Source: Priestia megaterium (lineage in GTDB: Bacteria > Bacillota > Bacilli > Bacillales > Bacillaceae_H). From it: a DNA stretch of 64,000 bases. Positions 1 through 64,000 of the stretch are shown in pieces. How positions within the stretch are numbered: position 1 is the first letter of the stretch; each line of letters opens with the position of its first letter. The DNA lies in the NCBI RefSeq assembly GCF_009497655.1, contig NZ_CP023318.1, forward strand, positions 1-64,000, written 5' to 3'. Below the pieces are notes generated by a model. The model was not told the origin of the DNA. It saw nothing but the letters and a program-made list of their open reading frames with translations, and made no database searches. Position numbers and translations under genes: made by a program.

Positions 1-34
1 ATTTCTTCTAATAGAAATAAGCAATTAGAAAAGA

Positions 35-58
35 CCCTGTATAAATTAAGATACAGGG
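35..58. terminator. Hairpin at left edge
   Basis: CCCTGTAT and ATACAGGG form an 8-bp stem with an 8-nt loop; flanking AGAA/TTCT bases could lengthen it. The gene it would serve lies outside the window. Apart from this and a weak stem at 143-163, I see nothing in the first 360 bases. Confidence 0.5.
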
Positions 59-390
59 CTCTTCTAAAATTTCGTATATTGTTCAAATTATTTATAGGGT
101 TATAAATCAATATAGTGAAAACTTAAATAAGAAGAATATCTTCTAGGTGAGAAATACCTAGGAACTAATTGTAATAAGGGAGAATGTTAACATTAAACAA
201 GTGCATTGCCCATAACCCATCAAACCAACTCTAAAGTTTTCCCGATTATTACTATCATATAGGGGAAGGAATACAAATTATTATTTAAAACTAGGTTAAA
301 AAAACCCTATATCTAGAGAGATGAAGAATTTTTCTTTTTATCTCCTATACTAAACTTCTTTCATTGTTAATTTCCGAAGGATCGAGAATA

Positions 391-660
391 TTGTTTTGTA
401 GAAAAAGGAGTTTGCTCAACTCTACTGTTCCGTTAGTTGAACAAGATTATTGTTATCATCCTAATTTTAACATAAGTTTTCTAACATTTGGTTTACTGTT
501 GTGGAGCTTATATCAAATTTTCCCACACCAAAAAAGCAATTTGACATACATTTTGTTTTTTCTTCCTTTTATATTAACTTATATTAATAAAAACGTTTAT
601 AAACGTATGTGTGTTTTAGAATACGTTCGTAATGTGTTTTTAAACTTAAATGAACAATAA
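391..660 (+). CDS. Uncertain hydrophobic small protein
   Basis: An 89-residue reading frame starting at TTG 391, with GAAGGA nine bases upstream; the frame is open back to TTG 364, which has no ribosome site. The middle is hydrophobic and aromatic (about residues 27-65), so a membrane protein is possible. No family is recognised. A strong perfect hairpin follows 26 bases after the stop, the main support for a real transcription unit. It may equally be a remnant of a longer gene. Confidence 0.25.
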   Translation: MFCRKRSLLNSTVPLVEQDYCYHPNFNISFLTFGLLLWSLYQIFPHQKSNLTYILFFLPFILTYINKNVYKRMCVLEYVRNVFLNLNEQ

Positions 661-686
661 GAATGATAGATCTTCTATTCAAAATC

Positions 687-717
687 AAGGTTCGTAAAAG
701 TATATTTTACGAACCTT
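687..717. terminator. Perfect 13-bp hairpin
   Basis: AAGGTTCGTAAAA pairs perfectly with TTTTACGAACCTT around a 5-nt loop. It lies between convergent reading frames and could stop transcription from both sides. Confidence 0.7.
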
Positions 718-775
718 TAAACACACTTTAAACTAAACTTCATTCCAAGTTACTTCTTCCCCGTAGTTAAATGGC

Positions 776-1015
776 TTACACTTTCACCTCTTTTACTACA
801 TATGCAAACCAAAATATAATAGTGATTACTGAAGCAATGAATAACTGAGGATAAGTTAAATATATGGGAATTGCAATTGCTACTAGTACTGTTACACCTG
901 AACCTGCTATTTTATTCTTGGAGAATTTGTATATTAAGTAACCTAATAGAACACTAAGAACTATTACAAAGAGACTAAAAAATACGGTTATCATAATCGA
1001 ATACAATATAAACAC
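776..1015 (-). CDS. Small membrane protein, 79 aa
   Basis: The translated protein is almost wholly hydrophobic, with a first membrane helix at about residues 7-30, a short KFSKNK turn and one or two further helices at about 38-75, ending in a charged VVKEVKV tail. The start is GTG 1015 with an AAGGTGGGGGAG purine run just upstream; TTG nine bases further in is also possible. No family is recognised. It resembles the many other small membrane proteins of the 24-29 kb region in size and composition. Confidence 0.55.
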   Translation of the reverse strand: MFILYSIMITVFFSLFVIVLSVLLGYLIYKFSKNKIAGSGVTVLVAIAIPIYLTYPQLFIASVITIIFWFAYVVKEVKV

Positions 1016-1078
1016 AACTCCCCCACCTTTTTATTGTAATATATGGTAAATTACTATGAAAAGGAATGAATTTCAACA

Positions 1079-1186
1079 ATAAAGAGGTTTATTTCTTTTT
1101 TATCTGCACTTGGGCTGCTTATTCCAAGTGCTATTAACGCATCACATGCACTCTTAGGAATAAGTAATTTATTAAATTTTGTCTAA
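1079..1186 (+). pseudogene. Signal-peptide-like frame without a canonical start
   Basis: A 35-codon frame reads KRFISFLSALGLLIPSAIN followed by ASHALLGISNLL and a stop: a basic start, a hydrophobic core and an AxA-type site, as in an exported peptide. The codon where initiation would be expected is ATA (1079), about 13 bases after AAAAGG. Either the start codon has decayed, the gene uses a non-standard start, or the resemblance is chance. No neighbour helps decide. Confidence 0.25.
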
Positions 1187-1243
1187 AGTAAGATCTACTA
1201 TATTCTTAGAGTAGCTTATTAAAGTTAAAGGAGATTGTTTTAT

Positions 1244-1432
1244 ATGTTTAGTCAAAAAAGAACATATCAAATATTAACAGCTATTGTTGGAGTTTCATTT
1301 GTCATCTATAACTACACATTAAAATCTAACGTAAGTGAAGCGACTGACTCCTATATTATTTTTCCTATTAGTATTACATTGCTTTTATTTTTTGCCTTTA
1401 TGTACATTAAATTAGATAAAAAAAGTGATTGA
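1244..1432 (+). CDS. Two-helix small membrane protein, paralogue of the 25.4-kb gene
   Basis: A 62-aa protein with two membrane helices (about residues 8-24 and 38-56) and a KLDKKSD tail. It is clearly homologous along its full length to the 62-aa protein at 25427-25615: both share KRTYQ near the start, YTLKS, FP-S-I-LLLFFAFMYI and LDKKSD. ATG 1244 is chosen because AAAGGAGA lies 9-10 bases upstream and because it gives the same length as the paralogue; an in-frame TTG at 1235 is too close to the ribosome site. Function unknown. Confidence 0.65.
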   Translation: MFSQKRTYQILTAIVGVSFVIYNYTLKSNVSEATDSYIIFPISITLLLFFAFMYIKLDKKSD

Positions 1433-1571
1433 AAACGCTACTTTTTTTATGCATTCTTAGAACATTCACCTTTATTACAAACCTTATAATATCAAGATTT
1501 CATAAAAAGTTGCATACTCCAGTTTGGGCGACAGGCTTAAAGCCCTTGATACATAAGAAGTCCTTTTTTCC

Positions 1572-1630
1572 ATGTCTACCGGAAAGAGACATTATGTTAA
1601 CTAACTTTGTATATCATATACATCAACTTT
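1572..1630 (-). repeat. Dispersed intergenic element, copy 1
   Basis: Read on the minus strand it has TGTATATGATATACAAA, then TAGTTAACATAATG and TTTCCGGTAGAC. This matches the copy at 28171-28222 closely. Confidence 0.65.
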
Positions 1631-1697
1631 TTGCATTTATTTGATAAAATACTATAAATGCCTAATTTCAATGATGGATTAATGGGAGGTGAATGTA

Positions 1698-1958
1698 ATG
1701 AATGAGCCGATTGTCAGTGAATTAATAAATAAACTTTCTCTATTGTCACCTGACAAAGAGTACGCTGAATTAGCAGTTGATTTAAATGATATTTGTGAAA
1801 GTAGTGAAAAACTTAAGTTATTAATCAAGCACTTATGTCATTCTTCTCTAGACAAGGAAACGCTAATAGATCAGTTAATGGAAATAGAATTAGAACTTGA
1901 CCATATCAATTGGCATTATAAAAGTTTGAAAAAAGAGTTAAAATCAATAACCCCATAA
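1698..1958 (+). CDS. Helical hypothetical protein, 86 aa
   Basis: A soluble, acidic protein with heptad-like leucine spacing (two or three helices, no membrane segment), ending in a basic KKELKS tail. ATG 1698 is chosen because GGGAGGTG ends 6 bases before it; the in-frame GTG at 1689 lies inside that ribosome site. The gene is followed at once by a strong Rho-independent terminator, so it is a complete single-gene unit. No family is recognised. Confidence 0.6.
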   Translation: MNEPIVSELINKLSLLSPDKEYAELAVDLNDICESSEKLKLLIKHLCHSSLDKETLIDQLMEIELELDHINWHYKSLKKELKSITP

Positions 1959-1960
1959 AA

Positions 1961-2000
1961 AACAAAAAAGAGGCAAACTAATTTGTCTCTTTTTTTGTTC
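1961..2000 (+). terminator. Rho-independent terminator
   Basis: CAAAAAAGAG pairs with CTCTTTTTTTG and inner CAAA pairs with TTTG. It lies 3 bases after the preceding stop codon and carries a long T run. Confidence 0.75.
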
Positions 2001-2039
2001 TTAGAAGATGGATTATGTTAAGTGTAATTAGAGAGAATA

Positions 2040-2083
2040 GGGACTCTAGCTTCTTATAAAAGAAAGGTTAGAATCCCTTTTTT
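2040..2083 (+). terminator. Second terminator-like hairpin
   Basis: GGGACTCTA and TAGAATCCC frame a long stem that also pairs TTCTT with AAGAA, followed by six T. It backs up the terminator 40 bases upstream and faces the 3' end of the small minus-strand gene at 2090-2221. Confidence 0.6.
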
Positions 2084-2089
2084 ATTTGT

Positions 2090-2221
2090 TTAAGATGGTA
2101 CTTTCTTTGAACTTCTGGAGACTTTCTTTGCTGCAAAAGAAAAAGCATCTGGAACATAGAAAATAACACTTAAGATTCCTCTCATAGCTAACTTAGTCAT
2201 TGAAAAAGCTAGTTCCATCAT
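2090..2221 (-). CDS. 43-aa peptide, amphipathic with basic tail
   Basis: A short frame beginning MMELAFSMTKLAMRG, with an amphipathic or weakly hydrophobic first 30 residues and a basic C-terminus rich in K, R and S (AKKVSRSSKKVPS). The support is a near-ideal ribosome site, GGAGGG five bases before ATG 2221, and a promoter-like TATGATAAAATA about 30 bases further upstream. No homologue is recognised. A membrane-active peptide or small regulator is conceivable, but this is inference. Confidence 0.45.
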   Translation of the reverse strand: MMELAFSMTKLAMRGILSVIFYVPDAFSFAAKKVSRSSKKVPS

Positions 2222-2406
2222 TCATTCCCTCCTTTTCATTACATATTTTATCATAATTTACCGAAAATTCTTTATATATACAGTTCCTATAACGCACATT
2301 ATGTTGATTAGCTTTTGATTTAGTAGATAGTTATTACCTATTATTCAATTTAATGGTATAATGTGGTTTTGTCATTTTAGAATAGATTGGTGTTGAAATA
2401 GCTTTA

Positions 2407-3021
2407 ATGGGTTTAATTTCTTTATATGTAGAAAATATGCTGGGGTATATCTTAGCTACATTACCCTTTTATGTAGGGTTCCGTTTTATCTTTTTAAAAA
2501 AGAAAAGAAAGATAACATCTTTCAAAAAAGAACTTATTTTAGGTTTGTTTGTATTATATCTTGTTGGTTTAGCATCTCAAACCATTGTTCCAAATTGGAA
2601 TGCGGGTATTGTTACAGATACTGGAGAACCTTTTTTTGATATTTATTTTACAAATGAGCTTTCTCATGTAAATATCGTACCTTTTCATACCCTTTACGAA
2701 TACTTCTTTCAAACAAATACAAATGTCGATGAATGGAACAGTGTATCGCTTTTAAATTTAACTGCAAATGTCATGTTATTTTTACCTTTAGGCTTTTTTG
2801 TAGCCCTTATTTGGAGAAAATATCACTCAATTAAAAAAGTAACAATCTTAGGTTTATCTGTTACATGTTTAATTGAATTTATTCAATATTTTATAGGTCG
2901 TAGCTCAGATATTGATGATGTTCTACTCAACACATTTGGCACAGTTATAGGTTATGTGATTCTTTTACTCATTCAATATTGGATAAGTAACCCAGTAAAA
3001 CAAACAAAGGCGACTATGTAG
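2407..3021 (+). CDS. VanZ family membrane protein
   Basis: A 204-aa membrane protein with about five helices. It shows the hallmarks of the VanZ-like family: NIVPFHTL (about residue 96), NLTANVMLFLPLGF (about 117-130), then IEFIQYFIGRSSDIDD-LLNTFGTVIGY near the C-terminus. The family includes the teicoplanin-resistance accessory protein VanZ, but most members are of unknown role. ATG 2407 has only a weak ribosome site. The terminator stem overlaps the last codons. There is no vancomycin-resistance context here, so a resistance role is not implied. Confidence 0.85.
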   Translation: MGLISLYVENMLGYILATLPFYVGFRFIFLKKKRKITSFKKELILGLFVLYLVGLASQTIVPNWNAGIVTDTGEPFFDIYFTNELSHVNIVPFHTLYEYFFQTNTNVDEWNSVSLLNLTANVMLFLPLGFFVALIWRKYHSIKKVTILGLSVTCLIEFIQYFIGRSSDIDDVLLNTFGTVIGYVILLLIQYWISNPVKQTKATM

Positions 3022-3040
3022 TTAGTTGCCTTTGTTTGTT
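2999..3040 (+). terminator. Terminator overlapping the VanZ stop
   Basis: AACAAACAAAGGC pairs perfectly with GCCTTTGTTTGTT, with ACTA/TTAGT extending the stem. The left arm lies inside the last codons of the VanZ gene. Confidence 0.75.
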
Positions 3041-3088
3041 CTTATAAGTGGTATCATGTGAACTAAAATGTTATGTAGTATATAGGTT
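3041..3088 (-). repeat. Dispersed intergenic element, degenerate copy
   Basis: On the minus strand it reads TATATACTACATAACATT, then TAGTTCACATGATACC and TTATAAGAAC. It retains the TAGTT-nnCAT core but is more diverged. Confidence 0.5.
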
Positions 3089-3097
3089 ACGAGTTAT

Positions 3098-3655
3098 TTA
3101 ATACTCATTTGTATATAAAACTTGACCATCTTTTATGACTGAGACCTGGACAGAATCTCTCGATACTTCAGGAGTTTTTTTTTCTGAAAGAATATATCCT
3201 TTTTGATCTAGAGATATTTTTTTTCTTACTTTTGTTCCGTCTTCAAATTCCATTTCTATATATTTCCCTTCTTGAATTAATTTATTGTTTGTAATATATA
3301 CACCAAGATATGGAACCCCTGATAAGGCTCCTGTAACTTGTATGGGCAGCGTTTTATCTATGGGTACTTCCACTCCTTTGTATTCTTTAATTCCTTTTCT
3401 ACTTTTTGTAAGTATGTAAGTGCCTAGTTTAGTATCATTTTTATATAAAATAAGGGTATGAGGATCGAGCTTGGATTTAACATTCTCCTCTTTAAGAATA
3501 GATAAGTTATATTTTCTTTTATCTTCTATAAAATCATTAATTTCTCTCTTAGATAGCATCTTATAATTGGTACTGCTATATAAAAAATAACTACTAAAAC
3601 CTATTATTATTAATAAACTTAGTAAAACTAATTTCAGATTACGGTATAAAGCCAT
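3098..3655 (-). CDS. Signal-anchored hypothetical protein, 185 aa
   Basis: One membrane helix at about residues 8-26 (LVLLSLLIIIGFSSYFLYS) and a hydrophilic, probably extracellular, beta-rich remainder with many K, E and V. ATG 3655 is preferred because AAGGGG lies nine bases upstream; longer starts up to 3691 lack a site. No family is recognised. A membrane-tethered extracytoplasmic protein is the most that can be said. The neighbours are unrelated and it appears monocistronic. Confidence 0.6.
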   Translation of the reverse strand: MALYRNLKLVLLSLLIIIGFSSYFLYSSTNYKMLSKREINDFIEDKRKYNLSILKEENVKSKLDPHTLILYKNDTKLGTYILTKSRKGIKEYKGVEVPIDKTLPIQVTGALSGVPYLGVYITNNKLIQEGKYIEMEFEDGTKVRKKISLDQKGYILSEKKTPEVSRDSVQVSVIKDGQVLYTNEY

Positions 3656-3720
3656 ATTTGTTTTCCCCTTTACCATGTCATTAAAACACACCCATATTTT
3701 AACATATAAGAAGGAGATAA

Positions 3721-3762
3721 GTTCTTATAATTTCGATTATGTTAACCTTAGTAAATATATAG
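3721..3762 (-). repeat. Dispersed intergenic element, copy
   Basis: On the minus strand it reads TATATATTTACTAAGG, GTTAACATAATCGA and ATTATAAGAAC, upstream of the next plus-strand gene. Confidence 0.55.
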
Positions 3763-3779
3763 AAAAGGTGAGATGAATA

Positions 3780-4055
3780 TTGGAAAGCCAGCTAACTAAA
3801 CAAAATCTGATAAATAAATTAGATAACGTTCTTAAAGAAAATATGTCTAGAGAGCAATTTAATTACTGGGCCTATAAATGGGTTCAAAATCTAGATAGTA
3901 GAAATAGACTTTCTTCTGAGGAGGATAAACTACATGAATACCTTATTTTCTTGCTATGTATTGATTTAGAAATTGAACCGAATATATACTTTCATGAAGA
4001 TATAGAAATACAAGAATGGATTGAAAAAATAACACTAGGCATTCCATTAACTTAA
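3780..4055 (+). CDS. Acidic immunity-like protein, 91 aa
   Basis: A soluble acidic protein: helical N-terminus (LTKQNLINKLDNVLKEN), FNYWAYKWVQ in the middle and an acidic tail. TTG 3780 is the start, with AAGGTGAG seven bases upstream. No motif identifies the fold with certainty. The size, acidity, aromatic content and position at the head of a run of similar genes suggest an immunity protein of a polymorphic toxin or a relict of one. It is 13 bases before the next gene and probably co-transcribed with it. Confidence 0.5.
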   Translation: MESQLTKQNLINKLDNVLKENMSREQFNYWAYKWVQNLDSRNRLSSEEDKLHEYLIFLLCIDLEIEPNIYFHEDIEIQEWIEKITLGIPLT

Positions 4056-4068
4056 TATAGGTATTTCA

Positions 4069-4440
4069 ATGATTGCTTATAACGAACTTCAGGTAACTAA
4101 GGGAGGGTTTTTCATAAGTTCTTATGAATATCAATCAGTAATGAATAACACTAAATGGCAGGAAATTAGAAATGCAATGAACGATTGTCCTATAAATACA
4201 ATTTGGAGAACACAGGATTTAAAAACTAAGTATATAAGTAATTGGGATGGAGATTGGTTTTATCATTTCAAAGGTAGCTATAAAAACATTGAGTGGTTAG
4301 AAATAAAGGTCGAAAATTTAGAAGAGAAGGATCAGGTGATAAATATACTTAGAACAATTAACATACCAGGAGAAACAAAAGGTGATGTTATAAAAGTTTA
4401 TGGCTACGTTCAAAACAATAATCCTATAGATTATTTATAA
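4069..4440 (+). CDS. DUF6678-like (immunity-type) protein
   Basis: About 120 aa. The segments MNNTKWQEIRNAM (residues 25-37), IWRTQDL, SNWDGDWFYHF and YKNIEWLEIKV resemble the DUF6678 family, small proteins found in immunity arrays next to polymorphic toxins. The start is uncertain: ATG 4069 lacks a ribosome site, while a perfect AAGGGAGGG lies 6-7 bases before an ATA codon at 4114, and the next ATG is 4141. Thirteen bases separate it from the preceding gene. The family call is from remembered motif resemblance, not a search. Confidence 0.55.
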   Translation: MIAYNELQVTKGGFFISSYEYQSVMNNTKWQEIRNAMNDCPINTIWRTQDLKTKYISNWDGDWFYHFKGSYKNIEWLEIKVENLEEKDQVINILRTINIPGETKGDVIKVYGYVQNNNPIDYL

Positions 4441-4450
4441 TAGTTAATGG

Positions 4451-4500
4451 TTCTGATAATCCATTTTATGGTAACTAGAAGACTATAGTATATAGGCTGT
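4451..4500 (-). repeat. Dispersed intergenic element, copy
   Basis: On the minus strand it reads TATATACTATAGTCTT, then TAGTTACCATAAAATGG and ATTATCAGA. Confidence 0.55.
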
Positions 4501-4531
4501 ATTAGGGAAGAAAAGAGTAAGGAGTGCTAAA

Positions 4532-4933
4532 GTGTCTGTTGAAAGAGATAATATGATTAATTCTTTAAGAAAAAATGTTATTCCTACTTTGAGAGATCGT
4601 GGTTTTAAAGGTTCCTTTCCTCATTTTTATCGAAAACTGGAGAATCGTGTTGATTTGTTAATGTTTCAATTTAGTGCTTGGGGTGGAGTGCTCTACGTAG
4701 AGGTTTCTAAATGTTCTCCAGAAGGTCATATAGATGTATCTGAAACGTTTTATACACCTAGCAAGGTAAAGGTCTATAATATTGATACCGCCTATAGACA
4801 AAGGTTAGGAAAAGAAATAGATGAAATGTTTAAATTTAATAAAGATAACACAAAAGTGATTTCATTGAACGTGAGAGAATCATTGAAAGAAGGGGAAGAA
4901 TGGTGGAATTCTTCTGCTAATTGGTGGGTTTAA
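4532..4933 (+). CDS. DUF4304-like protein
   Basis: A 133-aa soluble protein. The layout of an N-terminal helix followed by LRDRGFKGSFPHFYRK, then LLMFQFSAWGGVLYVEVSK, matches the DUF4304 family (two-layer alpha/beta proteins often encoded beside toxins). The start is GTG 4532 with AAGGAGTG six bases upstream. The sequence ends WWNSSANWWV. It belongs to the immunity-like run at 3.8-9.0 kb; a second DUF4304-like protein occurs at 7906. The function in this family is inferred from context only. Confidence 0.6.
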   Translation: MSVERDNMINSLRKNVIPTLRDRGFKGSFPHFYRKLENRVDLLMFQFSAWGGVLYVEVSKCSPEGHIDVSETFYTPSKVKVYNIDTAYRQRLGKEIDEMFKFNKDNTKVISLNVRESLKEGEEWWNSSANWWV

Positions 4934-5026
4934 TATACATAATTAAGTAACGATAAGAGTTGTTGTGTACACTTAAGTTGTATATGATATTCATAGTTAT
5001 AAGTGCTTAAAAGGTGGGGATATTGT

Positions 5027-5437
5027 ATGAAAGATAATTTGATAAAGAAGATATATGAACAGGGCTATCCTAATGCACAAACTGCACCTTTAGTGTCTCT
5101 AGAAGAGTTTTTTAAAGGTAATGAAGATGAAGGTTCTATTGGCTGTAATCTTATGGACCATCCAGGAATTGATACTTTTTATTCTGTTTTACTGGAAATT
5201 AAAAGTAAGCCAAGTGTACAAGACGTACTTGTTGAAATTATGGAAGTGGAAGACGAGGAATATTGGCCATTTTCTGAAAGAATATATATCCTATCAAGTG
5301 CTAATCCCGAAGAAATAGAGGAATGGGTTAAAATCTTAGAACCTGACGAAATAGAAGAAGGTTATATGTTTGGTCCCCCCCCTATTGCTCCAGAGTTGTA
5401 TCCTAATCATAAAGTGTTTGGAGTTTGGTGGGATTGA
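5027..5437 (+). CDS. Acidic immunity-like protein
   Basis: A 136-aa, strongly acidic protein (VLVEIMEVEDEEYWPFSERI; EEIEEWVKILEPDEIEEG) with a conserved-looking ending in VFGVWWD. Such DNA- or RNA-mimic-like acidity with paired Trp is common in bacterial immunity proteins. ATG 5027 is chosen because AAGGTGGGG lies seven bases upstream; the frame is open to 5003. The stop overlaps the start of the next gene in a TTGA junction, so the two are translationally coupled. No named family is recognised. Confidence 0.55.
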   Translation: MKDNLIKKIYEQGYPNAQTAPLVSLEEFFKGNEDEGSIGCNLMDHPGIDTFYSVLLEIKSKPSVQDVLVEIMEVEDEEYWPFSERIYILSSANPEEIEEWVKILEPDEIEEGYMFGPPPIAPELYPNHKVFGVWWD

Positions 5438-6033
5438 TAAATAAAGCTTTATCTAGTGCTTACGAAACTGGTTCTTTTTATGAAGGCAATATGGACTTTA
5501 GAGAATCAATTTTTAATTTAGAGCCAAAATTGATAGAACTCGATGATCTTGAAACTTTGAAGTATTTATATTTCAAAATAAAGGACATTTCTCTACGTCA
5601 TAAATTACTCTTGGTGTTACGAGATATCTATAATTCTCAGCTTGGTGGATTTTTTCAAAAGGCCTATAAGAAAGAGCGAGATTTAGAAATGAAATTAATA
5701 GCTGTACGTGGTTTAGTGAAATACGTTGAAGAACATCAAATAAGTAAAATTATGAATCATTTCATGAAAATCTTGATAAAGAGGCCTGAACACACTCCTT
5801 ACAATTATAAAGAATATGAATATTTGCGTTCACCAAGTGGATTACCTTATCTAATTAAGGAATATAATTATAACTGCTTTCATCAAGTATTAGAGCAAGT
5901 AGAAAAACAGTATGAAGCTATGCCCTTCCAGTTTAAGAATCATTATACGTACTATGAAAATGATAACATAGTCGAACTACGAAGCCCTGATGAGACTAAT
6001 CAAATGATTGAAGACTTCTTTAAAATAAATTAA
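5434..6033 (+). CDS. Helical-repeat-like protein coupled to the upstream immunity gene
   Basis: A 199-aa soluble protein. The first 130 residues look like HEAT-type paired helices (LIELDDLETLKYLYF, KLLLVLRDIYNSQLGGF, MKLIAVRGLVKYVEE). The start is read as TTG 5434, which overlaps the preceding stop as TTGA with GGAG about ten bases upstream; TTG 5425 is an alternative. The overlap implies a two-gene unit ended by the hairpin at 6039. HEAT-like immunity proteins are common, but no specific family is identified. Confidence 0.55.
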   Translation: MINKALSSAYETGSFYEGNMDFRESIFNLEPKLIELDDLETLKYLYFKIKDISLRHKLLLVLRDIYNSQLGGFFQKAYKKERDLEMKLIAVRGLVKYVEEHQISKIMNHFMKILIKRPEHTPYNYKEYEYLRSPSGLPYLIKEYNYNCFHQVLEQVEKQYEAMPFQFKNHYTYYENDNIVELRSPDETNQMIEDFFKIN

Positions 6034-6038
6034 CTTCT

Positions 6039-6071
6039 AAAAGACGTTAGGCTAATGTTCTAACGTCTTTT
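6039..6071 (+). terminator. Rho-independent terminator
   Basis: AAAAGACGTTAG pairs perfectly with CTAACGTCTTTT around a 9-nt loop, just after the stop at 6033. Confidence 0.8.
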
Positions 6072-6075
6072 GTTA

Positions 6076-6121
6076 TCTAGGAGCCACATTATATGAACTA
6101 ACTTTGTATATCCTGTGCATA
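6076..6121 (-). repeat. Dispersed intergenic element, copy
   Basis: On the minus strand it reads AGGATATACAAAG, TAGTTCATATAATGTGG, CTCCTAG. Its core is nearly the same as the 1572-1630 copy. Confidence 0.6.
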
Positions 6122-6174
6122 TGAAAAATACAATTTGAAGAACAAACAAGTTCTCTAACGTTTTTATTTGCCTA

Positions 6175-6546
6175 TTATCCTTCAATCTTCAGAACCTTGA
6201 CCTCATCTTTTACGGAAAATGTGATAACTACAGATCCTTCAGGTGGATTATGAGGACCTGTAAACGTATCATATTTCACCTTCACTATGAAATCATAGTT
6301 TGAGAATCCACCGGATACACGCTTCACGCTCAAAATATCTGCATTCCACAAACTATAGCTACGATCAGGGTATTTCGTCCGAATTGCTTTGTCCGCATAG
6401 GGATTCAATAACATCAAAAAGGCATCATAGAAATCTGTATGCTGCTGCTTGATAGACGGTTGAGGAGCAGCTTCTGTATATGTGGTACCTATACCTCCTC
6501 CTGTTAACCATATGGCAAAAGCCGTAGCGACTAGCAATTGTCTCAT
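6175..6546 (-). CDS. Secreted DUF3888 family protein
   Basis: A 123-aa protein with a signal peptide (about residues 1-27, ending TYTEAAPQP). The mature part has the DUF3888 pattern known from Bacillus: HTDFYDAFLMLLNPYADKAI, YSLWNADILSVKRVSGGFSN-DFIVKVKYDTFTGPHNPP-G and ITF. Such proteins are exported and of unknown role. ATG 6546 has GAGGAGGATAAC upstream, an excellent site. It is monocistronic. The 230 bases upstream hold nothing else I can identify. Confidence 0.75.
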   Translation of the reverse strand: MRQLLVATAFAIWLTGGGIGTTYTEAAPQPSIKQQHTDFYDAFLMLLNPYADKAIRTKYPDRSYSLWNADILSVKRVSGGFSNYDFIVKVKYDTFTGPHNPPEGSVVITFSVKDEVKVLKIEG

Positions 6547-6772
6547 ATGTTATCCTCCTCGTACTTATTTCAGCTAGTTTCCCCATAAGGACATGAATGA
6601 TACGAATCGTCTAAAAGAAGGATTTACGTAAATTAGAAATGAATATCCTCTATATAAAGTCGATGTTAAAAATAGGAGTAATGAAAGGAATTTACGTATT
6701 TCGAAACAGAACAAAGGACGGGCTCTCCTCATGAATATGGACTAAACAGAGCAGCCTGAAAGGAATGATAAA

Positions 6773-7183
6773 ATGAGATTTAAATACTATCGGAACCTGA
6801 ATCAACATGAAACCTATGTAACAACAAAAAAACAGCTTAAGAATCACTTTTCGTCCCTTACTGACTTAGATATTTTATTTGGGTTAACCAGACAGTTTGA
6901 ATGGGATAGCAGGTGTCCTCAACATCCAAAGATAACCGGACTAGTAGTGGCGGAAGCCTCAGTACATAGAGATAGAACCCTGGACCTTTCATTCTTTCCA
7001 ATAGCACGCAATACCTATTCTGAAGTTGCATATGAAGAATTTAATCATGATATATTGGCTGATTTACAAAGATGGGTAGGGGAACAGATAGAGAAACCTG
7101 ATACAGCCATTGTAGGTGTTGAACAACTAGTTGTTGAATGGGTAGAAAATAAATATTTGTTACATCATGTAACATTTTTATAA
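6773..7183 (+). CDS. Hypothetical protein, 136 aa
   Basis: A soluble alpha/beta-looking protein starting MRFKYYRNLNQHETYVTT and ending YLLHHVTFL. There is no membrane segment and no recognised catalytic motif. ATG 6773 has AAGGAATGATAAA upstream. It lies inside the immunity-like run, 62 bases before the next plus-strand gene, so an immunity or accessory role is possible but only by position. Confidence 0.55.
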   Translation: MRFKYYRNLNQHETYVTTKKQLKNHFSSLTDLDILFGLTRQFEWDSRCPQHPKITGLVVAEASVHRDRTLDLSFFPIARNTYSEVAYEEFNHDILADLQRWVGEQIEKPDTAIVGVEQLVVEWVENKYLLHHVTFL

Positions 7184-7245
7184 TTGACAACACACCTAGG
7201 TAAAATCATGATATTTTAGAGATAAATGCATGGGTAGGTGAGAAA

Positions 7246-7782
7246 ATGATTAATTGGCATTGGGAGAAAGTTGATACCTTAGAGTGTCAAGGAAAATGGA
7301 ATGAAGCAAAGGATTACATGTATGAAGAATGGAGAAAAGATTCTCTTAACGTCAAGAAATATCTTCGATTAAGTTTTTTGTGTTGGTATATAGTGGTCGA
7401 ATCTGGCTGCCTTAATGATCCTAAAATCAATAGTGAAGAATATGAAAATATATTGTTAGAAATTAAGGATTTTGGTTTTAAGAATTTTGGCCAAGACTCT
7501 GAATTTTTATGGATTTATGGATATATGGTGTCTCTCTTCCCTTACTATTTTGGAGAATACGAGGAATGGGAAGAAAAGGGCCAACAAATGATTTACGAGG
7601 CTCATCAGTTAAGGCCGCAAGATTCTATTATAAAGCTTGTTTATATACGTGGTTTGCCGTCCTCTGTAATACCTGGAATTAAAGATTTAGAACGAACTGT
7701 AAATGAAGCTTTATCTTTAAGGTTTAAAGGGAATGGGCAGTTACAAAGGTACTTTAAAGAAGTGCTGAAATGTAAAATTTAA
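7246..7782 (+). CDS. TPR-like immunity-type protein, 178 aa
   Basis: A soluble helical protein with many aromatic residues. It begins MINWHWEKVDTLECQGKWNEAKDYM, a TPR-like first helix pair (GKWNEAKDYMYEEW), and continues with similar helices (YEEWEEKGQQMIYEAHQLRP). ATG 7246 has TAGGTGAG upstream. A terminator-like hairpin follows. The architecture resembles small TPR-like immunity proteins of Firmicutes; no specific family is recognised. Confidence 0.55.
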   Translation: MINWHWEKVDTLECQGKWNEAKDYMYEEWRKDSLNVKKYLRLSFLCWYIVVESGCLNDPKINSEEYENILLEIKDFGFKNFGQDSEFLWIYGYMVSLFPYYFGEYEEWEEKGQQMIYEAHQLRPQDSIIKLVYIRGLPSSVIPGIKDLERTVNEALSLRFKGNGQLQRYFKEVLKCKI

Positions 7783-7784
7783 AA

Positions 7785-7820
7785 AAGAAGAACATTAATA
7801 AATTAAAACGTTCTTTTTTA
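7785..7820 (+). terminator. Terminator
   Basis: AAAAAAGAAGAAC pairs with GTTCTTTTTT across a 17-nt loop directly after the stop at 7782. Confidence 0.6.
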
Positions 7821-7821
7821 T

Positions 7822-7867
7822 GCCAATCAAACGTTTTATGTTAAATAGATATGAACATCGCATACAT
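7822..7867 (-). repeat. Dispersed intergenic element, copy
   Basis: On the minus strand it reads TGTATGCGATGTTCATA, then TTTAACATAAAACG and TTGATTGGC. Confidence 0.5.
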
Positions 7868-7905
7868 GAGATAATATGAGAAAACATAATAAAAAGAGGA
7901 TATGC

Positions 7906-8502
7906 ATGAAACCTAAGGAACTTCTTAAAATTTATATTGAAACTGAATTAGTCGACATATTAGAGCCTTTAGGGTTCAAGTATGCTAAAAGTGGGCCAAA
8001 ATTCTCTAGAAAAACAGGACCGTTCACCTTGAGCGTTAGTTTTTGTATTAGTAAGTATAGTTCGGAGGATTATTGCATTTTTTGGAGTGAATGGAGTATT
8101 TCATCTAAAGACTATAAAAAGTGGTATAAGAAAATATGGAATACTGAATTAGTAAATGATGTGATTATTGGCAGTTCGGAGTGGAACATACCGAAGTGGT
8201 TAGAAAGTGAACATGATTATGTAGTTCTTTCTAATAGTGACGTAGATAAACAGGAGTTTAAAAGGTTTATTCATAATGTTTTGAACGTAGGAATTCCTTA
8301 TTATGAACAAGTCATAGATTGGAGTACTGCTGCTGATCTAGCTCTACAAGCACCTATCGTATTTTATGGGGAAGTATGTGATTTTTATATAATGGCTAAT
8401 CAAAAAGAGAAAGCAAAACAAATTCTCGATTATGCTTTAGAAAGAGCTACAGATGAAGATTATGAGGAATTAAAAGCAAGAATGGAAAAGTATTTTAATT
8501 AA
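7906..8502 (+). CDS. DUF4304-like protein, 198 aa
   Basis: The N-terminal half has the DUF4304 layout (LVDILEPLGFKYAKSGPKFSRKTG, then a beta-rich VSFCISKYSSEDYC-FWSEWSISS), and the C-terminal half is a helical TPR-like extension (AKQILDYALERATDEDYEELKARMEKYF). ATG 7906 is chosen because AAAGAGGA lies five bases upstream; an in-frame ATG at 7876 has no site. It is the second DUF4304-like gene of this region and is probably an immunity-type protein. The next gene begins 38 bases downstream. Confidence 0.55.
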   Translation: MKPKELLKIYIETELVDILEPLGFKYAKSGPKFSRKTGPFTLSVSFCISKYSSEDYCIFWSEWSISSKDYKKWYKKIWNTELVNDVIIGSSEWNIPKWLESEHDYVVLSNSDVDKQEFKRFIHNVLNVGIPYYEQVIDWSTAADLALQAPIVFYGEVCDFYIMANQKEKAKQILDYALERATDEDYEELKARMEKYFN

Positions 8503-8539
8503 AATTGACATTAAAGAAAAGCTAGAAATGGAGATCTTT

Positions 8540-8992
8540 ATGAAGAATACTCTTAGTTGTTCTGTAACGATTGATTTAGATGGTGGAGATGGAGAAATTA
8601 TTGTTTCAGATAGAAAACAAACATTGATCATTTCTATTGGACTTTCTGCTATAACATTGCGCAATTTCTTTTCTGACCTGAGTGATTTATATACATATAA
8701 GAAGACTAAATTTAAGTTAGAGCATTATGGAAGTGCTGATTATTATTTATTTGTTAGAGATTCAAACATAATAAGAATTGAGGAAGTAAGGAAACCTGGA
8801 GGCAGGGATATATATAAATTTAATCTTATGGACTTTTTCCTTATATTGGAGAAGGAATTCCAGCGATTCTTTGCGAAGTTGAGGAAAGATGGTGTTCTTC
8901 CCTTAAGCCAGGGTCAGGATAACTTTATGTACGCTGTAAATCAAGATGTTACGAATTCATTTGCTAGCTTCTCCAAAAACCTAAATAAATAA
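8540..8992 (+). CDS. Hypothetical protein, 150 aa
   Basis: A soluble protein beginning MKNTLSCSVTIDLDGGDGEIIV. The N-terminal half is beta-rich and is followed by FNLMDFFLILEKEFQRFFAKL. ATG 8540 has GGAG at optimal spacing, while an in-frame ATG 8528 overlaps that site. No family is recognised. It closes the immunity-like run and is followed by a terminator at 9004. Confidence 0.5.
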   Translation: MKNTLSCSVTIDLDGGDGEIIVSDRKQTLIISIGLSAITLRNFFSDLSDLYTYKKTKFKLEHYGSADYYLFVRDSNIIRIEEVRKPGGRDIYKFNLMDFFLILEKEFQRFFAKLRKDGVLPLSQGQDNFMYAVNQDVTNSFASFSKNLNK

Positions 8993-9003
8993 TTGATATA
9001 TAG

Positions 9004-9041
9004 AAAAACTCTAGAGTGTAAACTCAAGAGTTTTTTTTATT
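9004..9041 (+). terminator. Terminator
   Basis: AAAAACTCT pairs with AGAGTTTTT and is followed by more T. Confidence 0.65.
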
Positions 9042-9147
9042 AGTTAAACTTATTACGTTAAGTAAATACTAAAGTATTTTATTAAAATAATTAGTTTTAT
9101 CATTTACACTAGATGACGACAAATTGAGCCTTTTTCTATAACTCTCT

Positions 9148-9179
9148 ACAGTCTAAAAAGGTACACCTTTTTAGACTGT
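9148..9179. promoter_or_regulatory. Resolution site subsite I (predicted crossover site)
   Basis: A perfect 15-bp inverted repeat, ACAGTCTAAAAAGGT and ACCTTTTTAGACTGT, is separated by exactly two bases (AC). A two-base centre is what resolvase-type serine recombinases cleave, and the resolvase gene starts 134 bases downstream. Confidence 0.7.
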
Positions 9180-9199
9180 GGAAAAAACAATGATATTCA

Positions 9200-9261
9200 G
9201 TCTATTTAATATTAAAAATAAATCTTTTTAGACGTCTTAAAATAAATAGATCTTTTTATAC
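9200..9261. promoter_or_regulatory. Resolution site subsites II and III (predicted)
   Basis: GTCTA at 9200 and TTTTTAGAC ending at 9233 form a spaced inverted pair; GTCTTAAAA at 9234 and TCTTTTTATAC ending about 9261 form another. They repeat the arm sequence of subsite I, as expected for a three-subsite res region that also holds the resolvase promoter. Confidence 0.55.
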
Positions 9262-9312
9262 ATTTTTGTCCTATACTTAAATTATCTATTATAAACAAGG
9301 ATGGTTTTCACA

Positions 9313-9918
9313 ATGGGAATTAATTTTGGATATATTCGTGTAAGTACAAATGAACAAAACTTAGATAGACAGTTAGAAGCAATAAAACCTTATTTAACAG
9401 ATGAAAAATATCTATACAGTGATAAGGCGAGTGGGAAGGACATGGAGCGCGACGGCTTTCAAAATATGCTTAAAGCAATGAGAGAGGGCGACACATTGTA
9501 TATTAAATCCATTGATCGTCTAGGCCGGAATAAAGCACAAATAAAAAAATATTTAGAGCAGTTTAAAAAAGAAGGAATCCGAATCAAAATTATTGATTTA
9601 CCTACGACTATGCAAGAGGTACCAGAAGGTCAAGAGTGGGTTATAGACATGATTAATAACATCATTATAGAGGTTTATACATCTATGGCGGAACAAGAGC
9701 GAGCAACCATCTTACAGCGCCAACGAGAAGGCATAGCCGTTGCTAAAGCAAAAGGTAAACATCTGGGGCGTCCCATCATTACTTTTCCTAAAGAGTGGGA
9801 TAGGTTGTATAAAGAATGGCAGTCTGGAACAATCACGGCTGTCGCATTTATGAAGGAAATAGGAATGAAAAAAGCGACGTTTTACAATAAGGTAAAAGCT
9901 TATGAGGCAAGGAAGTAA
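9313..9918 (+). CDS. Serine recombinase, resolvase/invertase family
   Basis: A 201-aa protein. The catalytic domain has FGYIRVSTNEQNLDRQ (nucleophile Ser at about residue 10), SGKDMERDGFQNML, IKSIDRLGRN (the conserved DRLGR), and the long E helix with MAEQERATILQRQREGI. The C-terminal HTH has GRPIITFPKEW, TAVAFMKEIGMKKATFYNKVK. ATG 9313 is chosen because AAGGATGG ends eight bases before; ATG 9301 overlaps that site. Such plasmid-borne enzymes resolve multimers at a nearby res site, and one is visible just upstream. No transposase accompanies it. Confidence 0.9.
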   Translation: MGINFGYIRVSTNEQNLDRQLEAIKPYLTDEKYLYSDKASGKDMERDGFQNMLKAMREGDTLYIKSIDRLGRNKAQIKKYLEQFKKEGIRIKIIDLPTTMQEVPEGQEWVIDMINNIIIEVYTSMAEQERATILQRQREGIAVAKAKGKHLGRPIITFPKEWDRLYKEWQSGTITAVAFMKEIGMKKATFYNKVKAYEARK

Positions 9919-9978
9919 TTATGCAGGGAAGAAATGTTAGATTTAAGAAAGAGAGGTATCTTTCTATAAAGTCGTGAG

Positions 9979-10014
9979 AAAAACCAGCCTTTAGGGACTT
10001 AAGGGTTGGTTTTT
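9979..10014 (+). terminator. Terminator of the resolvase gene
   Basis: AAAAACCAGCC pairs with GGGTTGGTTTTT. The rest of the gap to 10376 holds another hairpin at 10165-10190 and a GTTAACATTCTCCC sequence at about 10222 that recurs inverted near 180. Confidence 0.65.
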
Positions 10015-10164
10015 CTGTTTTATATTATTTTGTAATTAAAGAATTAAATGACATGATTTTCTTTTTAATACATGTTATGGTTTTATTAGAAATCGACTTT
10101 CTAATAATCTTCCTTACAACAATCTATTAGGTGGCTTACCTACTGCTTAAATTTAAAACGAAAA

Positions 10165-10190
10165 AAGACTTTCTCAAATAAGAAAGTCTT
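10165..10190. terminator. 10-bp hairpin
   Basis: AAGACTTTCT and AGAAAGTCTT pair perfectly around a 6-nt loop. The gene it serves is unclear. Confidence 0.5.
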
Positions 10191-10376
10191 CTCCTAGTCT
10201 GAATGAATGTACTTGATTAAGGTTAACATTCTCCCTTATTATACGGATTTTCCAGGTGTCTGTCACCTAGAAAACGCCACATTTATTTAGCTTCTTATCA
10301 TACAGATAATCAGCAAGGCAACAAATAAAATATCGTTAAAGTCTTCATGAAAAAAATGATGATTTGGAGGATTGTA

Positions 10377-10691
10377 ATGACTATTTTAAGAGGAACAAAG
10401 GATAATTTTTTCTCACTGATTAAAGAAGGTATAACCTTAGCTTATTTTTCTAACCCCCAGACAGAAGAGTGCCAAACAACTCGAGCAAACTTAGAATCTA
10501 TAGAGAAGAATATTAAAAAAGATATTAAGTTCGTAGAAATTAATGTGAATGAAGAAAAAAAGGTAGTCGACAAATTCCCAGTCGACATATTCCCGACCCT
10601 TATCTTGTTTAAAAATGGAAAAATACTGAAAAGTAAAATTGGAGGACAGCCCAGATCCCAGCTAACACAGTTTATAAGTCCTTTCAACTAA
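10377..10691 (+). CDS. Thioredoxin-like protein without the CxxC pair
   Basis: A 104-aa protein with a thioredoxin fold pattern: ITLAYFSNPQTEECQTTR where the WCxxC active site should be, KFVEINVNEEKKVVDKFPVDIFPTLILFKNGK (the conserved cis-Pro in IFPT) and a C-terminal helix. Only one Cys remains in the active-site loop (NPQTEEC), so dithiol redox activity is unlikely. ATG 10377 has TTGGAGG seven bases upstream. It is monocistronic. It may be a monothiol or binding variant. Confidence 0.7.
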   Translation: MTILRGTKDNFFSLIKEGITLAYFSNPQTEECQTTRANLESIEKNIKKDIKFVEINVNEEKKVVDKFPVDIFPTLILFKNGKILKSKIGGQPRSQLTQFISPFN

Positions 10692-10765
10692 ATATTTCAC
10701 TTTTAATATGTATGTATATCAATCAAGTTAAGTGATTTTTCTTTAAAAGTTTGTTATCATATATC

Positions 10766-10881
10766 TCGAAGAAACTCATTTCCGGTGAGATAATTTCTTC
10801 GAAATCACATAACATGTATTTATCTCTAAGGGTATTAAGGTAATATCTTTTGGATAAACTACTTACAATGCCGAAAGGCAT
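10766..10881 (+). ncRNA. Candidate structured leader or small RNA
   Basis: TCGAAGAAA and TTTCTTCGA close a stem (10766-10802) around an inner CTCA/TGAG hairpin. Further on, AATGCC-GAAA-GGCATT forms a tetraloop hairpin (10867-10882), followed by an intrinsic terminator at 10907. There is no reading frame in this 485-base gap and the ProP-type gene starts 230 bases after the terminator. I do not recognise a riboswitch class; a small RNA or attenuated leader are both possible. Confidence 0.35.
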
Positions 10882-10906
10882 TGACTTTCCTATTCTATTT
10901 TAGGTG

Positions 10907-10946
10907 AAAAAAGCTACTGTTGGTGGAGTCAGTCAGTAGCTTTTTT
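10907..10946 (+). terminator. Strong intrinsic terminator upstream of the ProP-type gene
   Basis: AAAAAAGCTACTG pairs with CAGTAGCTTTTTT around a 14-nt loop and ends in a T run. Confidence 0.8.
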
Positions 10947-11176
10947 CTGTTTCTTTTATCTTTTATCTTTTCCTCACTATTTGCCTCCTAACCAAAGTTG
11001 AACATAATATATGGCACATACATCATGATTTTTTTCTTAGACGTGAATATTCTTCTCTCTTCCATCTAAAAATAATGAATATTCATAAGGTTTTGGATGT
11101 CTAATAAACTAAGTCTTTAGTTTGACTTTTATCCTTGTTCTTGTATAGTCTTATATCTTGGAGGTGACGTGATGAA

Positions 11177-12592
11177 ATGAAGTTTAACAAGAAAAAAATT
11201 AACGTCGTAGATATTGATAAAGCTAAAAAAAGCGTCTTTGCTACAGGGGTAGGAAACGCGATGGAATGGTTTGACTTTGGTTTGTATTCATATTTAGCTG
11301 TTATCATTAGTCAAAACTTTTTTAGCGCAGTTCAAAATGATCAACTCAAATTAATGTTCACATTTGCCACATTTGCCATTGCCTTCTTAATGCGTCCACT
11401 AGGCGGTATTATATTCGGTAAAATTGGAGACAAGTTAGGACGAAAAGTCGTTTTAACCACTACAATTATTTTAATGGCTTTTTCCACATTACTCATCGGA
11501 TTATTACCTACATATGATCAAATCGGTGTATGGGCACCTATCCTTCTATTAATTGCACGAATCATTCAAGGTTTTTCAACTGGTGGTGAATATGCTGGTG
11601 CGATGGTGTATATTGCAGAATCATCTCCAGATAATAAGCGTAATATGCTTGGAAGTGGATTAGAAATTGGTACACTTGTTGGTTATATTCTTGCTTCACT
11701 ACTCGCTAGCTTACTGTTTATTCTTCTATCAGATAAACAGATGGCCTCATGGGGCTGGAGAATTCCCTTCTTACTCGGGTTACCTTTAGGACTAATTGGT
11801 TTTTATTTACGAAGTAGTTTAGGGGAAACACCTATTTTTGAAAATGAAATCTCGAATTCTGAAGATGAAATTGAAGAGGAAAGCTTCCTCTCTATTTTAA
11901 AAAATCACAAAAAAGATGTGTTTGTTTGTTTTGTAGCTGTAGCTTTCTTTAACATTACAAACTATATGTTATTATCATACATGCCATCTTACTTAAATGA
12001 AATCATTGGTTTATCAAACACAGTGGGTACGGTATTAATTACGGCCATTATGATTATCATGGTGCCACTTGCGCTTATGTTTGGAAAGCTAAGTGATAAA
12101 ATTGGAAACAAGAAAGTTTTCTTAATTGGTTTAGGTGGGTTAAGCTTACTGTCAGCTTTTTCGTTCTATTTAATCAATTTAAACGGTTTAATCTTTGTTT
12201 CAATTGGTATTCTTATTCTAGGTATTTTCCTTGCTACGTATGAAGGGACAATGCCAGGAACACTGCCAACGATGTTCTATACAGATATTCGCTACCGAAC
12301 ATTAGCAATTACGTTTAACGTTTCAGTTTCTATCTTTGGTGGAACGACGCCATTAGTTGCAACATGGTTAGTTCACGCAACAGGCAACCACTTAGCTCCA
12401 GCGTTCTATTTAACCATTGTGAGCATCATCGGATTTTTCGTGATTTTGTTCCTGTTTGCGAACACGGCAGGAAAATCACTCAAAGGTTCATATCCAACAG
12501 TTTCCTCTAAGAATGAGTACAATGAAGCAGTTGAAAATCCAAAAGATTCATTATGGTGGCACACAGAACAAACTAAAAAAACAACCGAATAA
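11177..12592 (+). CDS. proP: MFS symporter of the ProP (osmoprotectant/proline) type
   Basis: A 471-aa protein with 12 predicted membrane helices. Metabolite:H+ symporter family motifs are present: [16 protein letters not shown] in helix 1, [11 protein letters not shown] (motif A) in loop 2-3, [16 protein letters not shown] in helix 4 and [10 protein letters not shown] in loop 8-9. The C-terminal tail ([13 protein letters not shown]) resembles Gram-positive ProP proteins, which import proline or glycine betaine with protons. ATG 11177 follows GGAGGTGA at nine bases. A possible structured leader lies upstream and a perfect terminator downstream. Substrate is inferred from family resemblance. 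Confidence 0.82.
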
Positions 12593-12651
12593 AATTGAAG
12601 TGTCTTTCTAAACTATGTTACAATTTAGATGACAAAAGACAAGCTTTAAAT

Positions 12652-12690
12652 AAAAATCTACCTAATTTGCAACCATTAGGTAGATTTTTT
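12652..12690 (+). terminator. Terminator of the ProP-type gene
   Basis: AAAAATCTACCTAAT pairs perfectly with ATTAGGTAGATTTTT. From here to 13169 I see only AT-rich DNA. Confidence 0.85.
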
Positions 12691-13169
12691 ATTGTTGAAT
12701 TCATTTCTTTCATCCTGACTTCTCTTTTTCTTATTACCTCATGTATCCTCTATATAGAGTTAGTTTATATGAATTTGATTATGTTCAGTTTAAATTCTGT
12801 CACATCATTAAGTAAATCTAAACACATTTCATTAAAATTAACGTTATTATTTACATACCTTGTAGAAAAACTGCGTATTTGTCGTCAGTTAGTGTAAATG
12901 ATACAACTAAGATTTTTATAAGTTAGTTTATCTATTTACTTTTATAAATAAAATACATTATTTTTGTATTCCTACTTAAAAATATCTAGTTAAAGACATT
13001 GTAAGATTAAATATTTCACTATTTTCCTGTTAGGATAATATAAACAAATCAATGTCTTGAAAGAAAAGTAGAAGATAGATTAGTTATAATAAAAAGCTTA
13101 ATTATTTACTTCTCATTAATATTGATCCTTGTTACGTATTCTCAATAAGTATTATAGTGCTTTATTTCG

Positions 13170-13198
13170 TTGTGAAAGAAACAAAAACTCGTTATACT
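13170..13198 (+). promoter_or_regulatory. Promoter of the MarR gene
   Basis: TTGTGA, 17 bases, TATACT. The -10 sits inside TATACTGTATAC, a near-palindrome that could be an operator. Confidence 0.5.
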
Positions 13199-13223
13199 GT
13201 ATACAAATTAGGGAGGAGTTAGT

Positions 13224-13670
13224 ATGGATAAAAGGCAGCAGTTAATGAGTGAACTTATGGATTTGTGTAATGAAATAATCTGGCGTAATAAACCGGAAGT
13301 AGAATTGGCTTTAAAGGACTATAAGTTGAGTGAAATAGAATTAATCGAAAATATTGCTTTAATCCCAAATGCAAATGTAACAAAGCTTGCAGCTGCAAGC
13401 TACATGACTCGAGGTGCTATAAGTAAGCTTACTAAGAAGCTAATAGCTAAAAATATGATTGAGAGTTATCAAAGTGTTGAAAATAAAAAGGAAATATATT
13501 TTCGCCTAACAACCAATGGACAAAAAATAAATGATGTCCATCAAGAATTACACCAATCTTTTCTTGAACGTGATAAAGAAGTATTTAAGTACATGACCGA
13601 TGAGGAATTTGACACTATTTTTCGTTTCATTGGTCGATATAGACATCATTTGAAAAATATCACTGAGTAA
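13224..13670 (+). CDS. MarR family transcriptional regulator
   Basis: A 148-aa winged-helix protein: NVTKLAAASYMTRGAISKLTKKLIAKNMIES is the DNA-binding helix-turn-helix (about residues 52-82), ENKKEIYFRLTTNGQKIND is the wing, and flanking helices form the dimer interface. ATG 13224 follows AGGGAGGAG. It is directly upstream of an MFS efflux gene in the same orientation, and two perfect palindromes lie between them, so it very probably represses that gene (and perhaps itself) until a ligand releases it. The ligand is unknown. Confidence 0.88.
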   Translation: MDKRQQLMSELMDLCNEIIWRNKPEVELALKDYKLSEIELIENIALIPNANVTKLAAASYMTRGAISKLTKKLIAKNMIESYQSVENKKEIYFRLTTNGQKINDVHQELHQSFLERDKEVFKYMTDEEFDTIFRFIGRYRHHLKNITE

Positions 13671-13688
13671 GTGGTGTTTTTTTATGTT

Positions 13689-13718
13689 GTTTTATTGTTG
13701 ACAAGGAAACAATAAAAC
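13689..13718. promoter_or_regulatory. Predicted MarR operator overlapping the efflux promoter
   Basis: A perfect 11-bp inverted repeat, GTTTTATTGTT and AACAATAAAAC, with an 8-bp centre. It covers TTGACA (13698-13703), the -35 of a TTGACA-17-TAAACT promoter whose -10 is at 13721-13726, so a bound dimer would block polymerase. Confidence 0.7.
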
Positions 13719-13731
13719 AATAAACTTGTAT

Positions 13732-13749
13732 TTGTTTCCTTAGAAACAA
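13732..13749. promoter_or_regulatory. Second predicted operator
   Basis: TTGTTTC-CTTA-GAAACAA, a perfect 7-bp inverted repeat just downstream of the predicted transcription start. It shares TTGTTT with the first palindrome. Confidence 0.5.
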
Positions 13750-13770
13750 TAAAGTCAAAGGAGAACTATT

Positions 13771-14970
13771 ATGCATACTTCAATAAATAAACATGCCCTA
13801 ACGTTTGGGCTTATCACGGTCTTCTTAACGGGTCTTGGATTGACTATAGTTAGCCCTGTTTTACCTTTTTTAGTAAGGACTTATACTAGTAGTCCCAGCA
13901 GTCAGGCTACTGCAGTGACATTACTTACTTCTATATACGCTCTTTCTGTCTTCTTGGCTGCACCAGTCTTAGGTGCGTTAAGCGATAGATATGGTCGTCG
14001 TCCAGTATTAATTGTTAGTCTAATCGGCTCTGCCTTTGGTTATTTTATCTTTGGAATTGGAGGTGCACTTTGGATTCTCTTCATTGGCCGTATCATTGAA
14101 GGTTTGACAGGTGGTGAAATTTCAGCGATTTTTGCTTACTTTGCAGACATCACACCTTCAAACGAACGCACTAAGTACTTTGGTTGGATTAGTGCTGTTG
14201 TTGGGGTGGGCACTGCTTTGGGTCCTATCATTGGAGGTGCACTTGCGACTTTTGGAAACAGTGTTCCTATGTATGCTGGTACGGTTATTACATTACTCAA
14301 TGCCATATATGGCTATTTTTTTATGCCTGAGAGTCTTGAGAAGTCCAGACGCTCTTCCAGTATCTCTGTTAGACATCTTAATCCATTTATACAATTATCA
14401 AAGGTTTTTTCCTTTCACTCTGTAAAATGGCTGCTAATTGCCGGTTTTCTAATTTGGATTCCTAATGGATCATTACAAGCTATCTTCTCTCAGTTTTCAA
14501 TAGATACATTTGCATGGCAGCCTATATTGATTGGCCTGACATTTTCTATAATAGGTGTACTGGATATCTTTTCCCAAGCACTTATTATGCCACGACTACT
14601 CAAATCTTTGACGGATAAAAAAATTGCTCTATTAGGCATGATAAGTCAAATTATTGGTTTTATCCTTATTGCCATTTCAGCCGTTACAGCCTTTTCTCTA
14701 GTCTTTATCGTTGGGATGGTTTTCTTCGGACTCGGTGATTCAATCTTTGGGCCATCATTTAACGGGATGCTTTCAAAATCTGTTAGTGACAGTGAACAAG
14801 GTCAAATACTAGGGGGAGCTCAAAGTATTCAATCTCTAGCCCGATTTAGTGGACCTATCATTGGTGGTCAGCTGTATTCAATAGTTAGTCACACTACTCC
14901 AGCCATCATGGGTGTGGTAATGATTGGTATCTCTGCTCTCGTTTTATCCAAAAAGCATCGTTATATTTAA
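13771..14970 (+). CDS. MFS drug efflux transporter, TetA-like
   Basis: A 399-aa protein with 12 predicted membrane helices: motif A GALSDRYGRRPVLI in loop 2-3, LFIGRIIEGLTGGE in helix 4, and the antiporter motif C region GVGTALGPIIGG in helix 5. These mark the DHA1 drug:H+ antiporters; the overall pattern is close to tetracycline-type exporters, but substrate cannot be told from sequence alone. ATG 13771 follows AAAGGAGAAC. It is under the predicted control of the adjacent MarR regulator. A terminator follows at 14996. Confidence 0.85.
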   Translation: MHTSINKHALTFGLITVFLTGLGLTIVSPVLPFLVRTYTSSPSSQATAVTLLTSIYALSVFLAAPVLGALSDRYGRRPVLIVSLIGSAFGYFIFGIGGALWILFIGRIIEGLTGGEISAIFAYFADITPSNERTKYFGWISAVVGVGTALGPIIGGALATFGNSVPMYAGTVITLLNAIYGYFFMPESLEKSRRSSSISVRHLNPFIQLSKVFSFHSVKWLLIAGFLIWIPNGSLQAIFSQFSIDTFAWQPILIGLTFSIIGVLDIFSQALIMPRLLKSLTDKKIALLGMISQIIGFILIAISAVTAFSLVFIVGMVFFGLGDSIFGPSFNGMLSKSVSDSEQGQILGGAQSIQSLARFSGPIIGGQLYSIVSHTTPAIMGVVMIGISALVLSKKHRYI

Positions 14971-14995
14971 TAAAAAACAACCATTAAACAAGAAC

Positions 14996-15029
14996 AGAAG
15001 AACTGCCTTCACCGATGGCAGTTTTTTCT
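14996..15029 (+). terminator. Terminator of the efflux gene
   Basis: AGAAGAACTGCC pairs with GGCAGTTTTTTCT. Confidence 0.75.
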
Positions 15030-15038
15030 GTTTTATAA

Positions 15039-15086
15039 ATGTATACCTTATAAGCGTTTAGTTAACATAAAACCAATTACAGGAAC
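15039..15086 (+). repeat. Dispersed intergenic element, copy
   Basis: TGTATACCTTATAAGCG, then TTAGTTAACATAAAACC and TTACAGGAACC. It is followed immediately by the hairpin at 15088. Confidence 0.65.
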
Positions 15087-15087
15087 C

Positions 15088-15126
15088 AAAGGCCCATTAT
15101 TCTACAACATAGAAAAATGGGCCTTT
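15088..15126. terminator. Hairpin at the end of the 15.1-kb gene
   Basis: AAAGGCCCATT and AATGGGCCTTT form a perfect 11-bp stem. Confidence 0.6.
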
Positions 15127-15128
15127 AA

Positions 15129-15371
15129 TTACCTATAATTACTTTCTATAAGTTCTCCTAAATTATCCAAATCTTGACTGATATTTAAGATAATTAAGTA
15201 ATGCCATTCGCCTTTACGTTTCCCTAAATTGACTACTTGATGGACTTCAACTTGATCATTTTTATATTCTCTAGCTGCTTCACACATTTCCCACAACTTA
15301 CTGCCAAACTCTGTGTTATCCCAATTTCTTATTGTCAAATCGATATAAGACTGGCTCTTTTTTAAATTCAT
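15129..15371 (-). CDS. Hypothetical protein, 80 aa
   Basis: A small soluble protein. The start ATG 15371 is preceded by AGGGAGAGTGGG. Sequence features are LTIRNWDNTEFGSKLWEMC near the start and WHYLIILNISQDLDNLGELI near the end. No family is recognised. It is followed by a hairpin and a dispersed element, the same arrangement as the next gene upstream at 15503, suggesting separate small units on the minus strand. Confidence 0.5.
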   Translation of the reverse strand: MNLKKSQSYIDLTIRNWDNTEFGSKLWEMCEAAREYKNDQVEVHQVVNLGKRKGEWHYLIILNISQDLDNLGELIESNYR

Positions 15372-15413
15372 ATCCCACTCTCCCTATTACTAAAAATAAC
15401 ATTAAAGTAATAG

Positions 15414-15458
15414 TTCATGTAAAAAACTTAGTTACCATAATCACTCTTATCGGAAATT
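15414..15458 (+). repeat. Dispersed intergenic element, copy
   Basis: TCATGTAAAAAACT, then TAGTTACCATAATCACTC and TTATCGGAA. A hairpin follows at 15467. Confidence 0.6.
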
Positions 15459-15466
15459 TTAATTAT

Positions 15467-15504
15467 AAAACAAAGCCCCTGCTTATCAGCAAAGCCTTTG
15501 TTTT
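15467..15504 (-). terminator. Terminator of the 15.5-kb gene
   Basis: AAAACAAAG and CTTTGTTTT form the outer stem; the hairpin touches the stop codon at 15503. Confidence 0.6.
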
Positions 15505-15763
15505 ATTCGGCTGATTCTTTGATAAGATCAATAAATTCCATTGCATGAGATTGATCTTGTTTTATCATCTTTATTTTTTGAGGATCTAAAAGGATCCTTT
15601 TTATTTGTTTGTCCTTCCAAATTGTAGTGTTATAAGACGGAACCTTATACAACTCTTTAAACCACTCCTCCGTTGTTAACTCTTCAATAGCTAATCTTAA
15701 CTTAGAATAAGAAGTAGGCTTCATTAAAATGCCGTAAGATAGCAAATCTTTAAATTCATCCAT
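15503..15763 (-). CDS. Hypothetical protein, 86 aa
   Basis: A soluble, mostly helical protein starting MDEFKDLLSYGILMKP, with ELTTEEWFKELYKVPSYN and a Lys-rich centre. ATG 15763 follows TAGGGAAGGTGAC. No family is recognised. It is monocistronic with its own hairpin. Confidence 0.5.
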   Translation of the reverse strand: MDEFKDLLSYGILMKPTSYSKLRLAIEELTTEEWFKELYKVPSYNTTIWKDKQIKRILLDPQKIKMIKQDQSHAMEFIDLIKESAE

Positions 15764-15881
15764 CTTGTCACCTTCCCTATATTTAGACTTTATTAAATAC
15801 TGAAATTATAAATCACCATGTATATTAATCTATAAATATGGCCAAACTAATAACGTATTCCCCCTATTCTAATAAACTTGA

Positions 15882-15910
15882 AAAACCTTTGCCTGTATAG
15901 GAAAAGGTTT
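15882..15910 (-). terminator. Terminator of the FtsW-like / small membrane protein unit
   Basis: On the minus strand AAACCTTT and AAAGGTTT form the stem and a T run follows. It lies 87 bases after the 41-aa gene. Confidence 0.6.
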
Positions 15911-15996
15911 CTTTTTGTTAACTTAATTATGAAATTATAAATCGAACTTTCTTTTTTAATTTATTTTCCTTAAAATAGTTCAATTAGGCTAATAGG

Positions 15997-16122
15997 CTAC
16001 AAACACCACATAACAAAGCCAATGTACAAGAGCCCAAAAGAGACAAATAAAATATATTTTACTATATGCAGACGTGTTTGAGACGTCATATTTGGTTCAT
16101 TACTTTTCACTTCTTGATTCAT
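15997..16122 (-). CDS. 41-aa single-pass membrane protein behind the SEDS gene
   Basis: The peptide has a hydrophilic N-terminus (MNQEVKSNEPNMTSQTRLH) and one membrane helix (VKYILFVSFGLLYIGFVMW) to the end. ATG 16122 lies seven bases after the stop of the FtsW/RodA-like gene, and GAGAGGT, eight bases upstream, overlaps that stop, so translation is probably coupled. The strong spacing, continuous operon and terminator downstream argue for a real gene. It could be a partner or stabiliser of the upstream glycosyltransferase; no homologue is recognised. Confidence 0.6.
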   Translation of the reverse strand: MNQEVKSNEPNMTSQTRLHIVKYILFVSFGLLYIGFVMWCL

Positions 16123-16128
16123 TTCTAG

Positions 16129-17298
16129 TTACCTCTCACTTTGGTCGAAAATATACACATTTGATCTAAAACTAATATTTAAAACGAGTCCCATCAAACA
16201 CATGCTACTCATAAGAGAACTGCCCCCATAGCTTATAAAAGGTAAAGGTATGCCTGTAATAGGAAGAAGACCTATACACATTCCAACATTCTCAAGAACA
16301 TGGAAGAAAATAACGGATATAATTCCTGTACAAATGTACGTAGAATATTTATCTTTTGTATGAAAGGCTACCGTTATAATTTGATAAATTAATACCATAA
16401 ACAAAAGGAGAACCAAACTTGTTCCCACGAATCCATAGTTCTCTCCAATTGCACTAAAAATGAAATCTGAATGCTTTTCCGGAACATACACAGCATAATG
16501 AGAGGTATCTCGCCCTGATATAGAACCCGAACCAATTGCCTTTACAACCTGCAAGTAGTTGTAGGAAAGACTTCCAGCATATGATTCTGGGTCAAACCAC
16601 GCATAAATACGATCGAACTGGTAGGGGTGTAAATGAAGGTATTTTTCTAAGATTGCCGCATGATTCAGTACCATGTATAAAATGATAGAAGCGACTACTC
16701 CCATAGACGCAAAGATAGGAAGAATGAGCTTCCACGTGACACCTGAAATAAATAACATCATAAAAAACAAGAAAATCATTACGAGTGCTGTTCCTAAATC
16801 GGGCTGTTGCATAATCAAAAGTATCGGGATAGAAAGAGTTGCACCCAGTTTTCCAATGAGCAGCAAATCACTGCTGACATCTCTAACTCTAAATTTTTCG
16901 TTATGTTGTTGAATTACTTTACTAAACGCTAATATTAAGGAGATTTTCATGAACTCGGATGGTTGTATTGAACCAATTCCAGGGAGCACAAACCAACTTT
17001 TCGCATTGTTTTTGAGAGGAGCAATACTTGTGGGCGAAATAATTAGCAAAATAAGAATAAAAATAGTAAAACCGTAGAAAAACCACGTGATCCGATTCAG
17101 TTGGTCTTCATCTGGCCTCATCATCATGAAGATAATGACTCCGCCTACAATGTACCATTCCACTTGTTTAACGACGAAGTTTGTTGTGTACTGGCCTGTT
17201 TGCTGGGCATTAAAAATAGCAACACAACTAATGATAAAAAATAACAAAAGGGTGAAAGCAAGCCCATAATTAAAGCTTTCTGATTTCTTACGTTCCAT
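16129..17298 (-). CDS. SEDS family glycosyltransferase (FtsW/RodA/SpoVE-like)
   Basis: About 389 aa, ten predicted membrane helices. The family signatures are KNNAKSWFVLPGIGSIQPSE (mid-protein), MQQPDLGTALV, the extracellular loop with YLQVVKAIGSGSISGRDTS and VPEKHSDFIFSAIGENYGF, and PITGIPLPFISYGGSS near the end. SEDS proteins polymerise lipid II into glycan strands, usually with a class B PBP partner; none is encoded here. ATG 17298 is used; an upstream ATG (17334) is possible and neither has a strong ribosome site. It is followed by the 41-aa membrane protein. Confidence 0.87.
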   Translation of the reverse strand: MERKKSESFNYGLAFTLLLFFIISCVAIFNAQQTGQYTTNFVVKQVEWYIVGGVIIFMMMRPDEDQLNRITWFFYGFTIFILILLIISPTSIAPLKNNAKSWFVLPGIGSIQPSEFMKISLILAFSKVIQQHNEKFRVRDVSSDLLLIGKLGATLSIPILLIMQQPDLGTALVMIFLFFMMLFISGVTWKLILPIFASMGVVASIILYMVLNHAAILEKYLHLHPYQFDRIYAWFDPESYAGSLSYNYLQVVKAIGSGSISGRDTSHYAVYVPEKHSDFIFSAIGENYGFVGTSLVLLLFMVLIYQIITVAFHTKDKYSTYICTGIISVIFFHVLENVGMCIGLLPITGIPLPFISYGGSSLMSSMCLMGLVLNISFRSNVYIFDQSER

Positions 17299-17446
17299 TT
17301 GTAAAACACCATTTCTATATAGATTTGTTGACATCGTTAATTAGACGCTTCAAAAACAAAATAGTTTTCTATTTCTGAGAAAAAATTACTCATACACAGT
17401 AAGGTTATAGCCCGTATTCCATTTGATATAAACTAAAAAAGAAGTA

Positions 17447-17477
17447 CCCTGAGAAATAGTGAGCCTAATCCTCAGGG
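17447..17477 (-). terminator. Terminator of the sigma/anti-sigma operon
   Basis: CCCTGAG and CTCAGGG pair, and the minus strand continues into TACTTCTTTTTT. Confidence 0.65.
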
Positions 17478-17492
17478 GAGGAACGCGTCTAT

Positions 17493-18578
17493 TTAATTTA
17501 GTTTTTTCTTTCCTTTAGCGTAAATAATGATTTTATAAGGATCACCTTTTATTTTAGCCTTCATGTCATCTGTTTGAAGGAATTCATCAATAATTCCTTG
17601 GAGTTCGTTGGCAAACTCTTTATTCTCTTTAGAATAACTTAATGATGTATAAATAAACACCTGTGGTTCAGGGTGAACAGAGTAGCCGACCATCTTCACA
17701 TGATATTCCTCTTTTCCTAATAAATCTTCACCAACATCATCAAGGATATTTCCCCATCTACCTTCTTGTTCTTGCTTTTTTAAGTTAATTTTATATACCT
17801 TTATAGGTGTTTTTCCTTCGTTATTTTTAACAAGAACATCGCTAATCACTTGTTTAATATCTTCAATATGCTTCTCAGTATCAAGTACTTCTAGAGCTAC
17901 TCTGGCGTCCGAGTCAAATCCTGCTATGCTAGCATCTAACACATGATAATTACGTTTTTGTAATTCAGCATCAATCTCTTGATTTATTTTGTCGTATTTT
18001 TCTTGACGAGGATCAGGTTTATACTCATATTGAACAGGATCATACCGTGTAATTTTGACTTTATAACTATCATAGTTACGTGCCTCTAAAATATCTTTTG
18101 TAATTTTATTTATATCGCCTTTAACGCGCTTAAAATACTTCTCTGAACCATCCACACTTATCTCAATTTGCTTCTTTCCTCCATAATAGGTCTGACCTAA
18201 AGAATCAATTTTATAACCTTTTTTCCTTAGCGTATTAATAATTTCAGTGCCTACAGACTCTTTCTTGAAAATCTGACCCAAATAAGGGATTTTAGAAACT
18301 ACTTGAGCCATTGCAGGAGAAACAAATGCTGAACTAATGAATGCACCACTCAAAATAACAAGTGCAATCCCATAGTAGACAACATTTCTTAGAAGGTGAT
18401 TTTTTTTCATAGGTAATATATCGTTTCCAGGCTTTACTGATTCTGATTGCTCTAATTGATCAATGGCTTCTAGAAGTCGCTGCTTCTGTTTTTGTTTTTG
18501 GTTTGATTTCCAGACCAAATCCTCATTCAGTTTTTCTAGTGAACTATCATCCATAAAAGAATTAAACCGTTTCTTCAT
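17493..18578 (-). CDS. Membrane anti-sigma factor-like protein (DUF4030 type)
   Basis: A 361-aa protein: a cytoplasmic N-terminus of about 70 residues (the likely sigma-binding part, with a KQKQKQRLLEAIDQLEQ helix), one membrane helix at about residues 70-92, then a long extracellular region with repeated YKI-rich segments like the DUF4030 proteins of Bacillus. The start overlaps the sigma gene by 17 bases, the usual sign of a sigma/anti-sigma pair. Release probably needs an envelope signal. The family assignment is from resemblance; the extracellular ligand is unknown. Confidence 0.75.
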   Translation of the reverse strand: MKKRFNSFMDDSSLEKLNEDLVWKSNQKQKQKQRLLEAIDQLEQSESVKPGNDILPMKKNHLLRNVVYYGIALVILSGAFISSAFVSPAMAQVVSKIPYLGQIFKKESVGTEIINTLRKKGYKIDSLGQTYYGGKKQIEISVDGSEKYFKRVKGDINKITKDILEARNYDSYKVKITRYDPVQYEYKPDPRQEKYDKINQEIDAELQKRNYHVLDASIAGFDSDARVALEVLDTEKHIEDIKQVISDVLVKNNEGKTPIKVYKINLKKQEQEGRWGNILDDVGEDLLGKEEYHVKMVGYSVHPEPQVFIYTSLSYSKENKEFANELQGIIDEFLQTDDMKAKIKGDPYKIIIYAKGKKKLN

Positions 18579-19089
18579 ATATATATCCGTCCTTTACTAA
18601 CTGCTTTCTCAAAGCAGGAATTGCCCTGAACTGTGTAGACTTTACTTTGCTTTCAGACCATCCTAGGATAGTAGCTGTATCTTTAACAGAAAACCCGTGC
18701 ACTTTTCGTAGTACAATGACCTTTCTGTGAGCTTCTTTAAGCTTTTCTAACGCTTGATACAGTTCTAGAGAGGTTTCTTTCAACTCAATCATCTCTTGAG
18801 GTAGAGGATTATTGTCTGTTTTAGAAAGAACAAAATCTTTCAAAAGACTTAAGGGTTTTTGTTTCCTAAAATAATCCATGGTAACATTATGTGCAATACG
18901 GAACAGCCACGTCTTTTCGCTAGAGTTTTTCTGAAAGGAATCATAAGAAAGGTAAGCTTTTACAAATGTTTCATGCGTTAAATCTTCAGCTTGCTGATAA
19001 TCTTTCACCAGCATTAAAATAAATTTTAATATGGCGTCGCTATGGTCGTCATACCAACGCTCGATTTCTTCTTTTTTTGTATTTTCCAA
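18562..19089 (-). CDS. ECF-type RNA polymerase sigma factor
   Basis: About 175 aa. Region 2: HSDAILKFILMLVKDYQQAEDLTHETFVKAYLSYDSF and KTWLFRIAHNVTMDYFR. Region 4: LEKLKEAHRKVIVLRKVHGFSVKDTATILGWSESKVKSTQFRAIPALRKQL. The start is unsure: TTG 19089 is placed after AAAAGGATGG and fits the predicted transcription start; ATG 19101 and TTG 19113 are in frame but have no usable site. It overlaps the anti-sigma gene. An ECF-like promoter just upstream suggests autoregulation. Its position between two SEDS genes suggests envelope control. Confidence 0.87.
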   Translation of the reverse strand: MENTKKEEIERWYDDHSDAILKFILMLVKDYQQAEDLTHETFVKAYLSYDSFQKNSSEKTWLFRIAHNVTMDYFRKQKPLSLLKDFVLSKTDNNPLPQEMIELKETSLELYQALEKLKEAHRKVIVLRKVHGFSVKDTATILGWSESKVKSTQFRAIPALRKQLVKDGYIYEETV

Positions 19090-19124
19090 TATCCTGACCA
19101 TCCTTTTAACCAATATTCGTTACT

Positions 19125-19150
19125 TAGACGAGAGTTTTTCAAAAAAAGTT
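19125..19150 (-). promoter_or_regulatory. Candidate ECF-type promoter
   Basis: On the minus strand, AAC (19150-19148) of ACAACTT is followed after 17 bases by CGTCTA (19130-19125). AAC plus CGTC about 16-17 bases apart is the hallmark of Bacillus ECF promoters. Confidence 0.4.
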
Positions 19151-19390
19151 GTGTTTTTTATACAAAAAATAAAAAAACTCTCTTATTTGAGAGATTTTAA
19201 TAAAAATCTTCATGTTTTTCCGTGTCTGTTTCGTAAAATGAAAATATAGATACATTTTTTAAAACTTTCACTTATGCAATAGATAGTGCAAAATTGCTAT
19301 GTAACGGTTGCATAACTGATGCAACCTTTGAGTACACTACTTGAGAAGTCTTTTAGGACTCAACTTACAACCTAATATTTATCAGTAGAA

Positions 19391-19419
19391 AGAGCTATCT
19401 TCCCTAAAGATGGCTTTTT
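19391..19419 (+). terminator. Plus-strand terminator in a gene-free gap
   Basis: AGCTATCTT pairs with AAGATGGCT and is followed by TTTTT. No plus-strand gene precedes it; the 150 bases before also hold GGTTGCAT-AACT-GATGCAACC-type hairpins, so an unrecognised small RNA is possible. Confidence 0.45.
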
Positions 19420-19423
19420 CGCC

Positions 19424-19455
19424 TTGTAGTTCACATAAAACCATTTATAGGAAAA
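19424..19455 (+). repeat. Dispersed intergenic element, partial copy
   Basis: CTTGTAGTTCACATAAAACC, then TTTATAGGAAAA. It lies directly before the hairpin at 19456. Confidence 0.55.
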
Positions 19456-19492
19456 TAAACAAGGCATCTTATAAAATAAGATGCCTTGTTTA
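19456..19492. terminator. Perfect 17-bp hairpin after the second SEDS gene
   Basis: TAAACAAGGCATCTTAT pairs perfectly with ATAAGATGCCTTGTTTA around 3 nt, ending 7 bases from the stop at 19499. Confidence 0.75.
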
Positions 19493-19498
19493 CTCAAT

Positions 19499-20689
19499 TT
19501 AAACGCTCTCTAACTTACTTTGTTTGACTAATTCCTTCTTATGCTTTTCTTCAAACTTATTAAACATAGAGATATTAGTTAATACGCCCATAGACAACAT
19601 TAATAACGTGAGGGAAGATCCACCATAACTCACAAACGGTAAAGTTACACCAGTAATAGGTAAGATACCTGTTACTGCTCCAAGGTTAACAAACACTTGA
19701 ATGCCAATCATAACTGAAATGCCTATAGCTAATAATGCTCCAAATGGTTCTTTACACTTTTGTGCTATTCTTAACCCTTTTATAATAATAAAAAACAATA
19801 AGCCTAAGACAATAAGTACTCCCCAGAAACCTAATTCCTCTGCAATAACTGCCATGATAAAATCTGTATGAGATTCAGGTAAATAACCAGCTTTTTGTAC
19901 ACCCTGTCCTAGGCCTAAGCCCTGTAGTCCCCCAGTTCCTATAGCCAAATAAGAGTTAACAAGTTGGTAACCGTCGCCTTGTTGATTTTCAAATGGATGT
20001 AAGAATCCTGTGAAACGAGAAATACGTACTGGAGAAAAGACTGTAGCGATATGGCCAGTTACTAATAAAACAAAAAGCATAACTCCTATTCCTACTACTC
20101 CTAACATCGCAATCTTTAACATTGATTTTTTAGAAATACCAGAACATAAGACAATAGCTGCAACCATTCCTAAAATAAGAAGAATTCCTCCATAATCAGG
20201 CTGCATTGCAATTAAAAAGCAAAGAAAGAAGACGATAAGAATAGGTGGAATAATAGCACGCTTTAAGTCATTTATGTATTGCTGCTTATTTGTAAATACA
20301 GCTGATAAATACACAATGATTACGAGTTTTGTTAATTCTAATGGTTGTATTCTAATTGGACCAAGAACAAGCCAACTTGTTGCATTCCCTGCCGTATGTC
20401 CAAATACAAGAACCAGAACTAGAAGTGTAGTTACTCCCCCTAATGCAAGTTTCAACACTTTTTTTTCTTGATAAATCTTATAAGGGATAATAGCTGTAAC
20501 ACAAAAAAAGAAAAAACCTGCTATAAGTGCAAGCTTTTGCTTTTGATAAAAGTAATCACCCGTGAATCCATATCGAGCAATAGCTGTTACCATACTGGCA
20601 CTGTAAACCATAATTAAACCAATCATACTTAAGATAACTAAAGCTATAATAAGCTTGTAGTCATAACACCTTAAAACCTTTTTAAACAT
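19499..20689 (-). CDS. SEDS family glycosyltransferase (FtsW/SpoVE-like)
   Basis: A 396-aa protein with ten predicted membrane helices, more typical of FtsW/SpoVE than the paralogue at 16.1 kb. Signatures: MVYSASMVTAIARY near the start, GNATSWLVLGPIRIQPLE, AMQPDYGGILLI, the loop with GDGYQLVNSYLAIGTGGLQG, LPESHTDFIMAVIAEELGFWG, and ITGVTLPFVSYGGSS. ATG 20689 follows GAGGATATTTCT; ATG 20722 has no site. An 84-aa membrane protein gene lies just upstream in the same operon. Plasmid copies could supply glycan polymerisation under special conditions. Confidence 0.9.
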   Translation of the reverse strand: MFKKVLRCYDYKLIIALVILSMIGLIMVYSASMVTAIARYGFTGDYFYQKQKLALIAGFFFFCVTAIIPYKIYQEKKVLKLALGGVTTLLVLVLVFGHTAGNATSWLVLGPIRIQPLELTKLVIIVYLSAVFTNKQQYINDLKRAIIPPILIVFFLCFLIAMQPDYGGILLILGMVAAIVLCSGISKKSMLKIAMLGVVGIGVMLFVLLVTGHIATVFSPVRISRFTGFLHPFENQQGDGYQLVNSYLAIGTGGLQGLGLGQGVQKAGYLPESHTDFIMAVIAEELGFWGVLIVLGLLFFIIIKGLRIAQKCKEPFGALLAIGISVMIGIQVFVNLGAVTGILPITGVTLPFVSYGGSSLTLLMLSMGVLTNISMFNKFEEKHKKELVKQSKLESV

Positions 20690-20728
20690 AGAAATATCCT
20701 CATTTCTTGCAGTATAAAACATATGATT

Positions 20729-20983
20729 TTAGAGAAAAGTTCTCAATAAATTAAACAAACCAAAGGCTGAACTTGCTACTATAGCCATAGTAGCTACTGT
20801 TTTGTTTCCTCCTGTCAAATAATAATGTAAACTATGTAAGATAAATGCAACTGAGACAACCATAATGACTGCCTCGTACCAAAAAGAACTATTTAGATAC
20901 CACCCTAAACTCATAAAGACAAGTAGTAGTACTAAAGAGATTGTTCTTACTCTACTTTCTGTGACAACTTCTACGTACTTCAT
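20729..20983 (-). CDS. 84-aa membrane protein ahead of the SEDS gene
   Basis: Two or three membrane helices: about residues 13-30 (ISLVLLLVFMSLGWYL), 37-55 (AVIMVVSVAFILHSLHYYL) and 61-82. The N-terminus is MKYVEVVTESRVR. ATG 20983 follows GGTAGGAGTG. The SEDS gene starts 39 bases after its stop, so the two are co-transcribed. No family is recognised. The pairing of a SEDS gene with a tiny membrane protein is repeated at 16 kb with an unrelated peptide. Confidence 0.65.
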   Translation of the reverse strand: MKYVEVVTESRVRTISLVLLLVFMSLGWYLNSSFWYEAVIMVVSVAFILHSLHYYLTGGNKTVATMAIVASSAFGLFNLLRTFL

Positions 20984-21157
20984 ACAACACTCCTACCGTT
21001 AAATAAAAATTACCATTATGTGATTAATTATCATTTATTAACCATAAATGTAAACAAGGCTATAATTATAACATAGTAAAACCTTAAGTAAGATAGGGAT
21101 AGTGGTAAAAAGTATAAGATATTGATTCTTATTCACTATAAAATGGATTATAGTTAG

Positions 21158-21203
21158 TAAATAAAAGGGGCACTGGTTCTAGAACCGGTGCTCCTTTTAT
21201 TTA
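21158..21203. terminator. Long bidirectional hairpin
   Basis: TAAATAAAAGGGGCACTGGTTC mirrors the following half with three wobble or mismatch positions. It lies in the 300-base gap between the divergent units at 20983 and 21288, with nothing else recognisable. Confidence 0.6.
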
Positions 21204-21287
21204 TAATCAAAAATTTTCTGTTTCTCGTCTTTAAGTGTATACATTTATTACGGCTTATTCGTTGTATAAGTACAGGGAGGATAAATA

Positions 21288-21779
21288 ATGAAAAAAGAAG
21301 ATATACTCGCCTCCTACCTTATCGATCTAGGAGAGGAAGTGCTCAAACTATTATTAGCTAAGGGCGCTACAAAGGAAGATGCAGAAGACATCATTCAAAA
21401 TACTTTTTACAAGGTATATACACTATTAGATGATCTAAAAGAGAGCACATTACGTCCTTGGTTTTTTAGAGTTGCACTGAATGAATACATAGACTTGAAG
21501 AGAAAAAAGGAACAGCAAAACATCTATTTAACAGAGAAAACTTATGCAAAATTACAATATACAGACTGTGAATTCGATGCCATCTTAAATAAAAATGAGA
21601 TATTTTTTTTGTTAAGGGATGTAAGAAAAGAATACAAAGAAGTCTTTTTTCTAAAGTATTACTATGATTTTTCATATGAAGAAATTGCATCTATGTTAGA
21701 CGTTAAAGTAAATAGTGTGAAGCAAAAATTATATCGTGCTCGTAACTTGATTCAATCAAAAGCAGGGGGGAAACGTTAA
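21288..21779 (+). CDS. ECF-type RNA polymerase sigma factor
   Basis: A 163-aa protein. Region 2: TKEDAEDIIQNTFYKVYTLLDDL and LRPWFFRVALNEYIDLKR. Region 4: VRKEYKEVFFLKYYYDFSYEEIASMLDVKVNSVKQKLYRARNLI. ATG 21288 follows ACAGGGAGGATAA. Its stop overlaps the anti-sigma start as TAATG. It is only distantly similar to the sigma factor at 18.6 kb. The upstream region has CTTAT-7-ATAAG symmetry near the start, but no clear ECF promoter. Regulon unknown. Confidence 0.9.
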   Translation: MKKEDILASYLIDLGEEVLKLLLAKGATKEDAEDIIQNTFYKVYTLLDDLKESTLRPWFFRVALNEYIDLKRKKEQQNIYLTEKTYAKLQYTDCEFDAILNKNEIFFLLRDVRKEYKEVFFLKYYYDFSYEEIASMLDVKVNSVKQKLYRARNLIQSKAGGKR

Positions 21780-22684
21780 TGGAAAGTTCTTTACAGAAAG
21801 CTTTGCAAAAAGCCAAACGCAAGCAAGTTCTTAAAATAGTCATTATATCAATTGTGGTTGTAATTGTAGCATTAGCAGCCCTTTATAGGGTTGGCAATTA
21901 TTTTGTAACCAAAAATACTACAAGGCTTAGCGATGCACTTTTCTTAGAAAATGAGATTGCCGAACCAAATATCCAAATTGATTCTCAAGTACGAAGTAGT
22001 AGTTCAGTATTTGGGGGTAATATTGTGACAAATCGTTCCAAAAATATTGATGGCTACATAGTTCAATGGAGCACACTAACAAGTTCATATGGTTGGTTTA
22101 TGTCCCATATTGATAGTAATGAATTAGTCCCAGCTTTCTATTCGCACGATGATGAGCTTTATCATTATGATAAACAAACTAAACAGAAAGTTGGTACTTT
22201 TTATAATCCATCTATTGAAGATTATTATGGGGGAATTAAAAACGATTTAAATGCAGTCTCAAAAATGAAAAATCACGTTGCAGAAGTGGCTATTTCTTTT
22301 GAAAAACCCTATACATTAGAGGAAATACAAAAACAAATTCCTGATAATTTGAATATTGTATGGTTGTATATGGCGTCACCTATTGTAGATGAAAGTAAGG
22401 GACCTACTGGTATGCCTGTTTATGGGTTTAACCCATCTAGTTCACCTAAGGAGAGCTACAACGAATTTACCAAGAACCTAAAAAAATATAATGCTGAAGA
22501 TGAAACAATTCAGAAGTTCCTAGCATCAAACAAAGACAAATCATTTGATAAAGTTAAAATTCTAGGGGTGATGGTGACAGGCCAAACCAAAAATTTTAAA
22601 GCATTAGAAAATAAAGATTTCATTCGTGGCGCTTCTGTAGGAGCCACCGCACAAATGGTTCCTTATATCAAACCAGAAAAATAA
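21779..22684 (+). CDS. Anti-sigma factor with sigma-regulator N and C domains
   Basis: A 301-aa protein with a short cytoplasmic start (residues 1-20), one membrane helix (about 21-42, LKIVIISIVVVIVALAALY), then an extracellular region. The layout fits the Bacillus proteins with Sigma_reg_N and Sigma_reg_C domains, as in YhdL-like regulators; the C-terminal half contains VAEVAISFEKPYTLEEIQKQ and WLYMASPI. ATG 21779 overlaps the sigma stop, so they are coupled. A terminator follows. Confidence 0.8.
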   Translation: MESSLQKALQKAKRKQVLKIVIISIVVVIVALAALYRVGNYFVTKNTTRLSDALFLENEIAEPNIQIDSQVRSSSSVFGGNIVTNRSKNIDGYIVQWSTLTSSYGWFMSHIDSNELVPAFYSHDDELYHYDKQTKQKVGTFYNPSIEDYYGGIKNDLNAVSKMKNHVAEVAISFEKPYTLEEIQKQIPDNLNIVWLYMASPIVDESKGPTGMPVYGFNPSSSPKESYNEFTKNLKKYNAEDETIQKFLASNKDKSFDKVKILGVMVTGQTKNFKALENKDFIRGASVGATAQMVPYIKPEK

Positions 22685-22689
22685 TTAGC

Positions 22690-22720
22690 AGAGACCAAGT
22701 AAATACTTGGTCTCTTTTTT
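22690..22720 (+). terminator. Terminator of the sigma/anti-sigma operon
   Basis: AGAGACCAAGTA and TACTTGGTCTCT pair perfectly, then a T run. Confidence 0.85.
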
Positions 22721-22730
22721 GTTTCTTTAA

Positions 22731-22775
22731 CAGCGAATATAAACTTAGTTAACATAAAACGTATTATCGGCAGGT
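22731..22775 (+). repeat. Dispersed intergenic element, copy
   Basis: CGAATATAAACT, then TTAGTTAACATAAAACGT and TTATCGGCAGG, between convergent genes. Confidence 0.6.
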
Positions 22776-22797
22776 TAGAAATTTGTAATATAAGTGC

Positions 22798-24042
22798 TTA
22801 AGCTTTTATAGAGTGAGATTCTTGCTCCGTTACAGTTTTAATATTATAGTTCCTTAAAGTTTTTGATGACAAAGCCAGGATAGCTGAACCACAATAAAGA
22901 GCAGCTGCCAAAATAAAAACAAATTTTACACCTAACATATCTCCTAAATATCCCATTATTAAATAGGTAACACCTGTCCAAGGAGTAAGTATGATGTTCC
23001 GAGCAGCTGTGACCTTAGCAAGTTCAGACTGTTTAATAATATCTTGTAAGACCGTTACCTGACATGTGTCTCTGATTTGATATAAAGGACCCATTAATAA
23101 ACAAAAAATAAGTGCAAGTATTCCACTGGAAGTTGTTGAAAACATAAATGTGAATAGTCCCATAGACAAACCACTTAAGGCTATAATGTATCCCATTTTC
23201 ATTTCTAAAATTCTTGACAAATATACAACAATTAATCCTCCTAGAATAGCACCAATGAAGTAAGACGCATTAATAAACCCCCACCAATCTTCTCCCTTGC
23301 CTAGTACATCATGAGTAAATGCTAATAATAAAGCAGAAGACCATATAGCATTAGCTAAAGCCTCAAAAAAGTCCATAATAGTAATATTTATAAGGATGGG
23401 AGATTTATAAATTGAACTCCACAATGGTTGGGCTTTTTTCTTAACTGTTAATGTAGCGTCTTTATGAGGTAATTCAATCTTATAAATTAGAAAGCCGGAG
23501 ACAAAAAAAGAACCCATTATTAAAAGAATCATAGCAAACGGAGAGATAAGTAAGATTAAGATACCTCCTCCTCCCCAAAGACCAGCCAATAAAATTTGAT
23601 TAACCACAGATAGACTACCATTCGCTCTAATATATTCCTTCTTTTCTACAATTAGAGGAATAACAGACATTCGAGCAGGTGCATACCAAGCCCCAATAAA
23701 ATTTAATACAAATAAAACAATTAATAATAAAATGAATGAGAATGTAAAATGAGTTACAATTAATCCACCTAATATTAAAGTTAAAACTCCTCTAGACCAT
23801 CCTACAAATCTCAATAAAGCTAAGGTATGAAATGAATTAATATACTTAGCAGCATATAAATTGCTTAGAAATCCTGCAAGAGAAGTCAATGCTAGTACAG
23901 CACCTGAACCTAATACCGAATTAGTTTGCTTGTAGACATTAACCATAACTGAAATGGTTAATAAGGTATTTGCTAACGTCTGTAAAATCTGAGAGGTCCA
24001 TAAAATTTTAAAATTTTCATTTAAGAACAACGATTTTTTCAT
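22798..24042 (-). CDS. MFS transporter (MFS_3 / YfiS-MefA-like)
   Basis: A 414-aa protein with 12 predicted membrane helices. It begins MKKSLFLNENFKILWTSQIL; an FRxLW/FKILW start and a conserved PARMSVIPLIVEKKEYIRANG in the loop after helix 4 are typical of the MFS_3 group (MefA, EntS, Bacillus YfiS-like), whose members export macrolides, siderophores or unknown compounds. The start ATG 24042 has a modest AAGGTTGATAAA site. No regulator is adjacent. Substrate unknown. Confidence 0.8.
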   Translation of the reverse strand: MKKSLFLNENFKILWTSQILQTLANTLLTISVMVNVYKQTNSVLGSGAVLALTSLAGFLSNLYAAKYINSFHTLALLRFVGWSRGVLTLILGGLIVTHFTFSFILLLIVLFVLNFIGAWYAPARMSVIPLIVEKKEYIRANGSLSVVNQILLAGLWGGGGILILLISPFAMILLIMGSFFVSGFLIYKIELPHKDATLTVKKKAQPLWSSIYKSPILINITIMDFFEALANAIWSSALLLAFTHDVLGKGEDWWGFINASYFIGAILGGLIVVYLSRILEMKMGYIIALSGLSMGLFTFMFSTTSSGILALIFCLLMGPLYQIRDTCQVTVLQDIIKQSELAKVTAARNIILTPWTGVTYLIMGYLGDMLGVKFVFILAAALYCGSAILALSSKTLRNYNIKTVTEQESHSIKA

Positions 24043-24075
24043 TTTATCAACCTTTTCATAAAGATTTTAAGTCTT

Positions 24076-24258
24076 TTATTTATCTCGGTTAGCTACTCCA
24101 TTTTTCTTTTTATCTAAAGATAGTTTCAAATGAGAAATAAACATTAATAAACCACAAATAATCATTATCCAACGCATAAATCCATGAAAGCCAGAATCGA
24201 AAATGTTTGCTAAGGCTATTATTAGACCTGATAACATACCAACAAAATTAATAAACAA
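24076..24258 (-). CDS. Two-helix small membrane protein, paralogue of the 27.3-kb gene
   Basis: About 60 aa. After a short start the protein has two helices (GMLSGLIIALANIF and FMRWIMIICGLLMFISHL) and a basic tail. TTG 24258 is chosen because GGGGAAGGGG lies seven bases upstream; the paralogue at 27287-27478 has a TTG at the equivalent place after AAAGGAG. The two share N-Y/F-GML, ALANI, SGF-GFMRW, CGLL-F--HLK--LDKK. Their 5' flanks are also similar, so the duplication includes promoter and dispersed element. Function unknown. Confidence 0.6.
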   Translation of the reverse strand: MFINFVGMLSGLIIALANIFDSGFHGFMRWIMIICGLLMFISHLKLSLDKKKNGVANRDK

Positions 24259-24320
24259 AAAATAACCCCTTCCCCTTTTTTCCTTATAATTACATTTTAT
24301 CAAAGTTTACGTATTAATTC

Positions 24321-24372
24321 AGAATGTATGTCATGTCCAACCATTGTTACCATAATCAAAATTGTTAGTAGT
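24321..24372 (+). repeat. Dispersed intergenic element, copy
   Basis: AGAATGTATGTCATGTCCAA, then CATTGTTACCATAATC and TTGTTAGTAG. It is duplicated together with the neighbouring gene at 27.5 kb. Confidence 0.6.
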
Positions 24373-24439
24373 AAAGCAAAATATTAATAGCCATATCTAT
24401 GGTTAGATATGGCTATTATATGTACATAAACACTTTCGA

Positions 24440-24697
24440 TTATGAGTTTATTCTGTTTAGGATTGTTGCTCTATTTGTAGTGAAGAGTATATAATCTTGC
24501 TTCTTAGTTTTAATGAAAATCCGATCAGTCGTACCATATGGAGGACCTATACGGATTGCATCAGCTTGTTTACCGCCATACGTATCGTCTTCCGTAACTT
24601 CAATAATATCTTCTAGTGCAATATTAAATTTAGCAAGTTGCCATTTTATAATTAATTCTTTTTCTGTTTTCTTAACATCAATCCCCACTGTAAACAT
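24440..24697 (-). CDS. SunI/YnzG family protein (bacteriocin-immunity type)
   Basis: An 85-aa protein: [67 protein letters not shown]. These blocks match the SunI/YnzG family, whose member SunI protects Bacillus subtilis against its own bacteriocin sublancin 168; the domain is PH-like. Whereas SunI has an N-terminal membrane anchor, no clear helix is seen here, which is closer to YnzG-like members. ATG 24697 follows GAGGGTG. No bacteriocin gene is visible nearby. Confidence 0.78.
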
Positions 24698-24737
24698 ATA
24701 AACACCCTCTTTTCCCTTATAATTACATTATAACACA

Positions 24738-24787
24738 TATTTAACATATCTATTTTTAGTCTACATAATGTGCGTTCTCGGTAGTAA
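24738..24787 (+). repeat. Dispersed intergenic element, copy
   Basis: CATATTTAACATATCT, then TTAGTCTACATAATGTGCG and TTCTCGGTAG. It matches an inverted half-copy near 2295. Confidence 0.5.
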
Positions 24788-24859
24788 ATAAAAATAGAGT
24801 GTTTATTTACTAAAAATGCTATTATATATAAATTAAGAAATTTACTAGGAGATTATATT

Positions 24860-25288
24860 ATGTTTAAAAAAATCATATCAGTGCTGATTTCTTCTCTATG
24901 TGGTAGCTTAGTAGTTGCTGTAGCAACCTTTGATACTTCATATGAACAAATCACTTTTAATAATTTGATAGCTGGCTTAGTTTTTGGATTAATGTATATT
25001 GTTCCAATTGTTACTGTGTTAGGCATACCATCATCTATTTTGATTGATATCTTAATTAAAAATAGAAATGGGAAATATAAAAAATTAATCGAAATAGCAC
25101 TATACATTATTTTGGGAGTAATAGGTGCAACGATAGTTTCACTTATTATCTCCTTAGATGATGGTACAAACGGCGTAAATTTGTTGGCATTCAAACGTAT
25201 TTGTATTCTTGCTTTAAGTTGTTCTGTTCCCTTCGGGATTTGCTCAATCTTATGGAATTATAGATTGAAAAAGAGTCCTTCACATTAG
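24860..25288 (+). CDS. Multi-pass membrane protein, 142 aa
   Basis: Four predicted membrane helices at about residues 5-22, 35-65, 79-100 and 115-135. FNNLIAGLVFGLMYIVPIVTVLG is the longest conserved-looking stretch, and the tail is basic (NYRLKKSPSH). ATG 24860 follows ACTAGGAGATTAT. A hypothetical-protein family of similar layout occurs in Bacillus, but I cannot name it. A hairpin at 25347 and a dispersed element follow. Confidence 0.6.
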   Translation: MFKKIISVLISSLCGSLVVAVATFDTSYEQITFNNLIAGLVFGLMYIVPIVTVLGIPSSILIDILIKNRNGKYKKLIEIALYIILGVIGATIVSLIISLDDGTNGVNLLAFKRICILALSCSVPFGICSILWNYRLKKSPSH

Positions 25289-25297
25289 ATAGACAGC

Positions 25298-25346
25298 ACG
25301 TATACTCTATACAAGCGTAATTAACATAATCGACATTCTAGGAAAT
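25298..25346 (+). repeat. Dispersed intergenic element, well-preserved copy
   Basis: CGTATACTCTATACAAGCG, then TAATTAACATAATCGAC and ATTCTAGGAAA; the first part is a dyad (GTATAC/ATACA). A perfect terminator stem begins at the next base. Confidence 0.7.
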
Positions 25347-25382
25347 AGCGAAGCCTTAAATAAGTTAATTTAAGGCTTCGCT
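25347..25382. terminator. Perfect 15-bp hairpin
   Basis: AGCGAAGCCTTAAAT and ATTTAAGGCTTCGCT pair around about 6 nt. Confidence 0.75.
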
Positions 25383-25410
25383 TGGGTAGGCTACACTTCT
25401 ATAATCTAAG

Positions 25411-25438
25411 GTGACTAAACTTTGTTTTAGTCACTTTT
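25411..25438. terminator. Terminator between convergent genes
   Basis: GTGACTAAA and TTTAGTCAC pair and T6 follows on the plus strand. It overlaps the end of the 62-aa gene. Confidence 0.65.
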
Positions 25439-25615
25439 TTTATCTAATCTAATGTACATAAATGCAAAAAATAATAGCAATGCAATACTAACAGGGAATA
25501 CAATGTAGGAATTTGTAGACTGGCTTACACTAGATTTTAAGGTGTAACTATAAATGCAATATGCAATTCCAGTAATAGCTATTAATACTTGATATGTTCT
25601 TTTCTTATTAAACAT
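25427..25615 (-). CDS. Two-helix small membrane protein, paralogue of the 1.2-kb gene
   Basis: A 62-aa protein with helices at about residues 8-24 and 38-56. It is collinear with the protein at 1244-1432 and shares KRTYQ, YTLKSSVS, SY-VFPVSIALLLFFAFMYIRLDKKSD. ATG 25615 follows AAAGGAAATATACCT. The promoter region has TATAATTTGGTAAA about 45 bases upstream. Function unknown. Retention of the whole sequence in two distant copies argues that it is a real gene. Confidence 0.65.
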   Translation of the reverse strand: MFNKKRTYQVLIAITGIAYCIYSYTLKSSVSQSTNSYIVFPVSIALLLFFAFMYIRLDKKSD

Positions 25616-25945
25616 AGGTATATTTCCTTTTCATTTACTTTTTTCAAAATTTACCAAATTATATCATATACGTTTTATTAATGAATGACATTGTTTAGAA
25701 ATAGAATTAACTTAATAAAATAAGAAAAAAGCACCTATTTCTAAAATGCTTGCTTTGTATATCTATTAATATACATCCTCTCATATTGGATAAAAAATTC
25801 TTTAGACTAAACATAAATATAACTCCTTTTAACACACTTAAGAAAGATTTATGTATTAACAATAGTAAATTTAAGTATAATTTGGTAAAATGTTACCTTG
25901 AATTGTTCTATTGTACTACAATTTATAATGAAAGGTGGTAAGTGT

Positions 25946-26242
25946 GTGGGTATGGATAATTTATTTACGCTTGGTCTCATTATTGTTGGTTCCTTAGGAA
26001 CAATTGGCCATTATGTGTTAGAAAGCGTAAAAGTTAAATCCGGTAACGGTAATGGCTCTAAATTGTATAACGGAGGCTTATTAATCTCAAAAGAAGAGTT
26101 AAATAATTTTCTAGGCATCAGAAAAAAGGATGTTCAAGATTTTCTTGATCAATTTGAAAAACAGTTAACTATACATAATTTTAATGGTAAAGAGTATTAC
26201 AGTACTGATAATATAAGAGAAGTTATTAATGCTAATAAATAA
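25946..26242 (+). CDS. Membrane-anchored protein with HTH-like C-terminus, 98 aa
   Basis: One N-terminal membrane helix (LFTLGLIIVGSLGTIGHYV) and a soluble tail (LISKEELNNFLGIRKKDVQDFLDQFEKQ, then YYSTDNIREVIN) that resembles helix-turn-helix domains of excisionase/MerR type. GTG 25946 is chosen because AAAGGTGG ends seven bases before; ATG 25952 is close behind. A long perfect terminator follows. The gap from 25616 to here shows only promoter elements. A membrane-bound DNA-binding or adaptor protein is possible. Confidence 0.6.
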   Translation: MGMDNLFTLGLIIVGSLGTIGHYVLESVKVKSGNGNGSKLYNGGLLISKEELNNFLGIRKKDVQDFLDQFEKQLTIHNFNGKEYYSTDNIREVINANK

Positions 26243-26244
26243 AC

Positions 26245-26287
26245 ATAACAAAAAGGTCTTGGACGAGTATCGAGACCTTTTTGTTAT
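26245..26287 (+). terminator. Perfect 15-bp terminator
   Basis: ATAACAAAAAGGTCT and AGACCTTTTTGTTAT pair perfectly around 13 nt. Confidence 0.85.
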
Positions 26288-26330
26288 ATTGTAAACTTAG
26301 AATAGTAAAGAATACCAATTGGTTAAATCC

Positions 26331-26381
26331 AAGTGTATACTCCATACAAAGGTAGTTACCATAATGTACCTTACAGGTAGC
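26331..26381 (+). repeat. Dispersed intergenic element, well-preserved copy
   Basis: AGTGTATACTCCATACAAAG, then TAGTTACCATAATGTACC and TTACAGGTAGC. Confidence 0.7.
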
Positions 26382-26471
26382 AAGAATAAATAGATTTATT
26401 AATCCTACTGGATCATAATATAATTTGTTACAATTAAGGTAATCTAAAGAAAATATATGAGTTGGTGTGTT

Positions 26472-26642
26472 ATGAAAAATATCTATTTCTTATTCAGTGT
26501 AGTAACAGCAGTTTTGATATTAATTGGTTTACGGTATGAGCTACATATCATCAATGATTCTGGATTTCGTATAGTCAGCATTCTGTTACTAATATCTGTT
26601 TTATATTTAAGGTCTGTATTAAAAGTATCTTTCTCTAAATGA
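26472..26642 (+). CDS. 56-aa membrane protein
   Basis: Two helices (IYFLFSVVTAVLILIGL and RIVSILLLISVLYLRSVL) joined by a short hydrophilic loop. ATG 26472 is used; TTGGTG about seven bases upstream is a weak site. Promoter-like TATAATTTG lies about 50 bases further upstream. The opposite strand also has an open frame here, but without a start site. No family is recognised. Confidence 0.45.
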   Translation: MKNIYFLFSVVTAVLILIGLRYELHIINDSGFRIVSILLLISVLYLRSVLKVSFSK

Positions 26643-26654
26643 AAAGTTTGGAAA

Positions 26655-26704
26655 AACGTGTATGTGATATTCAAGAGTAATTAACATGATCACCATCCTA
26701 ATTG
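26655..26704 (+). repeat. Dispersed intergenic element, copy
   Basis: CGTGTATGTGATATTCAAGA, then TAATTAACATGATCACC and ATCCTAATTG. A terminator stem begins four bases later. Confidence 0.65.
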
Positions 26705-26707
26705 TTC

Positions 26708-26741
26708 AAAAAACCTTATCTATTCATAGATAAGGTTTTTT
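26708..26741. terminator. Perfect 16-bp terminator
   Basis: AAAAAACCTTATCTAT and ATAGATAAGGTTTTTT pair perfectly around 2 nt; it overlaps the stop of the next minus-strand gene. Confidence 0.8.
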
Positions 26742-26949
26742 ATTTTCCAACTGAATTTGAATTATTATCTTTTTTAAAATTAAATGAGAACATGATACTC
26801 ATAATTACATAGTAAACAGCAATAATAGCCATAGAGCTAACAATATTTTCTTTCATGTTCTTAAACCAGAACCATAAAACAGAAGCAACAATCCAAACAA
26901 TTGGATAAGTTATAAAATAAACGCGGAATTTTTGCTTCAAATGTTTCAC
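26740..26949 (-). CDS. Small membrane protein, about 69 aa
   Basis: Two helices (VYFITYPIVWIVASVLWFWF and SSMAIIAVYYVIMSIMFSF) and a polar Asn-rich tail. The GTG start at 26949 overlaps the stop of the upstream gene (GTGA); TTG 26940 with AAGGTG six bases upstream is equally likely. The overlap shows a two-gene operon. No family is recognised. Confidence 0.5.
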   Translation of the reverse strand: MKHLKQKFRVYFITYPIVWIVASVLWFWFKNMKENIVSSMAIIAVYYVIMSIMFSFNFKKDNNSNSVGK

Positions 26950-27257
26950 CTTCTTATTTTACTTAGAATACTATAGTACCATCCAACATTAATGATTTTG
27001 ATTAATCTCAGACATATAAGCAAAGCCAACAGTATTAAGGAGATATACATTGTAAGTGTAATAAATACCTTTCCAGGAAACTTGAAAGAGAAAGCATATA
27101 TTGAACAAGATGTAGTAAATACAAGCAGATAACAGGGCATTAAACAAACTTCATAGCTGAAAGCTCTTTGGCTCATTCTTCTAAATAAAAATTCGCAGCT
27201 CACTTTCATAAGAGCAAGATAAAAGAACAGTAGTATACCACTAATTAAAGAAGTCAT
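26946..27257 (-). CDS. Multi-pass membrane protein, about 103 aa
   Basis: Three or four helices: about residues 4-22 (LISGILLFFYLALMKVS), 42-64 and 68-90 (VFITLTMYISLILLALLICL), with Cys-rich segments. ATG 27257 is chosen from GGAGG eleven bases upstream; TTG 27275 is in frame. It is coupled to the 69-aa gene downstream. No family is recognised. Confidence 0.5.
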   Translation of the reverse strand: MTSLISGILLFFYLALMKVSCEFLFRRMSQRAFSYEVCLMPCYLLVFTTSCSIYAFSFKFPGKVFITLTMYISLILLALLICLRLIKIINVGWYYSILSKIRR

Positions 27258-27286
27258 AGGAAACTTGTCCTCCAAAGTTCTTTCTA

Positions 27287-27478
27287 TTAGGTATTGTTTT
27301 CATTCTTATTAACAGCTCTATTATGTTTTTTATCTAATACTATTTTTAAATGGCACATAAATATTAATAAACCACATACAACCATCAACCAACGCATAAA
27401 CCCTTCAAATCCAGAGTTTAAAATGTTTGCTAGAGCTAGTAAAAACCCTGTTAGCATACCAAGATAATTTAAAAACAA
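27287..27478 (-). CDS. Two-helix small membrane protein, paralogue of the 24.1-kb gene
   Basis: About 63 aa, collinear with the protein at 24076-24258 (shared GML-G, ALANI--SGF-GFMRW, CGLLIFMCHLKI-LDKK). TTG 27478 lies seven bases after AAAGGAG; an ATG at 27484 is too close to that site. Upstream, AATGTAATTATAAGG is identical in the two copies, and the dispersed element follows in both, so about 250 bp was duplicated and has diverged. Function unknown. Confidence 0.6.
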   Translation of the reverse strand: MFLNYLGMLTGFLLALANILNSGFEGFMRWLMVVCGLLIFMCHLKIVLDKKHNRAVNKNENNT

Positions 27479-27542
27479 ATGCATTTCTCCTTTCTTTTCT
27501 CTTTCCTTATAATTACATTTCATTAAAGTTTACGTATTAGTT

Positions 27543-27596
27543 CAGAATGTATGTCAAATACAACCATAGTTAACATGATCAATATTTTAGGTACTA
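27543..27596 (+). repeat. Dispersed intergenic element, copy
   Basis: CAGAATGTATGTCAAATACA, then CATAGTTAACATGATC and ATTTTAGGTACT. Confidence 0.65.
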
Positions 27597-27609
27597 AAAG
27601 AGAACCTGA

Positions 27610-27795
27610 TTACTTATCGGTGCTCTTTCTCTTTTTCTTAGGTGTCAATATAAATTCATAGATAAACCAATAAACTAATGGGAATATGATAATCACAATA
27701 AATCCATTTTCAGCTGGAACATATCTATAAATAAAAAACATAATAATTGCAAAGATTAAATAAGCTACCCAAAAACCTTTACCCCTTTTGCTCAT
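27610..27795 (-). CDS. Two-helix membrane protein, 61 aa
   Basis: It begins MSKRGKGFWVAYLIFAIIMF, with a second helix GFIVIIIFPLVYWFIYEFIL and a very basic tail (TPKKKRKSTDK). ATG 27795 follows AGAGGGGGGAAAC; the frame is open to 27843 but without a site. No family is recognised. It is one of the small membrane proteins typical of this region. Confidence 0.55.
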   Translation of the reverse strand: MSKRGKGFWVAYLIFAIIMFFIYRYVPAENGFIVIIIFPLVYWFIYEFILTPKKKRKSTDK

Positions 27796-27874
27796 GTTTC
27801 CCCCCTCTATATAGAAAATAATACCATAAATTCCATCTAACATATTAAAATAGAATTAAAAGGAGTGTTAGAAA

Positions 27875-28129
27875 TTGGTCAAAAAAATAAAAGTGTTATG
27901 TATCAAGAGCTCTTTCAACATAGATTATCCAGATAAAATTGACTTTTTGTGTGGGAAAATATACGATGGACAAATGAATTTCGATGATATTTTAGTAGAA
28001 GACGAATCTAAAGAATTGTGTCTAGTAGGCCAAACAGCTGATGAAGCAGTTAGATTAGGTATTCAACAAAGCAGCAGTGGTAAGTGGGATAACTGGTTTA
28101 CAGAACACTTTAAAATATTATGTGATTAA
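27875..28129 (+). CDS. Hypothetical protein, 84 aa
   Basis: A soluble acidic protein beginning MVKKIKVLCIKSSFNIDYPD and ending WFTEHFKILCD. TTG 27875 follows AAAAGGAGTG at seven bases, a clear site. No family is recognised. It is followed by a dispersed element and a terminator. Confidence 0.55.
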   Translation: MVKKIKVLCIKSSFNIDYPDKIDFLCGKIYDGQMNFDDILVEDESKELCLVGQTADEAVRLGIQQSSSGKWDNWFTEHFKILCD

Positions 28130-28170
28130 TTAAGAAAATTATAAGCGAAATCGTTATTCAAACTATGATT

Positions 28171-28222
28171 TTAATGTATATGGTATACAGAGTTAGTTAC
28201 CATAATCACTCTTCCCGGTACA
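28171..28222 (+). repeat. Dispersed intergenic element, well-preserved copy
   Basis: AATGTATATGGTATACAGAG, then TTAGTTACCATAATCACTC and TTCCCGGTACAC. Confidence 0.7.
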
Positions 28223-28223
28223 C

Positions 28224-28275
28224 AGAAAAAAGAGAACCCTTATGCCCGAAGAGTTCTAAGATGTCCTCTTTTTTC
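28224..28275 (+). terminator. Terminator with long loop
   Basis: GAAAAAAGAG and CTCTTTTTTC pair; an inner AGAACCCTT/AAGAGTTCT partly pairs. Confidence 0.6.
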
Positions 28276-28357
28276 CTTTATGCAGCTTGTTATTCATCCT
28301 TGATTTATCAACGATAATCTGAGGAAACATAAACAGGAAGATGAATAGCATTTAAAT

Positions 28358-28386
28358 AAAAAACCTTAGTTCTTCTAAGGTTTTTT
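28358..28386 (-). terminator. Perfect 12-bp terminator
   Basis: AAAAAACCTTAG and CTAAGGTTTTTT pair around 5 nt, 15 bases past the stop at 28402. Confidence 0.8.
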
Positions 28387-28401
28387 GCTTGTAATTATTT
28401 T

Positions 28402-28689
28402 TTATTTTAAGGAGTCCCCTATAAAAATAGTAGACGAGATAAAAACAAAAATTATAGCTACAACTATGATAAATGGCATTATATATTTAAGTACATTTAA
28501 TTGTTCCTGCTTCTTTTCTTGCTTATTAAATGAAGACCATTCTTTTTTCATCTGCTTTCCACCGAAAACCCATATTCCTAAATAGCCAATACCGGGTATC
28601 AAAGCGAGCGCAGCCCCAATTACTATGACTAAAATTAAAAAGTTGTGAACAACGTCAGTCATACCACTTAAAAAGACGCTCCCAATCAT
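28402..28689 (-). CDS. Membrane protein, 95 aa
   Basis: Two membrane regions: about residues 14-42 (FLILVIVIGAALALIPGIGYLGIWVFGG) and 70-92 (MPFIIVVAIIFVFISSTIFI), separated by a charged KKEWSSFNKQEKKQEQL stretch. ATG 28689 follows AAAGGAGATGAGTGA. It is 20 bases downstream of the HTH gene at 28710 and probably in its operon. No family is recognised. Confidence 0.6.
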   Translation of the reverse strand: MIGSVFLSGMTDVVHNFLILVIVIGAALALIPGIGYLGIWVFGGKQMKKEWSSFNKQEKKQEQLNVLKYIMPFIIVVAIIFVFISSTIFIGDSLK

Positions 28690-28709
28690 TCACTCATCTC
28701 CTTTAAAGA

Positions 28710-28955
28710 TTAATCCTTACTGTTAGGTTCTCCAAACCACTTTATCATGGCTTCTCTACTGATAATCCATTCTTTCCGTTCTCTATCTGGATGGAGAAAA
28801 AATTTAATCAATCCTTCTTCAATCATCTGATTTAACTCTTCTTCTTTTTCTTTATTTAGTTTTGAAGGGCTAAACTTATTTTTTAAGCTATCTCGTCTAA
28901 TCCCCCAAACAAAAGCTGCTTCAATTGGTGTCATGTATTTTTCTATTTCTTTCAC
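28710..28955 (-). CDS. Helix-turn-helix protein, 81 aa
   Basis: The N-terminus (MTPIEAAFVWGIRRDSLKNKF) reads like an excisionase/MerR-type winged helix, and the C-terminus (KEWIISREAMIKWFGEP) like the wing end of such domains. GTG 28955 follows AAAAAGGAGAAC. It is likely a small plasmid regulator. It is in an operon with the membrane protein at 28402. Confidence 0.6.
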   Translation of the reverse strand: MKEIEKYMTPIEAAFVWGIRRDSLKNKFSPSKLNKEKEEELNQMIEEGLIKFFLHPDRERKEWIISREAMIKWFGEPNSKD

Positions 28956-29065
28956 TGTAATGTTCTCCTTTTTATGTTATTCTAAAAAAGAAGAGCAAAA
29001 GGGAATGGTCTAGATTCCCTCTTGCGATATTAACGTTTCACATTGCCCCTTGCTAATGTCCTAAG

Positions 29066-29173
29066 TTAGCGAAGGGTATTTATTTTGTTTCGATTTTCTA
29101 AGAATGCAAGTCTAATCAATTTTTCACGAATTTCTTTACTCAATGTTAACCATTCTTTAGTAGATATCTTCAT
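29066..29173 (-). CDS. 35-aa peptide
   Basis: The peptide begins MKISTKEWLTLSKEIREKL and continues IRLAFLENRNKINTLR: amphipathic, basic, no membrane helix. ATG 29173 follows GGAGGAGATGTTAAT, an excellent site, and a hairpin (CCCTTgCTAA / TTAGcgAAGGG, 29047-29076) spans the stop. No homologue is recognised. Confidence 0.5.
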   Translation of the reverse strand: MKISTKEWLTLSKEIREKLIRLAFLENRNKINTLR

Positions 29174-29209
29174 ATTAACATCTCCTCCATAGTTAGATTC
29201 AAGTATGAT

Positions 29210-29410
29210 TCACTTCGTACACTTTACTATGATCCCTGTCTCGTAGACGTAAATCCATTCAAAACGCCTATTCTCAATTTCAAAGTCCCAAACGTAATGC
29301 TTATCATCTTGCCTATCGATGTAAAACGCTGCTTGATCCTGTTTTTCTTGAGATAGCTTTTCGAACTCTTTCTTTAATTTTCTCATAGCCTTTTTTTCAA
29401 GCTTATTCAT
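29210..29410 (-). CDS. Hypothetical protein, 66 aa
   Basis: It has a basic helical first half (MNKLEKKAMRKLKKEFEKLS) and a beta-looking, aromatic second half (KHYVWDFEIENRRFEWIYVY). ATG 29410 follows GGGGGTGGTAAC. The promoter carries two matching palindromic operators 33 bp apart, so the gene is tightly regulated, probably by a dimeric repressor. The repressor is not identified. Confidence 0.6.
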   Translation of the reverse strand: MNKLEKKAMRKLKKEFEKLSQEKQDQAAFYIDRQDDKHYVWDFEIENRRFEWIYVYETGIIVKCTK

Positions 29411-29423
29411 GTTACCACCCCCA

Positions 29424-29470
29424 ACCCTTATAAGGATATTATACACTTTTTAAATAACCCTTACAAGGGT
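29424..29470 (-). promoter_or_regulatory. Promoter with twin palindromic operators
   Basis: On the minus strand: TTGTAA (29466-29461), 17 bases, TATAAT (29443-29438). ACCCTTACAAGGGT (29457-29470) covers the -35 and ACCCTTATAAGGAT (29424-29437) follows the -10. The operator centres are 33 bp apart, three helical turns. Confidence 0.65.
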
Positions 29471-29508
29471 ATATGGGGAAAAAATAAACATTTTATCAAT
29501 AAAAAAAA

Positions 29509-29543
29509 GCAGTATTCCATGTTAAAAAAACATGGAATACTGC
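29509..29543 (-). terminator. Terminator of the L,D-transpeptidase gene
   Basis: GCAGTATTCCATGTT and AACATGGAATACTGC pair perfectly, and the minus strand continues into T8. Confidence 0.85.
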
Positions 29544-29550
29544 TCAGATA

Positions 29551-30111
29551 TTAATTGTTTTTCATCTTATAGCCTTTGAATTTATAACCGTATACGCTTG
29601 TAAGATCAACGAAGCTTTTATAAGAATACGTAATGGCAACCGGTGTGCCTACTTGAACTTTATCATAAAGCTTTTCGATGTCTGCATTATGCATTCTCAC
29701 GCAACCTTGACTCACGTATTTCCCAATGCTATTTTCATTGTTATTGCCGTGAATACCATACGTATCACCATAAGTGCCATTAGCATTTAACCCTAACCAA
29801 CGTTTCCCTAACGGATTACGAGAATCGCCCCCAGGAATACGTCCTGTATAATAAGGACGGTTTTTAATTTTGTTCACGACTTTAAAAAAGCCAACAGGTG
29901 TTTTATCCCATGTTTTACCCGTTGCTACTGGATCAACAATTTCAATATAGCCATTGTGAAAATAGGCAAGCTTGTTGTAGTACTTGTTAATAATAATCAA
30001 ATCTTGATTCGCTGGCTTACTTGCTGCTTCTGTTTTCCCCTGATTTACTCCACATAATGCGACCATTAATAATGTAAGAACGGTCATTGATTTCATAAAC
30101 ATGTTCTTCAT
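29551..30111 (-). CDS. Secreted L,D-transpeptidase (YkuD domain)
   Basis: A 186-aa protein with a signal peptide (about residues 1-30, KSMTVLTLLMVALCGVNQG... TEAA) and one YkuD catalytic domain: LIIINKYYNKLAYF, VATGKTWDKTPVGFF, PLGKRWLGL, then the active site YGIHGNNNENSIGKYVSQGC-VRM with catalytic His and Cys. The enzymes make 3-3 cross-links in peptidoglycan or attach proteins. There is no LysM domain, unlike YkuD itself. ATG 30111 follows AGAGGAGAG. It is a single gene with its own terminator. Confidence 0.88.
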   Translation of the reverse strand: MKNMFMKSMTVLTLLMVALCGVNQGKTEAASKPANQDLIIINKYYNKLAYFHNGYIEIVDPVATGKTWDKTPVGFFKVVNKIKNRPYYTGRIPGGDSRNPLGKRWLGLNANGTYGDTYGIHGNNNENSIGKYVSQGCVRMHNADIEKLYDKVQVGTPVAITYSYKSFVDLTSVYGYKFKGYKMKNN

Positions 30112-30149
30112 AAAAACTCTCCTCTTTTTTATATTTTTATAAGAAACGA

Positions 30150-30181
30150 AAACAGCACCTTCTAATTAGAAAGTGCTGTTT
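30150..30181. terminator. Hairpin
   Basis: AAACAGCAC and GTGCTGTTT pair, with TTCTAATTAGAA symmetrical inside. It lies in the gap 30112-30370, otherwise featureless. Confidence 0.5.
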
Positions 30182-30370
30182 CGTCACAATTATTTATAAA
30201 TAAAAACCTAGTTAATCGACGATTTTGACATGCAGAGAAACGCTCTCTGACGAAATTAACTTTTGTTTTGCTTATAACTGGCTCATTTGATGCAAATTTC
30301 AACACCTAACAAAAGCGTCATTTCTTTACTCCTACAGATACTTTTTTGGAGCACGAAAAAACAGACCTTG

Positions 30371-31036
30371 CTATCCTGAAGGTCTGCTCTTACTTACTTC
30401 CTTATTAATTTTTTCCGTATGACGACAAGAAGGGAAAGAGGAACAGCCAAAAAAGCGAGCGCCATTCCCATCTCGTACGACTAGATCTTGCCCACATTTT
30501 GGACATTTACGAGGTTCTGGTGTGATATTTTCAAAGATTTCCCGTGCCTTAAAAACGGGATTGACTTCATTAATAAACTTTTGAAGATCCGCCCGATCCA
30601 ATAAAGTCACATCACATGCAGCTGCAAGCTCTTTCGCTTGTTTCGTAAAATAACTATTGGTCACGACCCACGCCTGATTCGCTTTATAATACGCTTTTGC
30701 CCCATACACTTCTTGTACAGCTGAAATACTGACCCGATTTTTAATTCTATATCGTTTAGCTTGAATGACAATTCTTTCTTTGCCTTTCATCACTAAATCA
30801 GCCCCAAAGTCACCAGACTTTTTGGTTACTTGAGGTTTATATCCTAACTGTTGGAAAAGGGCCTGCAAGTAAATTTCGAATTGATAACCATCCATTTTAT
30901 CAATATAGGGCATACCCGATTGAGCTAACTCTTTCATATACCTCCGTTCACGAAGGACACGGTAAGCAAATTGAGAAAGTTTCACTAAAATCATGATAAG
31001 AAAGAGATAAAATACAGCTTGAAACACTTTATCCAT
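30371..31036 (-). CDS. Membrane-anchored Mrr-type restriction nuclease with zinc ribbon
   Basis: A 221-aa protein: an N-terminal membrane helix (about residues 5-22), an Mrr/PD-(D/E)XK domain with MDGYQFEIYLQALFQQLGY, KKSGDFGADLVM and IVIQAKRY (D...QxK catalytic core), and a C-terminal topoisomerase-type zinc ribbon (CPKCGQDLVVRDGNGARFFGCSSFPSCRHT). ATG 31036 overlaps the Toprim gene by 8 bases. Such proteins could act on DNA entering at the membrane. It is the last gene of the transfer cluster. Confidence 0.85.
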   Translation of the reverse strand: MDKVFQAVFYLFLIMILVKLSQFAYRVLRERRYMKELAQSGMPYIDKMDGYQFEIYLQALFQQLGYKPQVTKKSGDFGADLVMKGKERIVIQAKRYRIKNRVSISAVQEVYGAKAYYKANQAWVVTNSYFTKQAKELAAACDVTLLDRADLQKFINEVNPVFKAREIFENITPEPRKCPKCGQDLVVRDGNGARFFGCSSFPSCRHTEKINKEVSKSRPSG

Positions 31037-31982
31037 TCATTGAAAGCTCCTGTTCAGTTTGTTTATTCCGGAGACGTGATGCCACAGGTTGAATGCTTTT
31101 ACCATTCTTCTTTAATTCGTCGTTCCAGTCTTTCGCTCCCTTTGGAATATCTGCTCTTATCAAATCAGCATTAACGATTTGGTTCATTTTGTCAATAAAT
31201 TCTTTTCCTCCTTGGTCATTATCGACAGCTAACACCATTTCTTTAATGCCTAACCCTTCTCTTCGAGCTTCAATATAAGACTGAGCAACGGTTTTAGGCT
31301 TTAATCCATTCATACTAATGAGTCGTGTGTTCTGCAATTGGTTTTCTTGTATACTCCAATAAGAAAGGAGATCAATGGGACTTTCAAAGAAATGAATCTT
31401 ATTTGGGCGACCAACATCAACTGAAAAGCCTGTATGTGGGTTATCGTTGGGTAAGACTTGTTTAAAGGAACCACGCTTATTACTTATCCAAGCTGTGCCT
31501 TGCCGATCTGCCCCAATTACCTTTCCTTTACCTCCATGTTCACGCCACTTAAACACCACATTATTCCGTTTGTCCTGGGCGATTAAATCTTTTTGAAGAA
31601 GCCAGTCAACTAACCGAGGATCTATTTTACGCTCTTTTATGAGATAATCTTTTACTTTGTTTTGATCCTTTACTTCTAACTCTTTTGGATAGCGAAAAGG
31701 CTCTTTTGATGGTGAAACCGATGGTTGCTCTTGCGACTGAGAAAGCTCTTTATAATCGCCTTTGTTGATATCTAATACGGCTTGTGGAAATGACATCCCA
31801 TAATACATTCGAGCGAAACTGATCGCTCCATACCCTGTTTCATTGCGACTGTTCCAAGCGTACATATTTCCTTTAATGAGTAAGCTATCATGTTCCGTAT
31901 GACGATAATACTTACCTTCTTTTACAAAGATTTCGCCTTTGGCTTCTAGATACGACAACAAATCAACATCGCGCGCTTTCAT
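31029..31982 (-). CDS. DUF3991/Toprim primase-like protein
   Basis: A 317-aa protein. The N-terminal part (MKARDVDLLSYLEAKG... YAWNSRNETGYGAISFARMYYGMSFPQAV) resembles the DUF3991/CHC2-like region of plasmid primases. The Toprim domain has IHFFESPIDLLSYWS (Glu) and MVLAVDNDQGGKEFIDKM (DxD-type). Plasmid primases of this type prime the complementary strand after transfer. ATG 31982 follows GAGGGGGAAATC. It overlaps the nuclease gene. The lack of a helicase domain suggests that a host helicase is used. Confidence 0.82.
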   Translation of the reverse strand: MKARDVDLLSYLEAKGEIFVKEGKYYRHTEHDSLLIKGNMYAWNSRNETGYGAISFARMYYGMSFPQAVLDINKGDYKELSQSQEQPSVSPSKEPFRYPKELEVKDQNKVKDYLIKERKIDPRLVDWLLQKDLIAQDKRNNVVFKWREHGGKGKVIGADRQGTAWISNKRGSFKQVLPNDNPHTGFSVDVGRPNKIHFFESPIDLLSYWSIQENQLQNTRLISMNGLKPKTVAQSYIEARREGLGIKEMVLAVDNDQGGKEFIDKMNQIVNADLIRADIPKGAKDWNDELKKNGKSIQPVASRLRNKQTEQELSMNG

Positions 31983-32105
31983 GATTTCCCCCTCATTGAC
32001 GTGTTTTCGTTCTCCCACCTAATCCCTCCTTCTCTTTCACCCTATGAAAAAAGAGGACTAAATATAATATTTAGCCCTCTTACCTTTTTCAAACTTTTGC
32101 CATTA

Positions 32106-33134
32106 TTAACGTTCTATTTCTTGTTGGTCTTTCTGTTTTTTTGAAGAAAATGCTCCATTATTCCGTGCAAAAAACTTGGTAAATCCATTTTGTGATTTCT
32201 CTTCTTTTTTCTGCTTGTCGTGATCCTTTTTCTCTGTGTCCAAAGCCTTTTCCAGCTTCGTTAACTTCTCACGTTGAGAATAAGTCAAATTCAGCTCTTT
32301 TAATTCCTGCAGCACTTCTTTTTTTAATTTGTATACCTTATCAAAGGAATGCTTTTGTTCAAACTCCTTCATTTTGGCCAAACGCTGCTCTTTCTCTTGA
32401 GGTGTTTCTTGCTTGAGCTGTTTTTCGACAGGATCCTTTTCTGATTCAGCTTCCTTTTTCACTTCTTTAGAAGAATCTTTTTCATCTGATATGCCTAATT
32501 GGGCCAACAAGCTTTGTTTAAATAGTTGCTTATACTGTGTTTCTTCACTAGGCTGCATAACTTCTAGTACTTCTTGTTTATAATCTTCTTGATATTGCTC
32601 CTTCTCTTGTGCCTGTTTTCGTGCTTGGAACTGATGAGAAAGTTCATTTTCCATTCCTTTCAATTGGTCAGGAGTGAACTGTTTTTCCTTTAAAGTACTG
32701 GATTTCAACATGACATAATCGTTTTCTACGTTCACACGGGCTAACATACTATCAATATCTTGAGGCTTTTCTTTTTCATGAGCTTGTAAAAACGTAAGGT
32801 AGCTTGTTTTGAGCTGCGTTTCTCGATCTTTCTCTAAAACAGGATTCACATCATGACTTCTCAAAAAATCAACTGTCGATTCACTTTTATAGGCTTGTTT
32901 TTGCCCTTTTTCATCCGTAGAAACAAGTAAAACCTGCGGTTTTTCCTCTCCTAGAGCTGATTGTGTTAAGTAAACAGCACCAGAAGGAATGTCTTGCAGC
33001 TGTTTCTCACTGATGTTCGCCCAATCTGCGTCGATTTTTTCATTTTGTGGGTGCTTCATAAACTTCTTTAATTCTCGTTTATCGGAAACAAGCGTTTTAA
33101 ATTGGTCATTTGAAAGAGATGTTACTTTTTGCAT
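32106..33134 (-). CDS. Coiled-coil protein of the transfer region, 342 aa
   Basis: It has an N-terminal globular part (SNDQFKTLVSDKRELKKFMKHP... LLVSTDEKGQKQAYKSESTV) and a long charged, Lys/Glu/Gln-rich helical remainder. The motif IDSMLARVNVENDYVMLKSSTLKEK... is echoed in the C-terminus of the adjacent ArdC protein (VDSILERVTAEETYYSTKTQAIK), so the two share a small module. ATG 33134 follows GGAGGA at seven bases. No family is recognised; it is probably a cytoplasmic partner of the mobilisation genes. Confidence 0.6.
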   Translation of the reverse strand: MQKVTSLSNDQFKTLVSDKRELKKFMKHPQNEKIDADWANISEKQLQDIPSGAVYLTQSALGEEKPQVLLVSTDEKGQKQAYKSESTVDFLRSHDVNPVLEKDRETQLKTSYLTFLQAHEKEKPQDIDSMLARVNVENDYVMLKSSTLKEKQFTPDQLKGMENELSHQFQARKQAQEKEQYQEDYKQEVLEVMQPSEETQYKQLFKQSLLAQLGISDEKDSSKEVKKEAESEKDPVEKQLKQETPQEKEQRLAKMKEFEQKHSFDKVYKLKKEVLQELKELNLTYSQREKLTKLEKALDTEKKDHDKQKKEEKSQNGFTKFFARNNGAFSSKKQKDQQEIER

Positions 33135-33194
33135 GATCGATTCCTCCATTTAATTCATATTTGGACACAAAAAAAAGAGAGCATGTACGCTCCC

Positions 33195-34547
33195 TCACCT
33201 TTCTAGCTCTGGTTCTTCTTTTTTTCGTTTAGCTGTACCTGTACGTTTTTGGAATTGCATGTGACTGCCCACTTCCATACGGTCTTGAAAAGTAAGAGAT
33301 TGTTCTTGAACTTGACCATGGGTGACCCCCTTTTCATTTCTCCTCATCGTTAAGTCAACCTGATGCTCAAGTTTTACGACTTCCTCCTTTGTCATCCAAC
33401 CATTTTTAATCGCTTGTGTTTTGGTTGAATAGTAGGTTTCTTCAGCCGTAACACGCTCTAGAATGCTGTCTACATTTTGTGCCGATTCTTCTCGTTGTTT
33501 TTGTCTATAATTTCCATACCCTTCTTTCATCTTCATATGCACATTATCAGAAGAAAGAGGCTCTGTTTGCTGCTGTTTTTCTTCGTTTTTTTCTGGTGAC
33601 TGATTTTTTTCCCGTTCTTTCACTAAGGTATCTTCGATTGTTTCAATAAAGCCAACGGACGTTTCATGAACTTCTTTTAAAAGCTTGTTTTTATCTTCAA
33701 AGGTCTTTCCTTTCGTCCAATTTGAGAGGTAATCCAAAGAGTAAGAACTGGTGTCGATTCCAAAATAAGAGGAAACCGTATAAGCTGTCATTTCTGCCTG
33801 AAACTCTTTTTCCGCAGCTGTATAGTTTAGATATGTGTCCTTTGTATGAAGTTTGGCATGCGTGAGTTCATGAAGCAGCGTTTTTGCATTTTGCTTTTCT
33901 GAATTACGAGGATTCAGTGCAACTTCTTTTGTTAATGTATAGGAAACCCCTTTTGCAGATCCTAGTTCTTCTTTAGGAGCAATGATAGAGATACCGTTCT
34001 TTTCCGCAATAGCTTCCATTCCTTTATAAAGTGCCTTGTAATCCTCTATAGTGCCTTCTAACCAACGATTCGGAAAGATCTTAGGTAAATCACTTGCTTT
34101 TGCGTTCGTTTGCGCCACATCGAAAACATGACCGACTGAAAAGTACAGTCGGCCTTGAGTAACTTCTTTTTTTCCATCTTGTATGAGTTTCTTTTCTTGT
34201 GGAGTGGCTTTATTAATCGATTTCCACTTTCCATTATCAGCTTTAAATTTAGGAACCGTTTTGTTTGGTACAAGAATCTTAATGCCCTTTTCCCCTTTAT
34301 TGACAGAGAACCCTTTGTCTTTCCAAAATTTAAATGATCCAACTGCTTGAGCACCAAAGAACTGTTCTTGAATAAGAGCTGTGTTCGACATGGAGTATTG
34401 ATAAAACTTACCCATAAAAGATAAATAATCTTTTAGTTCTTCGGCAGAATGAAAATGCTGCTCCACTTTCTTTTCCATCCCTTTCGTTAACTCTTCAACC
34501 TCTTTACGCTTATCCTCAACGGATTTTTTTGCATACGTTTTACTCAT
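33195..34547 (-). CDS. ArdC-type antirestriction protein with zincin domain
   Basis: A 450-aa protein. Residues 1-150 match the ArdC N-terminal ssDNA-binding domain (YSMSNTALIQEQFFGAQAVGSFKFWKDKGF--NKGEKGIKILVP). Residues 170-280 form a metallopeptidase-like domain with TLLHELTHAKLH and the distal Glu in EFQAEMTAYTVSSYFG. The last 150 residues are hydrophilic and include the IDSML/VDSIL-type module shared with the neighbour. ArdC proteins protect incoming plasmid DNA from restriction. It overlaps the upstream gene by 8 bases. Confidence 0.85.
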   Translation of the reverse strand: MSKTYAKKSVEDKRKEVEELTKGMEKKVEQHFHSAEELKDYLSFMGKFYQYSMSNTALIQEQFFGAQAVGSFKFWKDKGFSVNKGEKGIKILVPNKTVPKFKADNGKWKSINKATPQEKKLIQDGKKEVTQGRLYFSVGHVFDVAQTNAKASDLPKIFPNRWLEGTIEDYKALYKGMEAIAEKNGISIIAPKEELGSAKGVSYTLTKEVALNPRNSEKQNAKTLLHELTHAKLHTKDTYLNYTAAEKEFQAEMTAYTVSSYFGIDTSSYSLDYLSNWTKGKTFEDKNKLLKEVHETSVGFIETIEDTLVKEREKNQSPEKNEEKQQQTEPLSSDNVHMKMKEGYGNYRQKQREESAQNVDSILERVTAEETYYSTKTQAIKNGWMTKEEVVKLEHQVDLTMRRNEKGVTHGQVQEQSLTFQDRMEVGSHMQFQKRTGTAKRKKEEPELER

Positions 34548-34815
34548 TGTTCTCCTCCTCTTCTTGATAGGAGATCCCCTTAAGCTCTTCTAATTCTTGT
34601 TCATACCAAGGTTCTTCTAAATCCACAAAAAGCTTCTGCGTTTTAATATTCATGGGCACCAACATATTCTCTTGATGCACCACATATTGATGAAACTCCT
34701 TCGCTTCTTCTGGACTTAAATTCACCTCTACTTCTTTGTCTTGATACTGTACAATCGCATGATCCTCCCCTACAGCTTTAATCGAAGCTAACACTAAATC
34801 TTTGTTAAAAAACAT
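34540..34815 (-). CDS. Acidic protein, 91 aa
   Basis: A small beta-rich first half (VLASIKAVGEDHAIVQYQDKEVEVNL) and a very acidic C-terminus (EEEENNE). ATG 34815 is chosen because GGAGG lies seven bases upstream. It overlaps the ArdC gene by 8 bases, so they are coupled. No family is recognised; similar small acidic proteins accompany ArdC in Gram-positive plasmids by context only. Confidence 0.55.
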   Translation of the reverse strand: MFFNKDLVLASIKAVGEDHAIVQYQDKEVEVNLSPEEAKEFHQYVVHQENMLVPMNIKTQKLFVDLEEPWYEQELEELKGISYQEEEENNE

Positions 34816-34861
34816 ATTCATTCCTCCTCTGAATTTTTAAATCTATCTTTATATAAATCCA

Positions 34862-35299
34862 TCAATGAGATGGTTGTTTCCCTCTTGATTCTTCTGCATC
34901 AACCTTCTTTTGACGTTGATGAGCAATCCGATTTTCGACAACTTCTCTCGCAATTCGTGTACTATCCATTTCCCTCATACTTGTCGTCATAAGTCCTTTA
35001 AAACCATGATGAGCAAATAATCCATTCATATACTCAATTAAAATTTGTGTGTTTTTATCCGCACTGTTTGCGCCAAGACGAATCTTTTTTAGTTCTTCTT
35101 TAATGACATCATGCAGGCTATTGCTGACGACTTCAGAAATATATTTCAATGACCATTCTTGCTCTTGAATCTTTCTATATTTCTCACAAATATCAATAAT
35201 CGCTTCTGAAGCAAAACGAAGTTTATGTTGCTTCATATACTCTTGAATGTATGCCTCTGTTTCTTCATCCACTGTCACCTTATGTCTGTATTTCTCCAT
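34862..35299 (-). CDS. RHH-like mobilisation accessory protein, 145 aa
   Basis: The N-terminus (KYRHKVTVDEETEAYIQEYMKQHKLRFASEAIIDICEKY) has the strand-helix-helix pattern of ribbon-helix-helix proteins and is similar to the start of the 117-aa protein at 36495 (KVSLPPEVKKYIQSYMKEHHLSFTGDAISRICQEHE). The rest is helical. ATG 35299 follows AAAGGGG. It directly follows the relaxase gene, suggesting a relaxosome auxiliary that binds oriT. Confidence 0.65.
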   Translation of the reverse strand: MEKYRHKVTVDEETEAYIQEYMKQHKLRFASEAIIDICEKYRKIQEQEWSLKYISEVVSNSLHDVIKEELKKIRLGANSADKNTQILIEYMNGLFAHHGFKGLMTTSMREMDSTRIAREVVENRIAHQRQKKVDAEESRGKQPSH

Positions 35300-35301
35300 T
35301 T

Positions 35302-36498
35302 TTAATAACCCCTTTCGACTTCACGATTTTGTTCAATATCTTTTTGTAAACGCTCATAATATTGTTGATTTTTCCAGCTTTCATATTCTGATTTAAAAGC
35401 ACGTTCCATTTTCTTTAGAGAAACGTGTACAGGTAGATGGTTAGCTGAATAGGACTTTTGCTTTGCGCCAGAAGAAGAAGCTATTGCTTTTTTGATATGT
35501 GTTTGTTTTCGATCATACTCACGCATTTCACTTAAAAAAGCATTGCCCATTCGCTTATATAATTCATCTGTTTTGCTTTGCTTATAATGTTCATACCGTT
35601 TCTTATCAAACGTTCCTTCGCCGTATGCCTTCCTTAACACCTCTACCTCTTGATCCAATTTCTTATTGAACTGTTCAAACTCTTTTGCATGATACTTTTG
35701 AATATATTTTGCACTTAATGTATCAATAGAGGATCTTAAAGGTTGCAACGTGTTATAACTGTATTGCCATTGTCTCTTATCTTCTGGAAGATGATTATAG
35801 ATGTGCAAAAAGAGTGGTTTAAGCTCTCGATTTCTCCATTTAAAAGAGGAATCCTGTTTCTTGCTTCCTACCATGTTTTTGCGGATTAAATCATTTATTT
35901 CTTTTTGTTCCTGACCACGTTCAAGAATCTGACTCACCACTTTTGATTTCATGGCATCTAACGTTTTAGGTTTTCTTTTGCCTCGATCACGTGTAGGGTG
36001 AGGTTCTACTGTCGCAACATGAATATGAATGTTGTCGGTATTGTAGTGTATGGCAGCTGACCAAATAGCTGACTGATCTAACCTTTCCCTTTTAAGCATT
36101 TCCTTCATGGACTGACGGGTAATCTCCATTAATTTTTTCTCATCCACTGTATGAGTATGAGCGTCATATAAACCATTTTCTTGGAGCCAAGGGTTATGAA
36201 ATGTAATAACATCTTGCCACATGATACTGTTATTTTTTTGTGCTGTTTCAAATAAACCTTTCAATTCTTTTTTCTCATCTTCATTTAACTGATTTGAGTG
36301 CTCTGTAAATAAAGAGGACGTCTTATCAGGGTTATTCATATAGTCTTGATAAAGAGAAAATAGTTTTTCCTGCGCTTCTTGATCTTTCTTCGCATCGTCA
36401 CGATCAACATACTCCACGTACTCTTGAAATGCTTTCTTATCAGACGTAACAAATTTCGTTTTAAGAACGACTCCTGGTGTAACAGAGGACTGATTCAT
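35302..36498 (-). CDS. MobP2/MOBL-type relaxase
   Basis: A 398-aa protein. The catalytic features are IWSAAIHYNTDNIHIHVATVEP (His-rich metal site HIHVA, about residues 155-170), an N-terminal KFVTSDKKAFQEYVEYVDRDDAKK, and ITFHNPWLQENGLYD. This matches relaxases of the pLS20 type (MOBL; MobP2 in annotation), which nick oriT and stay bound to the 5' end. ATG 36498 overlaps the previous stop as ATGA. RHH-like genes lie on both sides and an oriT candidate is about 700 bp upstream. Confidence 0.88.
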   Translation of the reverse strand: MNQSSVTPGVVLKTKFVTSDKKAFQEYVEYVDRDDAKKDQEAQEKLFSLYQDYMNNPDKTSSLFTEHSNQLNEDEKKELKGLFETAQKNNSIMWQDVITFHNPWLQENGLYDAHTHTVDEKKLMEITRQSMKEMLKRERLDQSAIWSAAIHYNTDNIHIHVATVEPHPTRDRGKRKPKTLDAMKSKVVSQILERGQEQKEINDLIRKNMVGSKKQDSSFKWRNRELKPLFLHIYNHLPEDKRQWQYSYNTLQPLRSSIDTLSAKYIQKYHAKEFEQFNKKLDQEVEVLRKAYGEGTFDKKRYEHYKQSKTDELYKRMGNAFLSEMREYDRKQTHIKKAIASSSGAKQKSYSANHLPVHVSLKKMERAFKSEYESWKNQQYYERLQKDIEQNREVERGY

Positions 36499-36848
36499 TT
36501 TTCATATCCCTCCAATAGAGAAGCGAAAAGCTCACCCCGTTTTGCTATGCTATAATCCTCAACTTCTTTTAAACTGTTCCTCGTAGATCGTTCAATATTT
36601 TGCTCCATATATAGCAACTCTTTTTTAATATGAAGTCGTTCCTTCTGTAAAAGATCCTCTATATGTTGAGTAACATCTTTTACGATCTTTTTTATTGAAC
36701 TATCCTTTCTCTTTTGCGCTTCTTCATGCTCCTGACAGATACGAGAAATCGCATCACCTGTAAATGACAAGTGATGTTCTTTCATATAAGATTGGATATA
36801 TTTTTTCACTTCAGGTGGTAACGATACTTTCATACGCTCTTTCATCAT
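36495..36848 (-). CDS. RHH-like relaxosome accessory protein, 117 aa
   Basis: An N-terminal MKVSLPPEVKKYIQSYMKEHHLSFTGDAISRI, a ribbon-helix-helix pattern, followed by a long charged coiled coil. It is paralogous in its first 40 residues to the 145-aa protein at 34862. Its ATG pair lies 12 bases after GGAGG and overlaps the stop of the RHH gene upstream; its own stop overlaps the relaxase start (ATGA). Likely function: binding near oriT and recruiting the relaxase. Confidence 0.65.
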   Translation of the reverse strand: MMKERMKVSLPPEVKKYIQSYMKEHHLSFTGDAISRICQEHEEAQKRKDSSIKKIVKDVTQHIEDLLQKERLHIKKELLYMEQNIERSTRNSLKEVEDYSIAKRGELFASLLEGYEK

Positions 36849-37105
36849 AACGGTTCATCTCCTCCCATCAATTCATGCATGATGTCATTCATATTTTCCA
36901 TTGTTGTTGAGCACTGACCCATCATTTGAAGAACTTTCTCTAGCATGTTTTCAAGCTGTAATTCTCTGTTGGTTTGTTCATGAAAAAAAGCCAGCGTTTC
37001 AAGCTGACCTTTTAAAAATTCCTGACGAGAAATCTTTTTTTCTTTTGCCTTTTCATCAATCTTTTTGATTGCAGTTGCACTTACATTTCGTATGATTATA
37101 TCCAC
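36845..37105 (-). CDS. Ribbon-helix-helix protein next to oriT
   Basis: An 86-aa protein: MDIIIRNVSATAIKKIDEKAKEKKISRQEFLKGQLETLA is a classic RHH (MetJ/Arc-like) domain, and the C-terminus is a helix rich in Met (EKVLQMMGQCSTTMENMNDIMHELMGG). GTG 37105 is chosen because AAAGGA lies nine bases upstream and it begins exactly at the RHH strand; longer in-frame starts reach into the oriT region. It is the first gene after the direct-repeat array and is its best candidate binder. Confidence 0.75.
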   Translation of the reverse strand: MDIIIRNVSATAIKKIDEKAKEKKISRQEFLKGQLETLAFFHEQTNRELQLENMLEKVLQMMGQCSTTMENMNDIMHELMGGDEPL

Positions 37106-37172
37106 TACATTCGTTCCTTTCCTGTAATTTGTGGTTCTCCACTGAAACAGAGAGAAGAGCATAAGGGGTTTT

Positions 37173-37280
37173 TGCTATCACAGGGTGTGATAGGCTAGGC
37201 AAAGCCTAGCAAAACCGTGATAGCACGGAAACCATCAAAGTGGCGACTCTCTGGCGACACATTGGCGAGTCAGTGGCGAT
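37173..37280. other. Candidate origin of transfer (oriT)
   Basis: Nested dyads: TGCTATCAC (37173-37181) pairs with GTGATAGCA (37217-37225) and, alternatively, CTATCAC with the nearer GTGATAG (37187-37193); GCTAGGC-AAA-GCCTAGC (37194-37210) sits in the centre. Then four direct repeats TGGCGA(C/G/T) start at 37241, 37252, 37263 and 37274, exactly 11 bp apart. The region is non-coding, GC-richer than its surroundings and lies between T4SS genes and the RHH/relaxase operon, as expected for oriT with auxiliary-protein sites. Confidence 0.7.
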
Positions 37281-37290
37281 ACCTCCTTTT

Positions 37291-38178
37291 TCACTTCATG
37301 GCTAAATCTTGTTGCTTTTCATTCAATTTTTGAAGCTTTTCTTGTAAACTTTTTTGTTCACCTTTATAGAGCTGAATGCTTGCATCACTCGATTGAATGG
37401 CATCCTTTTTCATTGCAATTTTTGATTCTGTATCGGCTTTTTCCTCCTGTACTTGGTACTTCATATCACGTTGTAATTCATTCATTTCTTGTTGTGTTTG
37501 ACGCTTATGTTTGGCTTCTACTGTGATCGCTTTTTCATAGTTTTTCATTTTCTTTTTAACAAACTGTTTCTCTAAATCATTGACCAAAAGCGCATATTCT
37601 TGTTTGCTTTTGGTTCCTTTTCCTACTTCACTTTTCGTTTTTCGTTGGTCAGAATAGAGCGTTGTAATTAACGCATGAGCATCTATTTCCTCTGTTGAAT
37701 CTGTTTCTGAATCACTTGTTACGTCATCCACATTGACCGTTTCTTTTTCTTCATTTTCTTGATACAGATCAAAGGCAAGTGCTTCCCAATTTGAAGATAA
37801 ATCGCTGATTCTTACCACATAATAACCATCATCTTCATACAATAACTGAACAGGTAATTTGATGTTGGGATTCGCTTTTTCTTGTGCCACAAAGCTTACT
37901 TCTCCTTCATCTGTTTGATCCATTTTGATCACCATATCCAGTGAGCCATTAACCGGATGATACACACGATTTTCAATGGTTACGGTTCCTGTTATGTTAG
38001 AAGAAACCGCCTCATAGGTTTTGGTATGATACAAAGGATCTTCCGTTTTTAAATAGAATTTTGATGTCAGTAAGGATAAAAAACCGATAAAGAAAAAGAT
38101 CAACACGGCTGTATACTTCCATGACCGATTGCGATTTAAATTAAATCGATAATCTTCAAATTGCTTCTTCAATACCAT
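37291..38178 (-). CDS. Transfer-region membrane protein with coiled coil
   Basis: About 295 aa: one membrane helix at about residues 20-40 (YTAVLIFFFIGFLSLLTSKF), then an extracellular beta-rich domain (TGTVTIENRVYHPVNGSLDMVIKM) and a long Lys/Gln-rich coiled coil to the end. ATG 38178 is chosen over GTG 38187, both near AGGTGGAG. It overlaps or abuts the 193-aa gene upstream. No family is recognised; its position next to the T4SS genes suggests an envelope component. Confidence 0.6.
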   Translation of the reverse strand: MVLKKQFEDYRFNLNRNRSWKYTAVLIFFFIGFLSLLTSKFYLKTEDPLYHTKTYEAVSSNITGTVTIENRVYHPVNGSLDMVIKMDQTDEGEVSFVAQEKANPNIKLPVQLLYEDDGYYVVRISDLSSNWEALAFDLYQENEEKETVNVDDVTSDSETDSTEEIDAHALITTLYSDQRKTKSEVGKGTKSKQEYALLVNDLEKQFVKKKMKNYEKAITVEAKHKRQTQQEMNELQRDMKYQVQEEKADTESKIAMKKDAIQSSDASIQLYKGEQKSLQEKLQKLNEKQQDLAMK

Positions 38179-38188
38179 CTGCTCCACC

Positions 38189-38770
38189 TCATTTCATGAT
38201 TTCTGTTTTCAATTCTTCGATACTATAAACCACCCATTTATTCTCTTCTTTCCGTAGAGAAACTTTAATAATGTCATGCGTTTGATCGTCGACATTCTCA
38301 TCTTTTATGACAAGATGATTCGTAAATTCAGCAATGACTTCGACCTCTTCTTGCCCTCCATCATATTGTTGTACATAAAGCTGTACATCGTTTGGAACTG
38401 AAGTGTAACTATCTCCATATACGAACTTTTCAGAAGGATAAAATTGCTCATAAAGCTCTTTGTCCATGATGGATTTTGCAACCTTCTTTCGTTCCTCAAA
38501 TCCTTCTTTTTCACGATGATAAGACACATCGATGAATTGATGAACCGTATTCAAGTAATCTCGTTTTTGTTGTTCTTGGGCAGAAGGGCGAACCTCACTT
38601 AGTTGTTTTTTTAACTCTTTATTTTCTTCTTGTAAGCTTTCATTCGTGACTTGAATTTGTTTCGAAGCTGTTGTGTTGGAGATATTGTGGTTCAGGTAAA
38701 TGTTGAAAATGGTTACGCCTGCCACCACAACGGCAAGTGCTCCAAATAGTAGTGCTGCTTTATTTTTCAT
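38189..38770 (-). CDS. Signal-anchored transfer protein (NTF2-like candidate), 193 aa
   Basis: An N-terminal membrane helix (about residues 5-25), a short coiled coil (ESLQEENKELKKQLSEV), then a domain ending in VEVIAEFTNHLVIKDENVD... IKVSLRKEENKWVVYSIEEL, which looks like the NTF2-like domains of Gram-positive T4SS proteins (TcpC/VirB8 group). ATG 38770 follows AAAAGGAGAAAAGGCG. It is probably the VirB8-like channel scaffold; this is inferred from layout and position. Confidence 0.6.
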   Translation of the reverse strand: MKNKAALLFGALAVVVAGVTIFNIYLNHNISNTTASKQIQVTNESLQEENKELKKQLSEVRPSAQEQQKRDYLNTVHQFIDVSYHREKEGFEERKKVAKSIMDKELYEQFYPSEKFVYGDSYTSVPNDVQLYVQQYDGGQEEVEVIAEFTNHLVIKDENVDDQTHDIIKVSLRKEENKWVVYSIEELKTEIMK

Positions 38771-38784
38771 CGCCTTTTCTCCTT

Positions 38785-39256
38785 TTAAAATCGTTTTACT
38801 CTTCCATTGAATCGTTCACCAAAATACGTTCCTTTTGCCATACTTGCGATGGCTACACCTGTTTTTCCTTGGCAGCCTAAAAACTGATTATTGCCAACGT
38901 ATATCCCAACGTGACCGTCTATCTTATAGGTGTCAAAAAACACCACATCCCCAGGCTTCATGTCTTTTGGATTAATTGCTTGCCCTTGTGTTTTGAGTGT
39001 ATCGGTTGTTACACCCGACATTGGACCAACATTCATTCCTACCTGTTCGAATGCCCATCTGACAAAACTTGAACAATCAAAACGTCCTGCGTTAATATCA
39101 GATTGAGAGCGTCCACCACCAAATACATAGCGTGTTTTACCAATCAACGTTTTGCCTGCGTCAATAACTTTCACACCCGATTTACCGCCACTTCCACCAC
39201 TCGCAGGAGCAGCCGGTTTTCCGTCAGCTGTGATCGTTCCCGTATAATATTTTAAA
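38785..39256 (-). CDS. 3' exon: NlpC/P60 domain of the split peptidoglycan hydrolase
   Basis: The reading frame from the intron junction gives LKYYTGTITADGKPAAPASGG (a linker) and then an NlpC/P60 domain: KTRYVFGGGRSQSDINAGRFDCSSFVRWAF (catalytic Cys in DCSS), GDVVFFDTYKIDGHVGIYVG (catalytic His), and a third polar residue near the end. This is the C-terminal half of a two-domain enzyme like CwlT of ICEBs1. The N-terminal half is at 42043-42683. A GTG at 39174 could start the domain alone, but it would lack a signal anchor. Confidence 0.8.
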
Positions 39257-39311
39257 GTGGGTCGAAGAGAGGCGAGTTGTCATAAGACACTTTTCCTCTC
39301 AGCTCCCGTAA

Positions 39312-39345
39312 GAACCGTACGAGCATGTTTCCATGCATACGGCTC
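39312..39345 (-). ncRNA. Group II intron domain V
   Basis: On the minus strand GAGCCGTATGC and GCTCGTACGGTTC form the 34-nt catalytic hairpin with a GAAA tetraloop and the AGC/CGT-type bulge positions expected of domain V. Confidence 0.88.
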
Positions 39346-39364
39346 CCGACTAAAACCTAAATTA

Positions 39365-41470
39365 CTATCCTTTAATCACATGGTTAACTGGGTGCTTTTT
39401 CTTATGACATTTTGTACATAAAAGTACAGATTTCAGGCTTCTAGAGCTGTCATAAACACTCACTTGGTCTTTTCTTGAAGACCTTTTAACCATTCTAGTG
39501 TGATGTACCCGAAGGGTTACGTTTTCTTCACCACATTCCATGCATTTCTTTCCATATTTCGCTATCAAGTCATAGTAAATTTGTGGTGAAAAGCCATCTC
39601 CTATCTGTCCATAAACCTTTTTACTTGTATCTTGAAACCCCTGAGCTTCTTTATGACCATTGCTCTTGATTTTCCTTGATATGTCCCCTGGAGAAATATA
39701 TTTAATATCAGAGAAGTGTTTGAAATATATAATGTTGTCATCTAAGGAAACACGAAGTCTTTTTGCGTTTGCTCCCCATTTTTGAACTTTAGACCGTGTT
39801 CGAAATCGTTTAAAGACCTTGCTCATCGTTCTAAGTTTGTATTTCTTTCCTAACCAATGACATATCTTCCAGAAGAGCCATGTATCCAATCTGCTTGCTA
39901 CTTTTGAATAGTTATTACATATCTTATAAAAGTTCCCCCAGCCGTTAATAATTCTATTGAGATAGTGAAACAAATCGTAGGCTGCTAGGTGATAATTATT
40001 TCTTAGAATCTTTTCTATATTTTCTTTGACCTTATCTTTTGCTTCATCTGGAACATATACTTTCGAAAATCCATTGTAACCAGTACATGTTTGGCTTGGA
40101 GTTTTAAGAATGTAATAACCTACAAATTTGAAGCCTTCTGTAGCGTGCGTAATGGTCGTTTTCTCATCACTCAGGGTAAGCTTCAGGTTTTCCATAAGCC
40201 ATCTTTTAATTTCTTCTTTTAATTCCTTTGCTGACTCTTTTCTTTGATTTCCAATAAGAATAACGAAGTCGTCTGCATACCTGGTATAGCCGATTGATGT
40301 ATCGCTGAAGTAACTTTCTTTATCATATTTAGGGGTATTTCTTATTTCTTTACGTAGCCTCTTGATTTCACTTATCATTTCCTCTTTAGAATTAAGTGAG
40401 TATTCTACATACTTAGAAGCACCATACGGTTTAGTCGTAAATGGGAAATTACTGACTTTTGATAGTCTGCTAATTCTATTGCTCAGATAGCTGTACTCTT
40501 TGCTTTTTCTTTCATATTCCGTTCGATCTTTCTTTAGTTGGTCTATATGTTGTTGTATTTCCTGTTTATTCGCAAAGTGAATATCCTTAGGTTTATCCTC
40601 ATTTTCCAAATATGTTCGGGCTTTATATGATGTTTTTCCTTCATCTATTGCATTCTGTATTCTTTTAATTCTGTTATTGAGTTCATTGTATTTCTTTGTG
40701 TATTTATAGCACTGCTTCATGTTGGTAAGCTTTGTTTCTATAAATTTATCAAATTCGTGTAAGTATACATTGGCTAGTACTGGTGATATGATTCCACCTT
40801 GCGGTGTTCCATCTTTTGTTTCATATATAGGGTACTTTCCATCAATCCCATAACCCATTTGATAGCCACTTTTAAGAAATTTATTGATAAGATTAATGAA
40901 CCTTTCATCTGCAATTCTTTTCCTTAATATGTCTAATAATTGGACATGATTGATGTTATCAAAGCATCCCTTTATATCACCTTCTACTACCCAGTCATAT
41001 TTTCTACATGTTATATCGTTAATTGCTGTTTGGCAGCTTCTTCTCGGTCTGAAGCCGTGTGACGTTTCTTTGAATACAGGTTCATATATTGCTTCTAAAA
41101 TTATTTTAATAGCCGATTGAACAATTCTATCTTTCAATGAAGGAATCCCTAAAGGTCTTCGTTTCCCGTTTTTCTTAGGTATGGTAACCCTTCTTACTGG
41201 AAGTGGTTTATATGTTTCACTTCTTATCATTTCTGCTAAGTCTTGAATAGCTTCCTTGTATATCTCACTTATTTCATATTCTGTTTTGACTACCCCATCG
41301 ACACCAGCTGTATTAGCACCTTTGTTATTTCTTATTTGGTCATATGCTACTTTAAGAAATTCAGGTTTTTGGACAATTTTATATAGCTTTTTAAAACGTA
41401 ACTCCTTATTTTCTTTTGCTGTTTTGGATAGGTAAGCAACTCTCTCCATAGCATCAAACAAAGGTTTCAC
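39365..41470 (-). CDS. Group II intron reverse transcriptase/maturase with HNH domain
   Basis: A 701-aa multifunctional protein. RT domain: VRRVTIPKKNGKRRPLGIPSLKDRIVQ, FKETSHGFRPRRSC, EGDIKGCFDNINH, TPQGGIISPVLANVYL and the active site YTRYADDFVIL. The X/maturase domain has the YDLFHYLNRIINGWGNFY region, and the C-terminal HNH has CMECGEENVTLRVHHTR... LLCTKCHKKKHP. All catalytic residues are intact, so the intron is probably active. The start is GTG 41470 or an in-frame TTG nine bases on. Chloroplast-like lineages have this layout; the exact class is not proven. Confidence 0.93.
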   Translation of the reverse strand: MKPLFDAMERVAYLSKTAKENKELRFKKLYKIVQKPEFLKVAYDQIRNNKGANTAGVDGVVKTEYEISEIYKEAIQDLAEMIRSETYKPLPVRRVTIPKKNGKRRPLGIPSLKDRIVQSAIKIILEAIYEPVFKETSHGFRPRRSCQTAINDITCRKYDWVVEGDIKGCFDNINHVQLLDILRKRIADERFINLINKFLKSGYQMGYGIDGKYPIYETKDGTPQGGIISPVLANVYLHEFDKFIETKLTNMKQCYKYTKKYNELNNRIKRIQNAIDEGKTSYKARTYLENEDKPKDIHFANKQEIQQHIDQLKKDRTEYERKSKEYSYLSNRISRLSKVSNFPFTTKPYGASKYVEYSLNSKEEMISEIKRLRKEIRNTPKYDKESYFSDTSIGYTRYADDFVILIGNQRKESAKELKEEIKRWLMENLKLTLSDEKTTITHATEGFKFVGYYILKTPSQTCTGYNGFSKVYVPDEAKDKVKENIEKILRNNYHLAAYDLFHYLNRIINGWGNFYKICNNYSKVASRLDTWLFWKICHWLGKKYKLRTMSKVFKRFRTRSKVQKWGANAKRLRVSLDDNIIYFKHFSDIKYISPGDISRKIKSNGHKEAQGFQDTSKKVYGQIGDGFSPQIYYDLIAKYGKKCMECGEENVTLRVHHTRMVKRSSRKDQVSVYDSSRSLKSVLLCTKCHKKKHPVNHVIKG

Positions 41471-42042
41471 CTTCCATCCATGTTAGAATTCACTTACGAT
41501 TTTAGCCCTGTGCCATTCGCCATGTAGTAGGCTTTCCCTACCTCGGACTACTCAAGCACATCTTTAGGTAGTGTAGCTTCATAGGTCAACTACCGACCTC
41601 CCTTACACTACCGTTGCAGGTTATCTGTATAGCACGTATTGCTTAGTGTTAGGTTATCTTCAACTGGCTCCACAATCTGTGGCTGTGTTCATCTGATTCA
41701 ATCACATATGTAGTGTGTTGAATCCTCCGTCAGGTTGATTAAATAACAGCCGTCCTTTGTTATTTAATAGATGAAATGAACTTATCAATAGCCCTTTCGT
41801 TCATGGTCGTCGTACATTACCCACCCAGCTCGATTTCGTAATTAACCTACTAACCATGACTAAGCCCACCATGTCGAGAATGCATCTTGCCTACGGCTAT
41901 TTTGGCTCACATTCCCTTCTTTCACCCTCCAAGCTGACCGACTACAACAAGGCATTTTGTTGTAACGGGAGGGATTAGGTCTTGTTACTACACTAACAAG
42001 GTTCTTTCCGAACATTGCTATACAGACATCGTCTGCCGCCCG

Positions 42043-42683
42043 ACCGCATCCACATACTTTGAGTCGCCGTAGCACGCTTGATACGGTACCATTTCAAGGC
42101 GTACACAGTGATACTTTCCTGTATGTTTGACTTGTTGATATTGAATTTGAGAAAACTTAATGGCTAATTCTGGTGTATATTTGCCTCCATTTTTCATAAT
42201 GAAATTGATAAAGCCGGGGCCGAAGTTATAACTTTGAAGGCATAACTTTAAATCATAATGAGATTTTTCTAGTACACTTTTAAAATGTTTGACTCCTTGA
42301 TCAATAGACGCTTCAGGATTCTGAATACACCCGACTCTTCCACATTTAGACTCTGAACTTTGCATGGGATCGTTGCCTCTTCCTCCACTTTCTTGCATCA
42401 TAAGTGCCATCATAATGGGCACATAAGAAGCATCTAGCCCGTGTTTTTGTGCGTACTTTTCAAGCAAGGGTTGATACTTCATAACCTCTGGTGACACATT
42501 AGCTGTTCCCACGCCAATGCCTCCACCTTCAATCTCTGTTACCTCACTTTGTTGACTATCTTTTTCAAATTCGCCTGTGATCGCTACAATCGTACTCATG
42601 ATTAAGAGGCCCGATAATCCTAACAGGATCAACGTGCCTCCAATCAAATATTTCTTTGGAATGAGCTGCAAAACAATATGCAA
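42043..42683 (-). CDS. 5' exon: lysozyme-like (SLT) domain of the split hydrolase
   Basis: It begins with a membrane anchor (YLIGGTLILLGLSGLLIMSTI, about residues 12-32) and then a lysozyme/SLT-like domain: VSPEVMKYQPLLEKYAQKHGL, PIMMALMMQESGG (catalytic Glu), CIQNPEASIDQGVKHFKSV, LQSYNFGPGFINF. This is the VirB1/CwlT-like muramidase that opens peptidoglycan for the transfer channel. TTG 42683 follows GGAGGTGC at seven bases. The reading frame continues into the intron, but the conserved YVxxV-LKYY junction is restored on splicing. Confidence 0.82.
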
Positions 42684-42686
42684 GGC

Positions 42687-44621
42687 TTATGCACCTCCAC
42701 CGTACAGCACTTTTTCTTCCTCATCGATTTCAATATGAAACAGAATGTTTTTTACGGACTTAATACAAAGCAGCACATCCCCAATTGGCAGCTTCGGAAT
42801 CTCAGCTAGTTCGCTGTCCGTAATCCCTGTTTTAAACACTCGTTGAATCGTATCTAAGTTGTTATCATCTTGCTGCATAATGAATTTATATTGTGTTAAA
42901 TCAAAAAGCTTTTTAATTTTCTCAATCGCTGTTTGTTCCGAACCGTCTGGCACAAAGTCACTGATTAAATGACTTGCATAGATCAAACCTGCAAAGTATT
43001 TACGTGCTTCTCGACTGAACTCTGTTAGGAAATCTAAAGCATGTTCATTGCCCTTTTTCGTGTTCACAATGTGGTGCGCCTCGTCGATGACAATCAAATA
43101 ACGAATGGCATCTTCAAAGGATAATGTCCCTTTCGTATAGGCTGCCAATTGTGGTTCTCCATTCTGCAGCATGCCATCCCATAATAAACTCATAACGTTG
43201 AAAAGCTGTGCCTGTGCAATTTCATCTTTTAATTTCGATAAATGACGGATCGAGAAGAATACGACTTGTTCATCGTTAAAATCTTCAATGGTTGAAATGC
43301 CATCAAACAAATGCGCGTACGTTTCAACCAAGTTTTCAATGTTCAGCTCGATTAGCTCAAGACGACGTTTCCGATACTCCCCTAAGTTTGGATGATGCTC
43401 TCTTGTTTTCTCATTTGCATATAGCTCTTTCCGAATGAGCTGTAGAAACTCACTAAAAGTTGGATAGGCTTCTGGTGAACGCCCTGTAATGTGATTGCTT
43501 GCGCCCTTTCCATCGTTCCATAACTGCTTTTGAATATAGAGTTTACGAAGGAGCTTTTCATACTCTTTTAATTCATCATCTTTTGCTTCTGGTGCAATAA
43601 AGCGATAAAAAACGGTTAGTTTGGATAGGTGCTGCGTAAAACTGTTTATTTCGTGCTCATGTGTTTTAAATACCTGTAAGGGATTAATTTGCCCTTCTGA
43701 TCCATCTAGCGCAATCTGTTTACCTCCTAATTCTCTGACGAGACTTTCAAACTCTCCTACGATATCAAATCCTCGAATCTTATAGCCTTTAATGGCATTA
43801 TCCGTGGTGACTTTCTTTAAAAATGTGGATTTACCTGCGCCCATTAAGCCCATTAACACCGCATTGTAACTTTTACGTTGTTGGTCTTTGTGAAACAAAT
43901 CAAAGATGACGCTGCCACATGTACGAGTTGTCCCTTGATACGTACCGTATGGATCATCTAAGTGAGTAAAATGAAAAGGAAACCCTCCGGCTAATGCTAA
44001 TGCGGGGATTTCCTTTCCTTTTCGCTTACTGGGATACTTCTTTTGCATGTCAAAGTGCGTCACTAACGATTCCCACTCATACTCTTGTTCATTTAAGAAA
44101 ATGGATCCTCTGAAGTTATGCGTTTCAAGGTGATGAATGACTTCTTTTAATCGCTTTTCTAAGTCAGGAATCGTTTTTTCCGCAATATAAATACGAAGGT
44201 GTATCCGTTTGATCACTTCACCATTTGCGACTTGACGATATAGCTCTTTCATATCTAAATACTGTTCTTGGGCATCCATACGATCAATGTTTTCTTTAGC
44301 ATTCACATGCCGTGCATTTTGTTCCGACATATTTTTATTAATGGCTTCTACGACTTGTTTTCGCTCATCGCTTACCACATCTAAGGTAGTAATGGCATTG
44401 GGCATATTCATAATCGGTTCCAGCCAAAAATCATTCACGTTCGTTGGGTACTCATAAATATGAATGCAAGTCGAATATCCATCTCCGTTTCGAACAAGGT
44501 TTTCTTTAAAGCTCACGCCCCCTTGTGGTTGAATCTGTGCCACAAAATGAGGATTGTATCCTTTTTTTTGCTTGATCTCTTGAGGTGTTTTCTCTTTTTT
44601 ACCAAAAGGTAAAGTTATCAT
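42687..44621 (-). CDS. VirB4-family T4SS ATPase
   Basis: A 644-aa protein. The N-terminal part is a VirB4-like alpha/beta region (VAQIQPQGGVSFKENLVRNGDGYSTCIHIYEYP), the ATPase has Walker A GLMGAGKST (about residue 260) and Walker B LIVIDEAHHIVN, followed by SREARKYFAGLIYASHLISDF (motif with conserved Arg). VirB4/ConE proteins power substrate passage and pilus assembly at the membrane. ATG 44621 follows AAAGGATGATAAAACC. The gene ends four bases before the hydrolase TTG. Confidence 0.92.
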   Translation of the reverse strand: MITLPFGKKEKTPQEIKQKKGYNPHFVAQIQPQGGVSFKENLVRNGDGYSTCIHIYEYPTNVNDFWLEPIMNMPNAITTLDVVSDERKQVVEAINKNMSEQNARHVNAKENIDRMDAQEQYLDMKELYRQVANGEVIKRIHLRIYIAEKTIPDLEKRLKEVIHHLETHNFRGSIFLNEQEYEWESLVTHFDMQKKYPSKRKGKEIPALALAGGFPFHFTHLDDPYGTYQGTTRTCGSVIFDLFHKDQQRKSYNAVLMGLMGAGKSTFLKKVTTDNAIKGYKIRGFDIVGEFESLVRELGGKQIALDGSEGQINPLQVFKTHEHEINSFTQHLSKLTVFYRFIAPEAKDDELKEYEKLLRKLYIQKQLWNDGKGASNHITGRSPEAYPTFSEFLQLIRKELYANEKTREHHPNLGEYRKRRLELIELNIENLVETYAHLFDGISTIEDFNDEQVVFFSIRHLSKLKDEIAQAQLFNVMSLLWDGMLQNGEPQLAAYTKGTLSFEDAIRYLIVIDEAHHIVNTKKGNEHALDFLTEFSREARKYFAGLIYASHLISDFVPDGSEQTAIEKIKKLFDLTQYKFIMQQDDNNLDTIQRVFKTGITDSELAEIPKLPIGDVLLCIKSVKNILFHIEIDEEEKVLYGGGA

Positions 44622-44638
44622 GGTTTTATCATCCTTTC

Positions 44639-45352
44639 TTATTGTTTATTACCAAGCTTGGCGTTTTGATTGTAGAGTTTGTAAAGAAGGTTAATCTGTT
44701 TTTCATCCGAAACAGGTAAAAGAGGTATAGCCAGTTGAATATCTCGCATAAATTGATCTTTTCGCTCTTTAACAGCGAGTTCAGTCGGTCCATATAAGAA
44801 AAGAAAGTATTCTCGATTGGTTCGCCCCCATTCTAAATATTGAAGTTCTTTTAACTTTTTTCGTAAGAATCGAAGCGATAACGCATTGTTAGCCTCTCGA
44901 ATTTTTTTCTCAAGATACTGTTGTTGCTTTTGTGTGGAAACAGGCAAGTTTAATGAGATAATTTTAAATGGATCTTTATCGCCCTGGTATGTTTTCGCCA
45001 ATGTATAGATATTGCGTTCTGCCTCTTGGTTGTGCATGGCATTGATATCTGTACTCTGAAGCTGCCAGATCCCAAAAAAGCCTCCCTCATCCTTTAGTTG
45101 AAATAACCCACTATCCGTTTGATCGATGATAGGAATAATATCAGCTACACTTTTCTTTACCTCCGGTAGCTTCTCTTTCTTTTTTTCCTTTTCAGCCTTT
45201 GGAAGTTGTAACAAAGAAAAAGGATTCTTTTTCTTTGTACGAGCAATCTGTTTATCCAGTTCCTTTTCATCAAAGAGAAGGGATGTACTTGCCTTTTTTT
45301 CTTTTAAAATAGCTTTCTCTTTTTCTAGGATTCTTTCATCAAATAATGCCAT
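44639..45352 (-). CDS. T4SS accessory protein between VirB3-like and VirB4
   Basis: A 237-aa soluble protein: Lys-rich first 70 residues, then VKKSVADIIPIIDQTDSGLFQLKDEGGFFGIWQL and FKIISLNLPVSTQKQQQYLEKKI, YLEWGRTNREYFLFLYGP. Its fold pattern recalls the N-terminal domain of VirB4 proteins (as in split Gram-positive systems), but the similarity is weak and only inferred. ATG 45352 follows GGAGGG. It is in tight operon order with DUF5592 and VirB4. Confidence 0.6.
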   Translation of the reverse strand: MALFDERILEKEKAILKEKKASTSLLFDEKELDKQIARTKKKNPFSLLQLPKAEKEKKKEKLPEVKKSVADIIPIIDQTDSGLFQLKDEGGFFGIWQLQSTDINAMHNQEAERNIYTLAKTYQGDKDPFKIISLNLPVSTQKQQQYLEKKIREANNALSLRFLRKKLKELQYLEWGRTNREYFLFLYGPTELAVKERKDQFMRDIQLAIPLLPVSDEKQINLLYKLYNQNAKLGNKQ

Positions 45353-45367
45353 CAATCATACCCTCCT

Positions 45368-45658
45368 TTATTCTTGATCCCGATCTATGGCACAATACGT
45401 GCTCTTCTTTCGCACCAATGTAAGCAATAACGCCTCATACATCCGTTTTTTAGGGTTCGTACTTGGTCTAACAATCATCAATAGACCAAATACGCCCATA
45501 AAGATATAAAAGGGAATTTGAAGCGTTGGATGAATAAAAAAACGTAACATCATCGTGACCATCAGTAAGCCAATAATAAACAGCAAATCAAAGAGATAAA
45601 GAGATTTATTAATCTTTAATTCCGTTGAAATTTCTTTTGGAATGTTATAGTTTCCCAT
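45368..45658 (-). CDS. VirB3-like membrane protein (DUF5592)
   Basis: A 96-aa protein with a soluble start, GNYNIPKEISTELKINKSLYLFDLLF, two helices (about residues 22-60) and RPSTNPKKRMYEALLLTL. This is the pattern of DUF5592, the small VirB3/PrgI-like component that couples VirB4 to the membrane channel in pLS20-type systems. ATG 45658 follows GGAGAAAGATC. The family call is from remembered motif resemblance. Confidence 0.72.
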   Translation of the reverse strand: MGNYNIPKEISTELKINKSLYLFDLLFIIGLLMVTMMLRFFIHPTLQIPFYIFMGVFGLLMIVRPSTNPKKRMYEALLLTLVRKKSTYCAIDRDQE

Positions 45659-45697
45659 GATCTTTCTCCTTTCCATAAAAAAGAGAAGTAACACCTG

Positions 45698-48430
45698 TTA
45701 CTTCTCATCTGGTTTATTTCGCTTTTTTGATCCAAGGTTTCGTAAATCTCGTCCTGTATTTCGTCCAATTTGATAAGAACGTTTTGTTTTATGGATCGTT
45801 TGTGAGTTATCAATACGTTCTTTTACCTTTCCTACGCTCTCTTTGACATTATTCCGTACCACTTGTGCAATATTACGTGTTTCTGTTCGATGTTGATGCG
45901 GCATTGGAATATCTTCTGTTGAAGCAGGAACAGTATCTTGTTTAACTTGTTGTTTTACTTGACGAGGTTCCTGTGTAGCTGCCACTTGCGCTTGTGCTTG
46001 ATCCATTCCTGTCGGCATGGAAACAGAAGGTTCTCTTGTTGGTGTAGGATAACTTACACTTCCTACAGAGGAGCTGCCTTCATTTATACTTCCACCGTAA
46101 CCGGAAGTTTGGACTTCTTCATGAACAGGTGTACTCATACTTCCTACAGAAGAGCTGCCTTCGCTTGTACTTCCGCCGTAACCGGAAGTTTGGATTTCTT
46201 CATGAACAGGCGTACTTGCACTTCCTACAGAAGAGCTGCCTTCGCTTGTACTTCCGCCGTAACCGGAAGTTTGGATTTCTTCATGAATAGGCGTACTCAC
46301 ACTTCCTACAGAAGAGCTGCCTCCACTTGTGCTTTCACTATGACCAGAAGCCTGCATTTCATTATGAAGAGGAGAACTTGCCTTTCCTACAGAAGAGCTG
46401 CCCCCATTTGTGCTTCCACTCTGACCAGAAGCCTGTATTTCATCATGAAGAGGAGAACTTGTCTTTCCTACAGAGAAGCTGCCTCCATTTGTGTTGCCAC
46501 TCTGACCGGAAGCTTGCATTTCACCATGAAGAGGAGAACTTGCCTTTCCTACAGAAGAGCTGCCTCCATTTGTGTTGCCACTCTGACCAGAAGCCTGCAT
46601 TTCATCATGTAGAGAAGTACTTCCACTTTCTACAGAAGATCCAGTACCTTCACTTGCACTTTCAGCATAACCAGAAGCTTGCATTTCATCATGTAGAGAA
46701 GCACTTCCACCCTCTACAGAAGATCCAGTACCTTCATTTGCGCCTTCAGCGTAACCAGAAGCTTGCATTTCATCATGTAGAGAAGCACTTCCACCCTCTA
46801 CAGAAGATCCAGTGCCTTCATTTGAGCCTTCAGCATAACCAGAAGCTTGCATTTCATCATGTAGAGATGTATTTCCACCTTCTACAGAGGAAGTTGATCC
46901 TTGACTATCAGTAGAAACAGCTGCTGCTTGCATCTCATCCTGTAAAGAACTTCCTTGACCTGATCCTTTTCCTTCTGGAACATTCCCTTCACTATTTTTA
47001 CCTCCTTCTTGTTTTTCAGTAGAAGATAACCCTTGTTGTTGGTCCTTTTGCTCATTGCCTGCGTTTTGACCTTTAGAAGCAGCGTTTCCTTTTTCACCTG
47101 GCATTCCTGCCTTTTTCATTTCTTCATGCAGAGCTGGCTGTTTTTCTTTATTTCCTTGTGTAGCTAACCCTTTTCCAAGACCCCCAACTCCTGCTGCTGT
47201 TTGAAGGACACCACTACCAAGACCTTTTCCTACACCACCAATCCCTTTGGCAAGGTTGGCTCCTCCTTTTGCTGTTCTGCCCATCATATTTATGCCACTT
47301 TCAAGTCCTTTTGCCATCGCAAAACCTCCTGCCAGAGCACCCCAACCACTTTTGAGACCCGCATCGATACCAAAGAGACGTTCACACATGATTGGGCCAT
47401 CTACGACCGCAATACTATAGGCAATTAATGCAACAATATACGGAATACCATCTAATTTATTGCTAATAAAGATTGTTCCCATCAAATAGACCTTCATCGA
47501 AATGAAAATCATAATAATAACTAGGAACGTATTCATTATGTTTTTTAGTACAGCTTTTAACTTCTGTCCATCTGCTACATCGGCAGGCGCAACTAATTGG
47601 GCCAGAATCGCATTGAACCCTAGCTCGTAACATAGTTTTGCTAACTTAATAGACGTAAATAACAACGTCATCCCTATTACAAAAAGGGAAACCGCAATTG
47701 TCCAGAAGTTCCATGCCCATCGATAATAAAGTTCGGGAAAGAAATCAAACCATCCATTATTTAGTTCTGCAACTCCATCTTTTCCATCTGGTGTTAAGGA
47801 TGCTTTATGTGTGAGTATATCTTTTCCTTTGTCTGATAGTTTATCTTTCTCATTTACTTTAAAGTCACCATCAATCTTTTCAGTAATATCGATCATCATA
47901 ATATTTTTTTGTGGCACTTTATTTGGTTCTTTTAATTCCGGACTCTTCCATTTCGTAAGATCAAATTGTGCGACATCTGTTAAATTACTTTTAATAATCT
48001 TTTCACTTACCGTACCTTTTTCATTTAAATCAACAGCTTCAATGGCTTGATCGGTGAATTTATCAGCTTTTAACATACTTGTATTTAATAAAAGTAAGAC
48101 TGCCATTGAGATAAAAATGTTAATCATGATCTGTTCACGATTGACTTTTTTTTGAATAATCAACATGTAACCGATATACAGAAAGGAAAAAGCCAGTAAC
48201 ACATATAAAAAGGGTTGAATCTTCGTAATAAAGTCTTGAATATCAGGAGAATTAAAAAACGATTTAACGCCTAATACACTGTCTGTAATCCCTTCTAGTC
48301 CATCCACTAGAAATGAAAGAACTTGAATACATCCCCAACCCAATTTCCGTAATAAATAAGTGAGGATATTTCCAACATCTAAGTACTCCGAAAACTCATG
48401 TAACTTTTCAAGAATTTCTTCATCTTTCAT
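45698..48430 (-). CDS. VirB6/TrbL-like channel protein with a tandem-repeat tail
   Basis: A 910-aa protein. Residues 1-380 hold six or more membrane helices (for example FLYVLLAFSFLYIGYMLII, YRWAWNFWTIAVSLFVIGMTLLFTSI, IPYIVALIAYSIAVV) typical of VirB6/TrbL. A Gly-rich stretch (about 380-440) leads into a 300-residue tail of eleven 27-28-aa units around LHDEMQASG, then a basic, proline-poor end. ATG 48430 follows AAGGAGATGAGCAG. The repeat tail is unusual and is described separately. The membrane part forms the transfer channel in the inner membrane. Confidence 0.85.
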   Translation of the reverse strand: MKDEEILEKLHEFSEYLDVGNILTYLLRKLGWGCIQVLSFLVDGLEGITDSVLGVKSFFNSPDIQDFITKIQPFLYVLLAFSFLYIGYMLIIQKKVNREQIMINIFISMAVLLLLNTSMLKADKFTDQAIEAVDLNEKGTVSEKIIKSNLTDVAQFDLTKWKSPELKEPNKVPQKNIMMIDITEKIDGDFKVNEKDKLSDKGKDILTHKASLTPDGKDGVAELNNGWFDFFPELYYRWAWNFWTIAVSLFVIGMTLLFTSIKLAKLCYELGFNAILAQLVAPADVADGQKLKAVLKNIMNTFLVIIMIFISMKVYLMGTIFISNKLDGIPYIVALIAYSIAVVDGPIMCERLFGIDAGLKSGWGALAGGFAMAKGLESGINMMGRTAKGGANLAKGIGGVGKGLGSGVLQTAAGVGGLGKGLATQGNKEKQPALHEEMKKAGMPGEKGNAASKGQNAGNEQKDQQQGLSSTEKQEGGKNSEGNVPEGKGSGQGSSLQDEMQAAAVSTDSQGSTSSVEGGNTSLHDEMQASGYAEGSNEGTGSSVEGGSASLHDEMQASGYAEGANEGTGSSVEGGSASLHDEMQASGYAESASEGTGSSVESGSTSLHDEMQASGQSGNTNGGSSSVGKASSPLHGEMQASGQSGNTNGGSFSVGKTSSPLHDEIQASGQSGSTNGGSSSVGKASSPLHNEMQASGHSESTSGGSSSVGSVSTPIHEEIQTSGYGGSTSEGSSSVGSASTPVHEEIQTSGYGGSTSEGSSSVGSMSTPVHEEVQTSGYGGSINEGSSSVGSVSYPTPTREPSVSMPTGMDQAQAQVAATQEPRQVKQQVKQDTVPASTEDIPMPHQHRTETRNIAQVVRNNVKESVGKVKERIDNSQTIHKTKRSYQIGRNTGRDLRNLGSKKRNKPDEK
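46059..46886. repeat. Eleven coding tandem repeats of 81/84 bp
   Basis: The plus-strand landmark C(T/C)TCCTACAGA begins at 46059 and recurs every 81 bp through 46626, then every 84 bp to 46878. Units encode the 27-28-aa repeat in the VirB6-like tail. Two subfamilies (81 and 84 bp) show local amplification. Confidence 0.88.
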
Positions 48431-48453
48431 CTGCTCATCTCCTTATGCACGTA

Positions 48454-48660
48454 TTACATGCCTTGAAACAACGTATCAACGGTTATTTCTAATCGTTCAT
48501 CCAGAGGAGAAACACGAATTTGTACAGGCGCTTCTCCCTCCTGTCCTTTTTCTAGCTGTACAGTACCGTCTAACAACCCAATCAACACCTGATGTCCTTC
48601 CTTCACAATCGGTGTATAGTCCTCTAAAATACGTTCTAATTCCTTCGAAATACTAGTCAT
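48454..48660 (-). CDS. Small conjugation protein, 68 aa
   Basis: A soluble protein starting MTSISKELERILEDYTPIVKEG and ending ERLEITVDTLFQGM, with QIRVSPLDE in the middle. ATG 48660 follows AAAAGGGGGAGAAAG. It lies between VirD4 and VirB6 with gaps of about 20 bases, so it is part of the operon. No family is recognised. Confidence 0.6.
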   Translation of the reverse strand: MTSISKELERILEDYTPIVKEGHQVLIGLLDGTVQLEKGQEGEAPVQIRVSPLDERLEITVDTLFQGM

Positions 48661-48680
48661 TCTTTCTCCCCCTTTTGATA

Positions 48681-51302
48681 TTAGGCTTCTTGTTTTTCCA
48701 TTTGGTCTTGTAACTGAGTAAGAGTAGAATCAATTTTTTTACGAACAAGTTCATAGCCTTTAGGATCAATTCCGTTCATGAAAGCTAGTTGCTCAAACTC
48801 TTCATCAAAATCTCCCATAGCTAGTTGTTCAACATCTTCTGTCGTTTTCTTCATTACGTGAGGTAAAGAGGTTCTAATAAATTCAAAAACACTTGGATCA
48901 TTGCAAAAGAACTCTTTGACTGTTCTAGTTTTCCAGTTTTCAAGGGTTATAGCAGTAAAAAGCTCATTTGGTGACTCCTTGACTTTCTCTTCTGTTTTTA
49001 TCACTTCCTCAACTTTTTTTGTTAACTCCTCAACTGGAGGAGTTGCAAATGGTGAAAGAAAGTTATCAATAACCAGGGATCTTGGATTGACTTTTTCATG
49101 TAAAGACGAAATATCAATATCTAGAATCGAACGATCCGTATTAAAGTCATCTCCAAGGTATTCCCAACGGTATTTCAACGCTGTTTTTCCGGTGTTATAG
49201 ATGGGATGTGCTTTAATTCTCTGACGTGCTTTATCTTGACGTTTTACAACACGTACAACCACACTTTCTCCTTCCTGTAATTCCATTAATTCATTTGGTG
49301 TTAATAATGGCTTTCCATCCACTCCCTCTGTTTTACTTTTATCTGTTGATAACCCTTTTCCACTTCGAGAGGTGGAATTGATTGTACCGTCTCCTAATTT
49401 TTGTGAGATGGTTCTAGCTGTTTCATAGTTATTGCTTAAAATATAAATCGTATTCCCACAGTTCCCTTCAATCGTTTCGGCATCATCTCCATATTTATTT
49501 TTTAGCTGTGCATAAGCTTGTATGACTAAGTTGAAGCGTATATTTCGCCCTAAACAAACCGTGATAATGTTGGACATTCCTTCGATTGCCGGCATGTTGC
49601 CGAATTCATCTAACAACACCACTACTTCTCGATGACACTTGTTTCCTCTTGCCAACGAAGCGTTCTTAGAAAGCACATAATATAACTGCCGAACAAAAAT
49701 AGAGGCTATTACATGATTACTTGAATCGTAGTCTGGTGTGACCATAAAAATGGCGATTGGTTTTGTAAAATACGTCACTTCCTTTACATGAATAGTTGGA
49801 TGCTGATTCTCGACTGTAAACGTCGTAGCTCCTGTTTCTTTCGTGATTTTATTAATCGATATCACTGTTTCAAGCCTCGATGAAGTAACGATTTTATCAC
49901 TCAACTTTTCACCAAGAATAATTTCATCATTACTTTTTAACTCACTTGTAAAATTGACTTCAAATAACCCTTTGGCATCCGTTTTAATTGTTTCTTTTTG
50001 ACCATTTGGAAAGATGATTTCTAAGCGAGTAAGAGGTGCTGCTGTTCCTTTGATCGTTTTCCCAAAGCCCACACGCTTTAAATCGACACTGTTTTTAGAG
50101 GTCATCTTGGAAATTTCGTCAAACGTAAAAATGGATAATCCATTCATTGTTTGAGTAAAGATCCCTCCTCTTGTCGTACCTTTTGAGAAGTTCGATGTCG
50201 CATACTGCATTTTGGCGACACTTTCTGTTGGAAGACCATCAAAGTACATATCTAACGCATTTTGGGTATCCCCTTGCTTATTAATGACAACTTCTTTTGA
50301 GCCTAGCTCCGACAACATATTTGCCACTGTGTACATGGTAATCTTCTCTTCTGTTTGTTCTGTAATGCATTTATCCGTTACGGCAAGAATCATGGCATTA
50401 CATAAACTCATGGCACATTGTTGCCAGAACGGATCTTTCGCATTTGGATTGTAATAAAGCGTATACGATAGCGTGTTACATAACGCTTGAGCTGTTGAAT
50501 AATCACCATCTTTATACGTTTCTTTTATCATTTCTAAAAGGTTATAACTCATCGATTCTAATGGATTGAGTAAGTTTAACACTTCAACATGATAGCCTCT
50601 TTCCTCTAGTGTGTTTTTAGAAGCAGCAAGCAACTCCCCCTTTGGATCGTTGCAGACTAGAGAAGGTTGTTTTTCAGCTCGTGAGTAGATATCAATCGTT
50701 GGAAAAACAAAGGTTTCCCCTTTCCCTGATCGTGTAATCCCAATGATTAAATTATTAACGGGTGTGTCATCAATCAGCATGTAGCTTTTCTTCGTAAAGA
50801 ATCGATGTGTGTGGAGAAGCTTCTGTATTCCCTTTAAAGCTTTGTACTCTTTCCATGTTTGAATGAGGTCATAGGTTTGAATACGTGAAACAGGTACGCC
50901 ACCTCCACCTTGATACGTTGTCGTTTTTTCAGGTACTTTTCGATATTGCTTTTTCAGTTCACTTCTTGTTGTAAAGCGTCCCGATCCTTTTTGATTGTGG
51001 TTTAAATCTTTGAAGTTGGATCGAATATTATAAGCAAATTTGGCCGTTAATAAGGTAGCCACTAGACACATCACTCCATATAAAGGCATGTACTGTTGAA
51101 GATGAATCTCTGTCAAAAAGGATGTTTCTAGATGAAATGGCTGCGGTTCAAACACATCACTAAATGTTGTTTGAACAAGGTTTCGCATCATGTTAAAAAG
51201 AAAGTTCAAGATAAGTAGAATAGACACAAAAAAACAAGCACTTAAAGGAATAAGTACTTGTTTTTCAGCGACCACATATTTGATGGATTTATTAGTTTGC
51301 AT
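48681..51302 (-). CDS. VirD4-type coupling protein with an inserted beta domain
   Basis: An 873-aa protein. Two N-terminal membrane helices (about residues 14-36 and 72-92), Walker A IIGITRSGKGE (about 190), LVCNDPKGELL, KDPFWQQCAMSLCNAM and Walker B VVVLLDEFGNMPAI, then QAYAQLKNKYG: a Gram-positive TraG/VirD4 ATPase that brings the relaxosome to the channel. Between VDLKRVGF and KPIAIFMVTPDYD there is an extra ~100-residue beta-rich piece (about 415-510). A long acidic C-terminus ends the protein. It overlaps the gene upstream by 11 bases. Confidence 0.9.
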   Translation of the reverse strand: MQTNKSIKYVVAEKQVLIPLSACFFVSILLILNFLFNMMRNLVQTTFSDVFEPQPFHLETSFLTEIHLQQYMPLYGVMCLVATLLTAKFAYNIRSNFKDLNHNQKGSGRFTTRSELKKQYRKVPEKTTTYQGGGGVPVSRIQTYDLIQTWKEYKALKGIQKLLHTHRFFTKKSYMLIDDTPVNNLIIGITRSGKGETFVFPTIDIYSRAEKQPSLVCNDPKGELLAASKNTLEERGYHVEVLNLLNPLESMSYNLLEMIKETYKDGDYSTAQALCNTLSYTLYYNPNAKDPFWQQCAMSLCNAMILAVTDKCITEQTEEKITMYTVANMLSELGSKEVVINKQGDTQNALDMYFDGLPTESVAKMQYATSNFSKGTTRGGIFTQTMNGLSIFTFDEISKMTSKNSVDLKRVGFGKTIKGTAAPLTRLEIIFPNGQKETIKTDAKGLFEVNFTSELKSNDEIILGEKLSDKIVTSSRLETVISINKITKETGATTFTVENQHPTIHVKEVTYFTKPIAIFMVTPDYDSSNHVIASIFVRQLYYVLSKNASLARGNKCHREVVVLLDEFGNMPAIEGMSNIITVCLGRNIRFNLVIQAYAQLKNKYGDDAETIEGNCGNTIYILSNNYETARTISQKLGDGTINSTSRSGKGLSTDKSKTEGVDGKPLLTPNELMELQEGESVVVRVVKRQDKARQRIKAHPIYNTGKTALKYRWEYLGDDFNTDRSILDIDISSLHEKVNPRSLVIDNFLSPFATPPVEELTKKVEEVIKTEEKVKESPNELFTAITLENWKTRTVKEFFCNDPSVFEFIRTSLPHVMKKTTEDVEQLAMGDFDEEFEQLAFMNGIDPKGYELVRKKIDSTLTQLQDQMEKQEA

Positions 51303-51801
51303 TTCTTATTCCCTCCTGGTCAATCTCTTCAGAAGTAGGAATAACATAGTAGGCACTCGATGAAAGAGAAAAGAACGTTTGATCTCTTGCCTCATACTTG
51401 TGTTGAAGGTAACGAAAAGCCGTGTTAATGTCCCATTGTACCTCTTTCATATCCTCTTCGGTTATTACATAGGCTTCATTAAAAACTAAGTCGTCTTTTT
51501 CTTGTTGAGTGAGCTTGGAGATATCAAAAGGAGGCATCGTTGGTTTCGTGCATAATCGAAACTTAAACGCATATTTCAGAAAATCGTCTGTAAGAGTGAT
51601 CGAATCGGCATTTTTAAAGATAATGACAATCTGATTCTCTAAAAGAATGACATTATGAACACTGTTCGCAATACGTTGGGCATGAAGTTGAGTCGTATGA
51701 AAGCTGCCTAATTCAATTTCGAGGAATAAATCTTCTTCATAGTACTCGACCCCTACGACAAAGGCTTGCTTCTGGTTTTTCACTTTTGTTTGTGTATACA
51801 T
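51292..51801 (-). CDS. Transfer-region hypothetical protein, 169 aa
   Basis: It is soluble: a beta-rich N-terminal half (AFVVGVEYYEEDLFLEIELGSFHTTQL, NVILLENQIVIIFKN) and a helical C-terminal half (MKEVQWDINTAFRYLQHKYEARDQ). ATG 51801 is chosen because AAAGG lies nine bases upstream; ATG 51810 overlaps the site. It overlaps VirD4, so translation is coupled. No family is recognised; a cytoplasmic adaptor for VirD4 is a reasonable guess. Confidence 0.6.
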   Translation of the reverse strand: MYTQTKVKNQKQAFVVGVEYYEEDLFLEIELGSFHTTQLHAQRIANSVHNVILLENQIVIIFKNADSITLTDDFLKYAFKFRLCTKPTMPPFDISKLTQQEKDDLVFNEAYVITEEDMKEVQWDINTAFRYLQHKYEARDQTFFSLSSSAYYVIPTSEEIDQEGIRNAN

Positions 51802-51816
51802 CCTATTCATCCTTTC

Positions 51817-52941
51817 TTATAGATTTTTTAGAAGTTCTTCTTGTTTCTTTTGTTGATCCGTTAACGACTTGATTTTGTTTTCATCCTTTTTGTCCTTCTT
51901 GTTCTCTTCCTCTACTTGTTTTTTTGTTTCTTCTACCTCCTTTTTCGTTTTTTCATAGGTTTCTATTTTTTGATTCAATTCTTGGTTTTGAATATGAGCT
52001 GCCTCTTCTTTGGCCTCCTTAACTTTATCTAACTTCAAATAGCAATAAGCCTTCATTTCATACCGTTTATCAGTCATTTCTACTCCTGATTGTCGCATCA
52101 TATCTTCCCAACGTTGTTCGTGATAGGCAAGATCAAAGGCTCCGTTTGGAGAAGGAAACGTTTGTTGAAACGCTTTTAACGCATTGACATCTCCCTTCTT
52201 TGAAATCATACTTTCCACTACTTCTGGATGGCCTCCCTGAAGCTGAACAGCTTCTTTATACTTTTTTTGATCGACGAGAAGGCTCATATAAACGTTTTTC
52301 TGTTCTTTCGCAAGACTTTGTTCGTCAATAGAAGAAAGCTGTTTTAAAGCCCCTTCTGAATCTCCTAAGAGCGCTCTTTCATATGTTCCTGTTATTTTTT
52401 GTTCGAGTTTGACTTGTTGTTGTAAATCTTGAATGGTTTCAGCTCGATCTTGGGAAGTAGCCACTGTTGAAAAACACGTTGCTGAAAGGATAAGAAGGGA
52501 TAAAATCCCTCCTATATAGGTCAACCTTCGATTACGAGTAGAAAGGACAGATGTTTGAGCCGTTTGCATATGATCCTCTGTTTCTTCCTCTAAAGAAAAC
52601 GAACCATCTGTTGTTTTCAGATGGTCCGGTACTTCCTTTTCCAATTGTTCAAGAAAACTTCTCTTTCGAGCTTCCTGTATATCGTCCATTTTTAAAGAGC
52701 TTAACTTTTTCTTAATATGATCGACTACATGACGAGCATGCCCCGATCCAATGGACAATGTTCCTGCATATACCTCTTGATCTTCCTCATCGAGGATAAA
52801 AAAATCTGCATGAGCTTTTTTCTTCATACGCTGATAGTGGGTTTCTAAAGTCTCTGTCATCTCACAAGCATCCGAAATTGATAACTTTTGAAATGGCTTC
52901 AGCTCTTTTGTTCCACTTTTTATAAACATGACAGACAGCAT
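51817..52941 (-). CDS. EssB/TPR-like membrane protein of the transfer system
   Basis: A 374-aa protein: a cytoplasmic N-domain (about residues 1-145; ISDACEMTETLETHYQRMKKKAHADFFIL), one membrane helix at about 148-170 (LTYIGGILSLLILSATCFSTV), then a TPR-like helical region and a Lys/Glu-rich coiled-coil tail. The layout (N-domain, helix, TPR tail) is like EssB/YukC of type VII secretion, but the sequence match is not certain. ATG 52941 follows AAGGAATGGAG. It is probably a structural link in the T4SS. Confidence 0.6.
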   Translation of the reverse strand: MLSVMFIKSGTKELKPFQKLSISDACEMTETLETHYQRMKKKAHADFFILDEEDQEVYAGTLSIGSGHARHVVDHIKKKLSSLKMDDIQEARKRSFLEQLEKEVPDHLKTTDGSFSLEEETEDHMQTAQTSVLSTRNRRLTYIGGILSLLILSATCFSTVATSQDRAETIQDLQQQVKLEQKITGTYERALLGDSEGALKQLSSIDEQSLAKEQKNVYMSLLVDQKKYKEAVQLQGGHPEVVESMISKKGDVNALKAFQQTFPSPNGAFDLAYHEQRWEDMMRQSGVEMTDKRYEMKAYCYLKLDKVKEAKEEAAHIQNQELNQKIETYEKTKKEVEETKKQVEEENKKDKKDENKIKSLTDQQKKQEELLKNL

Positions 52942-53008
52942 GTTTCTCCATTCCTTTCGTCTAAAAATGAGCATAGAAAAAAGCTATACAATTAACTGTA
53001 TAGCTTTC

Positions 53009-53314
53009 TTAGCTTCCGAATCGGATATTTGTATTAACACCTTCAGCTAATGCATAAGCACCCATAACAACCACTAAACCAACTGCGCCTCCAACAAACC
53101 ATGCGATACATTTATGACGACCTCGTTCTCCACCTAAAATTAAGTGATAACCACCTATACAAAAGCCAAGAGCTGCGGCAACCATCGCAATACGCTGCAA
53201 CCATTTGATAATAGACTTTCCACTTTCGATGAGGCCATTCATGCCATCGGCCGCCCCAAGGGTTAAATGCGAAGTTAACTGCGTCACATCCACGCTATTT
53301 AATAAATCTAACAT
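53009..53314 (-). CDS. VirB2/TrbC-like pilin
   Basis: A 101-aa protein: a hydrophilic start (MLDLLNSVDVTQLTSHLTLGAADG), then two membrane helices (about residues 36-58, LQRIAMVAAALGFCIGGYHLILGG, and 66-86, AWFVGGAVGLVVVMGAYALAEG) joined by a basic turn ERGRHK. This is the classic VirB2/TrbC layout. ATG 53314 follows AGAGGAGTG. It is in an operon with the genes on both sides. Confidence 0.78.
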   Translation of the reverse strand: MLDLLNSVDVTQLTSHLTLGAADGMNGLIESGKSIIKWLQRIAMVAAALGFCIGGYHLILGGERGRHKCIAWFVGGAVGLVVVMGAYALAEGVNTNIRFGS

Positions 53315-53334
53315 GTATTTCACTCCTCTTTTCA

Positions 53335-53583
53335 TTAATTTTGCGTTACGGGAATACTTTGTGGTCTTACAGGAACTTGTTCAGCTGTTTTCGGTTCGTT
53401 TTTTTCCTCCTCCTCTTCTTCACCTGTAAAGGCACTTAATGCTTGAAGAATTAAATCCTGATTTTCTTCAATAAACTGTTGGTGTTGTTGATGTAGCCAG
53501 TCATTGTATTTGTTTCCATTGACTTTCAGCAATTTTTCCACAAGATCTTTGGATTTCTTTAATTCCTTTTGGGAGATCGTCAA
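53335..53583 (-). CDS. Small acidic transfer protein, 82 aa
   Basis: A helical, Gln-rich N-terminal half (KELKKSKDLVEKLLKVNGNKYNDWLHQQHQQFIEENQD) and a run of Glu (GEEEEEEK) before a Pro-rich tail. TTG 53583 follows AAAGGTGG at seven bases. No membrane segment. It lies between the exported 155-aa protein and the pilin gene. Function unknown. Confidence 0.55.
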   Translation of the reverse strand: MTISQKELKKSKDLVEKLLKVNGNKYNDWLHQQHQQFIEENQDLILQALSAFTGEEEEEEKNEPKTAEQVPVRPQSIPVTQN

Positions 53584-53611
53584 GATACCACCACCTTTCA
53601 AAGCTTATCTC

Positions 53612-54076
53612 TTATTCTTCGAAATACAGTTCTTTTGAGGTTTCAATAAAATGAGAAAGTTCTGTTTCTAACTGAGATGACTCATAATCGTCTAGTTTAA
53701 TTTGTTGCTTTAACTCCCCATCTTTATAGGCAGCTAATGTATCGGAATCTTGTGGTACTCCATAATAGTTACTATTTTTATCACGATCATATTGTGGATC
53801 ACGACTATAGATTTCTTTTGCATCCACATCATTTTCCTTTAAAGCCTTTTTTACTTCATTCATATATACTGGACGCGTACTTTCACGGAATGAATACATC
53901 ACAAATCCTGTGCCATCTTCTTTCATAAATTTTTTCATTCCTAGTGGATGTAATTCTTCTAGTTCACCATTTCCTTTCACTTCACTTGAATTGTAGGAAG
54001 AGACAAACGCTGTGCCTATTCCAAGAGCCACAACGATTCCTGCCACCGCAGAAAGTAACCATTTTTTGTTTTTCAT
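53612..54076 (-). CDS. Signal-anchored transfer-region protein, 154 aa
   Basis: An N-terminal helix (about residues 5-25, WLLSAVAGIVVALGIGTAFVSS) and a mixed alpha/beta extracellular part (PLGMKKFMKEDGTGFVMYSFRES, MNEVKKALKENDVDAKEIYSRDP). The outer part has some likeness to thioredoxin-fold proteins but lacks Cys. ATG 54076 follows AAGGAG at seven bases. It is the first T4SS-region gene after the 432-bp repeat-bounded element. No family is named. Confidence 0.55.
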   Translation of the reverse strand: MKNKKWLLSAVAGIVVALGIGTAFVSSYNSSEVKGNGELEELHPLGMKKFMKEDGTGFVMYSFRESTRPVYMNEVKKALKENDVDAKEIYSRDPQYDRDKNSNYYGVPQDSDTLAAYKDGELKQQIKLDDYESSQLETELSHFIETSKELYFEE

Positions 54077-54110
54077 AACCATTCTCCTTTGTTCTTAATA
54101 TTCAGACATA

Positions 54111-54542
54111 ACAAGCGATTCTGAAACCTACCGAGAGTCATATTTTACCACAGGTTTAGCGATCATCTCTGTCTTTTCAAGTCTATGAAAGGAAATATAT
54201 ACCCGTTTCTGGCTGGAAGGGCAAACCCTATATTGGCATGCATAGTTTTCACTAAGCCCAATAATGCACAACGTTTTCGGCATGTACGAAGAACCTCGTG
54301 TATCTACTGTTTGAAGTGTTGTCGCTTCTTCGGATTTACCCTCACGCCATCACTCTTCACAGATCATGGATACACCGTCACTGTTTTATTGCTAGATCAC
54401 CGATGAGTTTTAGGACGCACTCATCGAACCTTATCGTTATCGTATACCTTCACCCCCTTGTGATCCGTTTAGGGGAGGCACGCAATATGTAATTGTCAAG
54501 GTACCACTTCTCGTGCTCTCGGCACGTTTCAAAATCGCTTGT
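54111..54542. mobile_element. 432-bp non-coding element with 27-bp terminal inverted repeats
   Basis: ACAAGCGATTCTGAAACCTA... at 54111-54137 is matched by its inverse at 54516-54542 with three mismatches in 27. Inside there is no credible gene, but several hairpins, e.g. CGATGAGT/ACTCATCG near 54400-54430 and CCCCTTGTG...AGGGG. It is noticeably GC-richer than its surroundings. No target duplication is obvious. It looks like a MITE-type element or a structured non-coding unit. Confidence 0.55.
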
Positions 54543-54558
54543 ATGCTGCATCTAAGAA

Positions 54559-54807
54559 CTAGCAGGTCTTTTGTAAAACTCCCTTCAATTCTTCATCTTT
54601 TTTTCTGCGCTTGGCGACGATGGTATGAGCCTGATCCATTACTGAGCGTACTTCATAATAAATATCAGCTACACGTTTGACATCGCCCGTTCCTTTTTCT
54701 ACAGCTACCCCTCCTTTTAACGTATACAACTTTCCATCAAAGGTTTTGGCACTTTTCGCCCGTGCATCTGATATATCATAGAATGCTAGTCGCTTTTGTG
54801 CTTCCAT
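54559..54807 (-). CDS. Hypothetical protein, 82 aa
   Basis: A small basic protein: KRLAFYDISDARAKSAKTFDGKLYTLKGGVAVEKG, then VADIYYEVRSVMDQAHTIVAKRRKKDEELK. ATG 54807 is chosen because AAAGGGG lies eight bases upstream. It follows the Xre gene by 38 bases and is probably co-transcribed with it. No family is recognised. It may be a partner of the regulator. Confidence 0.5.
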   Translation of the reverse strand: MEAQKRLAFYDISDARAKSAKTFDGKLYTLKGGVAVEKGTGDVKRVADIYYEVRSVMDQAHTIVAKRRKKDEELKGVLQKTC

Positions 54808-54844
54808 GTTCATCGCCCCTTTAAGCTGTTAAGTATTTAAAAAC

Positions 54845-55051
54845 TTAGTTCATATCCTTCTGACCTGTTAAGAAAATATCTTCTAATCTAAGATCCAATG
54901 CTTCTGCGATTTTCTTCATATTTTCAAAAGTTGGATATTGACGAGTCCCATTTTCGATTTGAGAAATAGTTGGTTGCGGGACTCCTGATAATTGAGCTAG
55001 ATAGGTTTGGCTCCATTTCTTGGATAACCTCTTTTCTCGTATGGTATTTAT
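54845..55051 (-). CDS. Xre-family regulator, probable ATA start
   Basis: A 68-aa HTH protein: NTIREKRLSKKWSQTYLAQLSGVPQPTISQIENGTRQYPTFENMKKIAEALDLRLEDIF is a complete Cro/CI helix-turn-helix domain. The start is unusual: TTTACA-17-TATAAT predicts an RNA beginning at about AAGGAGG, which is followed after TGCTAGAA by ATA 55051, exactly where such proteins begin. GTG 55060 lies inside the ribosome site and GTG 55072 is upstream of the RNA start. It probably represses the transfer operon and is divergent from another Xre gene. Confidence 0.75.
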   Translation of the reverse strand: MNTIREKRLSKKWSQTYLAQLSGVPQPTISQIENGTRQYPTFENMKKIAEALDLRLEDIFLTGQKDMN

Positions 55052-55068
55052 TTCTAGCACCTCCTTGA

Positions 55069-55101
55069 ACACATTATATTCTATTTTAAATAATTTGTAA
55101 A
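55069..55101 (-). promoter_or_regulatory. Strong promoter for the Xre/transfer direction
   Basis: TTTACA, 17 bases, TATAAT on the minus strand. The -35 lies in TTTACAAAT, a copy of the TTTACRAAT box (55093-55101) also found at 55120 and 55147. Confidence 0.65.
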
Positions 55102-55119
55102 CTGATTATAAATAATTTT

Positions 55120-55155
55120 TTTACGAATATTTTTAGGTTTTTATTATTTACGAAT
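55120..55155 (+). promoter_or_regulatory. Two TTTACGAAT boxes (predicted Xre sites)
   Basis: TTTACGAAT at 55120-55128 and again at 55147-55155, 27 bp apart, in the divergent promoter region between the two Xre genes; a third, inverted copy overlaps the opposite -35. Confidence 0.45.
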
Positions 55156-55207
55156 TTTTTCTGATAAGATAAATCTAAATACAAATATTTTATAAGGATG
55201 AAGTGCA

Positions 55208-55603
55208 ATGGATATCAAGAAATATATGGGTATAAAAATCAAGGAATATCGAAAGGCAATGAAACTTACTACTATGGAATTAGGTTCTTTATCTGGAACT
55301 TCACAAAGTACCATCAGTGAAATAGAACGAGGTACTCGATCTATTCAAGTGGAATCCTTAGCCAAAATTTGTAACGCTCTTGGTGTCACGCTTAACGATG
55401 TTTTGCCTATAAGTGCTTCTCAAGAAAAAACAGATGCCTCTTATACTCCTGAAATAAGTCAACTTACAAATTTAATTAGCTCTTTGTCTTCTGACGAAGT
55501 TAGATTACTTACAGATATACTTTTAAAGGTTAATCGATTACCACAGTCCGACAGAGAATCCTTAAAATCTTTACTTAACTCGTTAATGAATAATAAGTTA
55601 TAA
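55208..55603 (+). CDS. Xre-family regulator, 131 aa
   Basis: The N-terminal HTH domain (GIKIKEYRKAMKLTTMELGSLSGTSQSTISEIERGTRSIQVESLAKICNALGVTLNDVL) is followed by a linker and a helical C-terminal region (LTNLISSLSSDEVRLLTDILLKVNRLPQSDRESLKSLLNSL), probably for dimerisation or signal sensing. ATG 55208 follows AAGGATGAAGTGC. It faces the other Xre gene across a shared control region with three boxes. A Cro/CI-like switch for conjugation is a plausible model, as known for pLS20 (RcoLS20). Confidence 0.85.
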   Translation: MDIKKYMGIKIKEYRKAMKLTTMELGSLSGTSQSTISEIERGTRSIQVESLAKICNALGVTLNDVLPISASQEKTDASYTPEISQLTNLISSLSSDEVRLLTDILLKVNRLPQSDRESLKSLLNSLMNNKL

Positions 55604-55631
55604 ATATATGTTAGAAGATTTTATCAGTTTA

Positions 55632-55659
55632 GGGGAGGGTCAAAAAAACACCCCTCCTC
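55632..55659. terminator. GC-rich hairpin, copy A
   Basis: GGGGAGGGT, an A-rich loop and ACCCCTCCTC. A closely related hairpin in opposite orientation lies at 60221. It is downstream of the response regulator gene and of the Xre gene, and could terminate both. Confidence 0.55.
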
Positions 55660-55769
55660 AAACGGTTATAATCGTGGTAAAATATGTAGTTTTCTCTATA
55701 AATTATAGTCCTTGAAAACATAACAAAAAAAACAAAATGTAATGAAAAAATTAGCTGCAAACTAACTCC

Positions 55770-56357
55770 TCACTGCATTTTGCTTTTTATAATTCGTAAT
55801 TGTCTTTTTATTGTTTCGACAGATTTATATAATTTGTCAGCAATTTGTGATTTATTTAACCCCTGTTCCCTTAAGGTATAAACTTCACGTTCTGTTGGCG
55901 TTAATATCTTTATTTTTCTTTCCTTCCTTAACTCTCCAACTAATACATTTGTGACATCAGCATGGAGACTAACTTTCCCTCTGAATGCTTCTCTAATAGC
56001 ATTAGGAATATCTCTATAAGACGTTTTTGTTATGTAATTAACAACACCTGTATCAAAGCATTCAAGTATAATATCCTTTTCATCCCAAGATGTTAGCATA
56101 ATGATCTTCTTTAAACCTTTTTTGTATAAGTGCCTAGCAACTTCTAAACCATTTAGGTTTTCTTCATCACCCTCATCTTTTAGTAACGTTAAGTCCAATA
56201 AAACTACATCAATATTATTATAATCAACTTGTAAGGCTTCTTCTTTATTGTAAGCTTGTGTAACGACAGTAATATCGTTCTCTTTTTCTATATAATCACT
56301 TATACATTGCATCCAAACAGGATCATCTTCTACAATCATTAATTTTATTTTGTCCAT
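55770..56357 (-). CDS. NarL/LuxR-type response regulator
   Basis: A 195-aa protein. Receiver: LMIVEDDPVW (acidic pair), VVLLDLTLL (phospho-Asp at about 54), IIMLTSWD and YITKTS (conserved Thr and Lys). Output: ILTPTEREVYTLREQGLNKSQIADKLYKSVETIKRQLRIIKSK, a LuxR-like HTH. ATG 56357 overlaps the kinase gene by 13 bases, with GGAGAG upstream. It is the partner of the upstream kinase; target genes are unknown. Confidence 0.92.
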   Translation of the reverse strand: MDKIKLMIVEDDPVWMQCISDYIEKENDITVVTQAYNKEEALQVDYNNIDVVLLDLTLLKDEGDEENLNGLEVARHLYKKGLKKIIMLTSWDEKDIILECFDTGVVNYITKTSYRDIPNAIREAFRGKVSLHADVTNVLVGELRKERKIKILTPTEREVYTLREQGLNKSQIADKLYKSVETIKRQLRIIKSKMQ

Positions 56358-57739
56358 AGGTTATTCTCTCCTATTAGTTTAGAGTTAAATTGTTCATTTA
56401 CCCTAAATTCAATAATTCTCTTGGAAGGCAAAGTTAATGTAAAAGTTGTTCCTTTTTTGACCTTACTTTTTACTAAAATATCGCCACCATGTTTTTTGAG
56501 GACATTGTAACAGTAGGTTAAACCAAGTCCAAAATTTGTTTGATTATGTTTAGTTGAATAAAATGGATCTAATACGTGAGTAAGTTCATCTTTTTCAATT
56601 CCTTTACCCTCATCTATAAAGTCAATATGAATCTTCCTTCGAGTCTTATAGACTTTTATTAGAATTACACCTTGGCCACTCATTGCCTCACTGGCATTTT
56701 TGATTATATTTAAATAAGTTTCTTGTAATTGCTCGGTATCACCAAAAACTATAGCATCGACTTCATATTGTTTAATGATTGTGATATCAGGATTCATATT
56801 TAAATAAGGTTTAAGCAAGTTAATTGCTGAATCTATACTTTTCATGAGGGAAAATTCAGATTCTTTAAGGTTTGTAACGTTTATCTTACTTTGAATACGC
56901 CTTGAAAGTTCTAAAACGTGATTTGTTGAATTTAAAACTAATTCTAGATTTTCAGCATACCTTTCTTCAGGTGGAATTTGTTCTTTGATCTGATTCACTA
57001 ATAAATCAATTTTAGCTATTTCATTTTTTATTGTATGGTTGAACAACGCTGTACCGGAACGCGCTGCTTTCATTGTGGAATCACGCATTTCTTTTTCGAA
57101 CCTAATTCGCACTCCAAGAATTCCATATTTAACTCCAAAGTAAACAAAAACAAGAAATTGAATTACTATAATCCAAGGATTATAATGCCATACGCCCACA
57201 ATCCCCAACGCTTCTAAGATAATATTTGTGATTAGCGCAAACGTAAACATTGGAACTACAAATACACAAGTCAGTATTTTTCTTCTCTTAATAATTGGAC
57301 GATCTTCTCGCCATGCGGCGTATATCAATAAAATATTAGCTACTATCACATATGGTACTACCCAAATCGCTAAGATACGGAAATTAACTTTAAACTCTGG
57401 ATATACTTGAAACATAAGATACATAATAAAGATTGGAATTAGTAAGAGCACCTTTAATATATTTCTCTTTCTTACATTACCAATTGCATCCGAATAAACT
57501 ATTCCAAAAATCAACATACCATATGGTGTAAAATAGTGTCCTATCGATGTAAATATCCCATCCAAATGTAATACCCATTCTGGCCGATGTATCCCTTTTC
57601 CTAGTAAGGCTCCTATCCCTCCAAAACCTCCACAAAACCCTATAACACTTGCCCATCTAATTTTCTCATTTTGAGGATTTCTAAAAAAAAGAATTGAACT
57701 CATTAACCACAGTAAAGCCACCATTATAAACATGAACAT
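56345..57739 (-). CDS. Membrane histidine kinase with seven-helix sensor
   Basis: A 464-aa protein. Residues 1-215 hold seven predicted membrane helices (7TM sensor type). H box: SGTALFNHTIKNEIAKIDLL. ATPase: NIIKNASEAM (N box), FIDEGKGIEKDEL (G1), FGLGLTYCYNVLKKHGG (G2). An H-T-I-K variant rather than HELR is seen. ATG 57739 follows AGAGGT at nine bases, and the gene starts 7 bases after the hydrolase stop. Signal unknown; the multi-helix sensor and the adjacent hydrolase suggest a lipid or small-molecule cue. Confidence 0.9.
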   Translation of the reverse strand: MFMFIMVALLWLMSSILFFRNPQNEKIRWASVIGFCGGFGGIGALLGKGIHRPEWVLHLDGIFTSIGHYFTPYGMLIFGIVYSDAIGNVRKRNILKVLLLIPIFIMYLMFQVYPEFKVNFRILAIWVVPYVIVANILLIYAAWREDRPIIKRRKILTCVFVVPMFTFALITNIILEALGIVGVWHYNPWIIVIQFLVFVYFGVKYGILGVRIRFEKEMRDSTMKAARSGTALFNHTIKNEIAKIDLLVNQIKEQIPPEERYAENLELVLNSTNHVLELSRRIQSKINVTNLKESEFSLMKSIDSAINLLKPYLNMNPDITIIKQYEVDAIVFGDTEQLQETYLNIIKNASEAMSGQGVILIKVYKTRRKIHIDFIDEGKGIEKDELTHVLDPFYSTKHNQTNFGLGLTYCYNVLKKHGGDILVKSKVKKGTTFTLTLPSKRIIEFRVNEQFNSKLIGENNLWTK

Positions 57740-57746
57740 ATGCCCA

Positions 57747-58727
57747 TTACCTCTTTAGCTTATTTTGTAGAAAAGAAATCGTATCCTTTGCAATCTTTTT
57801 TCGTTTAAGTACTATTCCTGCATGCCCACAATTATAGACACAACGTGTAGGTTTACCCCAAGACTCCCATAATAGATCTGCATCTTGAATATGAACGTAC
57901 TGATCATGTTTAGCAGAAATTAGTAGTATATTTTCTTTATTCATTTTTGGAGGTGCTTGATTTGGCTCGGTTAATTTCCAATACTTCACCAGATCGTTGT
58001 AATTAACTCCATGAGACTCTAAGTCCTTTCTTATATACTTACCAGGAATCGTATTCCATATTGAATAACTAAGGCGATTAGAATAGAATATAGAAACTAA
58101 TGCATCAATTTCTGACTCAAGTGTAGCAACTAAATTTGAGATAAAGCCACCGAGACTAACACCAATTATAATTACAGGACCTTGTTTGTTATTTTTTATC
58201 CATTGAATTAGAGCCCTTAAATCAACGATTGCTTGCCTAGTAGATTCAACAGTCCTATTAACATTGGCACTAACCATAAGTTCTCCACTGTAAAGTGATG
58301 CTTCTGGCTGACGTTCTAAATGGTAAGGAAGTGTATAGTAGTACATATTCCACCCTAAATTATTCATAATTGAATCATGAAAAATCTTCTTTACCCTATC
58401 AAACCCTTTCATTCGCCAACCATGTACAAAAATAACATTAGGCTTACTTCCAGCTTCATTTAAGAAAGACTCACCTCTTACGTAATCATTGGAATGATTC
58501 CCAGAAGGTATCAAACTTTCAAATCCAAATTCTCCTATGTTATAGCCATTTTGTTTAGAAGTTATATTCAAATCAATATCTGCAAGTGATGATGGTAGTT
58601 CAAAAAAAATATCTCTATCTATATTCGTTTGTGCATGAGCAGAATCAATATGGTATTGATTCTCTTTACTGCGGTCTTTATGCAAATCATGCAGAGCATA
58701 ATAATCTATCAATTTTGAAAGTAACAA
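57747..58727 (-). CDS. Alpha/beta hydrolase in a two-component operon
   Basis: A 326-aa soluble protein with PNVIFVHGWRMKGF (oxyanion HG), IIIGVSLGGFISN (nucleophile Ser in GVSLG, about residue 197), LLISAKHDQYVHIQD (acid) and YNCGHAGIV (His) - a complete catalytic triad pattern. No signal peptide. TTG 58727 follows a run of G at eight bases. Substrate unknown. It is the first gene of the hydrolase / kinase / regulator operon, so it may make or destroy the sensed molecule. Confidence 0.82.
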   Translation of the reverse strand: MLLSKLIDYYALHDLHKDRSKENQYHIDSAHAQTNIDRDIFFELPSSLADIDLNITSKQNGYNIGEFGFESLIPSGNHSNDYVRGESFLNEAGSKPNVIFVHGWRMKGFDRVKKIFHDSIMNNLGWNMYYYTLPYHLERQPEASLYSGELMVSANVNRTVESTRQAIVDLRALIQWIKNNKQGPVIIIGVSLGGFISNLVATLESEIDALVSIFYSNRLSYSIWNTIPGKYIRKDLESHGVNYNDLVKYWKLTEPNQAPPKMNKENILLISAKHDQYVHIQDADLLWESWGKPTRCVYNCGHAGIVLKRKKIAKDTISFLQNKLKR

Positions 58728-59140
58728 GTTAGTATCCCCCCCAGTCGATTCTTTATGTTTTGTTATTTTTTACATTATTTCTCATGATATCAAACTCTCT
58801 ACTATATTTACATGAATCAACAATCCCTTTATTTCTGATATACGAGAACCAATTAATCTCTTTTTGTTGACATTAAGATAAATAAAACTATTTTTTTACC
58901 AATTTTTGAATTGTGCGATAGTCTATAGACCTAACTTTTATAAAAAAAGAATTTTTGTCACTTTAATTAATGTTAAATGTCTCACTAACTGAGTAGAAAT
59001 TCTCTACATTGGGAATAGAAATTATCTTAATTCCATCCTAAAAATAGATAATGGACTGTTATTAGTTCATTGCAGAACCCACCCTATTTCTTTAGAGCAG
59101 AAATCGGCTTCATTCAAAGCAATAAGTCCACCCTTAGTTT

Positions 59141-59273
59141 AACTTAATTTGAACTTAATAACTATTTTTCAAGCAACCAAAGGATAAGTTCAACTAAACC
59201 CACCACAAGTTCATCATACGTTCACCACAAAACACACCAACACTAATTCAAGTAGAACTTAAGTTAAACTTAA
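59141..59273 (+). repeat. Paired AACTTAA boxes at 11-bp spacing
   Basis: AACTTAA-N4-AACTTAA occurs at 59141-59158 and again at 59256-59273. Between them are GTTCA half-sites in the AT-rich gap 58728-59545, which holds no gene. Confidence 0.45.
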
Positions 59274-59370
59274 GTCATAACAGTTCATAAAATAAGATAT
59301 ATAAGCAAACTCCAAACAGGAATTGTTGATTTTTTGTCGAAATCATATAAAATTAAATGAATAGGTGGCT

Positions 59371-59510
59371 GTGAATTGAGTGAATACACATAAACCTAAC
59401 AGGTAAATAACCGTGAACTGAGTGAACATAATCAAATGAAGTGAGTGAATGACTGTGAACCGGATGAACTTTCATAAAACTTACAAATGAATGACTGTGA
59501 ACTGAGTGAA
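59371..59510 (+). repeat. Iteron array: four 14-bp repeats at exact 42-bp period
   Basis: GTGAA(T/C)TGAGTGAA or GTGAACCGGATGAA starts at 59371, 59413, 59455 and 59497, exactly 42 bp apart (four helical turns). Spacers share CATAA and AAATGAATGACT. The last unit ends just before the ribosome site of the next gene. Such arrays are typical of plasmid replication origins or partition centromeres. Confidence 0.75.
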
Positions 59511-59545
59511 TGTACATAAAACCCTAATAAATGGTGGTGGATTAC

Positions 59546-60112
59546 ATGAATAATTCTGAAAGTGCAAACTTCATTGGTGTACCAGAAGCATCTGAATATA
59601 CCAATATTCCTCCTGAAACATTAAAAAGGTATTTAATTAACCATGAACAGTTTTTGAATTTCAAAAAAGAAGGTAGACGTTATAAAATAAGTATTGAATC
59701 GCTAGATCTATTAAAGAAAATCCGTGAACTCTATAGCGAGGGGTTACTAAAAGAAGATGTAAACGATAATTTGGCAAGTGATGGACTTCCTATAACTATT
59801 ACAGTCAAAAATCAAGAAGAAAAAGGTTCTATCTCTATAAACGATGAACTAAGTGAAATAAAAAAGATGTTACAACAACAAGAACAACAGATGACACAGC
59901 AGATGCAATTTAATCAAAAGTTAGTAGAAGAGTTACAGAAAGTTAGCCAAACCAATCAAGAATTAAAACAAATGATAAATAGAAAAGATACTGAGTTGAT
60001 AGGAGAGTTAAGAAAAGGATTATCAGAAAGTAAAAGGATGATTGAAGAAGCTTCTGCTAGTGCAGAGTTAGAAAAGAAAAAAACATGGTGGGAAAAATTA
60101 ATAGGTAAATAA
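59546..60112 (+). CDS. MerR-like coiled-coil protein (DUF3967-like)
   Basis: A 188-aa protein. The N-terminus (NFIGVPEASEYTNIPPETLKRYLINHEQFLNFKKEGRRYKISIESLDLLKKI) is a MerR-type HTH, the middle a Gln-rich coiled coil (QQQEQQMTQQMQFNQKLVEEL), and the tail ends in KKTWWEKLIGK as in DUF3967 proteins of Bacillus plasmids. ATG 59546 lies after GGTGGTGG; the preceding frame to 59531 belongs to the leader. It is the prime candidate to bind the 42-bp array just upstream, with a role in replication or partition. Confidence 0.78.
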   Translation: MNNSESANFIGVPEASEYTNIPPETLKRYLINHEQFLNFKKEGRRYKISIESLDLLKKIRELYSEGLLKEDVNDNLASDGLPITITVKNQEEKGSISINDELSEIKKMLQQQEQQMTQQMQFNQKLVEELQKVSQTNQELKQMINRKDTELIGELRKGLSESKRMIEEASASAELEKKKTWWEKLIGK

Positions 60113-60113
60113 T

Positions 60114-60161
60114 AAAAAGCTTCTACTAGTGGGTCAGTCCCCGAGATAGTAGAAGCTTTTT
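60114..60161 (+). terminator. Perfect 15-bp terminator
   Basis: AAAAAGCTTCTACTA and TAGTAGAAGCTTTTT pair around 18 nt. Confidence 0.85.
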
Positions 60162-60220
60162 ATTGTTATGTTGTAACTTGATTATAAAATCCGTCGATTA
60201 TAACACATTTTTAATATATT

Positions 60221-60248
60221 GAGGAGGGTTATTTTTTTGACCCTCCTC
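60221..60248. terminator. GC-rich hairpin, copy B
   Basis: GAGGAGGGT and ACCCTCCTC pair around a T-rich loop; read in reverse it matches copy A at 55632 at 25 of 28 bases. Confidence 0.55.
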
Positions 60249-60339
60249 AATCTTTAAAATGAATTGTATAATAAAATAAATTTATTATTAAGGAAAAACA
60301 GTTAAAAAGAATTCTTTTGAGATATATTACTAATTTTTA

Positions 60340-60369
60340 TTGAATTATGAGATTAATTAACGCTATAAT
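60340..60369 (+). promoter_or_regulatory. Predicted promoter of the HTH/rep-like gene
   Basis: TTGAAT, 18 bases, TATAAT. RNA would start at about 60376 and have a 270-base leader. Confidence 0.5.
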
Positions 60370-60400
60370 AAAACTAACAAAAATGACCGGAATAGAAAAA

Positions 60401-60483
60401 AGACTTCAACTGTTTAAGTAGTGCGACCAACACACTTAAACCGTTCCCCCTAATTGCGGTAGGGAAAACACTTGTCGAAGTCT
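60401..60483 (+). ncRNA. Three-way-junction leader RNA
   Basis: AGACTTC and GAAGTCT close the structure; inside are a long hairpin (GTTTAAGT and GTG pairing with CAC and ACTTAAAC around CGACCAA) and a short one (CCCTA/TAGGG around ATTGCGG). All stems are perfect except one base. It probably acts as a regulatory leader or as an antisense-RNA target. Confidence 0.6.
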
Positions 60484-60579
60484 CTTGTTAATAGATTTAG
60501 TTTTCTATAAAGTAAAACTTATGTTTTTATTTTATATGAAATTAACATCTATTTCAAGGGCTTAGTTCATCAAAATCAA

Positions 60580-60619
60580 GGCATTGTTTTCCTTTCTTAA
60601 GGGAAATAGTGTCTTTTTT
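60580..60619 (+). terminator. Attenuator-like terminator ahead of the rep-like gene
   Basis: GGCATTGTTTTCC pairs with GGGAAATAGTGTC (G-U pairs allowed) and T6 follows. It lies 12 bases upstream of the ribosome site AAGGAG, inside the leader, so it can only work by premature termination. Confidence 0.6.
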
Positions 60620-60646
60620 GTGTTCCTTGAAGGAGAAGATGAACAA

Positions 60647-61948
60647 ATGACAAAAATATTGACCTGCTATTTAAAAGATGTAGACACCTTCAACGGAAGG
60701 TTTAAGTGGTTATGGAAGAATAAATCCATACTTCGGAAAAAGAAAGAAGAGTTTTTAGAAATTATTCGTACCCATTACAAACAGAACCAATCAGCCATAC
60801 ATAAAGAATTTCCTAAAAAAAGAATGGAAATGCTCGATCATGTCATCTATAACCTAGTGGCTACAGGCATCCAAGCCATTCGTTCTGAAACGCTCATGAA
60901 GAAATTTGAAGTTTCTAAAAGTACGGTTTCTCGTTTTGTACGTTCGTTAAAAGCGACGCCGTTTGTCCTTGTAGCACGTTACATTAAAGAGGATGCAACA
61001 GGTACTCATCCTGATAGCTATGTGTTTATTCTTAAAAGCCATAAGAACTTTAATCACATTTGCGAAGAAATCTTTTTTGCCCATGATACAACAGGTATAC
61101 AAACGGTCCAACAAGAAGAAATGACAACTCCTGTGACGCTTCCTGTGATGCATCCTGAAAGTGTTGAAAACGTTGATACAACAAGCTTAAAGGCCGATAA
61201 ATCATCTGGTGCCTTTATTAACCTTGATTTACCTGTAAATCATATAAATAATCATTTAATGTCTGCTTCACAGTCATTTACTTATATCAAAGGTGTTCCT
61301 AAGAAAGTCAATCAAGTCTACGCAGGTAAGTATGGTCATCAATTAAAAGACTTTTATGCTCGCATTCAAAATGCTGCAAAAACCGTCAAACGAGATACAG
61401 AGATTGATATTACTAAAGGGCAAGTACATGAAATTGCGTATACATCTATTATTGGATTAGACAAATATGTACATGAAGCTAATCATAAAGGCAATTCTTT
61501 GTCCTTAGATAATATGTGCCAATTACTCTATAAAATTGCGAAAAACCAATTCTATCAGTTGGTTGATCCTAAAAACCAGGATTATTCATCAGTATATCCA
61601 ACTCATGAGGAAGTTATACATAAAGAAGAGTCATCAACAAAATTGTTTATACCAAAACATATTATCCGTAAAGAAATCGTTCCTGATTGGTTACAGGCTG
61701 AGCAGGATCAAGAGAAGGGTACAAAAAAAGTAGAACTATCTTTAGAACAACAGCTTGAAATGATTCAGTTAAAACAAGACCTAGGACAAGAACTTACACC
61801 AGAAGAAGAGAACTTGCTGCAAGAACATTGCTCAACATACAGTACGTTAGAAATGGCGAAACTGAAACAAGATTTAGGACAAGCATTAACACCTGAGGAG
61901 CAGAAATTGTTGCATCAACATGTTAAATTAAAGGAACCAGCTTCTTAA
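60647..61948 (+). CDS. HTH protein, candidate plasmid replication initiator
   Basis: A 433-aa protein. The N-terminal part is basic (FNGRFKWLWKNKSILRKKKEEFLEIIRTHYKQ); LYNLVATGIQAIRSETLMKKFEVSKSTVSRFVRSLK is a helix-turn-helix. A central segment is hydrophilic; near the end, LKQDLGQELTPEEENLL and LKQDLGQALTPEEQKLL repeat. ATG 60647 follows AAGGAG at 11 bases; the frame is open to TTG 60584 inside the attenuator. The iterons upstream and the structured leader favour a replication role, but I cannot assign a Rep family, and a transcription regulator is possible. Confidence 0.6.
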   Translation: MTKILTCYLKDVDTFNGRFKWLWKNKSILRKKKEEFLEIIRTHYKQNQSAIHKEFPKKRMEMLDHVIYNLVATGIQAIRSETLMKKFEVSKSTVSRFVRSLKATPFVLVARYIKEDATGTHPDSYVFILKSHKNFNHICEEIFFAHDTTGIQTVQQEEMTTPVTLPVMHPESVENVDTTSLKADKSSGAFINLDLPVNHINNHLMSASQSFTYIKGVPKKVNQVYAGKYGHQLKDFYARIQNAAKTVKRDTEIDITKGQVHEIAYTSIIGLDKYVHEANHKGNSLSLDNMCQLLYKIAKNQFYQLVDPKNQDYSSVYPTHEEVIHKEESSTKLFIPKHIIRKEIVPDWLQAEQDQEKGTKKVELSLEQQLEMIQLKQDLGQELTPEEENLLQEHCSTYSTLEMAKLKQDLGQALTPEEQKLLHQHVKLKEPAS

Positions 61949-62014
61949 TTTTTAAAAATAGCTAAAGTACAGCAAGGACTTTCACTATTTTTAACGTATT
62001 CAGTGTTTTAAGGG

Positions 62015-62099
62015 CGGACTTGGCAGGATTTGAACCTGCAAGACACCAAAGTTGTATAGTGTAATACGACTGGCTGCTCTGCCATTGAGCTACAAGTCC
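62015..62099 (-). tRNA. tRNA-like gene with oversized anticodon arm
   Basis: Acceptor GGACTTG/CAAGTCC, D arm GCTC-AATGGCA-GAGC and T arm GCAGG-TTCAAAT-CCTGC are perfect and canonical. The region between D and T arms is about 35 nt instead of about 22 and folds into one long arm (CCA-GTCGTAT-TACACT-ATACAAC-TTGG, one mismatch), with no normal 7-nt anticodon loop. Total 85 nt; no CCA is encoded. It may be a decayed or modified tRNA; the anticodon cannot be read with confidence. Confidence 0.65.
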
Positions 62100-62259
62100 A
62101 CACTACAAGTATGCACATAGTCTTTGTTTATATGTACGACAGAAGAAAATGTAAAAAGTGAAGAAATCCCTTAGAAGCTAAATTATTATTAGGATATGTT
62201 TATTTAGAACACTGTTCTAAATAATAAATAAATCTATATCTACGCAGGAGGAGCACATT

Positions 62260-63039
62260 ATGCCACATAAAATTACGTTAACTGGATCAGCCACAGGACC
62301 ACTACGAGAATACGATCGCTATGTTGCCTTTGATATGCGTGAAAAAGGGTCACCATCTGCGCCTAAAGGCTTGAAGAAGAGTACGTTTATTTCGTACACG
62401 GTATTTGTTGCAAAGAAGGCTTTTAACAAAACAGGTCTCACGAAAAAAAGTATTATGCATGAAAAAATCTTAATTCAAGGCGAACCAACTTTAGACATTC
62501 CGATTGATGAATGCCCTGGTGAAGTAGGTGTAATCTGCTTCCAGATTACCGTTCTCCCGAATAAGAAAGACAAAGAAGACAATGAACCAAACGATAAAAA
62601 AGAGGCCAAACAAGAGGCTTCTGCAGCGCAACAAGAAGTTGCTGCTACCAAACAGGAAGAAAAACCGGCACCTACTTCTCAACCTGCAGCAAATGAAGAG
62701 AAGAAAGCTGAAAAAGTACAGACAGAAGTGAAGGAGACACCTGTTCAAGAGAAAAAGGTGGAGCCACAAAAGAAACAAATAACAAATCAGCCAAAAGGGA
62801 CACAAGATCTTCTGAGTTTCGACGAAATCATCGTACCTGAAGAGTTCTTAAAGACACGTCCAAACCCTCAAAAAACACAAAAGGTCATTGATTTTGTGAA
62901 ACGTACAGGGCGCCTGGATGAGCCATTAACGATCGAAAAAGGATCGAATATCTTGAAAGATGGTTACCGTCGTTATATTGTGGCCAAAACCCTTAAAATG
63001 GATAAAGTTCCAGTTATGTACGAATACCAGAAGTCATAA
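62260..63039 (+). CDS. ParB-domain protein with low-complexity linker
   Basis: A 259-aa protein. Residues 1-105 are beta-rich (HKITLTGSATGPLREYDRYVAFDMREKG, IPIDECPGEVGVICFQITVLP), possibly an OB-like domain. Residues 105-185 are an Ala/Glu/Lys/Gln-rich linker. Residues 185-259 form a ParB/sulfiredoxin-like domain (SFDEIIVPEEFLKTRPNPQKTQKVIDFVKRTGRLDEPLTIEKG-ILKDGYRRYIVAKTL). ATG 62260 follows GCAGGAGGAGC. There is no HTH as in true ParB, so a DNA-metabolism role is more likely than partition. Confidence 0.7.
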   Translation: MPHKITLTGSATGPLREYDRYVAFDMREKGSPSAPKGLKKSTFISYTVFVAKKAFNKTGLTKKSIMHEKILIQGEPTLDIPIDECPGEVGVICFQITVLPNKKDKEDNEPNDKKEAKQEASAAQQEVAATKQEEKPAPTSQPAANEEKKAEKVQTEVKETPVQEKKVEPQKKQITNQPKGTQDLLSFDEIIVPEEFLKTRPNPQKTQKVIDFVKRTGRLDEPLTIEKGSNILKDGYRRYIVAKTLKMDKVPVMYEYQKS

Positions 63040-63082
63040 TGTATTTCCTTGAAGATGACCCATTGCAAGGAGAGCGATAACA

Positions 63083-63577
63083 GTGACGATTGTGAAGGAA
63101 AGCATCATTTATCCATTACCACAGGATCAAGACATTGCAGAAATAGAAGGTTCTTTTCGCGTCCAACTGCCTAACGATTATAAAGAATTCTTGAAACAAT
63201 ATAACGGATGTACAGTAATAGATTCTACACCACTAACAATCATCAATAAGAGGTGTCAAATTGAACGTTTTTTGGGCATTATTAAAAACTTCAATGAGCA
63301 TCCTTATGGTGTGTATGATATTGGTTGCTGCGAAACCTCTTTAGGAGAACAAGGCCGGAATTTTTATGATGAAGATCTCATTGGATCTGAATTAATTCCA
63401 ATTGCGAAGCTAGCATGGGGAGATTATTTATGTTTGAACTTTCACTACGATAAGAACAATCCGTCTGTTGATTTCCTAGACTACGAAGAATCATATGAAT
63501 GTGATCCAGCTACATCAAAGATTGCTGATACCTTTCAAGATTTTTTGAGTATGTTATTATCTAAGGATACAAAATAG
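63083..63577 (+). CDS. SMI1/KNR4 (SUKH) family protein
   Basis: A 164-aa protein. The SUKH pattern is clear: AEIEGSFRVQLPNDYKEFLKQYNGCTV near the start, and LIPIAKLAWGDYLCLNFHYDKNNPSVDFLDYEE in the second half, ending SKIADTFQDFLSMLL. SUKH proteins are common immunity proteins against nuclease toxins in Bacillus. GTG 63083 follows AAGGAGAGCG. No toxin is visible within the window. Confidence 0.85.
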   Translation: MTIVKESIIYPLPQDQDIAEIEGSFRVQLPNDYKEFLKQYNGCTVIDSTPLTIINKRCQIERFLGIIKNFNEHPYGVYDIGCCETSLGEQGRNFYDEDLIGSELIPIAKLAWGDYLCLNFHYDKNNPSVDFLDYEESYECDPATSKIADTFQDFLSMLLSKDTK

Positions 63578-63648
63578 CAGAAAATGCTATTTCGTAATGA
63601 GATTATCTACTCATTTTGATTTTCAATCATAAAAGAGGAAGTGTCGAC

Positions 63649-64000
63649 ATGAAAAAGTGGCTTTGGATCATGTTATCCGTTGGAGTTATTACTCTCGTGT
63701 TTATGATAAATTACTTTATAGACAAAAGTCAGCAACAACAAAGCATGATACACAGCGTCTCACTTACAACCAGCACATCTCCTGAGCAACAAAACATTGT
63801 AGAAGTAAAAAAAATGTACAAACAAACCACTGATTACTTTGATTATGAGCAAAAACAAAAGGCTGATTCTCTTAGGATGTACTACGGACAACCGGGAAGC
63901 ACTCTTAACCAATATAAAGAGCTTCAAGGCATTCAACCTTCTATGATTCATGATGTGAATGTGCATTGGAAAAGTGAGCAACATGTCATCATCAACATTA
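63649..64000 (+). CDS. Signal-anchored protein, cut by window end
   Basis: Partial: at least 117 residues, starting MKKWLWIMLSVGVITLVFM, with a membrane helix at about residues 4-22, then a hydrophilic Gln-rich region (DKSQQQQSMIHS... VEVKKMYKQTTDYFDYEQKQK). ATG 63649 follows AAAAGAGGAAGTG. There is no stop before the edge. No family is recognised; it is probably an extracytoplasmic protein. Confidence 0.6.
   Translation, partial: MKKWLWIMLSVGVITLVFMINYFIDKSQQQQSMIHSVSLTTSTSPEQQNIVEVKKMYKQTTDYFDYEQKQKADSLRMYYGQPGSTLNQYKELQGIQPSMIHDVNVHWKSEQHVIINI

Follow-up and report, generated by a model that had tools for sequence, protein, structure and literature searches.

Between the promoter of a rep gene carried by a Priestia megaterium plasmid and the ribosome site of that gene lies a long structured leader, and the question raised by this locus is what decides whether the gene is read, an antisense RNA or a ligand. 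The gene is found in a stretch of 64,000 nucleotides (the window), which is part of a 139,750-base contig (G000:C2). Its product, whose relatives on plasmids are annotated 'replication protein', shares 73-93% identity with the Reps of other Priestia plasmids, through which, and not through direct comparison with the published RepM, it receives its RepM-type label. As in RepM-type replicons, a RepM-like initiator is thus encoded directly 3' of the leader. The structure predicted for RepM is of low confidence (mean pLDDT 57), with a winged-helix-like part at the N-terminus only, and it gave no significant match in the PDB. The leader itself is 100% identical to those of two P. aryabhattai plasmids, and its relatives occur in 226 plasmid records, 215 of them from Priestia. 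Theta replicons of the RepM type were reportedly described in B. megaterium QM B1551 by Stevenson et al. in 1998 (as cited in PMC8390425); the QM B1551 plasmids pBM500, pBM600 and pBM700 carry the same leader, and pBM500 and pBM700 have the same rep type as the window plasmid (rep_cluster_385).

The surroundings of rep hold several other elements. Directly upstream, on the plus strand (59531-60112), lies a gene whose product is glutamine-rich, probably forms a coiled coil, has a C-terminal WWEKLIG and weakly matches excisionase/MerR-type helix-turn-helix (HTH) proteins. Several related plasmids have a MerR- or HTH-annotated gene at the corresponding position, and the product may possibly be a second copy regulator or a segregation protein. 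Between this gene and rep (60114-60164, plus strand), the hairpin AAAAAGCTTCTACTA...TAGTAGAAGCTTTTT is likely to be a bidirectional terminator; its weak 25-bit match to the antisense model described below probably comes from the stem and U-run alone. The part of rep that encodes the C-terminus of the protein (61757-61921, plus strand) contains a 72-nt direct repeat, 72% identical and with a spacing of 93, which could be an iteron or a repeated protein motif. Just downstream of rep, the minus-strand segment 62015-62099 matches the Rfam tRNA model (48.8 bits, 85 nt) with no ARAGORN call, and is an aberrant tRNA-like sequence. A group II intron match lies farther away (39256-39347, minus strand).

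The plus-strand features of the locus are as follows.

60340-60369, plus: promoter-like sequence of rep, TTGAAT-18-TATAAT, with a predicted start at about 60376
60376-60646, plus: leader of the rep mRNA (target RNA)
60388-60404, plus: CGGAATAGAAAAAAGAC, which could pair with 60611-60626 as a second antiterminator strand, with weaker evidence than the strand at 60461-60470
60401-60410, plus: 5' strand of P1 in the sense RNA; on the minus strand, 3' arm of the terminator stem of the antisense RNA
60412-60441, plus: hairpin P2, with hypervariable loop A within a conserved stem
60424-60430, plus: loop A, in P2, CGACCAA (UUGGUCG in the antisense RNA)
60448-60464, plus: hairpin P3, which carries loop B
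60453-60459, plus: loop B, in P3, ATTGCGG
60461-60470, plus: putative antiterminator (pre-emptor) strand AGGGAAAACA, near-invariant (0.05 bits), pairing with 60585-60594
60474-60483, plus: 3' strand of P1 in the sense RNA
60578-60619, plus: attenuator, an intrinsic terminator with a U-run (stem 60578-60615, 17 pairs including G-U)
60585-60594, plus: segment TGTTTTCCTT of the terminator 5' arm, partner of the antiterminator
60611-60626, plus: end of the terminator 3' arm with the U-run and UUCC, complementary to 60389-60404
60630-60635, plus: Shine-Dalgarno sequence AAGGAG
60647-61948, plus: rep gene, 433 residues, RepM-type initiator

The anatomy proposed for this strand in the original prediction was largely borne out. 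The rep promoter is present, also in the alignment of the relatives, and the three-way junction at 60401-60483 was recovered with a free energy of -24.4 kcal/mol (z -3.2), a value equaled in 1 of 200 shuffles; for the whole leader, z is -5.1. A G-U-containing terminator does precede the ribosome site, at a distance from AAGGAG of 10 bases and not of 12 as had been stated. Its hairpin and U-run are kept throughout the relatives, and it is formed in the full-length transcript fold of 43/43 of them.

On the opposite strand, two further elements were identified.

60557-60529, minus: antisense promoter TTGAAA-17-TAAAAT (-35 at 60557-60552, -10 at 60534-60529; score 10/12), with a predicted start at about 60522
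60522-60395, minus: predicted antisense RNA (countertranscript) of about 128 nt, with a three-way junction and a 3' U-run

A search for an antisense promoter in 60400-60490 had been suggested; one is present, inside the rep leader and convergent with the rep promoter as judged from the sequence, but it lies outside that range. In the alignment of the relatives, its hexamers have an entropy of 0.22-0.28 bits, as against 0.88 in the spacer, and both spacer and flanks drift. A minus-strand promoter scoring at least 9/12 is found in 57 of 64 relatives, with a mean of 9.6 compared with 7.4 in shuffles. Read on the minus strand, the junction reaches -36.5 kcal/mol (z -5.2, 0/200 shuffles) and is more stable than its sense counterpart. 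Its P1 becomes a continuous 10-bp stem with one G-U pair, followed by a U-run (60401-60395), and the antisense RNA would thus have an intrinsic terminator of its own.

Which of the two strands is under structural selection can be read from the relatives. What pairs as G-U on one strand reads as an A-C mismatch on its complement, and the minus-strand stems of 43 distinct relatives contain 86 G-U as against 5 A-C, which argues for selection on the minus-strand RNA. The minus strand is also more stable than the plus strand in 43/43 relatives, by 13 kcal/mol on average. Compensatory changes affect 14 of 25 minus-strand pairs in these 43 sequences, a number reached in 0/500 shuffles, and 22 of 28 pairs in a wider set of 65 sequences whose alignment was fitted to a covariance model (226 cells, compared with 42 in shuffles). 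Scored with the covariance model, the minus strand reaches 107 bits and the plus strand 13 bits. These comparisons indicate that structural selection acts on the minus-strand RNA.

The near-invariant strand at 60461-60470, part of hairpin P3, offers a way in which this RNA might control the attenuator. In a transcript that has just reached 60594-60605, its pairing with the terminator 5' arm is the lowest-energy fold, and the terminator is favored once the 3' arm is out. At this early point, the antiterminator has a probability above 0.5 in 24 of the 43 relatives only, as calculated for equilibrium folds. In distant relatives, strand and arm covary: ACGATAAACA is found with TGTTTATCGT, ACGACAAACA with TGTTTGTCGT, and AGGGCAAACA with TGTTTGCCTT. 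When 15 distinct strands were matched to their own terminator arms, 8.8 of 10 positions paired, compared with 7.5 (sd 0.22) after permutation and with 0/50000 permutations as high, in a test that takes no account of phylogeny. The covariation in the distant relatives is the strong evidence for the proposed antiterminator.

Loops A and B are among the most variable positions, with 1.2-1.3 bits as against 0.05-0.5 in the P2 and P3 stems. UUGG, which resembles a YUNR motif, occurs in many A loops, on either the antisense or the sense RNA. Plasmids that share a cell were never seen with the same loop A: over all genomes read, none of the 75 pairs within a genome (0 of 75) had identical A loops, whereas 4.0 were expected (P=0.01, kinship ignored). 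For loop B alone, no significant exclusion was found among co-resident pairs (P=0.25). Genome G008 holds eight replicons together, the A loops of which are all different, and co-resident Reps can be up to 94% identical yet unlike in both loops. Identical loops do recur between genomes. Three common A loops are present in 11, 23 and 16 plasmid records, at one place per record; one ambiguous record, when checked, proved to come from the separately named strain B1, and the other records were judged by accession and source only. The hypervariable loops look like tags by which as many as eight related plasmids could coexist in a single cell. Since the loops diversify along plasmid lineages, the co-residence pattern may owe something to Rep-origin specificity or be explained by it. 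Exact inversions of loop A between plasmids were also observed, such as CGACCAA in the window and TTGGTCG at L009; four such pairs are not above the column-shuffle null (4 vs 2.7, P=0.2). Inversion between stem arms would be an easy route to new loop specificities.

The switch may involve a second helix. Segments 60389-60404 and 60611-60626 are complementary at 15/16 positions, and in 24 diverged loci the match is 14.25/19 for own partners compared with 13.29/19 for permuted ones (1/50000), a difference that comes partly from A-run facing U-run and ignores kinship. When the antiterminator was imposed on the folds, 50 of 57 loci formed this helix. In the computed folds, the mean unpaired probability of AAGGAG goes from 0.18 in the terminated state to 0.63 in the antiterminated state, an increase seen in 47 of 57 loci. 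It is plausible from these models that the 5' leader also captures the terminator 3' arm and frees the Shine-Dalgarno sequence. Folds that hide AAGGAG on termination and free it on antitermination would also be expected if the antisense RNA acted mainly on translation, by sequestering or exposing that sequence as in pSK41. This is unlikely, given that conservation of the terminator, hairpin and U-run alike, extends throughout and goes beyond the needs of a masking hairpin, and effects on translation and termination can coexist.

A structured leader whose terminator adjoins the Shine-Dalgarno sequence might also be taken for a ligand-sensing riboswitch or a protein-binding leader. Its exposed loops are hypervariable while the stems are kept, structural selection falls on the minus strand, and the antisense promoter and terminator are conserved, all of which makes this extremely unlikely. 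The junction had been said to resemble no class that could be named; in agreement with this, it has no Rfam match above the curated gathering thresholds; the matches at E up to 10 are all implausible, and no ctRNA family is among those listed. Inverted-repeat arms would suit a DNA element too, such as Rep binding sites or a cruciform origin, for which the RNA anatomy would be incidental. The G-U over A-C asymmetry would be unexpected in a strand-symmetric DNA element, and the promoter hexamers and the antiterminator are independently conserved or covarying; this explanation is very improbable.

We are highly confident that the region is the copy-control locus, and probably the incompatibility locus, of a RepM-type plasmid, and that it works by antisense-driven attenuation. 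The antisense RNA would be made constitutively, from about 60522 to 60395 on the minus strand, in proportion to the number of plasmid copies. In the nascent rep mRNA, the 3' strand of P3 (60461-60470) would grip the emerging terminator 5' arm (60585-60594) and permit read-through into rep. By recognizing the two exposed loops and pairing with 60395-60522, the antisense RNA would occupy 60461-60470, upon which the terminator would form and transcription would stop before rep. More copies would then yield more antisense RNA and less Rep, and the loops would decide which antisense RNA recognizes which mRNA. The most likely role of the antisense RNA and the RNA switch is to reduce replication as the copy number rises. 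Sequence comparison supports the antisense promoter and terminator, the minus-strand structure, the covarying antiterminator, the attenuator and the hypervariability of the loops, and from these we infer transcription of both RNAs, their binding, termination efficiency, copy control and incompatibility. The original prediction of attenuation-based copy control of rep by an antisense RNA or a ligand gains support from the comparative evidence. Between its two candidates, the antisense RNA is favored on account of that promoter and terminator, the selection on minus-strand structure, the hypervariable loops and the covarying antiterminator.

The distribution of the antisense RNA was investigated by searching sampled genomes with a covariance model built for it, R1. 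Within the same order, R1 matched 29 of the 397 genomes sampled, which belong to 17 of 135 genera. A draw of 398 genomes from the class gave 6 with a match, three of them outside the order, and the only genomes matched in a phylum-wide draw were two that had already turned up in the order. The antisense RNA precedes at least two groups of Reps, unlinked at E 1e-3, one of which adjoins ParM-type partition genes. The 395-residue Rep of a B. velezensis relative was considered as the RepN of pLS32; Reps of the pLS32 type have a RepA_N domain (PMC4490491), for which this protein has no match, and the identification was dropped. A phage origin was rejected, with no match in phage records. Some matches lie on chromosome-size contigs (G343:C1, G362:C1, G268:C1 and G012:C1; loci L090, L105, L106 and L088), three of the four being followed by shorter Reps that start with MKKRI.VIA; these copies are possibly integrated plasmids or conjugative elements. 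Two Priestia-like RepM replicons (JARUXA010000043.1 and JARUXA010000064.1; L047 and L048) come from an assembly labeled Sphingomonas sp. PsM26, which is likely to be contaminated or mislabeled. In the open-licence literature, no description of an antisense RNA or of an attenuator in RepM replicons was found, and an earlier description elsewhere is possible. Widespread but uncatalogued, and present in 29 of the 397 genomes sampled from the order, the family deserves an Rfam entry.

A wider proposal, which we put forward tentatively and rate at slightly less than an even chance, is that of an uncatalogued countertranscript family that serves at least two Rep families and is used by many Bacillaceae as well as other Bacilli. 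In its bipartite antiterminator, the P3 3' strand would take up the 5' arm of the terminator, and the extreme 5' leader the 3' arm together with the U-run and UUCC, by which a single switch would remove the terminator and free the Shine-Dalgarno sequence. Its two loops would make up a natural code with more than 30 variants, of which up to eight would be orthogonal in one cell. P. megaterium strains hold many large plasmids with near-identical replicons, and the loops provide a directly testable answer to their coexistence. The family also constitutes a natural set of matched antisense/attenuator pairs, with possible use as orthogonal RNA switches and in compatible vectors; repM vectors are already in use in P. 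megaterium (PMC8390425).

Similar arrangements are known from other plasmids. In the Inc18 plasmids pIP501, pAMbeta1 and pSM19035, the rep leader likewise contains a convergent promoter that drives an antisense RNA, with an attenuator before the Shine-Dalgarno sequence; the antisense RNA, RNAIII of 136 nt, induces premature termination (PMC4981023). The pAMbeta1 leader shares with that of the window an A-run, a closing stem, two hairpins, a minus-strand promoter (TTGAAA-17-TATAAT) and an attenuator; its antisense strand, folded here, gave a U-run-ended three-way junction more stable than that of the sense strand. In contrast, its annotated initiator is a primase C-terminal-domain protein, and an XRE-type CopR was not identified here, where the gene at 59531-60112 has only its weak MerR/excisionase-like match. 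R1 found nothing in pAMbeta1 at E 10, so that common descent is not shown despite the strikingly similar layout; with no detectable RNA homology, the RNA is filed by mechanism as a new family and not in the RNAIII family. In pT181, a pre-emptor strand of the leader pairs with the terminator 5' arm unless the antisense RNA blocks it (PMC5703833), and the same pairing is proposed here. The pT181 plasmids differ in being rolling-circle Rep_trans plasmids, and their model RF00242 (ctRNA_pT181) had no match in the genome, although its control gave no match anywhere either. RNAI of pSK41, representing the RepA_N plasmids, has two stem-loops and, as an antisense RNA, controls rep by way of the leader (PMC5703833), as would the RNA of the window; it masks the ribosome site without attenuation, whereas the window has a conserved terminator and U-run. 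With antisense promoter, antisense RNA terminator, attenuator and pre-emptor pairing all present at the sequence level, the window leader is supported as a case of countertranscript-driven transcriptional attenuation, the mechanistic class of pT181 and pIP501.
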